This document shows, piece after piece, positions 1 to 44,171 of a stretch of 44,171 nt of DNA. The DNA lies in contig SUWE01000020.1 in assembly GCA_015061615.1 (NCBI GenBank), forward strand, positions 1 to 44,171, read 5' to 3'. The stretch comes from Lentisphaerota bacterium (GTDB taxonomy: Bacteria > Verrucomicrobiota > Lentisphaeria > Victivallales > Victivallaceae). Each line of letters starts with the position of its first letter. Position 1 is the stretch's first letter. The notes beneath the pieces are model-generated. The model did not search any database, had not been told where the DNA came from, and saw only the letters and a program-made list of their open reading frames with translations. The position numbers and the translations under genes are program-made.

Positions 1-47
1 TGAGTCGAACCACCACAACACACGCATACCACTTGCCAGTACAAAAT

Positions 48-96
48 CCCGCATGCGCGGGCGCCAGGGGTGCAGGGGGCGGCGTTAGCACCCCTG
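48..96. terminator. Two adjacent hairpins downstream of the alcohol dehydrogenase
   Basis: Two stem-loops lie side by side 3' of the minus-strand dehydrogenase. One is CCCGC-atgc-GCGGG at 48-61. The other has a 9-bp stem, CAGGGGTGC (65-73) with GCACCCCTG (88-96). On the minus strand the second hairpin encountered is followed only by ATTTTG, so it is a weak candidate intrinsic terminator. Positions 1-47 show nothing recognisable. Confidence 0.4.
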
Positions 97-138
97 CAAC
101 AAAAGCTGATAGAGTTTTGCGCTCAGCAACGCTTCAAA

Positions 139-1179
139 TCACATTGTAAACACGGTTTTCATCGACTTGCGGTCGAATATCCGTTTCATTCCTTCCGGGA
201 ATTTTTCCAACGGCATGACCTCATCATAAAAGAGTTCAAAGGGGATGACTTTCATTCTTACCAGTGAAACAAGGTGTTCATGTGCAGTTGCTTCCGCCGG
301 AGGACAGGAGACAAGGCTCCACCTGACAGGCAGTGTAAGCGAAGCAAAATTCTCTTTGAGCGCTCCGCCGGAAGCGTAGGTACACAATTTACCGTTTTCC
401 GCCAGTGCCCGGACGGCGGAACTTATCATTTCCATTGCTCCGGAAGCATCGAGGATATAATCCACCCCCGCACCGTTTGTCCATTGGCGCAGGGCATCAC
501 CCAAATCTGTATTTGCGGTATTTACCGTTAAATCTGCTCCGGCTTTGCGGCAGTTCGCCAACGGCGCATCACGTCTGGCGGCAACGGCGACTTTCAATCC
601 GGCAAGTTTGGCAAAAAAGCACATGGATGTTCCCACGGCACCCGCTCCGAGAACAACGGCGGTTTTGCCCGCGGTCATCTGCAAATCGCGGATGAAACTG
701 TATATCTCTTTCAGGGTGATGAGCATTGTTGCTTCGACCGGAGTTATTTCCAGATCATCGGGCAGAACCTGCTGGTATTGGCAGTATGCGGAATATACCG
801 CATCAGGAGCATCTTCTTTAAGTGCCTTTGTATCAGTAACTATTCCGTATTCGGCAAAGCCGCCCATATATGAGGTTATGCCGTGTTTTTTTTCTCCGGA
901 ATACCACGCCGCAGGGCGCAGAACTCTCATCCCCTCTTTGAGATAACGCACTTTTTTTCCCGTTTTCAGGATAGTTCCCGCGCTTTCATGACCGAGCAGT
1001 GCCGGATAGTGTTCCGGTTTTGCCCATGACATTTCACCCATTACGAGTTTTTTATCGGTTCCTGTGCAGGTTGCACAGGCGTCGATTTTGCAGAGACACT
1101 CATAATCCCCTGTTTCAGGCATGGGAACTTCATCCACCCAGACTTTGCCTTTGCCGTCAGTAAATGCACCTTTCATCAT
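139..1179 (-). CDS. Zinc-dependent alcohol dehydrogenase-like (MDR family)
   Basis: Medium-chain dehydrogenase/reductase, likely an NAD(P)-dependent alcohol or polyol dehydrogenase in the cytoplasm. The N-terminal catalytic domain has the first zinc ligand in ATCTGTD and the second in GHESAG. The Rossmann domain has GAGAVG. The cysteine loop that binds structural zinc in classical members is missing: the stretch between ALLGHE and the Rossmann fold has no cysteine cluster, so only a catalytic zinc is expected. An AAAGGA ribosome site (1185-1190) lies 5 bases before the ATG at 1177-1179. The upstream in-frame ATG at 1185 overlaps that site and is unlikely, giving 346 residues. The gene lies alone downstream of the RbbA operon, separated from it by repeats. 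The substrate cannot be told from sequence. Confidence 0.85.
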   Translation of the reverse strand: MMKGAFTDGKGKVWVDEVPMPETGDYECLCKIDACATCTGTDKKLVMGEMSWAKPEHYPALLGHESAGTILKTGKKVRYLKEGMRVLRPAAWYSGEKKHGITSYMGGFAEYGIVTDTKALKEDAPDAVYSAYCQYQQVLPDDLEITPVEATMLITLKEIYSFIRDLQMTAGKTAVVLGAGAVGTSMCFFAKLAGLKVAVAARRDAPLANCRKAGADLTVNTANTDLGDALRQWTNGAGVDYILDASGAMEMISSAVRALAENGKLCTYASGGALKENFASLTLPVRWSLVSCPPAEATAHEHLVSLVRMKVIPFELFYDEVMPLEKFPEGMKRIFDRKSMKTVFTM

Positions 1180-1199
1180 TAGCATCCTTTTCTGTGAAA

Positions 1200-1413
1200 A
1201 AATCCAATCTGCGGTGGCGCATCGTGGTCAATCTCGCGCCTTGCTTCTGCGCTGTTGCAGTCGAGTACAGTCGTACACTCCTGCACCATGCTCGTCGCAA
1301 AACGCGACCTTGCCGCACGCTGCATCCACCGATTGCAAACAAGCCGTATAAGTGTTTTGCAAATCCAATCTGCGGCGGCGCATCGTGGTCAATCAGCGCG
1401 CCTTGCTTCTGCG
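1200..1413. repeat. Pair of ~52-bp direct repeats flanking a ~109-bp spacer
   Basis: Copy one is 1200-1251 and copy two 1361-1413. Both run from AAATCCAATCTGCGG to CTTGCTTCTGCG and differ at about three places (T/C at the 16th base and a short change after GTCAAT). The spacer contains AGTCGAGTACAGTCGTACACT, a short imperfect inverted repeat. The region fills the gap between the yhhJ-like and dehydrogenase genes. An open frame runs through it on the minus strand, but I see no protein family there. It looks like a dispersed intergenic repeat that was duplicated. Confidence 0.75.
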
Positions 1414-1422
1414 TCTCATTAT

Positions 1423-2541
1423 TTACTGTGCCACGCTCTTGCGGAACCGTCCGAGTGAGAACACAAACAGTACACAGCCGATGATAAACAGCGCCGTAAA
1501 CGGCAGCCACACCACGCCGATTCCTGCTCCGCGGAAAAGTATCGCCTGACACAGCTCCACAAAATGAGTCGTCGGCGCCGCCTGCATCACCACCTGCACC
1601 CAGTGCGGCATACTTTCCATCGGTGTCGAACCGCCGGAAAGCATCTGCATCGGCAGCAGTACCAGTATCAGCAGCATTCCCAGCTGCGGCATGTTCTGCG
1701 CCACACATGCAAGGAATATTCCCAGAGATGTCACCGCAAACAAGTGCAGTGCCACTCCGATAAAAAAGAGCGTAAATGAACCGTTTACCGGAACTTTCAA
1801 CATCTGCATAATGACCACCACCAGTGACACTGCCGATGCCGCCAGCACCACCAGAAGCATTGACCATACTTTGGAAAACATGATTTCAAACGGCGTTACC
1901 GGCATCACCAGAAGGTGTTCAAGCGTTCCGTTTTCCCGCTCTCTTATCAGCGCCGCTCCGGTGAGGATGATCGCCAGCATCGTGATATTGTTCACCAGCT
2001 GCATCACCGCTTTGAACCAGCTCTGAGTAAGGTTCGCGTTGTAACGGTTTCTCACAACATTGTTTACGGCAACTTTCGGAATCCTGCCCTTGTTTTCAAA
2101 AATGTTGATTTCCCTTTCGACGATCTGCTGGATATATCCTGCACCGGAAAATGCCTGTGACATGCGCGTTGCATCGGTGTTGAGCTGTATAACAGGCTCT
2201 CTGCCGGCAAGAACATCTTCTTCAAACCCTGCCGGAATCACCAGAACGAAGGTGTATTTGCCCTCATCCATAGCCGGGTCGATCTCATTGAGTTTGATTA
2301 TTTCTGCACGGCGGAACATCGGCGGGAAAAACGCATCGGCAATTCTTTTGGAAAGCTGTGTATTATCCTCATCCACCACCGCTATCGCCGCATTGGTGAT
2401 CGTGTCGTTGGTGGAATTGCCAGTTACATAGATACCCAGAGAAAATGCGTAAACAATAAGGGCGACAAGCATATAATCGCGGGCAAGTCCACGCAGTTCC
2501 TTTACACCCAGAAAGAAAATATTTTTCAATGTCTGTTTCAT
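1423..2541 (-). CDS. yhhJ: ABC-2 type permease, YhhJ-like
   Basis: Inner-membrane permease of 372 residues, almost the length of E. coli YhhJ (about 374). One membrane segment lies near residues 22-44. A soluble extracytoplasmic domain follows at about 45-185, then a block of five or so helices to the C-terminus. The diagnostic RERENGTLEHLLVMP stretch precedes the second membrane block, as in the YhhJ/YbhR/YbhS group. The gene is last in the operon, 7 bases after the rbbA stop, and should pair with the permease half of RbbA and the HlyD adaptor to export an unknown hydrophobic or cationic compound. No strong ribosome site is visible, so translation may be coupled. The symbol rests on operon match and motif recall. 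Confidence 0.85.
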   Translation of the reverse strand: MKQTLKNIFFLGVKELRGLARDYMLVALIVYAFSLGIYVTGNSTNDTITNAAIAVVDEDNTQLSKRIADAFFPPMFRRAEIIKLNEIDPAMDEGKYTFVLVIPAGFEEDVLAGREPVIQLNTDATRMSQAFSGAGYIQQIVEREINIFENKGRIPKVAVNNVVRNRYNANLTQSWFKAVMQLVNNITMLAIILTGAALIRERENGTLEHLLVMPVTPFEIMFSKVWSMLLVVLAASAVSLVVVIMQMLKVPVNGSFTLFFIGVALHLFAVTSLGIFLACVAQNMPQLGMLLILVLLPMQMLSGGSTPMESMPHWVQVVMQAAPTTHFVELCQAILFRGAGIGVVWLPFTALFIIGCVLFVFSLGRFRKSVAQ

Positions 2542-2548
2542 TTTACGC

Positions 2549-5341
2549 TCACTTTTCCTGCTTTTTCAAGAACATTATTCCGCCCCAGATGACCACCGGA
2601 ACGGTCACGGCAAGAGCCAGAAGCTGCAAATGCAGATCACTGAATCCCAGTGCTTTGTTGAATACTCCGCGGCTGATGAGCAGCATGTAGGTCGTCGGAT
2701 AGAGTGTTCCGATTATCCTTCCGGCGCCTTCCTGAGAGGTCACCGGGTCGATCATTCCGCAGAACTGCACCGCCGGCAGCATCGTGCCGAGCATGGTCAT
2801 GAAGATCACCGCGATCTGACTGCGGGTCACTGATGATGCGAGCAATCCGATACCGGTCGAACACATGCTGTAAAGCACCAGCGCCAGAAGCAGTGTCAGA
2901 AGACTGCCTTTCACCGGAACATCGAAGATCGTCACCGACATCGTTACCAGCATCAATGCGCTCAGCATGGAAAAAAGCACATAGGGCAGCTGTTTGCCGA
3001 TCATAAATTCGCTCCGGGTCAGCGGGGTGACGTACAAATTGATGATCGACCCCATCTCCTTTTCCCGCACCACGGCAAGCGCCGCAAGAATGGCGGGGAT
3101 CATCATCAGCAGTATCGGTATCACCGCCGGAACCATTGCCGGCAGACTCTTTACATCAGGGTTGTAACGGTAACGTGTTTCCACGGTCGCACTTTTGACT
3201 TTTCCCTGATTTTTGAGATGGCTGTGTTCTTCATTTCTCTCTTTAAGCCACTGATTGTGCAGACTTTTTACATAGCCGTTGACTGTTTCGGCTCTGGAAG
3301 GCATTGCACCGTCGATCCAGAACGCCACTTCCGGAGATCTTCCGGCATCGACATCTTTGCCGAACTCCGGCGGAATTTCTATGGCGAGGGAAAGTTCACC
3401 GCTGCGCAATCTTTTTTCCAGATCATCGTAATTCTTTATCGGCGGCTTTTCTATGAAGTACCTTGAACCGGCGATATTCAGCGCATAATTGGTACTCAAC
3501 GCACTGCCGTCACGGTCGAGGACAGCGAAGGAGAGGTCTTCCACATCCATACTGATACCGAAACCCATTACGAGCATCAGCAAAAGCGCTCCGAAGATCG
3601 CCAGCGTTGCCCGGATCGGGTCACGCATCAGTTCCAGATACTCTCTCCAGCAGCAGCAGAAAAGCCGCTGAATGCTGAAGTTGCGGTTGTTCGATTCGGC
3701 GATACGGGTGAATAATCCCTTCTTTTTTTCCTCTTCTGCCGTATCTTCAGCGGAAACCGGTTCCAGAGTGATTTTTTCTTTGGATGCCGGGTCGGCATCT
3801 TCCAGATAACCGATGAATGCCGCTTCAAGCGTGGGTGCTTTGCGCTCAGCGACCAGATTTGCCGGAGTGTCGCAGGCAAGTGATCTGCCAGCGTGCATAA
3901 GGGATATGCGGTCGCACCTTTCCGCCTCATTCATAAAGTGGGTGGTGATGAAGATCGTCACCTTGTCGCGGCGTGAAAGTTCGATTATCAACTCCCAGAA
4001 CACATCACGCGCCACCGGGTCAACGCCGGAGGTCGGTTCGTCGAGAATCAATATCTGCGGACGGTGGATGACCGCCGCCGCCAGTGACAACCGCTGTTTG
4101 ATACCCAGCGGCAGAGATTGCGGCGTATCATCGGCATAAGGAACCAGACCGAAACGGTTGAGCATCTCATCGACGCGCGGGTTCACTTCGCTTTCGGCAA
4201 TCCGGTAGAGCCGGGCATAAAGCATCAGGTTCTGACGTATGGTCAACTCATTGTAAAGTGAAAACAGCTGGGTCATGTAACCGAGTTTGAGACGGGTATC
4301 CATATTTTCGGCATCTATCGGTTTGCCGAAAAGTTCCGCACTGCCTTCACTGGGAGTCATAAGTCCGGTGAGCATACGCATGGTGGTGGTCTTTCCGCAG
4401 CCGTTGGAGCCGAGGAATCCGAAGATTTCCCCTTCTCTTATGCGGAAACTGACATGATCGACCGCTGTGAACGAGCCGAATTTTTTGGTCAATCCGGTTG
4501 CTTCGATGGCGATTTTTTCCTCACCGTCATTTGAAAGCGGCGGAACTGTCAGGGTCTTATGACCTTCTCTGCGCGACGGCGGAAGAAGTTTGATGAACGC
4601 TTCATCAAGATTGGAACTGGAGGTTTTGGCGAGCAGTTCTTCCGGAGTTCCGGTATCGAGTATCCTGCCTTCATCCATGGCGATGAGCCACTGGAATCTC
4701 TGCGCCTCATCCATGTAGGCTGTTGCAACGATAACGGTCATTTCCGGCTGAGCCGCGCGCACGCTGTCCACCAGATCCCAGAATTGTCTGCGCGCCAGCG
4801 GGTCGACTCCGGTGGTCGGTTCATCAAGGATGAGCAGATCGGGGTCGTGGATAAGTGAACAGCACAAACCGAGTTTCTGTTTCATTCCTCCGGAAAGTTT
4901 TCCGGCGGGGCGGTCGAGAAAGTTGTAAAGTCCCGTACTGCGGGTCAGATGATCTATACGGCGGCGTCTTTCTGCGGCATCGTGACCGAAAAGTTTGCCG
5001 AAAAATTGCAGGTTTTCTTCCACTGTAAGTGTGAAATAGAGGTTTTTACCCAGTCCCTGCGGCATGTAAGCGATCTTCGGACAGACTTTTTCGCGGTGTT
5101 CTTTGTCGCGCATATCGCCGCCGAGGACGGTTATGGAGCCGCTTTCCTGCATGGCACGGGCGCCGGTGACCAGTGAAAGCATGGTCGATTTGCCCACGCC
5201 GTCCGGACCGATAAGTCCGACCAGCAGCCCCTTTTTCACTTCAAGTGAGAAATCGTCAAGGGCGGTGACTTTGCCGTATTTGAAGGTTATATGTTCCAGT
5301 TTTACCACCGGAACAGGTGAAACTCCGGCAGGATTTTTCAT
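2549..5341 (-). CDS. rbbA: RbbA-type ABC transporter (two ATPase domains plus permease)
   Basis: A 930-residue fusion of two ABC ATPase domains and an ABC-2 permease, as in E. coli RbbA/YhiH (about 911). Domain 1 has Walker A GPDGVGKS (45-52), signature LSGGM (149-153) and Walker B LLILDEP (169-175). Its switch-loop histidine is replaced in ATAYMDEA. Domain 2 has GSNGCGKTT (311-319), a degenerate signature LPLGI (410-414) and LILDEP (431-436), with the histidine kept in [20 protein letters not shown]. These oddities match E. coli RbbA as I recall it, so they are family traits rather than decay. The permease half has one helix near 580-600, an extracytoplasmic domain, then several helices ending in KKQEK. 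The start ATG overlaps the hlyD stop (ATGA at 5338-5341), indicating translational coupling. The family is named for ribosome association, but the context here is an exporter. Confidence 0.92.
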
Positions 5342-6417
5342 TTTGCCTGCTGCTTTCTTTCACGTTTCAGGGTCAGGAAGTCGGGCCACTTGGCATCGGG
5401 ATTGATCTTTACCCATGCTTCGCCGGGGATACCGGTCTTGATATACTGGATATACTGTTCAAGCAGAGCCGGGTCGATCTTCGCCTTGATGCGGAACATG
5501 AGTTTCTGACGTTCTTCTCTGGTTTCCACGGTTTTCGGAGTGAACTGCGCCACGTCGGCGACAAAGGATATCTTCGCCGGTATCGGGGTATCGGGGATGG
5601 CATCAAGCACGATTCTGGCATCGGCGCCGATCTTGACTCTGCCGGCGATCTCTTCGGGCAGGAAGAAGGTCATGTAAACATCGGTCAGATCGACCAGATT
5701 CAGCACACCGCTGCCGGAGTTGAGGACTTCACCGACCTGCGCCACGCGGTACTGGATCCTGCCGCGTTTGGGGGAAACGAGTGTGGAGTCGTCGATATCT
5801 GCCTGAACACGCTCGATCTGCGCCTGCGAGGACTGGATATTCGCTTCAGCGGCTTTGACTTCCGCTCCGGCGGCTTTGAGTTCAGCCTGGGCCTGTTTTA
5901 CATCCGCTTCGGCGGCGGCAAGATCCGCCTTGCAGGTAAGGTAGTGCGTTTCATCATTTTCATAGAGCTGTTCGCTGATGGAACCGGTGGTTTTGAGCTG
6001 TTTGGCGCGGTTGTACCGTTTCAATGCTCCGTCAAGAGCACTTTTTTTCTGATCGGCACGGGCCTGGGCGGCGCTGACTTCACTTTCCTTGACTCCGACC
6101 TGAGCTTTCATCTGCTCAAACTGCGCCTGAGACTGCAGAAGTTTGGCTTTGGCCTGTGCCAGTTCGGCGTTGAGGACATTGAGCTGCATCAGGGCAAGTT
6201 TGTCGCCTTTTCTGACCAGATCGCCTTCATCGACGTAGATATCCTGTATTTTTCCGGCAAGTTTGGTGGCGATGGATACTTCCGTTGCCTCAAGTCTGCC
6301 GTTGCCGTAGGCAAAACCGGGCTGATTGTATTTGGCATTCTGCATGTAAGTTCTGACTCCGTACCAGACGAGAGCGGCGGCACAGATCACCAGCATGACG
6401 ATGATGATTTTTTTCAT
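5338..6417 (-). CDS. yhiI: HlyD-family periplasmic adaptor, YhiI-like
   Basis: Membrane-fusion (adaptor) protein of 359 residues. An N-terminal signal-anchor helix ([20 protein letters not shown]) is followed by a lipoyl-type half motif ([18 protein letters not shown]), a long coiled-coil hairpin rich in Ala, Gln and Lys at about 95-215, the second lipoyl half and a beta-barrel domain. It should bridge the RbbA/YhhJ inner-membrane complex to an outer-membrane channel, which is not encoded nearby. An ATG at 6423 is possible, but AAGGGA lies 7 bases before the ATG at 6415-6417 and only one base before the other, so I chose 6417. It is the first gene of the operon, with its own strong promoter at 6459-6487. 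Confidence 0.9.
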
Positions 6418-6458
6418 GATCATTTCCCTTCATTGTTGAGTTGAGGCGTGTAACAATG

Positions 6459-6487
6459 AATATACCGCAATGCAATGTGTTTGTCAA
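6459..6487 (-). promoter_or_regulatory. Promoter of the hlyD-rbbA-yhhJ operon
   Basis: On the minus strand TTGACA (6482-6487) is followed by a 17-base spacer and TATATT (6459-6464), close to the sigma-70 consensus. The core lies about 40-70 bases upstream of the HlyD start. Short CAATG repeats overlap the core, which could be operator half-sites, but no clean palindrome is seen. Confidence 0.85.
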
Positions 6488-6499
6488 TATCCGGAAATG

Positions 6500-6538
6500 A
6501 AAAAAATAAAAAAACTTCCACCCCTGACGGGATGGAAG
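6500..6538 (-). terminator. Intrinsic terminator of the zinc-ribbon membrane protein gene
   Basis: On the minus strand a 10-bp stem, CTTCCATCCC with GGGGTGGAAG (one T-G pair, loop GTCA), is followed at once by a T-rich run (positions 6514 down to 6500). It lies 16 bases after the stop at 6555 and just before the next promoter, separating the two transcription units. Confidence 0.92.
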
Positions 6539-6554
6539 CCGTAAAGCGTTGCAA

Positions 6555-7583
6555 TTATTTGCGGCTCTCATTGAGCGCGCGGGGCAGACTCAGTATTGCG
6601 CGGACGATATCCAGCAGTAAATAATTGATAAGATAGTTGAAATAGGCGATCAGCGGAATGAATCCGGTCGTCAGAAAGAGACCGAGAATGCTGGATTTGG
6701 TGAACATTTCCATCGTATTGAGAACCGCTTTATCGCCGAAGGTCTCAACGTAAGAGGTGAATATTTCAGCGATACACATCACGCCGCCGGCGATCGGCAG
6801 CAGGAGCAGTACGATGGGGATCAGCCGCAGAAAAGTTTTGTACCCGAAGGTGATGACCGCGATCAGATCTTCACCGGCGGAAGCGTTTTCATCTTCGGTG
6901 ACAGCAAAGTGTTCCGGCGCGGCATTGAAAAGTGCAAAGATGATAAAAAGCAGCATTGCCGCAGTGCCGGCGATAAAGATGAGGAAGACTCTGAATGTCA
7001 CGGCAAAGTAGATGCCCGCACCGAAAGAGATTACCGCCAGAAGAATGCAGATAAAGGTCATTATCGAAAAGATATTCGGGGATGATATCTTTACCGGTGA
7101 AGCAGTTATGATTTTTTCAAAGATACCGTCGGTCTTGTAGATGAGATAACTGTTTACCGCAATGGATATCAATGCAAGGGCGGCTATTCCCAGATACATT
7201 CCGGCACCGCTGTTGTTGAAAGTGGTGCAGATCATCGTATTTTTCAGACAGTAGATCACAAACAGAATCGCATACACAATGGTTGCGCCGATGCTGAGTT
7301 TGGTGATGACCCGGTTGGCTTTGCCGAGAAATCCGGAAAGGTTGATTTTTTTCAGAGAACCGATCATTCTGTCGATATTGCGCGGCAGGTACACCAGAAT
7401 GTCGCCGTAGGAGATCTTCTTTCGGGGACGCCTGGTAAATTCTTCAGGCGGAATGAATTGGCTGCCTTCTTCCAGCGGAGCGGCGACAAATTTGTGACCG
7501 CACTGCGGACAATCGAGCAACTGACCTTCGTAACGGTCATCCAGCGTGTAATGCTGACGGCAATAGGAACATTCGGTTTTCAT
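6555..7583 (-). CDS. Zinc-ribbon multi-pass membrane protein of unknown function
   Basis: Not recognised beyond its domains. The first 30 residues form a zinc ribbon of the MJ0042 type: CSYC (Cys5, Cys8) and CPQCG (Cys25, Cys28). A charged linker (about 40-95) precedes roughly six or seven hydrophobic helices spread from about residue 97 to 335. The protein is 342 residues long. GGAGG sits 5 bases before the ATG at 7583, so the start is secure. It is flanked by its own promoter and terminator, so it is likely a single-gene unit. A cytoplasmic metal- or redox-responsive ribbon on a membrane bundle is a reasonable picture, but no function can be assigned. Confidence 0.8.
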   Translation of the reverse strand: MKTECSYCRQHYTLDDRYEGQLLDCPQCGHKFVAAPLEEGSQFIPPEEFTRRPRKKISYGDILVYLPRNIDRMIGSLKKINLSGFLGKANRVITKLSIGATIVYAILFVIYCLKNTMICTTFNNSGAGMYLGIAALALISIAVNSYLIYKTDGIFEKIITASPVKISSPNIFSIMTFICILLAVISFGAGIYFAVTFRVFLIFIAGTAAMLLFIIFALFNAAPEHFAVTEDENASAGEDLIAVITFGYKTFLRLIPIVLLLLPIAGGVMCIAEIFTSYVETFGDKAVLNTMEMFTKSSILGLFLTTGFIPLIAYFNYLINYLLLDIVRAILSLPRALNESRK

Positions 7584-7616
7584 GATATCCTCCGTTATTT
7601 TTTAGGGATTTTCTAT

Positions 7617-7645
7617 ACAATACAGCACGAACCGGAAAAAGTCAA
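7617..7645 (-). promoter_or_regulatory. Promoter of the zinc-ribbon membrane protein gene
   Basis: Minus strand TTGACT (7640-7645), 17-base spacer, TATTGT (7617-7622). It lies 34-62 bases upstream of the start, and the leader holds the GGAGG ribosome site. Confidence 0.65.
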
Positions 7646-7670
7646 ATTTTTCAGCACATACTTTTTGCAA

Positions 7671-10109
7671 TCATTGCCGCTTTTTTACAGAACTGCGCAT
7701 CGGTTCAGCATTTGCCGGATCTTCGTGCCACACATGTTTCGGGTATCGGGAACGCATTTCACTGCGCACAAGTTTCCATGTTCCCTGCCAGAATCCGGGC
7801 AGGTCACAGCTTATCTGCACCGGACGGTGCGCCGGAGAGAGCAGCTCTATGCGCAGCGGCATACGGTTTTTCCCCACCGCCGGATGAGTTTTCACGCCGT
7901 AAAGCTGCTGTATCTGAATGGCAAGCGAAGGCTGTTCGCCGGAGTAATCTATCGGAAACTTCATTCCGGCCGGAGCGGTGAAATACTCCGGACAGAGCCG
8001 GTCGACTTCGCTTAAAAGCTGACAGCCGATATTGTTTTTCAAAACGGTGTACCAGTCGATTTTTTTGAGTGCGGCAAGAGAAGTCACGTTTTCAGGGAAA
8101 GTTTCCGCACAGGCAATGAAGAAGTTGCCGTCAAGTTCCGGAACTTCATCCATTCCGCATTTTTTGGCGAAAGCCAGCCGTTTTGCCAGTGCCGCCGCCC
8201 GTTTATCCTCTGCCGGAGGGAGCGCCATTTCGCGCCGCAATGCCTCTTTCACCACCGCTTTTGCCGCTTCAGCCGGGTCAACGGCACAACTGCGGCTTTT
8301 CAGGACAGTTTCCCCCAGAGTGCGTTCTATTGCAGATATGATCCTGCCGTCGGCAAAACGGGTGACTTTTCTTTCTGTTATGCGGTCGGCAAAGAATTTT
8401 TCAAGTTCTGTTCCGTCAAGAGCCAGAGCAAGGCGGATGACGGAGTTCCCGCCGCCGGAACCGTCGAGCCGGGCAACTGCCAGAAACTCCTCCTGCCGCA
8501 GCGGGTCATCATCCTGAACTTTTGCGGCACTGCCGGAAGCGAGCTGATAGACGGTTCCGTTTTTCTCTCTCCTTGCGGCGATCCACTCGGGGAATGCCAG
8601 TGCGATCAATATTCCGGGGGTAAATTTTTCTCCTGAACTTTCCGGAAATTCTTTGAGCAGCCGCTCCGCTATCTGATTCTGGATACGGTAACTGTTTCTG
8701 TCCCGGTGCATCGCATCGGTACGGCAGAGCAGATCGGCGGAGTTGAAACGGTGGAACTGATCTTTTTCCTCCAGTATTCCGGCAAGTTCCGCCGCCATGC
8801 GCCGCATTGATGCCGGAGCGTGGAGCATCATCGCCGCTATCCGCGGAGTTACCGGCAGCTGTGCCGCTTTTTTTCCGGAATCCGTCGGACGGTCATCTGC
8901 GGAAAAGAGCTGTAATTGACGGAGGATATTTTTTCCGGCGGCAACTGCCGCTTCCGGCGGGGCATCGAGCCACATGAGGGCATCACAGCTGCTCCCCCAG
9001 CAGCCGATGGCAAGGAGCAATCCGGTCAGGTCTGCGGAAAGTATTTCCGCTTCAGCATGGGGTATGAGGTTGTCGAAGGTAACTTTGGAGTAACAGCGCA
9101 CGGCTCTGCCCGGAGCGGTTCTTCCGGCACGTCCGGCGCGCTGGATTGCTGAATCGCGGGTGATGCGGCGCAATTCGAGAAAATTCATTTGCGCTCCGGG
9201 GGACCACACGGATTTTTTCTCCCATCCGGAGTCGATCACCAGAGTCACACCTTCGATGGTGAGACTGCTTTCTGCAACATTGGTGGCAAGGATTATTTTT
9301 CTTCTGCCGTCACTTTCCGGAGCAGTTGCCGTTCGCTGTTCATCAAGCGGCAGAGTGCCGTGGAGCTGGCGCAGGGCAAATTTTTCAGCGGCAAAATCCC
9401 GGAGCATCTCTGCGCATTTGTTTATCTCTCCGGTTCCGGGGAGAAATACCAGAATATTGCCGTCGCCGTCAAAGGCATTTTCCATTACCGCTTTTGCACA
9501 CTCCTTTGCCATATCGCGGATATCCGCAGATGATTCACGGTAAGATATTTCCACCGGAAATCCCCGTCCGGGGACCTTTATCACCGGGGCATTGAGAAAT
9601 CTGCCGACCATGCCGCTGTCCATAGTTGCGGACATTACGGCAAGCAGCAGATCTTCACGCAGTGTTGAGCGCATATCCATTGTAAGCGTCAGTGCCAGAT
9701 CAAGTTCCAGAGAGCGCTCGTGGAACTCGTCGAATATGAGAGCCGATACTCCGGTCAACTCCGGATCGCTTTGGAGCATCTGCAATAAAATTCCGGGAGT
9801 GACGGCAAGTATACCGTCTTTCTGACAGCGGCAGCTTTCACCGCGCACGGTGTATCCGGTATCTTGGCCCATTTGCAGAGCGTGGAGCGCGGCGATACCG
9901 CTTGCGGCGGCACGGACAGCTATCCTGCGGGGGGCGACGAGTATGGTCAAGCCGGGATTTTCCGCACAGCACTCCTTTGCCAATACCGGAACGAGCATGG
10001 TTTTTCCCGCTCCGGGTTCCGCTTCGATAACGGCGCTCCGGTACTCTTTGAATGCCGCTTTTATTTCGCCAAGTTTATGCCACAGCGGCAGTTGAGGAAA
10101 ATCTTTCAT
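7671..10109 (-). CDS. hrpB: ATP-dependent helicase HrpB
   Basis: DEAH-box family RNA helicase-like ATPase of 812 residues, the usual length for HrpB. Motif I is GAGKT (33-37). The DEAH box is the HrpB-typical DEFH (127-130, in FDEFHERS). Motif III is SAT (160-162) and motif VI is QRAGRAGR (323-330). The HA2-like region and the HrpB C-terminal domain follow. Its cellular role is not well defined in any bacterium. The ATG at 10107-10109 overlaps the xerC stop (ATGA), so it is co-transcribed and probably translationally coupled with xerC. The last codons stop at 7671, only 26 bases before the next promoter, and no terminator hairpin is visible. Confidence 0.95.
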   Translation of the reverse strand: MKDFPQLPLWHKLGEIKAAFKEYRSAVIEAEPGAGKTMLVPVLAKECCAENPGLTILVAPRRIAVRAAASGIAALHALQMGQDTGYTVRGESCRCQKDGILAVTPGILLQMLQSDPELTGVSALIFDEFHERSLELDLALTLTMDMRSTLREDLLLAVMSATMDSGMVGRFLNAPVIKVPGRGFPVEISYRESSADIRDMAKECAKAVMENAFDGDGNILVFLPGTGEINKCAEMLRDFAAEKFALRQLHGTLPLDEQRTATAPESDGRRKIILATNVAESSLTIEGVTLVIDSGWEKKSVWSPGAQMNFLELRRITRDSAIQRAGRAGRTAPGRAVRCYSKVTFDNLIPHAEAEILSADLTGLLLAIGCWGSSCDALMWLDAPPEAAVAAGKNILRQLQLFSADDRPTDSGKKAAQLPVTPRIAAMMLHAPASMRRMAAELAGILEEKDQFHRFNSADLLCRTDAMHRDRNSYRIQNQIAERLLKEFPESSGEKFTPGILIALAFPEWIAARREKNGTVYQLASGSAAKVQDDDPLRQEEFLAVARLDGSGGGNSVIRLALALDGTELEKFFADRITERKVTRFADGRIISAIERTLGETVLKSRSCAVDPAEAAKAVVKEALRREMALPPAEDKRAAALAKRLAFAKKCGMDEVPELDGNFFIACAETFPENVTSLAALKKIDWYTVLKNNIGCQLLSEVDRLCPEYFTAPAGMKFPIDYSGEQPSLAIQIQQLYGVKTHPAVGKNRMPLRIELLSPAHRPVQISCDLPGFWQGTWKLVRSEMRSRYPKHVWHEDPANAEPMRSSVKKRQ

Positions 10110-11143
10110 TTCTTTTTACCACCTGAAGCAAGCGGATGAGTTTCAAGATAAACCTTCTTCATCCTTTCGGCACTGACGTGGGTGTAGACCTGAGTGGTAC
10201 TGAGATTTTCATGACCGAGCATCTCCTGGATACTGCGCAGATCGGCACCGGCATCGAGCATGTGCGTGGCAAAGCTGTGGCGGAGCTTGTGCGGAGTGAA
10301 ATCCGGCGGCAGACCTGCGGTGAGCAGATAGCTTTTGAGATATCTCTGGAAAGAACGGGCGGTGAGCCTTTCGCCGTGCTGATTCAGAAATACCGGTGAG
10401 TTGTGGAAGCGCGGCGCTCCGGCGGCATTCCGCAGTTCAAGGTACTCTTTCAGGGCTTTGCGCGACGGGGTCCCCAGAACTGCAAAGCGCTCTTTTTTGC
10501 CTTTGCCGCGGACTTTCACCACGCCGCTTGATACATCGGCATCGGCGTAATCCATTCCGATAGCTTCACTTATGCGCAATCCTCCGGAATAGATAACTTC
10601 GATCATCGCTTTGTCTCTTGCACAGGAAAATTCCGCCCCTTCATCACTTTTTGCAATACCGAGACTCTGCTGTTCTTTCCAGTATTTATCGACACCTTTG
10701 AGCAGGGTTTCGACCTGATTTACCGTCATAACTTTGGGCAGGGGCTTATCCGCTTTGATCGGCGGCAGATTGTCGAAGGGATTTTCCGGAACTCTGCCGA
10801 TGAGTATGAGAAAGCGGAAAAACGAACGCAAACCGGATAGTTTCCGCTGGATGGAGCGTTTGGAGTTGCCTGCATCGTAGAGACTTTCCACAAAACAGCG
10901 TGCCTGTTCCCGGTCGATGGAACCCCAGTCGTCAAAACCGGCATCCGCCTGCCGGATCTTTCCGGCAAATTCGATGATGCTTGAACGGTAGGCTTCGACG
11001 GTATGCTCTGAATAATTTTTTTCATTCTGAATGTGCCGGATAAAGCCCGCGAGGGATTCTCCCGGAGCTTTTTCTGTACATACCGGAGGTAAATTTTCAG
11101 ATTCAGCAGTTTTTTTTCTGTTTTCCATTTGCACCACACTCAT
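10106..11143 (-). CDS. xerC: Site-specific tyrosine recombinase, XerC/XerD type
   Basis: Tyrosine recombinase that should resolve chromosome dimers at dif. It has an N-terminal SAM-like core-binding domain (about 30-120) and a C-terminal catalytic domain with all expected residues: Arg190 in SGGLRISE, Lys in VRGKGKKER, His285 and Arg288 in HKLRHSFATHML, His311 in LGHENLSTTQ, and the Tyr320 nucleophile. At 345 residues it is longer than typical XerC (about 300) because of a roughly 28-residue N-terminal extension and a small insert before the catalytic Arg (about 155-172). XerC and XerD cannot be told apart by eye. The ATG at 11143 has no ribosome site and lies where the predicted transcript would begin, so it may be leaderless. 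An internal ATG at 11128 with weak GTGG upstream is the alternative. Confidence 0.9.
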   Translation of the reverse strand: MSVVQMENRKKTAESENLPPVCTEKAPGESLAGFIRHIQNEKNYSEHTVEAYRSSIIEFAGKIRQADAGFDDWGSIDREQARCFVESLYDAGNSKRSIQRKLSGLRSFFRFLILIGRVPENPFDNLPPIKADKPLPKVMTVNQVETLLKGVDKYWKEQQSLGIAKSDEGAEFSCARDKAMIEVIYSGGLRISEAIGMDYADADVSSGVVKVRGKGKKERFAVLGTPSRKALKEYLELRNAAGAPRFHNSPVFLNQHGERLTARSFQRYLKSYLLTAGLPPDFTPHKLRHSFATHMLDAGADLRSIQEMLGHENLSTTQVYTHVSAERMKKVYLETHPLASGGKKK

Positions 11144-11177
11144 TTGTCAAGTATATTAAAATAATGTTGTTTTGCAA
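11129..11177. promoter_or_regulatory. Overlapping divergent promoters for xerC and the SH3 protein gene
   Basis: Plus strand: TTGCAC (11129-11134), 17 bases, TATATT (11152-11157) would start transcripts near 11164 toward the SH3 gene. Minus strand: TTGCAA (11172-11177), 16 bases, TATACT (11150-11155) would start near 11143, at the xerC ATG. The two -10 boxes share AGTATATT, so the promoters should exclude each other. Confidence 0.6.
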
Positions 11178-11205
11178 AATTGCAATCATAATAAAGGAGA
11201 TTTTA

Positions 11206-12042
11206 TTGAAAATGAAAAGAATTGTTATCTGTTTGCTCACTGTTTTTGCCTCATTTCTTCTGACGGCGGCTCCCAAAGGTACGGTCAACGGCGACAAAGT
11301 CAATCTGCGTCAGGGCGCGGGACTCAAGTTTCCGGTCGTCGGCAGAGTGGTCAACGGTCAGAGCGTGGAAATCACCCGCGTCATCGGTTCGTGGCTGGAG
11401 ATCGCTGTTCCGGAAAATCTCACTGCCTACGTCAGTGAAGCGCGCATCAATCCCGACGGAACGTTGAGCGGCGAATTGAATATGCGCACCGCCATGAGCA
11501 GTTCCGCGCCCATTCTGGGAGTTCTGCCCAAAGGAACAAAAGTCGAGCGTCTGGATAAACGCGCCAACGGCTGGGTGAAGATCAAGGTTCCGGCTTCCAG
11601 CGGAGTGAAGGTCTATCTTGCCGCGTTCCTTGTCACCTACAACAGTGCGGAGTTCGATGAAAAAGGCAATCCTGTTTCCGCTCAGAAACCTGCGGAGGTC
11701 AAACCCGCAGAAAAAGCTCCTGAAGCTCCTGCGGAAAAACCTGCTGAAGTCAAGCCCGCAGAAAAACCTGCTGAAGTCAAGCCCGCAGTTGAAAAAAAGC
11801 CCGCAGAAAAACTTGAACTTCAGGGAGTTCTTGTCAAATGGAAATACAGTACCGTTCCTGAAACCGCCTATGCGCTTCTCACTGAAAAAGACGGATTCAA
11901 TCAGGCATTCGTCACCGCCAGTGATTCCGCACTGCTGGTGAAGGCTGAAAACAAAAAAGTCAAAGTCTCCGGAGTTTCAGCCGGAAGATACGGCGATAAC
12001 GGCGCAATAATCCTGAAAGCAGATGTAATCAGTGTATTGTGA
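11206..12042 (+). CDS. Secreted protein with two bacterial SH3 domains
   Basis: Envelope protein of about 278 residues. A signal peptide (MKRIVICLLTVFASFLLTAA) is followed by one SH3b domain (KVNLRQGAGLKFPVVGRV...GSWLEIAV), a second (ELNMRTAMSSSAPILGVLPKG...GWVKIKV), and a low-complexity linker built from PAEK and PAEVK units (about 160-195). A C-terminal beta-rich domain of about 75 residues (from LELQGVLVKWKY) is one I do not recognise. SH3b pairs usually bind cell-wall or peptide ligands. AGGAG (11195-11199) is 6 bases before a TTG at 11206 and 12 bases before an ATG at 11212. I chose TTG, but ATG is possible and changes only two residues. Confidence 0.8.
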   Translation: MKMKRIVICLLTVFASFLLTAAPKGTVNGDKVNLRQGAGLKFPVVGRVVNGQSVEITRVIGSWLEIAVPENLTAYVSEARINPDGTLSGELNMRTAMSSSAPILGVLPKGTKVERLDKRANGWVKIKVPASSGVKVYLAAFLVTYNSAEFDEKGNPVSAQKPAEVKPAEKAPEAPAEKPAEVKPAEKPAEVKPAVEKKPAEKLELQGVLVKWKYSTVPETAYALLTEKDGFNQAFVTASDSALLVKAENKKVKVSGVSAGRYGDNGAIILKADVISVL

Positions 12043-12050
12043 CGGATATT

Positions 12051-12072
12051 CCGCAGATTTTTTATTCTGCGG
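12051..12072 (+). terminator. Hairpin after the SH3 protein gene
   Basis: CCGCAGA (12051-12057) pairs with TCTGCGG (12066-12072) around an 8-base T-rich loop, 9 bases after the stop. No T run follows, so it is a weak terminator or a 3'-end stabilising hairpin. Confidence 0.45.
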
Positions 12073-12074
12073 GG

Positions 12075-12103
12075 TTGAAAAAATGTGTTTCAAGGTGTAA
12101 TAG
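12075..12103 (+). promoter_or_regulatory. Candidate promoter of the SPFH operon
   Basis: TTGAAA (12075-12080), 17-base spacer, TAATAG (12098-12103), immediately after the SH3 hairpin and 37 bases before the TTG start of the first SPFH gene. An AT-rich stretch (TATATATAAG) follows. The -10 is imperfect. Confidence 0.5.
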
Positions 12104-12139
12104 TATATATAAGTACAAACCAAAAGGAAAGGTTGAAAA

Positions 12140-14080
12140 TTGGAAAAAACAGAAGAGTACAAACGGACGGATGACCGCGCCCGTCTGCTGACAAAGCTGT
12201 CAGTTATCGGTGCGATCGGTTCATTGATATTGCTGGCATCGGTTCTGGTGCTTGCTTCAACCCGGGGCGGAGACGTGCTGTCTCTGGCGGCGATACCATT
12301 TGCATTATCGCTGTTTTTCTCGCTTACCTCGCTGATTTACAGCATCCTTTACGGAGCTGTCCAGCGCGAAGATGAGGAAAAACGGCTGCTCGCCCGCCGT
12401 ATGGAAGCGCGCGCGCTCAATGTTGAAGAGGATGTGCGCTTTACCGCCGGCAGAAGTTTCGCCAATTACACCCGCTTCGCCCCCTTCGTTATCGCCGGGG
12501 CATCGGCGGTGATAATCGGGCTGATGCTCTGGAAAAACAGTTCAATATGGGCGCTCCGCGACGGTGCCGCTGTTACGATGAACGGTTCCCCGGTGCATAC
12601 CGCGCTTATTGCGGCAGTGCTGATGATGGTCAGTGTCTTCGCCGGAGCGTTTATGATCGGTCAATCCCGTATGCCGGGGTTCCGCTGGCTGCGTCCGGTC
12701 GGTGCATGGCTGATGGCTGGATTCCTTACCCTTTGTGCCGCAGCAGTTTCCGCAGTGTGCTACTCCAATAATCTCACGCAGGTCGATCCGATCGTCACTC
12801 AGGTGTTTTTCTGGGTGTTCGTGGTGCTGGCGGTGGAGTTTGTCACCAATTCCGTCATCGAATTTTACCGTCCCAGGACCCTGGGCGAAAGCCGTCCGGT
12901 CTTTGAAAGTCAGCTGCTTGCGCTCTTTACCGAACCGGGCGGCGTGTGGCGCAATATCGCTTCGGCGCTGGACTATCAGTTCGGATTCAAGGTTTCCGGA
13001 ACCTGGATCTACGGATTCTTTGAACGCTCATTCTTCCCCGTGCTGATCCTCTGGGCAGTGCTGATATGGGGATTTACGACGGTGCATGAAGTCGGACCCA
13101 ACAATGTCGGTATCAAAGAGCGTTTCGGAAAGGTCGTTTCCGGCACGCTTGAGCCGGGAATCTACTGGACTTTGCCCTATCCCTTCGGCGGAATCAGACA
13201 GTTCAGCTGTTCCGAAGTCAAACGTCTGGTCATCGGAGAGAGCCTTGAAAGCGCCAAAGAGCGCGCCAACTCTCCGGTCGTTCTCTGGACAAATGCCCAC
13301 GGCGGCGCCAAAGAGCCGTTTATCGTTGCGGTCAAAGAACCTGACGCCGGCGGCAGGAAAGCTCCGGCAAAGGATGATTTGAGCGTCAGCAGTTCCAGTA
13401 TCTCCTTTGTCAATATGGCGATCCCCATCGAGTACCGCATCCGTAAAGACGGGGTGATGAAGTTCGCTTATGACAATATCGCCCCCGAAGCGATGCTGAA
13501 AAAGCTCGGCGAACAGGCGGTCGTCAGTTATCTTGCCGGTTCCACGATGGATGATATCATGGCAAGCGGCAGAGGCGATGCCGAAGCGGCGCTGAAAAAA
13601 GATATCCAGAATCTTGCCGATCAGAACTCACTCGGTGTGGAAATAATCCGCGTTGCGATCATGGATGCGCACCCGCCGGTCGAACAGGTCGCCCCCGCTT
13701 ATCAGAATGTTATAGCTTCTATCGAAGAAAAAGATACCGAAATACTCAAGGCGAAGGCATACGAGTACACCGTGCTGCCTGAAGCCGCCGCCCGTGCTTA
13801 CGCGATCGAAAATGCTTCCCGCAGCAAGGCGTACAGCGCGCAGGTCGTCGCCGCCGCTGAAAGTGAACGTTTTGAAAAACAGCTTGCGGCATTTACTGCA
13901 ATGAAGCAGATGTTCGTTCTCAATGCCATGATGGATGTTCTTTCCGCAGAAGGCAGTTCTGTGCGCAAGTTCATCGTTCCGGCAAATTTGAAAAAGCAGC
14001 TTTACGAAGTCAATCTTGAGACCAACGAGCGTCTCGACCTCGTGAATCTTGACGTATCCGAACTCAACGACAAAAAATAA
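12140..14080 (+). CDS. SPFH/band-7 protein with a seven-helix N-terminal membrane region
   Basis: A 646-residue HflK-like protein. Unlike HflK, which has one N-terminal helix, it has about seven predicted helices (near residues 20-40, 46-73, 113-131, 152-173, 184-207, 217-239 and 297-315). The SPFH domain begins right after the last (HEVGPNNVGIKERFGKV) and runs to about 540, followed by an Ala/Glu-rich helical segment that should oligomerise. SPFH proteins build cage- or raft-like membrane assemblies, and HflKC encloses the FtsH protease. The start is TTG with AAGGAAAGG 7 bases upstream, and no in-frame ATG fits. It is first of seven plus-strand genes, followed after 36 bases by an HflC-like gene. 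Its role is inferred as the scaffold of that cluster. Confidence 0.85.
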   Translation: MEKTEEYKRTDDRARLLTKLSVIGAIGSLILLASVLVLASTRGGDVLSLAAIPFALSLFFSLTSLIYSILYGAVQREDEEKRLLARRMEARALNVEEDVRFTAGRSFANYTRFAPFVIAGASAVIIGLMLWKNSSIWALRDGAAVTMNGSPVHTALIAAVLMMVSVFAGAFMIGQSRMPGFRWLRPVGAWLMAGFLTLCAAAVSAVCYSNNLTQVDPIVTQVFFWVFVVLAVEFVTNSVIEFYRPRTLGESRPVFESQLLALFTEPGGVWRNIASALDYQFGFKVSGTWIYGFFERSFFPVLILWAVLIWGFTTVHEVGPNNVGIKERFGKVVSGTLEPGIYWTLPYPFGGIRQFSCSEVKRLVIGESLESAKERANSPVVLWTNAHGGAKEPFIVAVKEPDAGGRKAPAKDDLSVSSSSISFVNMAIPIEYRIRKDGVMKFAYDNIAPEAMLKKLGEQAVVSYLAGSTMDDIMASGRGDAEAALKKDIQNLADQNSLGVEIIRVAIMDAHPPVEQVAPAYQNVIASIEEKDTEILKAKAYEYTVLPEAAARAYAIENASRSKAYSAQVVAAAESERFEKQLAAFTAMKQMFVLNAMMDVLSAEGSSVRKFIVPANLKKQLYEVNLETNERLDLVNLDVSELNDKK

Positions 14081-14116
14081 CAATTATATAATATAAATTG
14101 GAGGCAAAATAAAATT

Positions 14117-15046
14117 ATGGCAAGCGGAAACTTTTTCAAACATTGGCCGACGATGCTGCTCGGTCTTATCGTGGCGGTCATTCTGCTGACGGCGGTATTC
14201 TCATTCCAGCTCAATCAGACTGAAACTGCGGTGCTGACCACCTTCGGCAGACCTTCAGTGGTCTCTGAACCCGGACTGCACTTCCGGTGGCCCTTCCCGT
14301 TTCAGGAGGTCTACCGTTTCGACAAGCGCATCCGTTGTTATGAAGGCAGCAGCGGCAAACTTGAAGAAACCGTGACCAAAGACGGTCACAATATCATCGT
14401 CGGAATTTACGTCAACTACCGTATCGCCGATGTGAATGCGTTTTTCAGCAAACTCAAAAATGTCGCCGGCGGTGAGGAGATGCTCAACACCCTGATGCGC
14501 AGTGCGAAAAACACCGCCTTCGGTCAGCGCAACTTCGATCAGATCGTCAATGAAAACGGCAAAATGCTCAAACTTGATGCCGTTACCGATGATATCAAAG
14601 AAGCGTTGATCAGTGCGACCGCCAAATTCGGTATCGAGATCGTCGGTGTCGGTATCAACACTCTGGGTGTTCCCAAGACTGTCACCGAAAAGGTCTTTGA
14701 ACGCATGATCGCTGAACGCAAACAGTTTGCGGACAAAAATCTTGCCGAAGGTAAGCGCGAAGCCAAAGAGATCCGCGTAAAAGCCGATCTGGAGCGCGAC
14801 ACCATCATCGCCAACGCCGAAGCCAAAGCGCAGAAACTCCGCGCTGAAGGTGACGCCGCCGCCGCCAAATTCTACAAAGAGTTTGCCCGCGACCCCGAAC
14901 TGGCAGGATTCCTCCGCAAGATCGATGCTCTGCGTCTTATCATGGAAAAAGGCACGACACTGGTCATCGACACCAATGTTCCGCCGTTTGATCTGCTCAA
15001 ATCCGATGCGGTCATCCCCGGTGCCGCCAACTCCAACGCCAAGTAA
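14117..15046 (+). CDS. SPFH/band-7 protein, HflC-like
   Basis: A 309-residue protein with one N-terminal helix (about 12-30). An SPFH domain starts at NQTETAVLTTFGRPS and contains EPGLHFRWPFPFQEVYRFDKR, and a charged Ala/Glu/Lys coiled coil (about 190-255) carries repeated EAKxxR-type segments. Length and the GLHFRWPFP motif match HflC. It probably alternates with the neighbouring SPFH proteins in a membrane ring. GGAGG (14100-14104) lies 12 bases before the ATG, a long gap, but no nearer in-frame start exists. It is second in the cluster, 12 bases before the next SPFH gene. No ftsH lies in this window, so a protease partner must be encoded elsewhere or may not exist. Confidence 0.88.
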   Translation: MASGNFFKHWPTMLLGLIVAVILLTAVFSFQLNQTETAVLTTFGRPSVVSEPGLHFRWPFPFQEVYRFDKRIRCYEGSSGKLEETVTKDGHNIIVGIYVNYRIADVNAFFSKLKNVAGGEEMLNTLMRSAKNTAFGQRNFDQIVNENGKMLKLDAVTDDIKEALISATAKFGIEIVGVGINTLGVPKTVTEKVFERMIAERKQFADKNLAEGKREAKEIRVKADLERDTIIANAEAKAQKLRAEGDAAAAKFYKEFARDPELAGFLRKIDALRLIMEKGTTLVIDTNVPPFDLLKSDAVIPGAANSNAK

Positions 15047-15058
15047 AAGGAAGCGATC

Positions 15059-16189
15059 ATGGAGGAAAATAAAAGCGTAATCACCAATGAATTTGACCGG
15101 AGCGGCCGTTACGACGCCGGGTTGAAAGCATTGGCAAAAAGCCTCAGAGCAGCATTTCTGCTGCTTCTGATCGGCATCATCGCCACGCTGATCTACTTTG
15201 TCAGCGGAGCAGGATATTTCTCAGTCGAGCCGCAGCAGGCGGTCATCGTCACCCGTTTCGGCAAGGTCATACAGACCTGCAAATCCGGCGGATACTGGTT
15301 CCTGCCTTTCCCGGTGCATCAGTTCATCCGGGTGCAGACCAGCCAGCAGCTGCTTGATATCGACTTCGCCGCCGCGCCTTCGATGAATGAGTTCGGCGAC
15401 TCCTTTGAACCGGGCAGAGACAATTACGTCATTACCGGTGATGCGAATATCGTCCACAGCTCATGGACGATCGCCTACCGTGTCGAAAATCCGGAAAAGT
15501 ATTACCTCAACATGCTCACTCCCCAGTTCCCTGTGGAAAACGGCAAAGTGATGCCCGACGAGGTGTTCACCGATGCCGACGGCATGAAAGGTACGCGCGG
15601 TCCGGTGACTTTTCTGCGCAACATCTTCCGCCGGGCGGTCATTGACGTGACTGCCGAAGCGAAGGTCAACGATATCCTCTACGCCGGACAGAGCCAGTAC
15701 AGTGAGAATGTCCGCCGTGAGTTTGAAAAACTCCTCGGTCAGTATGACAGCGGTATCGTTATCGAAAATGTCGGACTCAACCGCATCTATCCGCCGGTCA
15801 AGACCAAAGCGGCATTTGAAGAAGTGACCTCAGCGGGCAACACCAGCAGCGCACTGCGCAACGAGGCGCTGGCTTACAAAGTCGAACAGGAAAACGAAGC
15901 GCGCGCTGCTGAAGCGTCGATCATCGCTGCCGGCAAAGCGTACCGCACCAAAGTCGTTTCCAGCCTTGAGGCACAGAGTGAACACTTCAGGAAGATCTAT
16001 GAACAGCACCGCCTGCATCCCGGAACCCTGACTATGGCACTTTACACTGAAATGCTCAAGGATATTGCCAAAGGGATGAAGGGCGACAAATTTGTCCTCG
16101 GTCAGAACGATCCGGGCAAAGAATTGTGGCTGAAGATAAACCGGGAACCGAAAACTTCAGCTGCACCCAAAGCTGCGGAGGATAAATAA
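15059..16189 (+). CDS. SPFH/band-7 protein, HflK-like
   Basis: Third SPFH gene, 376 residues. A short cytoplasmic N-terminus is followed by one helix (about 30-53) and an SPFH domain from SVEPQQAVIVTRFGKV with a GYWFLPFPVHQFIRV segment. A domain insert of about 45 residues (from QFPVENGKVMPDE to RGPVTFL) separates parts of the fold. The helical tail has EQENEARAAEASIIAAGKAY, as in HflK. AAGGAAG stands 5 bases before the ATG. Three SPFH paralogs in a row suggest a hetero-oligomer with distinct subunits. The stop is 2 bases from the start of the metal ATPase gene, implying tight co-expression. Confidence 0.87.
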   Translation: MEENKSVITNEFDRSGRYDAGLKALAKSLRAAFLLLLIGIIATLIYFVSGAGYFSVEPQQAVIVTRFGKVIQTCKSGGYWFLPFPVHQFIRVQTSQQLLDIDFAAAPSMNEFGDSFEPGRDNYVITGDANIVHSSWTIAYRVENPEKYYLNMLTPQFPVENGKVMPDEVFTDADGMKGTRGPVTFLRNIFRRAVIDVTAEAKVNDILYAGQSQYSENVRREFEKLLGQYDSGIVIENVGLNRIYPPVKTKAAFEEVTSAGNTSSALRNEALAYKVEQENEARAAEASIIAAGKAYRTKVVSSLEAQSEHFRKIYEQHRLHPGTLTMALYTEMLKDIAKGMKGDKFVLGQNDPGKELWLKINREPKTSAAPKAAEDK

Positions 16190-16191
16190 TC

Positions 16192-18234
16192 ATGAGTGAA
16201 CATATCCATAATCACAACGGAAACTGCTGCTGCGGACACGATCACGGCCATGAACATGAGCATGAACATCACGATCACTGCTGCTGCGGACACGACCACG
16301 GACACAAAGAAGACAGCACTTGCATCTGCGGTCACGATCACAAAGCCGAAGGCGGCGTCGGTCATGACCGGAGCATGGGCAGAGTCTTTTTCGCCCTCGT
16401 CGGCGGTATTCTGACTGCCAACTCGTTTATTCTCGGAGCATTGCTCCCGGAACAGCAGTTCGCCGCCCACATGTCGGCGCTTTTCGGTGCGTTTATTCTG
16501 GCGCTGCCGATCATTATAACAGCGGTCAAAGACCTTGTCCGCGGCAAAGTTTACATGAATGAGCTGGTCGCGCTGGCGATCCTTGCGGCGCTGGTGAAAG
16601 CGGACTTTCAGACGGCGGGCATTATTGCATTCTTCCTGCTGGTGACGATCATCATCGAAACCCGTACCGCAAGCGGTGCGCAACGCTCCATTGAAGAACT
16701 TATCAAACTGACTCCGAATACAGCGAACTTGCTCGATGCCGACGGCAATGAGCGCGAAGTTGCCGCTCAGGATTTGAAAGTCGGTGACAAAATTCTGGTG
16801 CGTCCCGGTGAAAACTTCCCTGTTGACGGTGTTATCGCTTCCGGTGAAAGTACCGTGAATCAGGCGTCGATCACCGGTGAATCCGTTCCGGTGGAAAAAG
16901 TTGCCGGTGAAGATGTTTTTGCCGGTACGCAGAACCTTACCGGTGCGGTCGAAGTGACCGTTACCAAAGTCGGCGGTGATACCACGCTCGGCAAGGTCAA
17001 AGAGATGATCATGCAGGCGGAAGCCAGCCGTACTCCGGTGGTGCGTATCATTGACCGCTACGCCGGTTACTACACTCCGACGGTGCTGATGATCGCATGG
17101 ATCACCTGGTGGTTCAGCCGCGATATGGATTCAGTTATCGCATTCCTCGTCATTGCCTGTCCGTGTGCGGTGGTGCTGGCGACTCCGACAGCGGTCGTTG
17201 CGGCGGTTGCGGCGGCGGCGCGTCTGGGTATCTTCATCAAAAATATCAGCCATCTGGAACTGGCAAGCAGAATCACTGCCTTTGTCTTTGATAAGACCGG
17301 TACATTGACCGATGGATTGCTTTCAGTTGTCAAACTTCAGGGTGCTGAAGGTGTGACTCCGGCGGAACTGCTCCGCTGTGCGGCATCGGTCGAGCGTTAC
17401 AGTAATCACCCGACCGCGCTGGCGATCATGAAACTTGCTGAAGAAGCGGAACTGGAACTTGATGAAGTTGCAGGATTTTCCGAAGTCCACGGCCGCGGTG
17501 TTTCCGCGACGGTTGCCGGAGTCCCCTGTCTGGTCGGCCGTGCGAACTGGATGCGCGATAACGGATTGAGTGTTCCTGAAAGCGATCCGGAAGAAGCCGC
17601 GGGCATGAGTGTGGTCTATGTCAGCAAAGACGGCAAAGTCCTCGGCTGGATCGGTTTCCGCGACAAGATCCGCAAGGAGTCTCAGGTACTTCTTTCCGAC
17701 CTCAAACGTCTCGGTGTCCGTTATTGTGCGATGGTCACCGGTGACCGTCAGTCCGTTGCGGAGGAGGTCGCCGGTCAGCTCAATATCGACGAGTTCAAAA
17801 GCGGCTGTCTGCCTGAAACCAAAGTCGAGTTCGTTGAAAATGTCAAACGCGACCATACTGTTGCGGTCGTCGGCGACGGTGTCAACGATGCTCCGGCGCT
17901 CGCCGCCGGCGATCTGGGTATCGCGATGGGAGCCATCGGCAGTGACATTGCCATCAACAGTGCTTCAGTAGCATTGATGACCAACGATCTGCGCCGCATT
18001 GCGATGCTGATATTCCTTGCGAAAAAGTCGCAGGTGGTGATCAATCAGAACCTTATTTTCGGTATGCTTTTCGTCTTTGGCGGTATGATACTTTCCATCG
18101 TCGGTCTGATGACGCCCATCTGGGCGGCGGTCATCCACGCCGGCAGTACGCTGGTCATTGTTTTCAACAGTGCCCGTCTGGTGCGTACCGGTGAGGAGCT
18201 GACTCTGGCGGAAAAGAGTGAATCGGAAAACTAA
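16192..18234 (+). CDS. P1B-type metal-transporting ATPase with His/Cys-rich N-terminus
   Basis: Inner-membrane metal pump of 680 residues. The first 62 residues replace the usual HMA domain with a His-rich tail holding three CxCGHDH units (Cys12-14, Cys30-32, Cys44/46). The core is complete: TGES (228-231), CPC in the metal-binding helix (323-325), DKTGT phosphorylation site (367-371), HP pair (406-407) and GDGVNDAP (561-568). The last helix carries HAGSTLVIVFNSARL (649-663), closer to the HEGG(T/S) motif of P1B-4 pumps than to the DxG of Zn/Cd/Pb pumps, yet the channel motif is CPC rather than SPC. Metal choice (Zn, Co, Ni, Cd or Cu) is therefore open. It lies 2 bases after the third SPFH gene and 22 bases before an ABC ATPase gene. 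Confidence 0.93.
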   Translation: MSEHIHNHNGNCCCGHDHGHEHEHEHHDHCCCGHDHGHKEDSTCICGHDHKAEGGVGHDRSMGRVFFALVGGILTANSFILGALLPEQQFAAHMSALFGAFILALPIIITAVKDLVRGKVYMNELVALAILAALVKADFQTAGIIAFFLLVTIIIETRTASGAQRSIEELIKLTPNTANLLDADGNEREVAAQDLKVGDKILVRPGENFPVDGVIASGESTVNQASITGESVPVEKVAGEDVFAGTQNLTGAVEVTVTKVGGDTTLGKVKEMIMQAEASRTPVVRIIDRYAGYYTPTVLMIAWITWWFSRDMDSVIAFLVIACPCAVVLATPTAVVAAVAAAARLGIFIKNISHLELASRITAFVFDKTGTLTDGLLSVVKLQGAEGVTPAELLRCAASVERYSNHPTALAIMKLAEEAELELDEVAGFSEVHGRGVSATVAGVPCLVGRANWMRDNGLSVPESDPEEAAGMSVVYVSKDGKVLGWIGFRDKIRKESQVLLSDLKRLGVRYCAMVTGDRQSVAEEVAGQLNIDEFKSGCLPETKVEFVENVKRDHTVAVVGDGVNDAPALAAGDLGIAMGAIGSDIAINSASVALMTNDLRRIAMLIFLAKKSQVVINQNLIFGMLFVFGGMILSIVGLMTPIWAAVIHAGSTLVIVFNSARLVRTGEELTLAEKSESEN

Positions 18235-18256
18235 CTTTCCTTAGAGAGGAATTTTC

Positions 18257-19441
18257 ATGGAACGCAATTATGAACCGGTAGTGCAGGCTGTGGGACTGAC
18301 AAAGATGTTCCGCGACTTCTGGCAGCGTCCGAAGGCCCGCGCGGTGAACGGCATTGACTTTGAGATCAAACCCGGCGAAGTCGTCGGACTTCTGGGGCCC
18401 AACGGATCGGGAAAATCCACCACAGTGAAAATGCTTCTGGGCTTGCTTTATCCCACCGGCGGCAATGTCACTGTTTTCGGCAAATCCCCGCGCGCGGTCG
18501 AAACCAAACGTGAGATCGGATATCTGCCTGAGGAGTCGTATCTGTACAAATTTCTGACTGCTGAAGAAACACTGGATTTCTTCGGATCGCTTTTCAACAT
18601 TTCCAAAGATGACCGCAGACGGCGTATCGACCAGCTGTTGGATATGGTCGGTCTGGCACATGCGCGTTACCGCCGTGTGGGTGAATTTTCCAAGGGAATG
18701 GCGCGTCGTATCGGTCTGGCACAGGCGATGATAAACGACCCGGCATTTCTCATCCTCGACGAGCCGACAAGCGGACTTGACCCCCTCGGCTGCCGCGAGG
18801 TGAAAGATCTTATTCTGTCGTTGAAAAAGCGCGGCAAAACGGTGCTTATCACCAGCCATCTGCTCAGCGACGTTGAAGATATCTGCGACCGTGTCATTAT
18901 TCTTTACGGCGGACAGATCCGCGCTCAGGGAGCGTTGGAAAATCTGCTGGAAGTGAGCGACAGGACCCGCATCATGTCTCCCCGTCTGCCGAAAGAGGCG
19001 ATGGATAAGGTTTTGGAAATACTCCGTGAAAATCTCAAAGGCGAGGAGTTCATCGTCGATCATCCGCGCCGGACACTTGAGGAGTTCTTCCTTGACGTGA
19101 TTTCCCAGGCGCGCCGCGAAAGTGTGGAAACTGCCGGTGTTGCCGGCAGCAGCGGTATCGCTGATTATCTTGCCGCTGATGCTGATAAGAGCGATAAAAA
19201 CGCGCTGCTCAATACTCTGCTTGCTCCCGGCTCATCTGTTGAGGAAAAAGCTGAGAAGCCGGAAGCGCCCGCAGTTGAAAAAAGCACTGCCGATGAAAAG
19301 ATCGCTTCAGTGCTCAATGAAAAAGTTGTCAAGAAAAGTGAAGCTGAAAAAGAGGTCGGAGATCTGGAACAGGCGGCGGAAAAAATGCGCCTTGCCAACG
19401 ATAAACTCGACTCTCTGCTCGGCGGCAGATCAGGTGAATGA
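18257..19441 (+). CDS. ABC transporter ATP-binding protein with C-terminal tail
   Basis: Cytoplasmic ATPase of 394 residues. Walker A is GPNGSGKST, the Q-loop region has YLPEESYLYKFLT, the signature is the altered FSKGMARRIGLAQA, Walker B is [12 protein letters not shown], and the switch histidine is in ITSHLL. The ATPase ends near residue 290. The remaining 100 residues are an Ala/Glu/Lys-rich linker plus a short coiled coil (EVGDLEQAAEKMRLANDKL), unusual for this family and possibly a docking arm. AGAGAGGAA precedes the ATG. Its stop overlaps the permease start (ATGATGA at 19438-19444), so the two form one transporter. Confidence 0.92.
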   Translation: MERNYEPVVQAVGLTKMFRDFWQRPKARAVNGIDFEIKPGEVVGLLGPNGSGKSTTVKMLLGLLYPTGGNVTVFGKSPRAVETKREIGYLPEESYLYKFLTAEETLDFFGSLFNISKDDRRRRIDQLLDMVGLAHARYRRVGEFSKGMARRIGLAQAMINDPAFLILDEPTSGLDPLGCREVKDLILSLKKRGKTVLITSHLLSDVEDICDRVIILYGGQIRAQGALENLLEVSDRTRIMSPRLPKEAMDKVLEILRENLKGEEFIVDHPRRTLEEFFLDVISQARRESVETAGVAGSSGIADYLAADADKSDKNALLNTLLAPGSSVEEKAEKPEAPAVEKSTADEKIASVLNEKVVKKSEAEKEVGDLEQAAEKMRLANDKLDSLLGGRSGE

Positions 19442-20868
19442 TGAAAGCATTTTTTGCCATAGTTGCTTTGACGTTCCGCAATGCGGTACGGTCACATATT
19501 TTTCAGCTGCTTCTGGCATTGCTGCTGATCTGTGTCATCGTCATTCCGGTTTCCGTATCGGTCGGCAAGCTGGATGATCTGATCCGGGTCTCGCTGCTTT
19601 ACAGCCTGTGGGCAGTAAGTATTATTCTCACACTGTCATCGCTCTGGCTGGGGTGCTATCTGATGTCGTTTGATATTGATTCGTATCAGATACACATGGT
19701 CGTATCCAAGCCGGTATCCAGAATCACCATCTGGCTGGGCAAATGGGCAGGGATCAACTTTATCAATATCATACTGCTTTTGCTGTCAGGTATCGTCATC
19801 TACGGTATCGTTATGATACGGTACAATGCGGCAAGTGAGGAAGGTTTGCTTTCCGACCGGGTTACGGCCCGTCAGAATGCGCAGAGTGAAAAAGAGCGTA
19901 TCCGTTCTCAGGTGCTGGTCGGCAGACGCAGTTTCATGCCCCGCAAACAGGATCCGGATGCGGCGGCGGATTTTGCGGTGAAAAATCAGCTTGCCAAACT
20001 GCGTGAACAGGGCAAACAGCCTGCGGATTCGGAAATTCTCAAGATCCGTGAAGAACTGCGTTCGCAGATCGACAAACTGCCGATCGAAGTCCAGCCGGGC
20101 AAAGCGTACCGCTGGGTGTTTGAAAATATTCCGGCGGATTTGAACGATGCCGGACTCAAGCTCCGTTACCGTCCGTATCTGGGCAAAGTTGCAACGGAAG
20201 ATCAGCGTGAAAGCCATATCCAGTGGGCAGTTTACGTTCCGCATACCGCGCAGGATGGGACGAGCGGACTTTATCCGGTTTCCCTGACGAACGGACCGGA
20301 GGCGCACTTTACCGGAATTTTCCACGAAAAGAGCCTGCCGCCGGGTGTTATCACCGCAGAAGGTATGGTTTTGATCGAGACGGCGAACTTTGACCGCATG
20401 GGCGGCAAGCACTATTATCAGCAGGCGGACGGACCTAAACTGCTTGTTCCTGTGTGCAGTTTTGAGATGAACTACCTGCGGGCGATGCTGGTGATGATGA
20501 TCCAGCTGCTTTTGCTTTCCGGTCTGGCGTGTGCATTCGGCGGATTTCTCACCATGCCGACGGCGGTTTTCATGGTGGTAAGTTATCTGCTTTTCGGTTC
20601 GCTGTCGATGATATTGACTGATGAATCGTTCTTCACCGCGAATATCTGGGATCATGCCGGAAAATTCCTTGCAAGTGTGCTGTTGATGATAGTTATTCCG
20701 CTTCAGCAGTTTGATGTGACCGATTTGCTTTCCAACGGTGAACTTATCGAGTTTTCGCTGATCGGCGAACTTTTCGGGAAATATTTTCTGTTGCGGGGCG
20801 TGCCGCTTTTCCTGCTCGGAATGTTTTTCTACTGGCGGCGTGAAATGGGAGCGGCAGTGAGAAAATGA
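19438..20868 (+). CDS. ABC-2/NosY-like permease with large soluble insert
   Basis: Membrane subunit of 476 residues paired with the preceding ATPase. Three helices (about 20-44, 51-78, 103-123) are followed by a soluble region of about 215 residues (about 125-342), which should lie outside the cytoplasm, then four or so helices (about 345-367, 370-392, 402-422, 447-465). The insert has RKQDPDAAADF and YVPHTAQDG stretches and matches no fold I know. ABC-2 permeases with such inserts are found in NosY- and Gld-like exporters. ATG at 19438 or 19441 are both possible. The stop overlaps the next start (ATGA at 20865-20868), so the downstream protein is probably a third component. Confidence 0.85.
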   Translation: MMKAFFAIVALTFRNAVRSHIFQLLLALLLICVIVIPVSVSVGKLDDLIRVSLLYSLWAVSIILTLSSLWLGCYLMSFDIDSYQIHMVVSKPVSRITIWLGKWAGINFINIILLLLSGIVIYGIVMIRYNAASEEGLLSDRVTARQNAQSEKERIRSQVLVGRRSFMPRKQDPDAAADFAVKNQLAKLREQGKQPADSEILKIREELRSQIDKLPIEVQPGKAYRWVFENIPADLNDAGLKLRYRPYLGKVATEDQRESHIQWAVYVPHTAQDGTSGLYPVSLTNGPEAHFTGIFHEKSLPPGVITAEGMVLIETANFDRMGGKHYYQQADGPKLLVPVCSFEMNYLRAMLVMMIQLLLLSGLACAFGGFLTMPTAVFMVVSYLLFGSLSMILTDESFFTANIWDHAGKFLASVLLMIVIPLQQFDVTDLLSNGELIEFSLIGELFGKYFLLRGVPLFLLGMFFYWRREMGAAVRK

Positions 20869-22541
20869 ACAGATTCCGCAACATGACTCTGATTTTGGCG
20901 CTGCTGCTTGTCACCCTGCTGGTGCTGGCGGGTATCCGCGGCATTGAGCGCAAGCTCGACACGACTATTGATTCTCAGCGGCTCCGCTTCACCGGAGCGG
21001 TCGCTGATGCACCGCCGGCGGTGGCGTTCACGACGATGGCGATGGGCAGTTTCCGCGGATTGCTGGCAGATATCCTCTGGCTCCGTTCTGAACAGCTCAA
21101 AGGCAAGAAAAATTACTTTGAAATGGTTCAGCTTGCCCGCTGGATAACCGACCTTCAGCCCAATTACTCCGGCGGAACGGTTTATCTTGCGTGGAATCTG
21201 GCGTACAATATTTCCGTTACGAGTTCCGACCGCGAGGACCGCTGGTACTGGGTCAACGAAGGTATCAAACTGGTGCGTGACAAGGCACTGCTTTACAATC
21301 CTGATGATCCGCTGCTGTACCGCGAACTTTCGTGGATATATCTGCATAAGCTCGGCAATCTGATGGACGACATGAACCTTTATTACAAGAGCCAGCTTGC
21401 TGAGATGATGACCAATATCCTCGGCAGTACCACGCCGGATTGGGAAAAACTGGCGGCGGCTCCGAAAAATAAAGAGGCATTCATGGAGCTGTATCCTGAG
21501 GATTCCGCGCTGTGGAAGGCGGTGGAAAAGGCGGGATACAAGGATTACGATGCGCTTTTTGAAGCGTTCCGCGCTCCCAAAGCCGCAGTTGCGGCTCCGT
21601 TGCAGATAAATGCTCCTTCAGCGGCAAAAGCGGAACTGCCCGCAACACTCAGACTCTATCTTTCGCAGGATGAGTTTGCGGCGCTGGACAGTTATTTCCG
21701 CGCGGAACTGCTGCGCCGGCGGCTGAAACTTGAACCTGCCCGCATGGTCGAAATAGATAAGAAATACGGCAAGATGGATTGGCGTGTCCCTGAATCCCAG
21801 GCGATATACTGGGCGACTGTCGGTGTGGAAAAGAGCATTGCCAATACCGGCAAACCTGATATCAACTGTCTGCGTATCATTTCCCACGGTTTGCAGTCCG
21901 GTTTCCGCAGCGGCAGATTGCTGACGGTCGATGCCACGGGCGAAACGATAAGTTCGATACCGAACCTGAATCTTACGGATTCCGCGTATGCCGCGTTTGA
22001 ACAGGGCGAAGCTGAGTTCAAAGACAGCGGAGCAGGCAGCAGTTTCCGCAGTGCGAAGATCAACTATCTTAAAGATGCGATACCGTTGATCTACATTTAC
22101 GGAAACGTGACCAAAGCACAGGAGTTTTTTGACCGGCTGGTCTCTGTTGACGGTCCGCAGAAGCAGAACAACCTTGACGAGTTTGTCATGGTGCATTACG
22201 CTGAAGATGTTCGTGATGCCGACGTGAAAAAGGCGAGTGCAGTCATCACCGGACTGGTGCAGAGAGCGATTTTCAATCTTCTGGTCGGTCAGCGTGACTC
22301 CGCAGTTACCAATGAGCGGCTTGCCCGTTATATCCACCGTATTTATACGCAGAAAAACTTCGATGTCAAGCGCAATACGCTGGCGCCTTTTGCTGAAATC
22401 AAAAAAGGTGTCGTCACCAATTTGCGCAACAATCTGCCGCCGATGATGAAGACTCTGCTTGAAGCTGAGATCGCCGCTGAGGAGGCGCAGAAGAAGGAAG
22501 AACTTTCTGAAAAAAACAGCGGGGGGAAAACAGCGATGTGA
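20865..22541 (+). CDS. Membrane-anchored helical protein of unknown function, last gene of the SPFH cluster
   Basis: Not assigned to a named family. The 558 residues begin with one membrane helix (about 7-24), so most of the protein lies outside the cytoplasm. A conserved-looking block, GSFRGLLADILWLRSEQLKG (61-80), is followed by KKNYFEMVQLARWITDLQP and a YLAWNLAYN segment. I recall similar GGxRGLxADxLWLR blocks in uncharacterised PVC proteins. The middle (about 110-190) looks like TPR-type helical repeats (PLLYRELSWIYLHKLG). The end is a short charged helix. The start overlaps the permease stop, so it is likely an accessory subunit of the ABC exporter. No catalytic motif is visible. Confidence 0.75.
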   Translation: MNRFRNMTLILALLLVTLLVLAGIRGIERKLDTTIDSQRLRFTGAVADAPPAVAFTTMAMGSFRGLLADILWLRSEQLKGKKNYFEMVQLARWITDLQPNYSGGTVYLAWNLAYNISVTSSDREDRWYWVNEGIKLVRDKALLYNPDDPLLYRELSWIYLHKLGNLMDDMNLYYKSQLAEMMTNILGSTTPDWEKLAAAPKNKEAFMELYPEDSALWKAVEKAGYKDYDALFEAFRAPKAAVAAPLQINAPSAAKAELPATLRLYLSQDEFAALDSYFRAELLRRRLKLEPARMVEIDKKYGKMDWRVPESQAIYWATVGVEKSIANTGKPDINCLRIISHGLQSGFRSGRLLTVDATGETISSIPNLNLTDSAYAAFEQGEAEFKDSGAGSSFRSAKINYLKDAIPLIYIYGNVTKAQEFFDRLVSVDGPQKQNNLDEFVMVHYAEDVRDADVKKASAVITGLVQRAIFNLLVGQRDSAVTNERLARYIHRIYTQKNFDVKRNTLAPFAEIKKGVVTNLRNNLPPMMKTLLEAEIAAEEAQKKEELSEKNSGGKTAM

Positions 22542-22579
22542 TTTGATAAAATCTTTTCAGTTGTTTTTCATCTGTTGTG

Positions 22580-22623
22580 CCGGAACAGCGCGCCGCTGAA
22601 CCGCTGTTCCGGAAAAAGTTTTT
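22580..22623 (+). terminator. Terminator of the SPFH-ATPase-ABC operon
   Basis: A perfect 11-bp stem, CCGGAACAGCG (22580-22590) with CGCTGTTCCGG (22602-22612), loop of 11, is followed by AAAAAG and TTTTT. It lies 38 bases after the last stop of the cluster. The intervening A tract weakens it as a textbook plus-strand terminator, but the hairpin is strong. Confidence 0.7.
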
Positions 22624-22684
22624 CAGCATTGAAGGTGTACGCTTGAAATTTTTTGCGTACAGATTTTTATATCGGGGAAAAAAA

Positions 22685-23977
22685 TTGGAGGATTACTTCT
22701 TATACGGCATTCTGCCGCATTCCGCACAGAACTGGCTTGTTTTTGCATTGAGTCTGAGTTGTGCATTGATTATTTCGCATATATGTTCACTGATGGAGGC
22801 GGCACTGCTGAGTCTTTCACCCAGTCAGCTTGCCGAACTGCGCCAGAAGCATCCGGCATCCGGTGAATTTGCCGCAACGCTCAAGCGTGAAATAGATAAA
22901 CCGCTTGCAGTCATTCTTATATTGAACACCGCTGCCCACACCATCGGTGCGGCTGTCGCCGGAGCAAGTTTTACGGAACTTGGTTACGGCAGATATATGG
23001 GGGCGTTTTCGCTCGTGTTCACTCTGGTGATGGTGCAGTATACAGAGCTGCTGCCGAAAACTCTCGGAGTGCGTTTCAACAGTTCGATAATGCGTATCGT
23101 GGTGCGTCCGCTTTATATTGCGACAATAATCCTTTCGCCGCTGATAAAACTCACCAAACTGATAAACCGTCCGTTTGAAGGTCATGCTCCGGCAAATCCG
23201 TCACCTGCGGAAGAGATATCGGCACTGGCGGCGATGGCGCGCAGTTCACAGGTGATTTCCAGCCGTCAGGAGCGGATAATCCGCATGGCTCCGTCACTTT
23301 CCGAAAAGAGTGCCGCTCAGGTGATGATCGCGTTGGAAGATGTTTCATTTCTCGATGCGGATATGTCGCTTGACGATGCGATCAATGCCACCGGAAACGA
23401 TTTCCACACCCGCTATCCGCTTTGCATCGAAGGTGACCGCAGTCAGGTTCCGGGATATGTGAATATCAAAGAGATAATCCTTGCGGTACAGCACGGCAAA
23501 GGGGATATGAAGGTGTCGGATATCATGCGTCCGATCGCGTTTGTGAAATCAGACGAAACGGCATCGAAACTTCTGGAAATGTTTGCCGCCCAGCATTGCC
23601 ACATGACTATTGTCCGCGATGCGGGTTCCGGAAAGACCTGCGGACTGGTCACGCTGGAAGATATCGTTGAAGAACTTATCGGTGATCTTGATGACGAATT
23701 TGACCCGCTGCCCCGGACATTCTATCAGCCCGGTGACAATCTGTGGGTCGTCGGCGGCGGCGTGCCGCTTGCGCAGATAGTGCGCGATACCCAGCTTGAT
23801 CTGCCGCGCCGTGCGGAACCGGTTTCCGTATGGTTCGGCAGGGAATCGGGCAAACAGGTCAAGGTCGGAGACACATTGACATGGAAAAATGCGGTCTTTT
23901 TTGTCCGCAAGATACGCCGCGGTCAGGCGTTGGAGTTTCACGTCAAACGGCGCAATTTGCGGCAGTTTGACTCCTGA
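22685..23977 (+). CDS. CNNM/CorC (HlyC-CorC) family membrane protein
   Basis: About 430 residues: a DUF21/CNNM transmembrane domain (hydrophobic segments from LVFALSLSCALIISHI, with the typical SLMEAALLSLSPSQLAEL), two CBS modules (about 215-345, with GLVTLEDIVEELIGDLDDEFD) and a C-terminal CorC/HlyC domain. The family is linked to magnesium or cobalt homeostasis. No ATG start fits. I chose the TTG at 22685, which has GGGGA 6 bases upstream. TTG at 22643 with GAAGG 7 bases upstream is a good alternative adding 14 residues. A longer GTG at 22577 would sit inside the terminator and is unlikely. It is probably a single gene between two terminator/promoter boundaries. Confidence 0.87.
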   Translation: MEDYFLYGILPHSAQNWLVFALSLSCALIISHICSLMEAALLSLSPSQLAELRQKHPASGEFAATLKREIDKPLAVILILNTAAHTIGAAVAGASFTELGYGRYMGAFSLVFTLVMVQYTELLPKTLGVRFNSSIMRIVVRPLYIATIILSPLIKLTKLINRPFEGHAPANPSPAEEISALAAMARSSQVISSRQERIIRMAPSLSEKSAAQVMIALEDVSFLDADMSLDDAINATGNDFHTRYPLCIEGDRSQVPGYVNIKEIILAVQHGKGDMKVSDIMRPIAFVKSDETASKLLEMFAAQHCHMTIVRDAGSGKTCGLVTLEDIVEELIGDLDDEFDPLPRTFYQPGDNLWVVGGGVPLAQIVRDTQLDLPRRAEPVSVWFGRESGKQVKVGDTLTWKNAVFFVRKIRRGQALEFHVKRRNLRQFDS

Positions 23978-23993
23978 AAGCGCTGAATTGTGC

Positions 23994-24022
23994 TTGATAA
24001 AAACACGATTAAGGTATATATT
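23994..24022 (+). promoter_or_regulatory. Promoter of the rpe-hisI-murB/ddl-gcvT-like operon
   Basis: TTGATA (23994-23999), 17-base spacer, TATATT (24017-24022), starting 17 bases after the CorC-like stop and 37 bases before the rpe start. Confidence 0.8.
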
Positions 24023-24058
24023 TAAGAAATCACTGTTTTCAGAAAGGATAAAGTTATC

Positions 24059-24766
24059 ATGCCTCAGGATATCAGAAAATTTTCCCGCAGTAATATACTG
24101 GTTTCACCGTCGATCCTCGCCGCTGACTTCTGTGAACTCGGCAGGGAGTGCGATGAAGTGGTCAAAGCCGGGGCGGAAATGCTCCACCTCGATGTGATGG
24201 ATGGCAAAATGGTGCCGAACATCTCCTTCGGTGTTCCGGTCATCACTTCACTGCGCAAGAAGAATGATGCGCTGTTTGACGTTCATCTGATGATCGACCG
24301 TCCGCTTTTCTACACCCCGGCGTTTGTCAAAGCCGGTGCCGATCATATCACATTCCACATTGAAAGTTCCGATGATCCGGTCAAAACGATAGAGTGTATC
24401 CATGCTCACGGCTGTACGGCGGGTATGTCACTGCGTCCGGGTACTCCGGCGGAAGAGCTGTTCCCCTACCTCGATCAGCTTGAGATGGTGTTGGTGATGA
24501 CTGTTGAACCGGGCTTCGGCGGTCAGAGTTTCATGGCGGATCAGCTGCCGAAGATCGCGGCGTTCCGCAAAGAGATCGTCCGCAGAAATCTCAACTGCCA
24601 CATTGAAGTTGACGGCGGCATCGGTGCCAAAAATGTCGATCTGGTCGTCGCCAACGGCGCCAATGTCATCGTTGCCGGAACGTCGGTGTTCCGTCATCCC
24701 GAAGGAATGGCGGCGGGTGTCAAAGTTCTGCACGACGCGCAGGATAAACTTGACAGTGCGCTTTGA
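24059..24766 (+). CDS. rpe: Ribulose-phosphate 3-epimerase
   Basis: Interconverts ribulose 5-phosphate and xylulose 5-phosphate in the pentose phosphate pathway. The 235-residue TIM barrel shows SPSILAADF, the metal-binding HLDVMDGKMVPNISFG, DVHLMI, the catalytic-loop VMTVEPGFGGQSFM, EVDGGI and VAGTSVF. All expected His and Asp metal ligands are present. An AAGGA site precedes the ATG. It is first gene of an operon, 15 bases before hisI. It supplies pentose phosphate, the precursor of the PRPP made by prs about 4 kb downstream. Confidence 0.96.
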   Translation: MPQDIRKFSRSNILVSPSILAADFCELGRECDEVVKAGAEMLHLDVMDGKMVPNISFGVPVITSLRKKNDALFDVHLMIDRPLFYTPAFVKAGADHITFHIESSDDPVKTIECIHAHGCTAGMSLRPGTPAEELFPYLDQLEMVLVMTVEPGFGGQSFMADQLPKIAAFRKEIVRRNLNCHIEVDGGIGAKNVDLVVANGANVIVAGTSVFRHPEGMAAGVKVLHDAQDKLDSAL

Positions 24767-24781
24767 AACGGAGTGTTGAAA

Positions 24782-25165
24782 ATGGTCGAACTGGATTTTG
24801 AAAAGAGCAACGGACTCATCCCCGCAGTCGCACAGGATTGGCAGACAGGTGAGATCCTGATGCTGGCGTATATTTCCCCGGAATCGTGGGCGGAGACCCT
24901 GAAATCAGGTTGTGCAACTTATTTTTCCCGCAGCCGCAACAAGTTGTGGAAAAAGGGTGAATCCAGCGGTCATGTTCAGAAAATACACTCAATTCTGGTC
25001 GATTGCGACCTCGATACTGTGGTATTCAAAGTCGAACAGCTCGGTTCCGGAGCATGTCACACCGGACACAGAAGCTGTTTTTACCGGGAAGTTGACGGAG
25101 AAACTCTCCGTGAAACAGAAAAGCCGGTTTTTGATGCGGATAAAGTCTATCAGGTGAAAAAATGA
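24782..25165 (+). CDS. hisI: Phosphoribosyl-AMP cyclohydrolase
   Basis: Histidine biosynthesis step 3, 127 residues, a stand-alone HisI without a fused HisE domain. Motifs: WKKGESSGH, the metal-binding DCDLDT, and the zinc-binding CHTGHRSCFYR. GGAG (24770-24773) lies 8 bases before the ATG at 24782. In-frame GTG (24773) and TTG (24776) starts lie too close to it. The stop overlaps the next start (ATGA at 25162-25165). No other his gene is nearby, so the pathway genes are dispersed. Confidence 0.95.
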   Translation: MVELDFEKSNGLIPAVAQDWQTGEILMLAYISPESWAETLKSGCATYFSRSRNKLWKKGESSGHVQKIHSILVDCDLDTVVFKVEQLGSGACHTGHRSCFYREVDGETLRETEKPVFDADKVYQVKK

Positions 25166-27219
25166 CTTCGATAATAAATCTTCTGCGCAGTGAAATAGAA
25201 GGATTGAAGATCCTTGAAAAACGCTCCTACAAAGAGCTGACTTCGCTCGGCGTCGGCAGTGCCGTGCTTCCGGCGATGATCGAACCGGAAAATGAGGAAC
25301 AGCTTGTAGAAGTCCTCAAAATTCTCGCCCGTAAAAAATTCCCGTTTTTTCTTTTCGGTGCCGGAACGAATCTCGTCGGCAGTGACAAACCGCTTCAGGC
25401 GGTCGGTCTGCGGCTTGCGGGCAAATATTTTTCCCGCGTGGCGATAAATGGTGAAGATGTCAACTGCGGCGCATACGCCCGTCTGCCGCTGCTGGCGGCA
25501 CTCTGCGGCAAAGCCGGACTCGGCGGACTTGCCCCGTTATCCGGAATCCCCGGAACCATCGGCGGTGCGCTCCGCATGAATGCCGGAGCAAACGGCGTTG
25601 AGATCGGCTCTCTGGTCAAAGAGGTCAGGGGATTTTACAGTGACGGCAAGCCGTACCATGTGCAGGGCAGTGAAATAGAGTGGCTTTACCGCGGCAGTTC
25701 CATTCCGGCAAATGTGATAATCACCGAAGCGGTGTTTTCGCTCAAAGAGAGCAGCTCCGCGCTTGAGGAGGAGGAAATCTGCCGCGAAACTGAACGCAGA
25801 AGAAAACGTGAACCTGCGGGCAGAACTGCCGGTTGTGCCTTCCGCAACGTATCCGATCTTGACCCGGCGGGCAAACTCATTGACCAGTGCGGTCTGCGCG
25901 GTTTGCGTGTAGGCGATCTTGTAGTCAGTCCGGTTCATGCGAACTACATTCTCAACATGGGTGAGGCATCTGAAGCGGATTATCTGGAAATAGTCCGCAT
26001 CATCCGCCGCGCGGTGAGTGCCAAACACGGATTTTATCTTATTCCGGAAATAATTTCAGTTAATCCGGAGTTGAATGCGCTTATCAGCGACGATACCCCC
26101 GCACCCAAAGTCAACCTGCTTTGCGGCGGTATCAGCAGTGAACGCGAAGTTTCCCTTGCCGGCGGCGAAGTCGTCACCCGTGCGCTGCGCAAAGCCGGAT
26201 TCAAGGTTGAAAAAAGCGATATCCGCAGTTGTGATGTGACACCATCCATGCGTGACGCGGATGTGGTATATCCCCTGCTTCACGGCGGATTCGGTGAAGA
26301 CGGCACCTTGCAGAAGGTGCTTGAAGGTGAATCGATCCGTTTTGTCGGTTCCGGTTCCGCATCGAGCCAGCTGGTGATGGATAAGATCGCAACCAAAAAA
26401 CTCCTTGACCGTATCGCGCTGCCGACTGCGGCATGGGGAACGGTTTCCCGTCATGCAAGGCAGCTGCCGGCACATTTGGATTTTCCGGTCATCCTCAAAG
26501 CGCCGTGTGAAGGTTCATCCGTCGGTATCGTGAAGGTCAACAGCGCCATTGAGTGGGAAACTGCACTTGATGAGGAGTTCAAATACGCCGATGAACTGCT
26601 GGTCGAAAGTTTTATTACCGGTACGGAAATAAGCATCCCCGTACTCAACGGCGAAGTGCTTGAAGCGATCGAGATCGTGGCGCCGTCGGGATTTTATGAT
26701 TACAATTACAAGTATCACAGCAACGAAACACAGTATTTCATGCCGCCGCGTGAATTGCCCGAAGCGGTGATCGCTCTGGCGAAGGATTATGCGTTGAAAT
26801 TTTATCATGCCGCCGGATGCCGCGATATCCTGCGGGTAGATTTCATCGTCGACGGTGACGGAGTTCCGCGTATTCTTGAAGGAAACAACCTGCCCGGCAA
26901 CACCGATCACAGTCTTGTTCCCAAAGCGGCGCGTCACGCGGGCATTTCCATGGAAAAAATGGTGGCGATGATGGTCTATTGTGCAATGAAACGCTCCGGT
27001 GAGCCGCCGTTGACCCGTGCCGTGGAAAAAGAGAGCCGTGCCGGAAGATTTTTCCGCAGATTTTTCAACATACTTTTCAACGCTGCCGCATTTGCCGGCG
27101 GCGGAGTGCTGGTCTATGCCGGAAAATTCCGCCACGAAGGAACTCCCGCTGTTCTGCTTATGGCAGGCGGACTGCTGCTGGCAATTTACGGTCTCTGCCG
27201 TCAGTTTGACCGCCGCTGA
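25162..27219 (+). CDS. MurB-Ddl fusion with C-terminal membrane tail
   Basis: One 685-residue protein joining two peptidoglycan precursor enzymes. Residues 1 to about 300 are UDP-N-acetylenolpyruvoylglucosamine reductase (MurB): FAD-binding FGAGTNLV and SGIPGTIGGALRMNAGANG, YRGSS, and catalytic Glu296 in YLIPEI. The usual catalytic Ser of the G-S-x-F motif is Cys225 (GCAFRN). Residues about 315-610 are D-alanine-D-alanine ligase: GGISSEREVSLAGG, LHGGFGEDGTLQ, KAPCEGSSVGIVKV and LEGNNLPGNTDHS. A third part (about 630-680) has two predicted helices, so it may be membrane-tethered. Separate MurB and Ddl are the norm, and Chlamydia fuses MurC with Ddl. The gene overlaps hisI and precedes the gcvT-like gene by 11 bases. 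Confidence 0.93.
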   Translation: MTSIINLLRSEIEGLKILEKRSYKELTSLGVGSAVLPAMIEPENEEQLVEVLKILARKKFPFFLFGAGTNLVGSDKPLQAVGLRLAGKYFSRVAINGEDVNCGAYARLPLLAALCGKAGLGGLAPLSGIPGTIGGALRMNAGANGVEIGSLVKEVRGFYSDGKPYHVQGSEIEWLYRGSSIPANVIITEAVFSLKESSSALEEEEICRETERRRKREPAGRTAGCAFRNVSDLDPAGKLIDQCGLRGLRVGDLVVSPVHANYILNMGEASEADYLEIVRIIRRAVSAKHGFYLIPEIISVNPELNALISDDTPAPKVNLLCGGISSEREVSLAGGEVVTRALRKAGFKVEKSDIRSCDVTPSMRDADVVYPLLHGGFGEDGTLQKVLEGESIRFVGSGSASSQLVMDKIATKKLLDRIALPTAAWGTVSRHARQLPAHLDFPVILKAPCEGSSVGIVKVNSAIEWETALDEEFKYADELLVESFITGTEISIPVLNGEVLEAIEIVAPSGFYDYNYKYHSNETQYFMPPRELPEAVIALAKDYALKFYHAAGCRDILRVDFIVDGDGVPRILEGNNLPGNTDHSLVPKAARHAGISMEKMVAMMVYCAMKRSGEPPLTRAVEKESRAGRFFRRFFNILFNAAAFAGGGVLVYAGKFRHEGTPAVLLMAGGLLLAIYGLCRQFDRR

Positions 27220-27230
27220 AGGAGCAGAAA

Positions 27231-28247
27231 ATGGCGGAAAACAGCTTTTTTCATGAAGTCCACCTTGAGCTTGAGGCGAAACTTGTTCCGTCAGGAGCGT
27301 GGAAACTGCCGCTGTTTTATCCCGGCGGCAGTGTTGCCGAACACCGGCACACGGTTTCCTCGGCATCGCTTTTTGATTTGAGCGGAACCGGTTGTTACCA
27401 GCTTACCGGAAAGGCTGTCGGCAAAGTGCTGGATAAACTTTTTGTTTATCCGGTATCTGCGCTCGCCGTCGGCGGAACGATGGAAAATATCCTGCTGTAT
27501 GAAAACGGCAATTTTGCCGCAATGTTTACGCTCAACCGGATGCAGGATGAGGATTTCATGCTTCAGCTTGACCGCAATACTCCGGCAAAAGAGCGGGATT
27601 TTCTGGTGCAGACGATGGAAAAGAACAAAGTTTCCGTCAGAGATCTTTCCGGCGCAATGGCGATGCTTGCACTGCTCGGTCCGGAATCGGGAAATATTCT
27701 GAAAAGTGCCGGAGCGCAGGAACTTCCGGAAAAAGGAATGTGGAAAATGATCACGGTCACTGATGACGAGGGCGACAGCTTCCGCGCTATTGCCGTTTAT
27801 CATGAGCGTTTCGACCTTGAAGGATTCGACCTTTGTGTGAATCCGGATAATGCAGTGGAGTTTTACGGCGCACTCTACCGGATAAACGGAGTCGCCCCCG
27901 CCGGAACGGGCGCGTGGGAAAGTCTGCGCATTGAAAGCGGTACTCCCGGAACAGCAAGTGAACTGCACCGTGATATTTCTCCGGCGGAGTGCGGTATCGA
28001 CACTCCCGGAGTCCCGGCAAATTCCCGTCTGGTGATGATCGAAAGCGACCGGTATGCGGCACTGCCGGGGAGCGTGGTGAAAAATGCCGCCGGTATCGCT
28101 GTCGGAGTTGTCACTTCCGGAGCATACTGTCCGGTCGCCGCCAGAGCGCGCATGTTCTGCCGGATGGAAAACGGCGCCGCCGATGCCGCCGGAAAAAATC
28201 TGCTGATTACTGTCAATGGCAGAGATATTCCTGCAACATTGCTGTAA
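27231..28247 (+). CDS. GcvT-like aminomethyltransferase-family protein, active site altered
   Basis: A 338-residue protein of the GcvT/YgfZ folate-binding superfamily. The N-terminus follows the GcvT pattern (WKLPLFYPGG...AEHRHTVSSASLFDLSGTGCYQLTG). Where GcvT has GG-x-x-DD, with an Asp central to catalysis, this protein has GGTMEN (81-86). The YgfZ cysteine motif is also absent. No gcvH, gcvP or lpd lies nearby. It is therefore unlikely to be an ordinary glycine-cleavage T protein. It may bind folate for another purpose, for example iron-sulfur protein upkeep. AAGGAG stands 6 bases before the ATG. It is the last gene of the rpe operon, and the next promoter begins 7 bases after its stop. Confidence 0.72.
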   Translation: MAENSFFHEVHLELEAKLVPSGAWKLPLFYPGGSVAEHRHTVSSASLFDLSGTGCYQLTGKAVGKVLDKLFVYPVSALAVGGTMENILLYENGNFAAMFTLNRMQDEDFMLQLDRNTPAKERDFLVQTMEKNKVSVRDLSGAMAMLALLGPESGNILKSAGAQELPEKGMWKMITVTDDEGDSFRAIAVYHERFDLEGFDLCVNPDNAVEFYGALYRINGVAPAGTGAWESLRIESGTPGTASELHRDISPAECGIDTPGVPANSRLVMIESDRYAALPGSVVKNAAGIAVGVVTSGAYCPVAARARMFCRMENGAADAAGKNLLITVNGRDIPATLL

Positions 28248-28253
28248 CTCCGC

Positions 28254-28282
28254 TTGACAAAAAGCACTTTGCGTGCTATATT
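28254..28282 (+). promoter_or_regulatory. Strong promoter upstream of prs
   Basis: TTGACA (28254-28259), 17-base spacer, TATATT (28277-28282). The same -35 and -10 hexamers and spacing occur before the tRNA pair (41577-41605). The predicted start is near 28289, giving a leader of about 210 bases before prs. Confidence 0.9.
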
Positions 28283-28288
28283 AATAGA

Positions 28289-28499
28289 AGTTATCCAACA
28301 GTTTTGGAATCTTGATTCACATTTTTTACAGTGAATCTCGGCTGAAAGCAACTTCCGCCGAACCACAAGTTCCCGACAGGGGCGTTCTCCTTAGAGGGGT
28401 GCGTGAACTGAAAAGTGCGTGCCGCCAAAGTGGAGTGATCCCCGCGTTGTGAACCCTGCGGTTTTGCGGTGAAAACATAAAAAATTGACAGGGGAAAAA
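28289..28499 (+). promoter_or_regulatory. Long structured 5' leader of prs, or a small RNA
   Basis: About 210 bases without a convincing gene. Visible pairings: GAAGTT (28287-28292) with AACTTC (28350-28355) enclosing the hairpins CCAA-cagtt-TTGG and GATTCAC/GTGAATC; CGGC with GCCG; and AGTTC (28368-28372) with GAACT (28405-28409) enclosing a C/G-rich arm that includes TCTCC-tta-GAGG. A G/C-rich segment follows to 28474. A second possibility is an independent small RNA such as 6S RNA, but I could not match a known motif. The prs ribosome site AGGGG lies at 28490-28494. Confidence 0.5.
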
Positions 28500-29459
28500 A
28501 TGAAACTGGCAGAAGCAACACACATTTGTCTGTACTCGGGATGCGGGCATCCGGAGTTGTCACAGAACATTGCTAACTATCTCGGTATGAGCTTGGGAAA
28601 AGTCCATATCACCCATTTCCCTGACAGCGAGATCTTTGTCCAGTTTGAAGAAAACGTCCGCCGTGCGGATGCCTTCCTTATCCAGCCGACCTGCACGCCT
28701 TCCAACGAAAATCTGATGGAAATGCTCATTATGATCGACGCTGCCAAACGTGCCAGCGCCGCCAGAATCACCGCCGTCATTCCTTACTTCGGCTATGCCC
28801 GTCAGGACCGCAAAGACAAACCGCGGGTCCCCATTACCGCCAAACTGGTCGCCAATCTTCTGACCTGCGCCGGTGCCGACCGTATTCTGACTATGGATCT
28901 TCATGCTCAGCAGATACAGGGCTTCTTCGATATTCCCGTTGACCATCTTTACGCCCGCCCGGTACTTGTTCCGCACCTCAAGGAACTTATCGGCGACAAC
29001 GGCGTGGTGGTCGCTCCGGACTCCGGCAGCACCAAAATGGCAATGGCGTACTGCGATATGCTTTCCGCCGGATTCGCGGTGGTCTGCAAACGCCGTATCA
29101 ATGCTACTACTGTTGCATCCAGCCACCTTGTCGGTGACGTTAAAGACCGTATCTGCGTCATCACCGACGATATGACCAGTACCGCCGGAACACTCTGTGC
29201 GGCGGCGAAGATACTCAAAGATCAGGGCGCGGCGAAGGTTTACGCCGCAGTTTCCCACTGCCTTTTGAGCAAAACCGGTCAGGAAAGATTGCTCAACACT
29301 CCTGAGATCGAACAGCTCATCACCACCGATGCGGTTCCGAATATCGACACGCTCAACGGCAAGATCCGTGTGGTCAGTGTCGCTCCGCTGTTGGGTGAGG
29401 CGATCCGCAGGATCCACGAAGGTAAATCAGTATCCCCCCTGTTTTATACCGGGCACTGA
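28500..29459 (+). CDS. prs: Ribose-phosphate pyrophosphokinase
   Basis: Makes PRPP from ribose 5-phosphate and ATP for purine, pyrimidine, histidine and NAD synthesis. The 319 residues include the family metal/ATP signature (MDLHAQQIQGFFDIPVDHL), FPDSEIFVQ, YFGYARQDRK (ATP loop), VCKRR, and the PRPP-binding TDDMTSTAGTL, which has Thr-Ser where most enzymes have Ile-Asp. AGGGG lies 5 bases before the ATG at 28500. A TTG further up overlaps the ribosome site and is unlikely. It is first in the order prs-rplY-pth, as in many bacteria, behind a strong promoter and a long leader. Confidence 0.96.
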   Translation: MKLAEATHICLYSGCGHPELSQNIANYLGMSLGKVHITHFPDSEIFVQFEENVRRADAFLIQPTCTPSNENLMEMLIMIDAAKRASAARITAVIPYFGYARQDRKDKPRVPITAKLVANLLTCAGADRILTMDLHAQQIQGFFDIPVDHLYARPVLVPHLKELIGDNGVVVAPDSGSTKMAMAYCDMLSAGFAVVCKRRINATTVASSHLVGDVKDRICVITDDMTSTAGTLCAAAKILKDQGAAKVYAAVSHCLLSKTGQERLLNTPEIEQLITTDAVPNIDTLNGKIRVVSVAPLLGEAIRRIHEGKSVSPLFYTGH

Positions 29460-29518
29460 TTATTATATAACTAAGATAACAACAACAAATTCTCCAAAAA
29501 TAAAGCGAAAGGAAATCC

Positions 29519-30163
29519 ATGAGCAAAGCAGAGAATGTGATCGCGGCACAGCCGCGGAGCGAGTTCGGAGATAACGCCTCGCGTCGTCTCCGTAAGTCCG
29601 GATTCATCCCGGCTGTCATTTACAGCCGCGGTCAGGAATCTGTGGCGGTTACGCTGAAAACCGAAGAATGGCAGGTCGCTTCTGCAAAGAAAGCCAGTCT
29701 CTACACCATCGCCCTTGAAGGTAAAGAGATCCCTGTCATCGTTAAGGAAGTTCAGTTCAACCACCTGAAAAACTATGTCTACCATGTTGACTTTCAGGCT
29801 GTCGATATGACCGCTGAAGTCCACGCCAACGTGAAACTTCACGCTTACGGCGATTGCTACGGCGCCAGTCACGGCGGCGTGCTGGAGCAGGAAGTTCACG
29901 AACTGCCCGTCAGCTGCACCCCCGATGCACTGCCCGATCAGATCAAAGTCGACGTCACCAACCTGAAAGTCGGTGAAGCTCTGACTGTTGCCGATCTGAT
30001 CCTGCCCGAAGGTGTCAAAGTCCGCGGACTGGATGCTGCTGAGATCGTCTTCCACGTTGTTCTTCCGACTGAAGATGCTGCTTCTGAAGAAGGTGCGGCT
30101 GAACCGGAAGCCATCAACGAGAAGAAAGCCGAAGCCCGCGCTGCGGAAAAGGCTAAGAAGTAA
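29519..30163 (+). CDS. rplY: Ribosomal protein bL25, long CTC form
   Basis: A 214-residue 5S rRNA-binding ribosomal protein of the long (Ctc/TL5) form. The N-terminal L25 domain (SEFGDNASRRLRKSGFIPAVIYSRG) is followed by the CTC beta domain (VDVTNLKVGEALTVADLILPEGV) and an Ala/Glu/Lys-rich tail. AAAGGA lies 5 bases before the ATG. It sits between prs and pth, the common prs-ctc-pth arrangement. Confidence 0.95.
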   Translation: MSKAENVIAAQPRSEFGDNASRRLRKSGFIPAVIYSRGQESVAVTLKTEEWQVASAKKASLYTIALEGKEIPVIVKEVQFNHLKNYVYHVDFQAVDMTAEVHANVKLHAYGDCYGASHGGVLEQEVHELPVSCTPDALPDQIKVDVTNLKVGEALTVADLILPEGVKVRGLDAAEIVFHVVLPTEDAASEEGAAEPEAINEKKAEARAAEKAKK

Positions 30164-30170
30164 GTTCCGT

Positions 30171-30192
30171 TTCCGGAGTGATTTCTCTGGAA
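30171..30192 (+). other. Stem-loop in the rplY-pth spacer
   Basis: TTCCGGAG pairs with CTCTGGAA (one G-T pair) around loop TGATTT, 8 bases after the rplY stop. No T run follows, so it is more likely a processing or mRNA-stability hairpin than a terminator. Confidence 0.45.
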
Positions 30193-30220
30193 CAATGCTG
30201 ATTGATAAAAGGATTTTCTT

Positions 30221-30835
30221 ATGGCACCCGAAGCCGGAAGCAGCGTGAAACTTATTGTGGGATTGGGAAATCCCGGCAAAGAGTACGCATCTTCGCGGCA
30301 TAATGCGGGGTTTATGGTGATCGAAAAACTGCTTGAGTCGTTTCCCGCAGGGAGATTTACCGAAAGCAGTGCGGCATCAAGCCGGGTTTTCAGCGGTAAA
30401 TACCGCGGCAAACCGCTTGTTCTGCAAATGCCTTTGACCTATATGAATGTCAGTGGTCAGGCGGTCGCCCCGCTGAGCAGAAAGCTCGGTATAAACCCCG
30501 CTGAGATCCTGGTCATTTCCGATGATCTGGATCTTGAACCCGGCAGACTGCGGCTTCGCCGCGGCGGCTCCGACGGCGGTCACAACGGTTTGAAGTCTGT
30601 GATCGCCGAACTGGGCAGTTCGGGTTTCAGCCGGTTGCGCATCGGTATCGGCAGACCTGAAAAGGGCAAGACCGCCGATTATGTGCTTACCGGATTTGAA
30701 GGTGACGGAGAAAAGGCTTTTCAAGCGGCAGTCAGCCGGGCGGCTGAAGCGGTGTTGACCGTTCTCAGTGCCGGTATGACGACGGCGATGAACAAATTCA
30801 ACGCCGCAGAGAAAAACGATACGGAAAACAAGTAA
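30221..30835 (+). CDS. pth: Peptidyl-tRNA hydrolase
   Basis: Recycles peptidyl-tRNA released from stalled ribosomes. The 204-residue protein has GLGNPGKEYASSRHNAGF (catalytic His in the RHN motif), LTYMNVSGQ, DDLDLEPGRLRLRRGGSDGGHNGLKS and RLRIGIGRP, all classic Pth1 motifs. AAAGGA is 7 bases before the ATG. The first few residues (MAPEAGSSV) extend slightly beyond typical Pth. Confidence 0.96.
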   Translation: MAPEAGSSVKLIVGLGNPGKEYASSRHNAGFMVIEKLLESFPAGRFTESSAASSRVFSGKYRGKPLVLQMPLTYMNVSGQAVAPLSRKLGINPAEILVISDDLDLEPGRLRLRRGGSDGGHNGLKSVIAELGSSGFSRLRIGIGRPEKGKTADYVLTGFEGDGEKAFQAAVSRAAEAVLTVLSAGMTTAMNKFNAAEKNDTENK

Positions 30836-30866
30836 GAAAAAAGCCATCAAAGAAAAGAGGTTTATT

Positions 30867-31193
30867 TTGAAAAAATACGAATCTGTATTCATTCTGGACA
30901 TCCGCAAGACGGATGACAACGGTGCTGCTTTCTGCAATGGTTTCGCTGAACTGATCAAGAGTCTCGGCGGCGAAATCGAGAAAACCGTTGAAATGGGCCG
31001 TAAACAATTCACCTATGAAATCGACAAACGCCGTGCCGGTCTTTACTTCGACTTCATCTTCACGCTTGACCCCGCCAAACTGGTCGCCATCCGTGAGAAG
31101 TATCATTTGGATCAGCAGGTTCTGCGCAGCATGACGCTCATCTATGACCGTCCGGAAGGCGCAGACAATGCCGAACCGCTGCGTTTCGAGTAA
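30867..31193 (+). CDS. rpsF: Ribosomal protein bS6
   Basis: 108-residue small-subunit protein that pairs with bS18. It matches the family from KKYESVFILDIRK through QFTYEIDKRRAGLYFDF to LRSMTLIYDRP. The start is TTG with AAGAGG upstream, and there is no alternative ATG. The short 31-base leader shows no clear S6:S18-binding hairpin. It heads the classic rpsF-ssb-rpsR-rplI-dnaB order. Confidence 0.94.
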   Translation: MKKYESVFILDIRKTDDNGAAFCNGFAELIKSLGGEIEKTVEMGRKQFTYEIDKRRAGLYFDFIFTLDPAKLVAIREKYHLDQQVLRSMTLIYDRPEGADNAEPLRFE

Positions 31194-31249
31194 GAGTTGA
31201 ATAAAACAGTAATCAACTGAGCGATCATCCACAAACGAAAGAGAACAAA

Positions 31250-31825
31250 ATGGCTTCACTGAACAAGGTTTTTCTGCTGGGCAATCTGACAAGGGACCCT
31301 GATTTGCGGGGATTTTCCAACGGTCAGAATGTCTGTGATCTCGGTCTGGCTGTCAGCCGCCGTTTTATGAGTAACGGACAGGAACAGGAAGAAACCTGTT
31401 TTGTCGATGTGGTAGTCTGGGGCAAAGCAGCTGCCAACTGCCGCCAGTATCTTTCAAAGGGTTCGCAGGTCATGGTTGAAGGCAGACTTCAGCTTGACTC
31501 CTGGGAGGACCGCAACGGCGGCGGACGCCGCACGAAATTGCGTGTCGTTGCTGAGAGTGTCCAGTTCATGAACCGCCGCCGTGACGAAGGTCAGGGCAAC
31601 GGCGGATATCAGCCGAACAGCGGATATCAGCAGAATAACGGATACCAGGGCAGCGGCGGATACTCCAACGGTTATCAGTCCAATGGATTCCCGCCTGCGA
31701 ACAACGGATATCAGGCTCCCGGAGCCGGAGCGCCGCCGCGCCGTCAGATGGATGCGCCGCCGATGCCGGAACCGGATTTCGGAGGAGATGCCGGAGCGCC
31801 GCCTGAGGATGACATTCCGTTTTGA
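31250..31825 (+). CDS. ssb: Single-stranded DNA-binding protein
   Basis: 191 residues. The OB fold (NKVFLLGNLTRDPDLRGFSNGQ to VVAESVQFMNRR) is followed by a disordered Gly/Tyr/Asn/Gln-rich linker with repeated GYQ/GY units (about 115-155) and the partner-binding tip DDIPF. It binds replication ssDNA and recruits repair and replication proteins. It lies between rpsF and rpsR as in many bacteria. A 6-bp hairpin (AGTTGA 31195-31200 with TCAACT 31213-31218) is in the spacer before it. Confidence 0.96.
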   Translation: MASLNKVFLLGNLTRDPDLRGFSNGQNVCDLGLAVSRRFMSNGQEQEETCFVDVVVWGKAAANCRQYLSKGSQVMVEGRLQLDSWEDRNGGGRRTKLRVVAESVQFMNRRRDEGQGNGGYQPNSGYQQNNGYQGSGGYSNGYQSNGFPPANNGYQAPGAGAPPRRQMDAPPMPEPDFGGDAGAPPEDDIPF

Positions 31826-31887
31826 TCGTTGACTGTAAGAAATCAAGAAGTTGAATTAATAATAGAACAAGAAAAGAGAGGATTCCC

Positions 31888-32124
31888 ATGCAGGGTCAGA
31901 AAAGACAGGGCGGCCGCCGTCGCGCGGCTGCGAAACCCAAGGTTTGCCGCTTCTGTGAGGCAAAAGTCCGCTACATTGACTTCAAAGATGCTGAAACGCT
32001 GATGAAGTTCCAGACCGAAAAAGGCAAAATCATGCCCCGCCGCATCACCGGCAACTGTCTGGATCACCAGAAAATGCTGTCCATCGCCATCAAACGGGCG
32101 CGGATGCTTTCTTTGGTCTACTAA
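31888..32124 (+). CDS. rpsR: Ribosomal protein bS18
   Basis: 78 residues, full length. It has an N-terminal basic region, [37 protein letters not shown] and RARMLSLVY. The Cys-x2-Cys plus later Cys and His suggests the zinc-binding form of S18. AGAGAGGA lies 5-6 bases before the ATG. Confidence 0.95.
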
Positions 32125-32141
32125 TTTGGAGGTATTTACCT

Positions 32142-32594
32142 ATGGCTAACGTCAGTCTTATTCTTTTGGATGATGTCGAACATCTCGGTCTGGCAGGTGA
32201 AGAGGTGCGTGTCGCCGCCGGTTATGCCAGAAACTATCTTATTCCCAAGAAGCTCGCCGCCAAAGCGACTCCCGGAACTTTGCGTCTGATCGAATCCCGC
32301 AAAGCCGCTATCGCTGCCCGCCGCGCCGCTGATCTGGCTGCCGCCAAAGAGCTGGCAGAAAAACTGGCAACGGTTGAGATCTCCATCGCAATGCAGGCTA
32401 CTGAAGATGATCAGCTTTTCGGTTCCGTCACCTCCCGTATGGTTGCTGAAGAACTGAAAAATCAGGGATATGCCATCGAGCACAGCCGCATTATCATTGA
32501 ACCGGCCATCAAAACCCTCGGCAGCTTCACTGCTGATGTCAAACTTCACGCTGAAGTTATGGCTTCGGTCAAAATCTGGGTCGTCCGCGGTTAA
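32142..32594 (+). CDS. rplI: Ribosomal protein bL9
   Basis: 150 residues. The N-terminal domain (LILLDDVEHLGLAGEEVRVAAGYARNYLIPKKLA) leads into the long helix (about 45-75) and the C-terminal rRNA-binding domain. TTTGGAGG is upstream of the ATG. It is 18 bases before dnaB. Confidence 0.96.
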   Translation: MANVSLILLDDVEHLGLAGEEVRVAAGYARNYLIPKKLAAKATPGTLRLIESRKAAIAARRAADLAAAKELAEKLATVEISIAMQATEDDQLFGSVTSRMVAEELKNQGYAIEHSRIIIEPAIKTLGSFTADVKLHAEVMASVKIWVVRG

Positions 32595-32612
32595 TTTCCG
32601 CAGGTGGACTTT

Positions 32613-34031
32613 ATGGTTGAAACAACAGAGAAAAAATCTGTCCGCCCGGCGGGTATTTTACCCGACCGGGCGCAACCGCATAATTTGAAAGTGGAACAGG
32701 CGGTGCTGTCCGCCATGTTCCGCGATCCCAAAGGCTGCATAGATACGGTAATAAGCAAACTGGGTCCGACCGGTGATGCGTTTTACGGAGCAGCCAACCG
32801 CAGTATATATTCTGCGATAGTGGAACTTCACCGCAGTGATTCGATACCCGATCTGCTGAGTGTGGCGCAGAAATTGCACTCCTCAGAGAAACTGGAAGCC
32901 GCCGGCGGTGAAATTTACCTGGCGGAAATATATTCTGCCATTGCAACTGCGGTAAATGTGGAGTCATGGTGCGATATATTGCGCAACTATGCGATGCTCC
33001 GCAGAATGATCGACGCCTGTTCCGGAGCGTTGATAAAGTGTTACGACAACGATGCTGATCCGGACAAACTGGTTGAAGAAATCGAGACGGATATCTACAA
33101 AATAAGAACTGCCGGAGCAACGGAAACGATACGCGACTTGCGGATGCTGGTGGCGCAGGAGTTCCAGACGCTTATGGATATCCAGAACCGGAATATAGAG
33201 GTCGGTATTCCCACCGGCTATGCGCCTTTGGATGATTTTACCGGAGGGCTGAAAAAAGGGGAAATGTTCGTATTGGCGGCAAGACCGTCAATCGGCAAAA
33301 CGAGTTTGGGTTTGAATATAATTTCCAATGTGGCGATCAAAGGGGCGAACCGCCGTCCGGTGGCGTTTTTCAGTTTGGAAATGACCGATAATCAGATCGC
33401 GCGCCGTCTGCTGTGTGCGGAGTCCGGTATCCCTGAAAGTGTATTCTGGAACGGAGCGTTCAACGATACGGATATGGTGAAATTGACCGATGCGGTGACG
33501 AATATCCGCGATGCGCAGTTGTTTATAGACCCGACCGGCGGCTTGACGATCTCGGAGTTGAGAGCGAAGGCAAGACGGTTGAAAAATGAGCATGATATTC
33601 AGCTGATAGTCATTGACTATTTGCAGCTTATGCACGCCGATGCGCGTATTGACAGCCGTCAGCAGGAAGTGGCGGAGATATCCGGAGGAATCAAGAAACT
33701 GGCAAAAGATCTGGATATTCCGGTGCTGGTGCTGGCGCAGTTGAACCGTGAAATCGACAAGAACTCCAGTGCGAATGCGAGACCGAAGCTGGCGCATTTG
33801 CGTGAATCAGGAGCGATCGAGCAGGATGCGGACATCGTGACGTTCCTGCACCGCAACCGTGATGATGCGAAGAATCTGCCGGATGGGGCGAGTACGGAAG
33901 CGGAGTTGATCGTTGAGAAGAACCGTAACGGTAAGACGGGGGTGGTGAAATTGAATTTCTTCCCGTCACGAATGCTGTTTGAGGCGGCGCCGCCGGTGGG
34001 CAGAGAGTACGCTCCGGGCGGGGATGCCTGA
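32613..34031 (+). CDS. dnaB: Replicative DNA helicase DnaB
   Basis: 472 residues, the usual length. The N-terminal primase-interacting domain (QPHNLKVEQAVLSAMF) is followed by a linker and a RecA-like ATPase domain with Walker A ARPSIGKTS (223-231), Walker B LIVIDYLQLM and RESGAIEQDADIV (sensor region). AGGTGG lies 5 bases before the ATG at 32613. The GTG at 32604 overlaps that site and is rejected. No intein is present. Only an A-rich tract follows the stop, without a hairpin-T terminator. Confidence 0.96.
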   Translation: MVETTEKKSVRPAGILPDRAQPHNLKVEQAVLSAMFRDPKGCIDTVISKLGPTGDAFYGAANRSIYSAIVELHRSDSIPDLLSVAQKLHSSEKLEAAGGEIYLAEIYSAIATAVNVESWCDILRNYAMLRRMIDACSGALIKCYDNDADPDKLVEEIETDIYKIRTAGATETIRDLRMLVAQEFQTLMDIQNRNIEVGIPTGYAPLDDFTGGLKKGEMFVLAARPSIGKTSLGLNIISNVAIKGANRRPVAFFSLEMTDNQIARRLLCAESGIPESVFWNGAFNDTDMVKLTDAVTNIRDAQLFIDPTGGLTISELRAKARRLKNEHDIQLIVIDYLQLMHADARIDSRQQEVAEISGGIKKLAKDLDIPVLVLAQLNREIDKNSSANARPKLAHLRESGAIEQDADIVTFLHRNRDDAKNLPDGASTEAELIVEKNRNGKTGVVKLNFFPSRMLFEAAPPVGREYAPGGDA

Positions 34032-34291
34032 AAAAAAGAAAAAATAGAAGAAAAAATAACCCGTTCTCCGTCGTGCGGAGGCGTGATCCGACGGCGGAAC
34101 GTTGGTCGCCGCCGAAAGCGAAGTCGCGCAATTTATTGCGTGACATTTGAGCTTGATGCGGGGAAGTGTTGTGTGGGAGCCGGAGCAAATTCCTGTTTCC
34201 CGCGGTACATAAGCGCTTTACCGTCAAGCGCAGAAAAATGGTGTGGAAAGTATACAGTTTGTTCTGTTGAAAATATCTGGGAGAATGAATT
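34032..34291 (+). promoter_or_regulatory. 260-base dnaB-bamA spacer with alternative hairpins
   Basis: No gene is convincing here. After a purine-rich tract (34032-34060), a stem formed by GTTCTCCGTCG and CGACGGCGGAAC (34063-34100) is mutually exclusive with a second stem, CGGCGG (from about 34092) with CCGCCG (from about 34109). A small CGCAA-ttta-TTGCG hairpin follows near 34127-34140. No clear promoter was found. The bamA ribosome site GGGAG lies 8 bases before its ATG. Confidence 0.4.
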
Positions 34292-36619
34292 ATGTTTAGC
34301 AGAAAGTTTTTCAAAGCGGCACTGTCGCTTGCCGGTTGCTGGGCGTTGATGCTCACCGCCGCGGAGGTCGGTGCTGTGAAGTTTGTGCAGGAAGGAAAAA
34401 ATCCGGTTCCGCAGGAGCTTTTGCAGGTCGCGTTGAGATTGCGTCCGGGAATGGAGTTCAAAGCGGAACACATGGATGAGGATTTGAAAAATCTTTACAA
34501 GACAGGGAAGATCTCCAACGCCGTTTCCGAATACCGCACACTGCCGGACGGCAAGATCGAGATCACCTATAAAATCACACCGTCACCGTTGATTTCCGTT
34601 TTCAGGATCGAAGGCAACAAGAAGTTTTCCACCAAAGATTTGCAGGGCGAACTGACCATTGCCGACGGTGAGCGTCTGAGCAGCAGAGCGCTGAGTCAGT
34701 CGGTGGAAAATCTGCGCAAGTTCTACCACGGCAAAGGTTATACCGATGTCCGCATCCCCCCGCCGGAAGTTAAGCCCGACGGCAAAGGCGGAGTGACCGT
34801 TACACTGAAAATCGAAGAAAATCTCCGTTTGAAAGTCAATAATGTCACCTTCGAGGGCAACACCGCGTACTCGGCGCGTGAATTGCGTCAGGTGCTTTTC
34901 AACCGGTACAGTCTGTGGAACATTGTTCCTTTTGTCAACGACCATCTCAATCAGGGAATGCTCGACCGCAAGGAGCTTGATGCCGACCGGGCAAGAGTGC
35001 GCGAACTGTATTACAACAAAGGTTTCCTCGATTTCAAAGTCAAAGATGTGAAGATCACCCAGACTTCCGATGATCCGGAGTTTGTCGATCTGCACTTTAT
35101 TCTTGAAGAAGGCAAACCTTACACCGTTGACAAGATCACGATTTCCGGAAACAACGTCATCAAAAATGAGATCATCGAAGGGCAGATAATGCTCAAAAGC
35201 GGCGAAATTTACTCTCTGGAAAAAGAGAACGCCACTATCAAAGCCATCGGAGCGCTGTATGATACCGACGGATATGCGGATTTGAGTGTGAAACCGGTGA
35301 AAAGCACCGACTTCCCCAACAGCAAAGTTTCGATCGAATTCAAGATCAACGAAGGCCGCAAATACCATATCCGCAACATTGATATCATCGGCAATACGGG
35401 AACAAAAGAAAAGGTTATCCGCCGCGAACTTGCGATCCATCCGGGCGATCCTGCCGCTTCGCGCCGCATCGAAGTCAGCCGCAAACGGTTGATGAATATG
35501 GGCTATTTCAACAAAGTCGAAGCGGAGACCGTCAATGCCGACTCTCTTGATGAGAAGGATTTGCGGATAACTGTCGAAGAAAAACCTGAACGTTTCAACT
35601 TCCGCATCGGTGCGGGTGTATCCGATGTGACAAGTTTCTTCGGAATGGCGGAAATTTCCAGCAACAACTTTGATATCACCGATCCGGGCAGCTGGTTCTA
35701 CGGCGGCGGTCAGCGTTTGCGTATCCAGGCGTTGTACGGAATCGACGATGCCGGATTCAATGTCGATTTTGTCGAACCGTGGCTCTTTGATCTGCCGCTG
35801 AGATTTGAATTGTCCGCATATATGAATACGTCGGAGTACGATGAATGGGATGAATCGCGCATCGGTGCCAGAACATCGCTTCAGCGCAAGATATTTGACG
35901 ATTTCACCACGGTGAACCTCGGATATAAATTTGAAGTCGTGCGCGTCCACCGGGTCTCAAGCTCGCTTAAATACTACTTCAAAGAGAAGGATTACAACGG
36001 CTCGTCGCTGGTCAGTCAGGTGTCACTGCACCTTGCGCGCGATACGCGTGACAGCCTTGTCGATCCGACCGAAGGTTACTATGTCAGTCTGTACGGTGCG
36101 ATCTCACCGCGGATTTTCGGTTCCAGCAGCGATTTCTACCGGCTTGAAGCCAAGGGCAGTTACCATACAAGTTTCTTTGATAAAGCGATCGTACTGTCGC
36201 TTTCAGGCAAGATCGGTGTGGTTTCCGGATTCAATACGCATGATGATGTTCCGGTTTATGAACGGTACTTCCTCGGCGGCAGCGGTTCGGTACGCGGTTT
36301 TGAACACCGTTCAATCGGCAGGATCGTCAACGGCAAAAATATCGGCGGTCAGACGATGCTCGTGCTGAGCGCTGAGGTGTCGCACCCGATCTGGGGACCC
36401 TTGCGCGGTGCGGCGTTCATCGACGCGGGTGATGCGTGGAGCAATGCGTACAGCATGGACTTTTCCAGCATCAACATCGGTGCCGGTTACGGATTGCGGC
36501 TGAAACTGCCGATGTTCCCTGCTCCGCTGAAGCTGGATATTGCGTATCCGGTGCTGCGCGGTCAGAGAAACCTCAAAAGCAAATTCCGTATCCACTTCAA
36601 CGTCGGATTCTCGTTCTGA
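34292..36619 (+). CDS. bamA: Outer-membrane protein assembly factor BamA (Omp85)
   Basis: 775 residues. A signal peptide (FFKAALSLAGCWALMLTAA) is followed by five POTRA-type domains (to about residue 425, with repeats such as VTFEGNTAYSARELR and ITISGNNVIKNEII) and a 16-strand-type barrel domain. The lid-lock VRGF motif is in GGSGSVRGFEHRS, and the protein ends in Phe, the usual outer-membrane signal. It is strong evidence for a diderm envelope. The stop overlaps the mazG ATG by one base (TGATG at 36617-36621). No ompH/skp or lpxD follows. Confidence 0.95.
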   Translation: MFSRKFFKAALSLAGCWALMLTAAEVGAVKFVQEGKNPVPQELLQVALRLRPGMEFKAEHMDEDLKNLYKTGKISNAVSEYRTLPDGKIEITYKITPSPLISVFRIEGNKKFSTKDLQGELTIADGERLSSRALSQSVENLRKFYHGKGYTDVRIPPPEVKPDGKGGVTVTLKIEENLRLKVNNVTFEGNTAYSARELRQVLFNRYSLWNIVPFVNDHLNQGMLDRKELDADRARVRELYYNKGFLDFKVKDVKITQTSDDPEFVDLHFILEEGKPYTVDKITISGNNVIKNEIIEGQIMLKSGEIYSLEKENATIKAIGALYDTDGYADLSVKPVKSTDFPNSKVSIEFKINEGRKYHIRNIDIIGNTGTKEKVIRRELAIHPGDPAASRRIEVSRKRLMNMGYFNKVEAETVNADSLDEKDLRITVEEKPERFNFRIGAGVSDVTSFFGMAEISSNNFDITDPGSWFYGGGQRLRIQALYGIDDAGFNVDFVEPWLFDLPLRFELSAYMNTSEYDEWDESRIGARTSLQRKIFDDFTTVNLGYKFEVVRVHRVSSSLKYYFKEKDYNGSSLVSQVSLHLARDTRDSLVDPTEGYYVSLYGAISPRIFGSSSDFYRLEAKGSYHTSFFDKAIVLSLSGKIGVVSGFNTHDDVPVYERYFLGGSGSVRGFEHRSIGRIVNGKNIGGQTMLVLSAEVSHPIWGPLRGAAFIDAGDAWSNAYSMDFSSINIGAGYGLRLKLPMFPAPLKLDIAYPVLRGQRNLKSKFRIHFNVGFSF

Positions 36620-37419
36620 TGGAAAAATATCCGCCTGAAGCCGACTCCCTGCTTGCCATTCTGCGCCGTTTGCGGGCGCCTGACGGCTGTCCGTGGGACA
36701 GGGAACAGACCCGGCATTCGCTGGTGCGTCATCTGGAAGGCGAATGTGCCGAACTTATCTACGCTATCGACAAAGACGATACGGCAAATATCTGTGAAGA
36801 ACTCGGCGACGTGCTGATGAATCTGCTGTTTCAGGTCGTTGTCGCGGAGGAAAAAGGTGAATTTACCATGGCGGATGTGTGGCGGCAGATAATCGACAAA
36901 ATGATCCGCCGTCATGCGCATGTTTTCGGCAGTGAATCAGCATCCAATGCGGAAGAAGTCGCCGCGTTGTGGCAGAAAATCAAGGCGCAGGAACATGCCG
37001 GAACCGGAGAAGAAAAATCCATCCTTGACAGCGTAAAACCCTGTTTATCCCCGCTTGAACGTGCGGAAAAACTGCAAAAGCAGGCGGCAAAAACCGGTTT
37101 TGACTGGCAGGATCCCGTTTCCGTTGCCGATAAAATCGCTGAAGAAACTGCCGAAGTGCGTTCCGCACTGGATTCCGGCGACGAAGATGCGGTCGATGAA
37201 GAACTGGGGGATCTGCTTTTTGCGGTGATAAATCTGATACGGTTCCGCAAACGCGGCAGTGCTTCGGAACTTTTACGCAAGGCGAATATGAAGTTTGAGC
37301 GCCGTTTCCGTGCAATGGAAGAGCGTTTCCGTGTTTCCGGAATGGAACTTGAACACAGTGATCCTCAAACCTTTGACCGGTTCTGGGAAGAGGTTAAATC
37401 CGCGGAAAAAGGATGCTGA
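36619..37419 (+). CDS. mazG: Nucleoside triphosphate pyrophosphohydrolase MazG
   Basis: Hydrolyses (d)NTPs to monophosphates, a house-cleaning enzyme. The 266 residues hold two MazG domains: the first has CPWDREQTRHSL and the metal motif EGECAEL...EELGD, the second GFDWQDP and EETAEVRSALD...DEELGDLL. The ATG at 36619 overlaps the bamA stop, giving the normal MazG start (MEKYPPEADSLLAILRRLR). The frame is open further upstream, but that part lies inside bamA and is not real. Confidence 0.95.
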   Translation: MEKYPPEADSLLAILRRLRAPDGCPWDREQTRHSLVRHLEGECAELIYAIDKDDTANICEELGDVLMNLLFQVVVAEEKGEFTMADVWRQIIDKMIRRHAHVFGSESASNAEEVAALWQKIKAQEHAGTGEEKSILDSVKPCLSPLERAEKLQKQAAKTGFDWQDPVSVADKIAEETAEVRSALDSGDEDAVDEELGDLLFAVINLIRFRKRGSASELLRKANMKFERRFRAMEERFRVSGMELEHSDPQTFDRFWEEVKSAEKGC

Positions 37420-37423
37420 CAAA

Positions 37424-39151
37424 ATGGATATCAATCATACAGAATTGGATTTGTCGCCGGAGTCAATACCGCTGCGCCGTTCTGTCTGGCTGATATTTTT
37501 CAGTGCGGCGGCGGTATTGCTGCTGATTCTGGGGAAAAATCCGCTGCTGGGCAGTGAAGGCGGCAGTGCGGAAAGTATCCGTCTGCTGCTTGACGGCAAG
37601 GATATTTTTGCTGTTGACAGAACTTTTCCGCCGGATTCATTTATCCAGTTGTGGCTGTGCCGTATCCAAATGCTTCCGGCACTGCTGCTGGGGAATTCCG
37701 AATTTTCATGGCGGGTGTTTTCCATGATTCCGGCACTGCTGCTGCTTTCCGGCACGATGCTGCTTACCGATGAGATATTCGGCAGACGGGCAATGTGCTG
37801 TGCCGGATGGATGCTTATCGGTTCATACGGATTTATTTACTGGGGCAGAAATGCGGGGAATTACATCTTTCTTGCCGCGTGGAGCATCTGGTGTGCCGTA
37901 CTGCTGTACCGGAAAAATTTTCCGTTTATTGTGCAAACACTGTTTTTCTTTCTGGTATTTTCCGGCAGTATGTGGTGGGGATCGCACTTTATTCTTGCAT
38001 TGCCGGGGGTTATCGTTGCCGCATATCCGCGGTGGAAAGGGAATTTTTTCAGCCGGTATACCGTCTTTTCAGCATTGGCAGGAGTTGCCGGCGCGCTGAT
38101 GATATCGCTTTTGCTGTTGTGGCATCCCGGAATTGCACCGGTTGAGTACGCGTTGCGTTTTCTGCATCAGCTCAAGTGCAGTTTTCTTGAGTCATTTGCG
38201 CAGACATGTTATGCACCCTTGAGTGCGTTTGATTACGGCAGGCATCTTGTCAATCTGCCGCGGCTGATTTTTCCATGGATACTGCCTGCGGGATTTACGG
38301 TGTATTGGATGATACGGAAGTATAAAGAACTTTCCGCAGAACACCGCTTTCTGCTCTGGGGGGCGGCGGTAATGTTTATGCTTACGGGAGTATTCCCCTC
38401 AAGACGGTGGCAGTTCCAGTTGTGCCAGCTGCCGCTGTTCATCATGATCGCTTCCGGCGGAGTCACCGGAAAAACGGTCGTCGGCAAATATCAGGATATC
38501 ATGGTGATGACGATGCGGTGGGGCGCCGCCGTCGCCGGCTCCTTTGCGGTTTCGGTCTTTGTGGTATTCCCGTTGTGGGATATGATTTTCAATACGTCGA
38601 TGCCCGGCTGGATAATGTTCGCCATCCCGGTATTGGGATTGCTTGCACTCGGAGCGCTGGTGTTCGACACCGGCGGCACGAGCGCGGTGGAAAAATACAG
38701 CGGCATGAGAGGCAGCTGGAGCGGATATATTCTCGCATGGACATGCCTTTGTATCGCCGTTTTCGCTATCGGTATCCCCGCATTGGGTGAGTACCGTACC
38801 GGTAAACCATTCTGGCAGAAATGCGGTCAGCTGGCAGAGCAGGCAAAGCCCGGCAAGGTGATTTTTTTCAACGATGCGCCGGAGGCGCAGGCGCTGTGTT
38901 ACATGGATGTTTCCGGCAGAGTGTACAACGCTGAAAATGAAGAAGGATTTTTGCGTGAATCAGACGGTCTGAAAACAGCGCTGGTGATCCTGCACTGCCG
39001 GGATTATCCGGAGTTTCAGAAAATACTGGAAAACTCCGGGTGGAAAACCGGGGAAAACGGGGACGTTATCCACGAAGAAGGTCACTTGTACCTGTTCGGT
39101 AATAAAAGCGGAAAAAACATTTTTTCCGCATATTTGATAAGAAAAAAATAA
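37424..39151 (+). CDS. GT-C type membrane glycosyltransferase-like protein (PMT/ArnT-like)
   Basis: 575-residue multi-pass membrane protein. After a cytoplasmic N-terminus and the first helix (about 20-40), the first outer loop (GSEGGSAESIRLLLDG...FPPDSFIQLW) has the size and layout of the ArnT/PMT_2 loop, followed by about ten helices. A soluble C-terminal domain starts after about residue 480 (PFWQKCGQLAEQAKPGKVIFF). The acidic DE/ET pair normally at the start of that loop is here SEGG/SAE, so catalysis is uncertain. It would use a lipid-linked sugar to modify a lipid or protein. The start lies 4 bases after the mazG stop, and AAAGGA lies 10 bases upstream, inside mazG. Confidence 0.6.
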   Translation: MDINHTELDLSPESIPLRRSVWLIFFSAAAVLLLILGKNPLLGSEGGSAESIRLLLDGKDIFAVDRTFPPDSFIQLWLCRIQMLPALLLGNSEFSWRVFSMIPALLLLSGTMLLTDEIFGRRAMCCAGWMLIGSYGFIYWGRNAGNYIFLAAWSIWCAVLLYRKNFPFIVQTLFFFLVFSGSMWWGSHFILALPGVIVAAYPRWKGNFFSRYTVFSALAGVAGALMISLLLLWHPGIAPVEYALRFLHQLKCSFLESFAQTCYAPLSAFDYGRHLVNLPRLIFPWILPAGFTVYWMIRKYKELSAEHRFLLWGAAVMFMLTGVFPSRRWQFQLCQLPLFIMIASGGVTGKTVVGKYQDIMVMTMRWGAAVAGSFAVSVFVVFPLWDMIFNTSMPGWIMFAIPVLGLLALGALVFDTGGTSAVEKYSGMRGSWSGYILAWTCLCIAVFAIGIPALGEYRTGKPFWQKCGQLAEQAKPGKVIFFNDAPEAQALCYMDVSGRVYNAENEEGFLRESDGLKTALVILHCRDYPEFQKILENSGWKTGENGDVIHEEGHLYLFGNKSGKNIFSAYLIRKK

Positions 39152-39189
39152 GTTGTGGTAAATATTGCTGTTAAAATGGTCTGTTACTC

Positions 39190-39218
39190 TTGAAAAAATC
39201 AGGAGTTAGGTGTATTTT
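39190..39218 (+). promoter_or_regulatory. Promoter of the Gfo/Idh/MocA gene
   Basis: TTGAAA (39190-39195), 17-base spacer, TATTTT (39213-39218), in the 118-base gap after the glycosyltransferase-like gene. An AGGAG lies inside the spacer and is coincidental. The real ribosome site is CAGGAG near 39256. Confidence 0.65.
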
Positions 39219-39269
39219 ATCTTAAACGCTTTGTAAAGTCGTTTTACTTTTCAAACAGGAGTTGTAAAA

Positions 39270-40556
39270 ATGGAAAAGAAACGTTATGCAGTTTGCGGTG
39301 TATCCGCACGTGCGATCGGCATGTACATTATGCCGATGGTGAGAGAGTTCAAACATTGTGCAGAGTTCGTCGGTATGCTCGATATCGACCCGCTGCGTTT
39401 CAAGATCTGCAAAGATCAGGTTCCTGAAAGCAAAGATGTTCCCGAATATCTTGCTGACGATTTCTACAAGATGATCGAAGAGACCAAACCCGATGCCCTT
39501 TTCGTTGTCAGCATGGATTGCACCCACGTTGATTATGTTCTCAAAGGTCTGGAACTGGGTCTGGATGTGATTTGCGAAAAACCGATGACCACCAACACCG
39601 CCGATGCCCTGCGCGTGATGGAAGCCGAAGCGAAATCCAAAGGCAAAGTCATCTGCACCTTCAACTACCGCTACAATCCGGTTCACCGCAAACTGCGTGA
39701 ATTGATCCTCGCCGGCAAGATCGGCAGAGTCACCCACGTTGATTTGAACTGGTATATCGATATCCGTCACGGCTCAAGCTATTTCCACCGCTGGAACCGC
39801 ATGCGTGAAAATTCCGGAAGTCTTTCCATTCACAAATCCAGCCACCACTTCGACCTGGTCAACTGGTGGGTCGACGGAGTTCCTGAAGCGGTACACGCTT
39901 TCGGCGCGCTGAACCACTACGGTCCGGATGCGGAGTTCAATCCCTCCAAAAAAGACGGCAGAGACTGCACGAGCTGTCCGGAAATGATGAAGTGTGCGTA
40001 TGAGGCACGCTGGGCGACCCGCAACTCCTCCATTTTTGTCAAAGATGACCACATCAATGCGTTTGACGGCAAAGAGAAGCGTTACACCGATTACAGCCCG
40101 CACATGTGCATGTTCGACTCCAAGATCAACATTTACGATACCTTTATTGCCAACGTGAAGTACCGCAACGGCGTGCTGCTGAACTACTCCGCGAACTTCT
40201 CCACCCCGTATGAAGGTTATCATCTGGCGATCAACGGTACCCGCGGCCGTCTGGAAACCACCGAGTTCGGCGGTGTTGGTCACTGGCTGCCCAAAATCCA
40301 TACCGATGGACAGTATATTGATTACTTCCCGATCTTTGAAGGCCGTGAACGCATCAATATCGCGGCGGCAGAAGGCGGTCACGGCGGCGGTGACCCGCTG
40401 ATTCTGGAAGATATCTTCCTCGGTGAAAATCCCGACCGCAAATATGATATCCTTGCCAAATCTGTTGACGGTCTGCGCGCGATCGCTATCGGCGACGCGG
40501 TCTTTACCTCCATCAAAGAGGGCGGAATCAAAGACCTGACCGGATTCATCAAGTAA
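39270..40556 (+). CDS. Gfo/Idh/MocA family oxidoreductase
   Basis: 428-residue NAD(P)-dependent sugar or inositol dehydrogenase-type protein. The Rossmann domain begins YAVCGVSARAIGMY and contains the nucleotide/substrate motif CEKPM. The C-terminal domain has the catalytic-type HKSSHHFDLVNWW segment. A cysteine cluster, CTSCPEMMKC, sits in an insertion typical of a subgroup of these enzymes and might bind metal. No signal peptide. It has its own promoter and terminator. The substrate cannot be read from sequence, and nearby transporters (BASS, SSS) may belong to the same sugar physiology. Confidence 0.92.
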   Translation: MEKKRYAVCGVSARAIGMYIMPMVREFKHCAEFVGMLDIDPLRFKICKDQVPESKDVPEYLADDFYKMIEETKPDALFVVSMDCTHVDYVLKGLELGLDVICEKPMTTNTADALRVMEAEAKSKGKVICTFNYRYNPVHRKLRELILAGKIGRVTHVDLNWYIDIRHGSSYFHRWNRMRENSGSLSIHKSSHHFDLVNWWVDGVPEAVHAFGALNHYGPDAEFNPSKKDGRDCTSCPEMMKCAYEARWATRNSSIFVKDDHINAFDGKEKRYTDYSPHMCMFDSKINIYDTFIANVKYRNGVLLNYSANFSTPYEGYHLAINGTRGRLETTEFGGVGHWLPKIHTDGQYIDYFPIFEGRERINIAAAEGGHGGGDPLILEDIFLGENPDRKYDILAKSVDGLRAIAIGDAVFTSIKEGGIKDLTGFIK

Positions 40557-40573
40557 TTTTGCCGGAAATGGAA

Positions 40574-40619
40574 GGGCTGCTGCAAAACCTGTGACGGGAG
40601 TGCGGCAGCTCTTTTCTTT
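40574..40619 (+). terminator. Terminator of the Gfo/Idh/MocA gene
   Basis: GGGCTGCTGC (40574-40583) pairs with GCGGCAGCTC (40602-40611) over 10 bp with two G-T pairs, followed by TTTTCTTT. It lies 17 bases after the stop. Confidence 0.85.
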
Positions 40620-40648
40620 GCAGAATGATTCAGGAGCAAAAAGCGAAA

Positions 40649-41548
40649 ATGAAAAAGCTGATACGGCCGCTGATGCTGGTAGTTCCGCTGATAGCCGGAG
40701 TGTTTGTTCCGGAGGCGGGAAAATTGGCATCGCCGCCGGTGAATTTCATCCGCTGGGCGCTGTTTGTGATGATATTTCTGAATTTGCTTCAGGTGAAATT
40801 TGCGGATTTGAAACCGTGCCGGGAACATTTTTATGTACTGGCAGTGAATGTGCTGATGGGTGTCGTGCCGTTTTTCCTTCTGCGGCTGATATTTCCGGAA
40901 AATATGATATTGGCGCAATCGGCATTTTTTACGGGGATAGCTCCGACAGCAGCGGCGGCGGCGGTGATAATATCATTGCTGGATGGCAAAGTGGGCTTTG
41001 CCGTGACGGGATTTGTGATAACGAATGTGGGAATATCCGCAGCGTTGACCGGATTGCTGCCGCTGACGACGGGAAATTTCAGTCCGGAGTTCTTTTTCAA
41101 CGTGCTGTATTCTCTGGGAACGGTGATCGGCTTGCCGCTGATACTGGCGCAGGGAGCGCGGAAATTCCTGCCGCGGATATTGAATTACATAGCGCCGTTG
41201 AAAAATGTGTCGCTGATATTGTGGTCAATGTCATTGTTTATAATGGCGGCGATAGCGAGGGATTACTACGATAAGAATGCGGAAGGTTCGCTGTGGATGA
41301 TCGGCGGAATGATGTTGATATCGCTGGTGATATGCGCTGCAAATTTTTCGATAGGCGGTTTGCTGTCGAAGCGGTATAAACACGAGTCGAGCCAGATATT
41401 GGGACAGAAGAACACGACATTTGTGGTATTTCTGGCGTTGGAGTACGCTTCAGGAGCGGCGGCATTGGGGACGATATTTTATGTGATATACCATAATGTA
41501 TGGAATTCGTTGCAGCTGTTTTGGCACCAGAAACGCACAAAGGAGTGA
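40649..41548 (+). CDS. Bile acid:sodium symporter (BASS) superfamily transporter
   Basis: About 299 residues with nine or ten predicted helices, beginning KKLIRPLMLVVPLIAGVFVP. FFTGIAPTAAAAAVI (discontinuous-helix region) and the late GQKNTTFVVFLALEY fit the BASS fold, in which paired crossing motifs bind sodium. The substrate is unknown; bacterial members carry bile acids, pantoate, keto acids and others. AGGAG lies 12 bases before the ATG at 40649. The in-frame ATG at 40625 has no ribosome site. No terminator is evident before the tRNA promoter. Confidence 0.8.
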   Translation: MKKLIRPLMLVVPLIAGVFVPEAGKLASPPVNFIRWALFVMIFLNLLQVKFADLKPCREHFYVLAVNVLMGVVPFFLLRLIFPENMILAQSAFFTGIAPTAAAAAVIISLLDGKVGFAVTGFVITNVGISAALTGLLPLTTGNFSPEFFFNVLYSLGTVIGLPLILAQGARKFLPRILNYIAPLKNVSLILWSMSLFIMAAIARDYYDKNAEGSLWMIGGMMLISLVICAANFSIGGLLSKRYKHESSQILGQKNTTFVVFLALEYASGAAALGTIFYVIYHNVWNSLQLFWHQKRTKE

Positions 41549-41576
41549 AAAAAGCGTAAAAAAAACAAAAAGCGGC

Positions 41577-41605
41577 TTGACAAAGCGGTATAAGAATGAT
41601 ATATT
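41577..41605 (+). promoter_or_regulatory. Promoter of the tRNA pair
   Basis: TTGACA (41577-41582), 17-base spacer, TATATT (41600-41605), 22 bases upstream of the first tRNA. The hexamers and spacing are identical to those of the prs promoter. Confidence 0.92.
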
Positions 41606-41627
41606 AAGAAATGTTGCAAGAAAAAGT

Positions 41628-41703
41628 GCGAGTGTAGCTCAGTTGGTAGAGCATCACGTTGCCAACGTGATTGTCGCCGGTTCGACTCCGGTCACTCGCT
41701 CCA
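41628..41703 (+). tRNA. tRNA-Gly (GCC)
   Basis: 76 bases with encoded CCA. The acceptor GCGAGTG pairs perfectly with CACTCGC, the D arm contains AGCTCAGTTGGTAGAGC, the anticodon stem is TCACG/CGTGA with loop TTGCCAA (anticodon GCC), and the T arm contains GGTTCGACTCC. It is complete and regular. Confidence 0.97.
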
Positions 41704-41721
41704 ATTTTGATAACGCAGAGT

Positions 41722-41797
41722 GGCAGGTTAGCTCAGTCGGTAGAGCAGGGGACTGAAAATCCCCGTGTCCCCAGTTCGATTCTGGGACCGGCCACCA
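41722..41797 (+). tRNA. tRNA-Phe (GAA)
   Basis: 76 bases with encoded CCA. The anticodon stem GGGGA/TCCCC has loop CTGAAAA (anticodon GAA), and the T arm is CCCAG-TTCGATT-CTGGG. The acceptor GGCAGGT opposite ACCGGCC leaves an A-G mismatch at the fourth pair (A at 41725, G at 41790). A C at 41725 would make the stem perfect. It lies 18 bases after tRNA-Gly and shares its promoter and terminator. Confidence 0.95.
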
Positions 41798-41813
41798 TTT
41801 CTATAAATTTCCG

Positions 41814-41847
41814 CCCAAGGGACACACCCTTGGGGTTTTGTGTTTTT
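41814..41847 (+). terminator. Terminator of the tRNA pair
   Basis: CCCAAGGG (41814-41821), loop ACACA, CCCTTGGG (41827-41834), followed by GTTTTGTGTTTTT. A run of G then C (41849-41861) comes directly after. Confidence 0.92.
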
Positions 41848-41890
41848 CGGGGGGGTCCCCCAGTAAGAAATCGCCTTTTTTGCTGATTTT

Positions 41891-41922
41891 AATATACCCC
41901 GCCGGAGTATATTTGCAAATAT
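41891..41922. promoter_or_regulatory. Two overlapping palindromes upstream of the symporter gene
   Basis: AATATAC (41891-41897) and GTATATT (41907-41913) form an inverted repeat around CCCGCCGGA. The second arm overlaps a perfect 14-base palindrome, ATATTTGCAAATAT (41909-41922). They lie 36-67 bases upstream of the candidate -35 box of the symporter gene and look like operator sites. Confidence 0.5.
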
Positions 41923-41957
41923 TTCAACTCCTTACATTACTATTTGACGGATAAAAC

Positions 41958-41985
41958 TTGCTTTTTGCTTCAAATACAGTAAATT
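41958..41985 (+). promoter_or_regulatory. Candidate promoter of the sodium/solute symporter gene
   Basis: TTGCTT (41958-41963), 16-base spacer, TAAATT (41980-41985), 49 bases before the start codon. The match is moderate, as might be expected for a regulated promoter. Confidence 0.5.
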
Positions 41986-42034
41986 AAAAGTTAAACAGAG
42001 AATTTTATAAACCTGATAAACAGAGGGCAAATTT

Positions 42035-43723
<1,689 letters not shown>

Positions 43724-43729
43724 AAGTTT

Positions 43730-43921
43730 ATGGCAGTTGTATCAATGACTCAGGGGCGGCCCTGGGTGCATATAATCAAGTTTTCATTGCCGCTTTTGGC
43801 AGGAGCAGTTTTGCAGCAGCTTTACAGCACCGTGGATACGGTGGCGGTGGGCAATATTGTCGGCGAATCGGCTCTGGCAAGCGTATTGAATATTGCCCGA
43901 ATTCCTTGTTCTATTGATTAG
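43730..43921 (+). pseudogene. Truncated MATE-family efflux protein gene
   Basis: 63 codons. Residues 6 to about 51 (MTQGRPWVHIIKFSLPLLAG through VDTVAVGNIVGESALASV) match the N-terminus of MATE multidrug transporters, normally about 450 residues. After about nucleotide 43882 the similarity ends, and an unrelated tail (LNIARIPCSID) runs to a stop. The break could be an insertion, a recombination scar or an assembly join. There is no ribosome site before the ATG, which lies 6 bases after the symporter stop. No function is expected from this fragment. Confidence 0.75.
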
Positions 43922-44171
43922 CTTGGTTTTAAGTACTTTTGCGGCAAAATAGAATTTCTACGTTTTGCACTGGAATTACCACCACTTTTGTGCCCTTGGG
44001 CACAAAAAACGAAGCCGCACTTGTCCCGCCGCAGCCTTGGCGTAGGCGGAAGGCTTCACTCCTATGAGAGACTATTTGTCAAGTTTTATTTGCGAAAAAA
44101 TCGTAAAAAAGTTGATAATCAGCGAAAGATGATTCTAAAAAGCTGCTTTTGTCTTGCTCCTATTCGCGTTC
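43922..44171. other. Non-coding, palindrome-rich DNA at the window end
   Basis: No gene is visible. A 22-base palindrome, TTTTGTGCCC-TT-GGGCACAAAA, lies at 43986-44007. A larger nested hairpin follows at 44011-44057: GAAGCC (44011-44016) pairs with GGCTTC (44052-44057), and CCGCC (44026-44030) with GGCGG (44045-44049). The last 110 bases are AT-rich. This may be part of an intergenic repeat or the end of a mobile element that broke the MATE gene, but no terminal repeats or transposase can be seen. Confidence 0.45.

Follow-up and report, generated by a model that had tools for sequence, protein, structure and literature searches.

In Escherichia coli, the HflK/HflC dome encloses FtsH. The block of seven open reading frames found at 12140–22541 on one strand of the window (the whole 44,171-nucleotide stretch of DNA analyzed, from a gut Lentisphaerota bacterium) shares with that assembly (7vhp, 7wi3) adjoining HflK- and HflC-like genes and a sequence match to the cage chains, but it has three SPFH genes, one with ∼7 predicted transmembrane (TM) segments, together with a P1B-type pump and ABC genes, and no protease gene. 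The human stomatin dome is described in the abstract of PMC12407830 as associated with AQP1 and UT-B; it joins an SPFH oligomer to a transport protein, an arrangement that for the present block is only proposed, but it is an erythrocyte system with a passive channel or transporter, whereas the block pairs HflK/C-type proteins with an ATP-driven pump. A flotillin-associated rhodopsin cluster (passages of PMC10308929) likewise links, through gene order, a bacterial SPFH gene with a membrane protein from an ion-pump family, but those passages present no HflK/C and no metal pump and do not mention fusion. Among the prokaryotic SPFH subfamilies 1–12 as given in the main text of PMC2636767, S2 and S3 of the block resemble SPFH3 (HflK/C); the operon partners of SPFH proteins named there are NfeD proteins, and the terms "P-type" and "ATPase" are absent from that main text. 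Among the open-licence PMC papers listed, sixteen of which contain both SPFH and P-type ATPase, an SPFH-P-type ATPase operon is described in no title or opening of an abstract.

The block and its flanking signals comprise the following features:

12075–12104, + strand: weak sigma-70-like promoter match (9/12 positions in a consensus scan, TG before the second hexamer)
12140–14080, + strand: S1, 646 aa, TTG start; ∼7 predicted TM segments and an HflK-like SPFH domain
14117–15046, + strand: S2, 309 aa; HflC-like SPFH protein
15059–16189, + strand: S3, 376 aa; HflK-like SPFH protein
16192–18234, + strand: PA, 680 aa; P1B-type heavy-metal ATPase
18257–19441, + strand: AB, 394 aa; ABC ATPase with a C-terminal extension
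19438–20868, + strand: PM, 476 aa; predicted NosY-fold permease
20865–22541, + strand: U7, 558 aa; one predicted TM segment and a helical, possibly TPR-like domain
22580–22612, + strand: hairpin ending the block, downstream of U7 (11-bp arms 22580–22590 and 22602–22612)

The block is real and consists of two modules, a core (S1, S2, S3, and the P1B ATPase) and an ABC unit. The coordinates bear out what an earlier note on this DNA had described, namely co-directional genes separated by 2 to 36 bases or overlapping: the gaps from S1 to AB are 36, 12, 2, and 22 bases, and AB/PM and PM/U7 overlap by 4 bases each. The note was also right that the block holds no protease, the genome's single Peptidase_M41 match being on contig C73. 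Its strong terminal hairpin is indeed stable (for the 61 bases at 22570–22630, z = −2.88, with 2/200 shuffles equally stable) but is no textbook terminator, because five T follow only after AAAAAG; the hairpin after U7 was not among the matches of a scan with loops up to 8. The region covered by the consensus scan gave 18 matches versus 10.9 in shuffles, so the promoter match upstream of S1 is no evidence of function. That the gene order exceeds chance is seen in other genomes, where 26 of 48 loci fetched around S1-type matches reproduce the seven genes with their order unchanged; in a 27th (L063) all seven are present with the pump moved to first place.

All three SPFH proteins pass the Pfam Band_7 cut-off of 23.6 (S1, 44.2; S2, 105.9; S3, 73.2 bits), and by profile matching the solved structures nearest to them are HflK/C cage chains: HflK for S1 (E = 5.7e-44) and S3 (E = 5.8e-17), HflC for S2 (E = 2e-26). 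Of the three, S2 alone also exceeds an NCBIfam cut-off (hflC, TIGR01932; 146.1 versus 134.4); S1 and S3, at 89.4 and 118.8, are below the curated hflK cut-off of 159.4 and are therefore named HflK-like only. The TM segments of S1 are predicted from hydropathy. The hflC-level score of S2 and the proximity of all three to chains of the FtsH assembly would fit an alternative in which the trio is simply the normal HflK/C dome that this lineage uses for FtsH, with the pump and ABC genes doing no more than share an envelope-stress operon with it, as would the presence of FtsH in 115/115 genomes and the finding of no further HflC over the cut-off in the window's own genome. However, FtsH is distant from S1 in all searched genomes, its closest position to an S1-type gene on any contig being about 34 kb away (G046), and one relative (G294) has a separate HflK-HflC pair in addition to a core with an ABC ATPase and permease. 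Plain HflK/HflC pairs also speak against this alternative: a PA match is absent from all five such loci (L071–L075), and no P-type ATPase is listed within 8 kb of three annotated plasmid hflK-hflC pairs. SPFH genes occurring mostly without the ATPase, the outcome that the earlier note had set against its own proposal, was seen with the plain pairs and not with the S1-type trio. Taken with the fusions described below, these observations make a dome dedicated to FtsH unlikely.

In relatives, a pump lies on the strand of S1 within 11 kb in 39 of the 48 S1-type loci outside the window, or in 41 if two contig-end cases are counted: at L163 the pump is cut by the contig end, and at L059 the contig stops 525 bases past S1, with S2-S3-PA standing at the end of a different contig in that genome (L221). 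These 48 loci include L068, which carries a fusion of SPFH to a CDF metal transporter, and exclude the window itself and L162 (G112), where a stop lies inside the S1 frame, yet all seven genes are matched; the 80 loci fetched were the best 80 of at least 578 relatives, and gap counts across loci are not independent because the locus sets partly repeat the same genomes. The pump is also linked in all nine extra loci chosen for spread. At the level of genomes, the PA clade was found in 46/46 S1-type genomes (of 115 genomes), and in the 69 without an S1-type gene it is represented only by a fragment at a contig end (G094). Both thresholds were set after seeing the lists: S1-type genomes have E below 1e-25 (weakest 2.2e-28, next match 3.2e-12), and the PA clade scores 430 bits or more (the next match, in G093, has 398 bits), with G067 added at 354 bits and 69% identity, its pump being cut by a contig end. 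S1 matched 23 plasmid records, but in no case did the match cover more than 80% of S1. Metal genes lie near some loci of relatives: DtxR-FeoA and FeoB at L066, and CobW at L065.

It is also conceivable that the trio, the pump, and the ABC genes share a promoter as a response to metal stress and form no common complex. The tight spacing fits one operon, the ABC unit is separated in several families, and in the only two of the 48 loci in which the trio has no adjoining pump, both from G086, all seven gene kinds are present in the genome but scattered. Against this, the pump and the S1-type gene co-occur in every one of the 46 genomes, and their linkage has outlasted changes in gene order (L063, L066). 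Since the transporter and the SPFH domain can moreover be joined in a single chain, we regard co-regulation by itself as rather improbable.

Single chains uniting a P1B pump with an HflK-like SPFH domain occur in at least five of 387 genomes, and fusions of a CDF transporter to SPFH in at least three of the 387 and on one alphaproteobacterial plasmid; the counts are lower bounds because the loci examined for fusions were hand-picked from a longer list. HflC- and HflK-like genes come after each of the four uncut pump fusions and each of the four CDF fusions; on the plasmid, a P1B ATPase and genes for copper handling also follow the CDF-SPFH gene. No P1B match was present in the stretch around L068, and none of the 5,000 best plasmid records matched the P1B-SPFH chain over more than 80%. 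The sole fused pump in the tree (L069) is placed outside the main PA clade, and the fusions may therefore represent a parallel system. That metal transporters from two unrelated superfamilies are found joined to SPFH domains was unexpected and is the strongest evidence obtained here: it suggests that the cages house metal transporters, and it speaks against both a dome dedicated to FtsH and mere co-regulation. Together with the linkage, the co-occurrence, and the persistence through order change, it strongly supports the SPFH-pump half of the SPFH platform for metal-linked transport that had been proposed in the earlier note; a part in quality control, the note's other suggestion, may also exist.

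The reading that we favor, with a probability of roughly 0.6, is an HflK/C-type periplasmic dome that holds a metal pump, with the ABC unit as an accessory. S1–S3 would assemble into a mixed dome covering a patch of the inner membrane from the periplasmic side. PA would sit in that patch, at the position that FtsH has in E. coli. Using ATP, the pump would move a transition-metal ion from the cytosol into the enclosed space, its His/Cys-rich N terminus gathering or sensing the metal. The 7-TM module of S1 probably recruits the pump, and in the fusions the pump itself or the CDF transporter would fill that slot. Against this reading stand the two G086 loci with no pump beside the trio and four of the 48 loci, all in one genus, in which S1 has moved away from S2-S3-PA. 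More tentatively, and with the odds slightly against it, HflK/C-type domes might be transporter vaults, both in many relatives within the phylum and on one alphaproteobacterial plasmid or more. One HflK-like subunit would then have an interchangeable membrane module (7-TM, P1B, or CDF), and the dome would create a private, FtsH-independent periplasmic compartment in which metal is released or handed over. If true, HflK/C would be widened from a protease modulator to a transporter housing, and the conserved SPFH-pump block and the natural fusions offer directly testable complexes.

PA scores well above the cut-off for heavy-metal P-type ATPases (TIGR01525; 532.3 versus 346.25) and has the catalytic motifs DKTGT, TGE, and GDGxND, the first of which is intact in 85/85 aligned sequences of the family. 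A motif scan found CPC, a His/Cys-rich N terminus, and, within the last TM segment, HAGST; the metal pump of the earlier note is His/Cys-rich as claimed, with the rich stretch at the N-terminal end. PA fits none of three P1B classes: it lacks the Lys and Asp of P1B-2 (ZntA class) in its last two TM segments (LFVFGG and IHAGST; both residues are present in the ZntA-type controls L198, L213, and L217), it has HAGST in place of the MxxSS of P1B-1 (CopA class; MAASS in controls such as L196 and L197), and it has CPC and HAGST in place of the SPC and HEGxT of P1B-4 (CoaT class; SPC and HEGST in control L216), a motif taken from passages of PMC8880997. CPC with a His in the last TM segment was rejected as a mark of SPFH-linked pumps alone, as CPC and HNAGS also occur in L219 and L220, whose 14-kb stretches gave no SPFH match.

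CPC is absent from 10 of the 61 pumps in the tree, through at least five changes, which weakens a universal metal role. The association of CPC loss with loss of the His/Cys-rich tail is weak: all 10 have at most 2 His+Cys in the tail, whereas only 6/51 CPC pumps have 4 or fewer (Fisher p = 9e-8 with kinship left out of account and the cut at 4 set by the analyst), but a kinship-aware sign test was not significant (median p = 0.25). Two CPC-lacking pairs have dN/dS near 0.11, above the 0.02 to 0.06 of CPC controls, figures derived from synonymous sites close to saturation (pS 0.67). Judging from these sequences, some lineages have lost CPC with the pump gene still under purifying selection. That PA is a P1B ATPase shifting to another job (another substrate, or membrane-protein handling in the dome) as metal binding is lost would suit these ten His/Cys-poor pumps and the selection on them and on DKTGT, but it is very improbable given that CPC and the His/Cys-rich tail are retained in the window's PA and in the majority of the family and that the fusions involve metal transporters, CDF included. 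Pumps without the metal motif yet kept in the block would provide a way into substrate change among P1B ATPases.

The ABC genes make up another module, which can be separated from the core and probably works on the compartment that the pump would serve. AB is a clear ABC ATPase (ABC_tran, 116.8 bits versus a Pfam cut-off of 25), and at E 0.001 no family of Pfam or NCBIfam is matched by PM or U7, which for U7 agrees with the earlier description of an ABC partner of unknown kind. Foldseek gave no convincing match over the whole protein for either one, and the U7 profile found only chance-level matches among solved chains. NosFY, an ABC transporter, has a beta-helical partner, NosD. PM has a predicted NosY-like permease fold, but unlike NosFY (7o0z) it carries an inserted beta-sandwich domain (∼residues 163–340), and its partner U7 is modeled as helical apart from two short strands and possibly TPR-like, rather than as NosD-like; a shared fold does not show a shared cargo. 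The ABC half of the proposed platform is the weaker one because the unit is complete in 27/48 loci, is separable in the others and in several families lies apart from the core, which rules out one indivisible seven-gene block, and because U7 is present in 24/69 genomes without an S1-type gene, two of these matches being weak (G013 and G039, E about 1e-4).

Seven ORFs, all in the same direction, occupy positions 12140-22541 in the ORF listing of the window, which comes from a 2.7-Mb assembly (84.65% complete) as its contig C37. The tight spacing described in the earlier note is borne out (intergenic gaps of 36, 12, 2, and 22 bases, then two 4-base overlaps), as is its terminal hairpin, found downstream of U7 with 11-bp arms. 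The block and its surroundings are:

11164-12042, SH3-domain protein gene upstream of S1
12140-22541, co-directional block: SPFH genes S1, S2, and S3 (the trio), P1B ATPase PA, and the ABC unit (ABC ATPase AB, permease PM, TPR-like partner U7)
22577-23977, CNNM/CBS gene adjoining the block's end
25162-27219, ORF of 685 aa

A Pfam search identifies S1, S2, and S3 as SPFH proteins; S2 scores over the HflC cut-off, the HflK-like S1 and S3 score under theirs, and the closest solved relatives of all three by sequence are chains of the E. coli HflK/HflC cage. By hydropathy, S2 and S3 have one hydrophobic segment each and S1 about seven, the last directly before the SPFH domain, which on a simple segment count would be periplasmic, like that of HflK. 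PA is a heavy-metal P-type ATPase by a curated family cut-off and AB an ABC ATPase by Pfam, while PM and U7 matched no Pfam or NCBIfam family at E 0.001. Among the best 80 of at least 578 loci with U7 relatives, 74 carry Lentisphaeria-, Lentisphaerae-, Victivallis-, or Oligosphaeraceae-type names, which makes a Lentisphaeria host most likely and Verrucomicrobiota its probable GTDB phylum. Neighbor families that by eye resemble the CNNM/CBS gene and the SH3-domain protein lie near 24 and 7, respectively, of 55 complete blocks; the true start of the CNNM/CBS gene is probably further downstream, because its listed GTG start precedes the hairpin. By eye, the 685-aa ORF resembles a fusion of two cell-wall enzymes of the MurB and Ddl types.

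S1-type proteins (E below 1e-25, a cut chosen after the list had been seen) occur in 46 of 115 genomes of the phylum, including that of the window. The earlier note had named SPFH genes found mostly without the ATPase and ABC genes as the case against it; among 48 loci around S1 matches in the 45 other genomes, a P1B ATPase lies within 11 kb on the same strand in 39, an ABC ATPase in 30, and the permease and U7 in 27. Contig ends hide the pump at two further loci (truncated in L163; in the genome of L059, S2-S3-pump stands at the end of a second contig). Four of the remaining seven belong to a single genus (four genomes), where S1 has been relocated and S2-S3-PA are still linked, with the ABC genes after them (in L170 just as far as the contig end); two are from G086, where all seven gene kinds are present but scattered, and the last, L068, is a CDF-SPFH locus. 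In L063 and L066, the pump precedes S1 rather than coming after S3, so the linkage has outlived a change in gene order. The core module (trio plus PA) is also present in 9/9 extra loci that we picked from a wider survey, the L223 pump being cut by a contig end. Relatives of PA scoring 430 bits or more, plus a truncated one in G067, form the PA clade, found in 46/46 S1-type genomes and, among the 69 others, only as one piece at a contig end in G094; PA was matched at none of L071-L075, five loci that carry only a plain pair of HflK and HflC. In L162 (3492-5495; G112), a stop interrupts the S1 frame, by either error or decay, and the other six block genes matched whole. An extra permease gene, weakly similar to PM or ABC-2, stands upstream of S1 in L054, L056 (there accompanied by an ABC ATPase), L060, L223, L227, L229, and L230.

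We consider it somewhat probable (roughly 0.6) that the SPFH proteins and the pump are physically coupled; an HflK/C-type dome would then have the metal pump as its client. The best evidence here that these SPFH complexes may hold metal transporters comes from HflK-like domains joined to two unrelated metal-transporter superfamilies. At least five P1B-SPFH fusions occur among 387 genomes surveyed. Four (G007, G020, G053, and G114) are single frames of 959 to 1055 residues with E1-E2_ATPase, Hydrolase, and Band_7 domains, each over its own Pfam cut-off; they align across the junction, with 44-76% identity to the first of the set, and HflC-like and HflK-like genes come next in each case. A contig end cuts the fifth (G287), in which all three domains are present. 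The one fused pump placed in the tree (L069) branches outside the main PA clade, so the fusions may be parallel recruitment. Full-length CDF-SPFH proteins (∼510 residues, Cation_efflux plus Band_7) were matched in 3/387 genomes (G229, G275, and G114, at L068), again with HflC- and HflK-like genes next; a P1B ATPase follows on the same strand at 2.6 kb in G229 and 1.6 kb in G275, and none was matched in the L068 stretch. Of 61 records matched, the only one to cover at least 80% of the query is a conjugative plasmid from Aquibium oceanicum, an alphaproteobacterium, with the gene order CDF-SPFH, HflC, HflK, peptidylprolyl isomerase, heavy-metal P-type ATPase, PCu(A)C, SCO, DsbB (i.e., with copper-handling neighbors). 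In two phyla, CDF-SPFH clusters are bordered by genes for PPIC-type peptidylprolyl isomerases (L232, 3281-5269 and 10106-11221; L234, 13137-14831).

SPFH domes with clients are already known. E. coli HflK/C encloses FtsH, AQP1 and UT-B are partners of human stomatin (PMC12407830), and some marine bacteria have a flotillin gene linked to a rhodopsin (PMC10308929); the words P-type and ATPase are absent from the main text of a 2009 SPFH protein survey (PMC2636767), as is P-type from a 2026 Pseudomonas survey (PMC13086221). In the open literature searched, we saw neither an SPFH-P1B operon nor such a fusion described.

That the trio serves FtsH only is unlikely. Every genome (115/115) has a Peptidase_M41 match, the closest FtsH on the same contig as an S1-type gene being ∼34 kb away (G046); the match in the window's genome is on contig C73. 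The other SPFH genes of that genome, a stomatin-like gene (adjoining a gene that is NfeD-like by eye) and one for a 624-aa protein, both fall under the hflC and hflK cut-offs, so an FtsH role may hold for the window's trio. G294 has a separate HflK-HflC pair (L242) besides a core accompanied by the ABC ATPase and the permease (L224, a stretch that ends after the permease), and its trio is thus not simply a stand-in. Co-regulation of SPFH and pump genes, with no contact between their products, is a decidedly unlikely account.

The window's PA has the CPC motif, lacks the Lys/Asp pair of ZntA-type controls and the MxxSS of CopA-type controls, and has a His where the PIB-4 HEGxT has its own; SPFH-linked pumps are not alone in having this mix, which L219 and L220 share. 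CPC is missing from 10 of 61 pumps in the tree (CPV, VPA, LPC, IPC, CPI, or CPG instead), through at least five changes, and all ten have a poor His/Cys tail; among the 61 pumps, these two losses are not significantly linked when kinship is counted. The non-CPC pumps look like working ATPases, because dN/dS is ∼0.11 in two pairs of them and DKTGT is intact in 85/85 aligned sequences. As to neighbors, a DtxR-FeoA regulator and FeoB adjoin the pump-S1-S2-S3 locus in L066 (13704-16001, opposite strand), CobW is found in L065, and Azt/Mnt-like metal ABC importer genes, all under curated cut-offs, lie in L187 (2167-4773; G086), where a PA-type pump outside any such linkage is ∼3.7 kb away.
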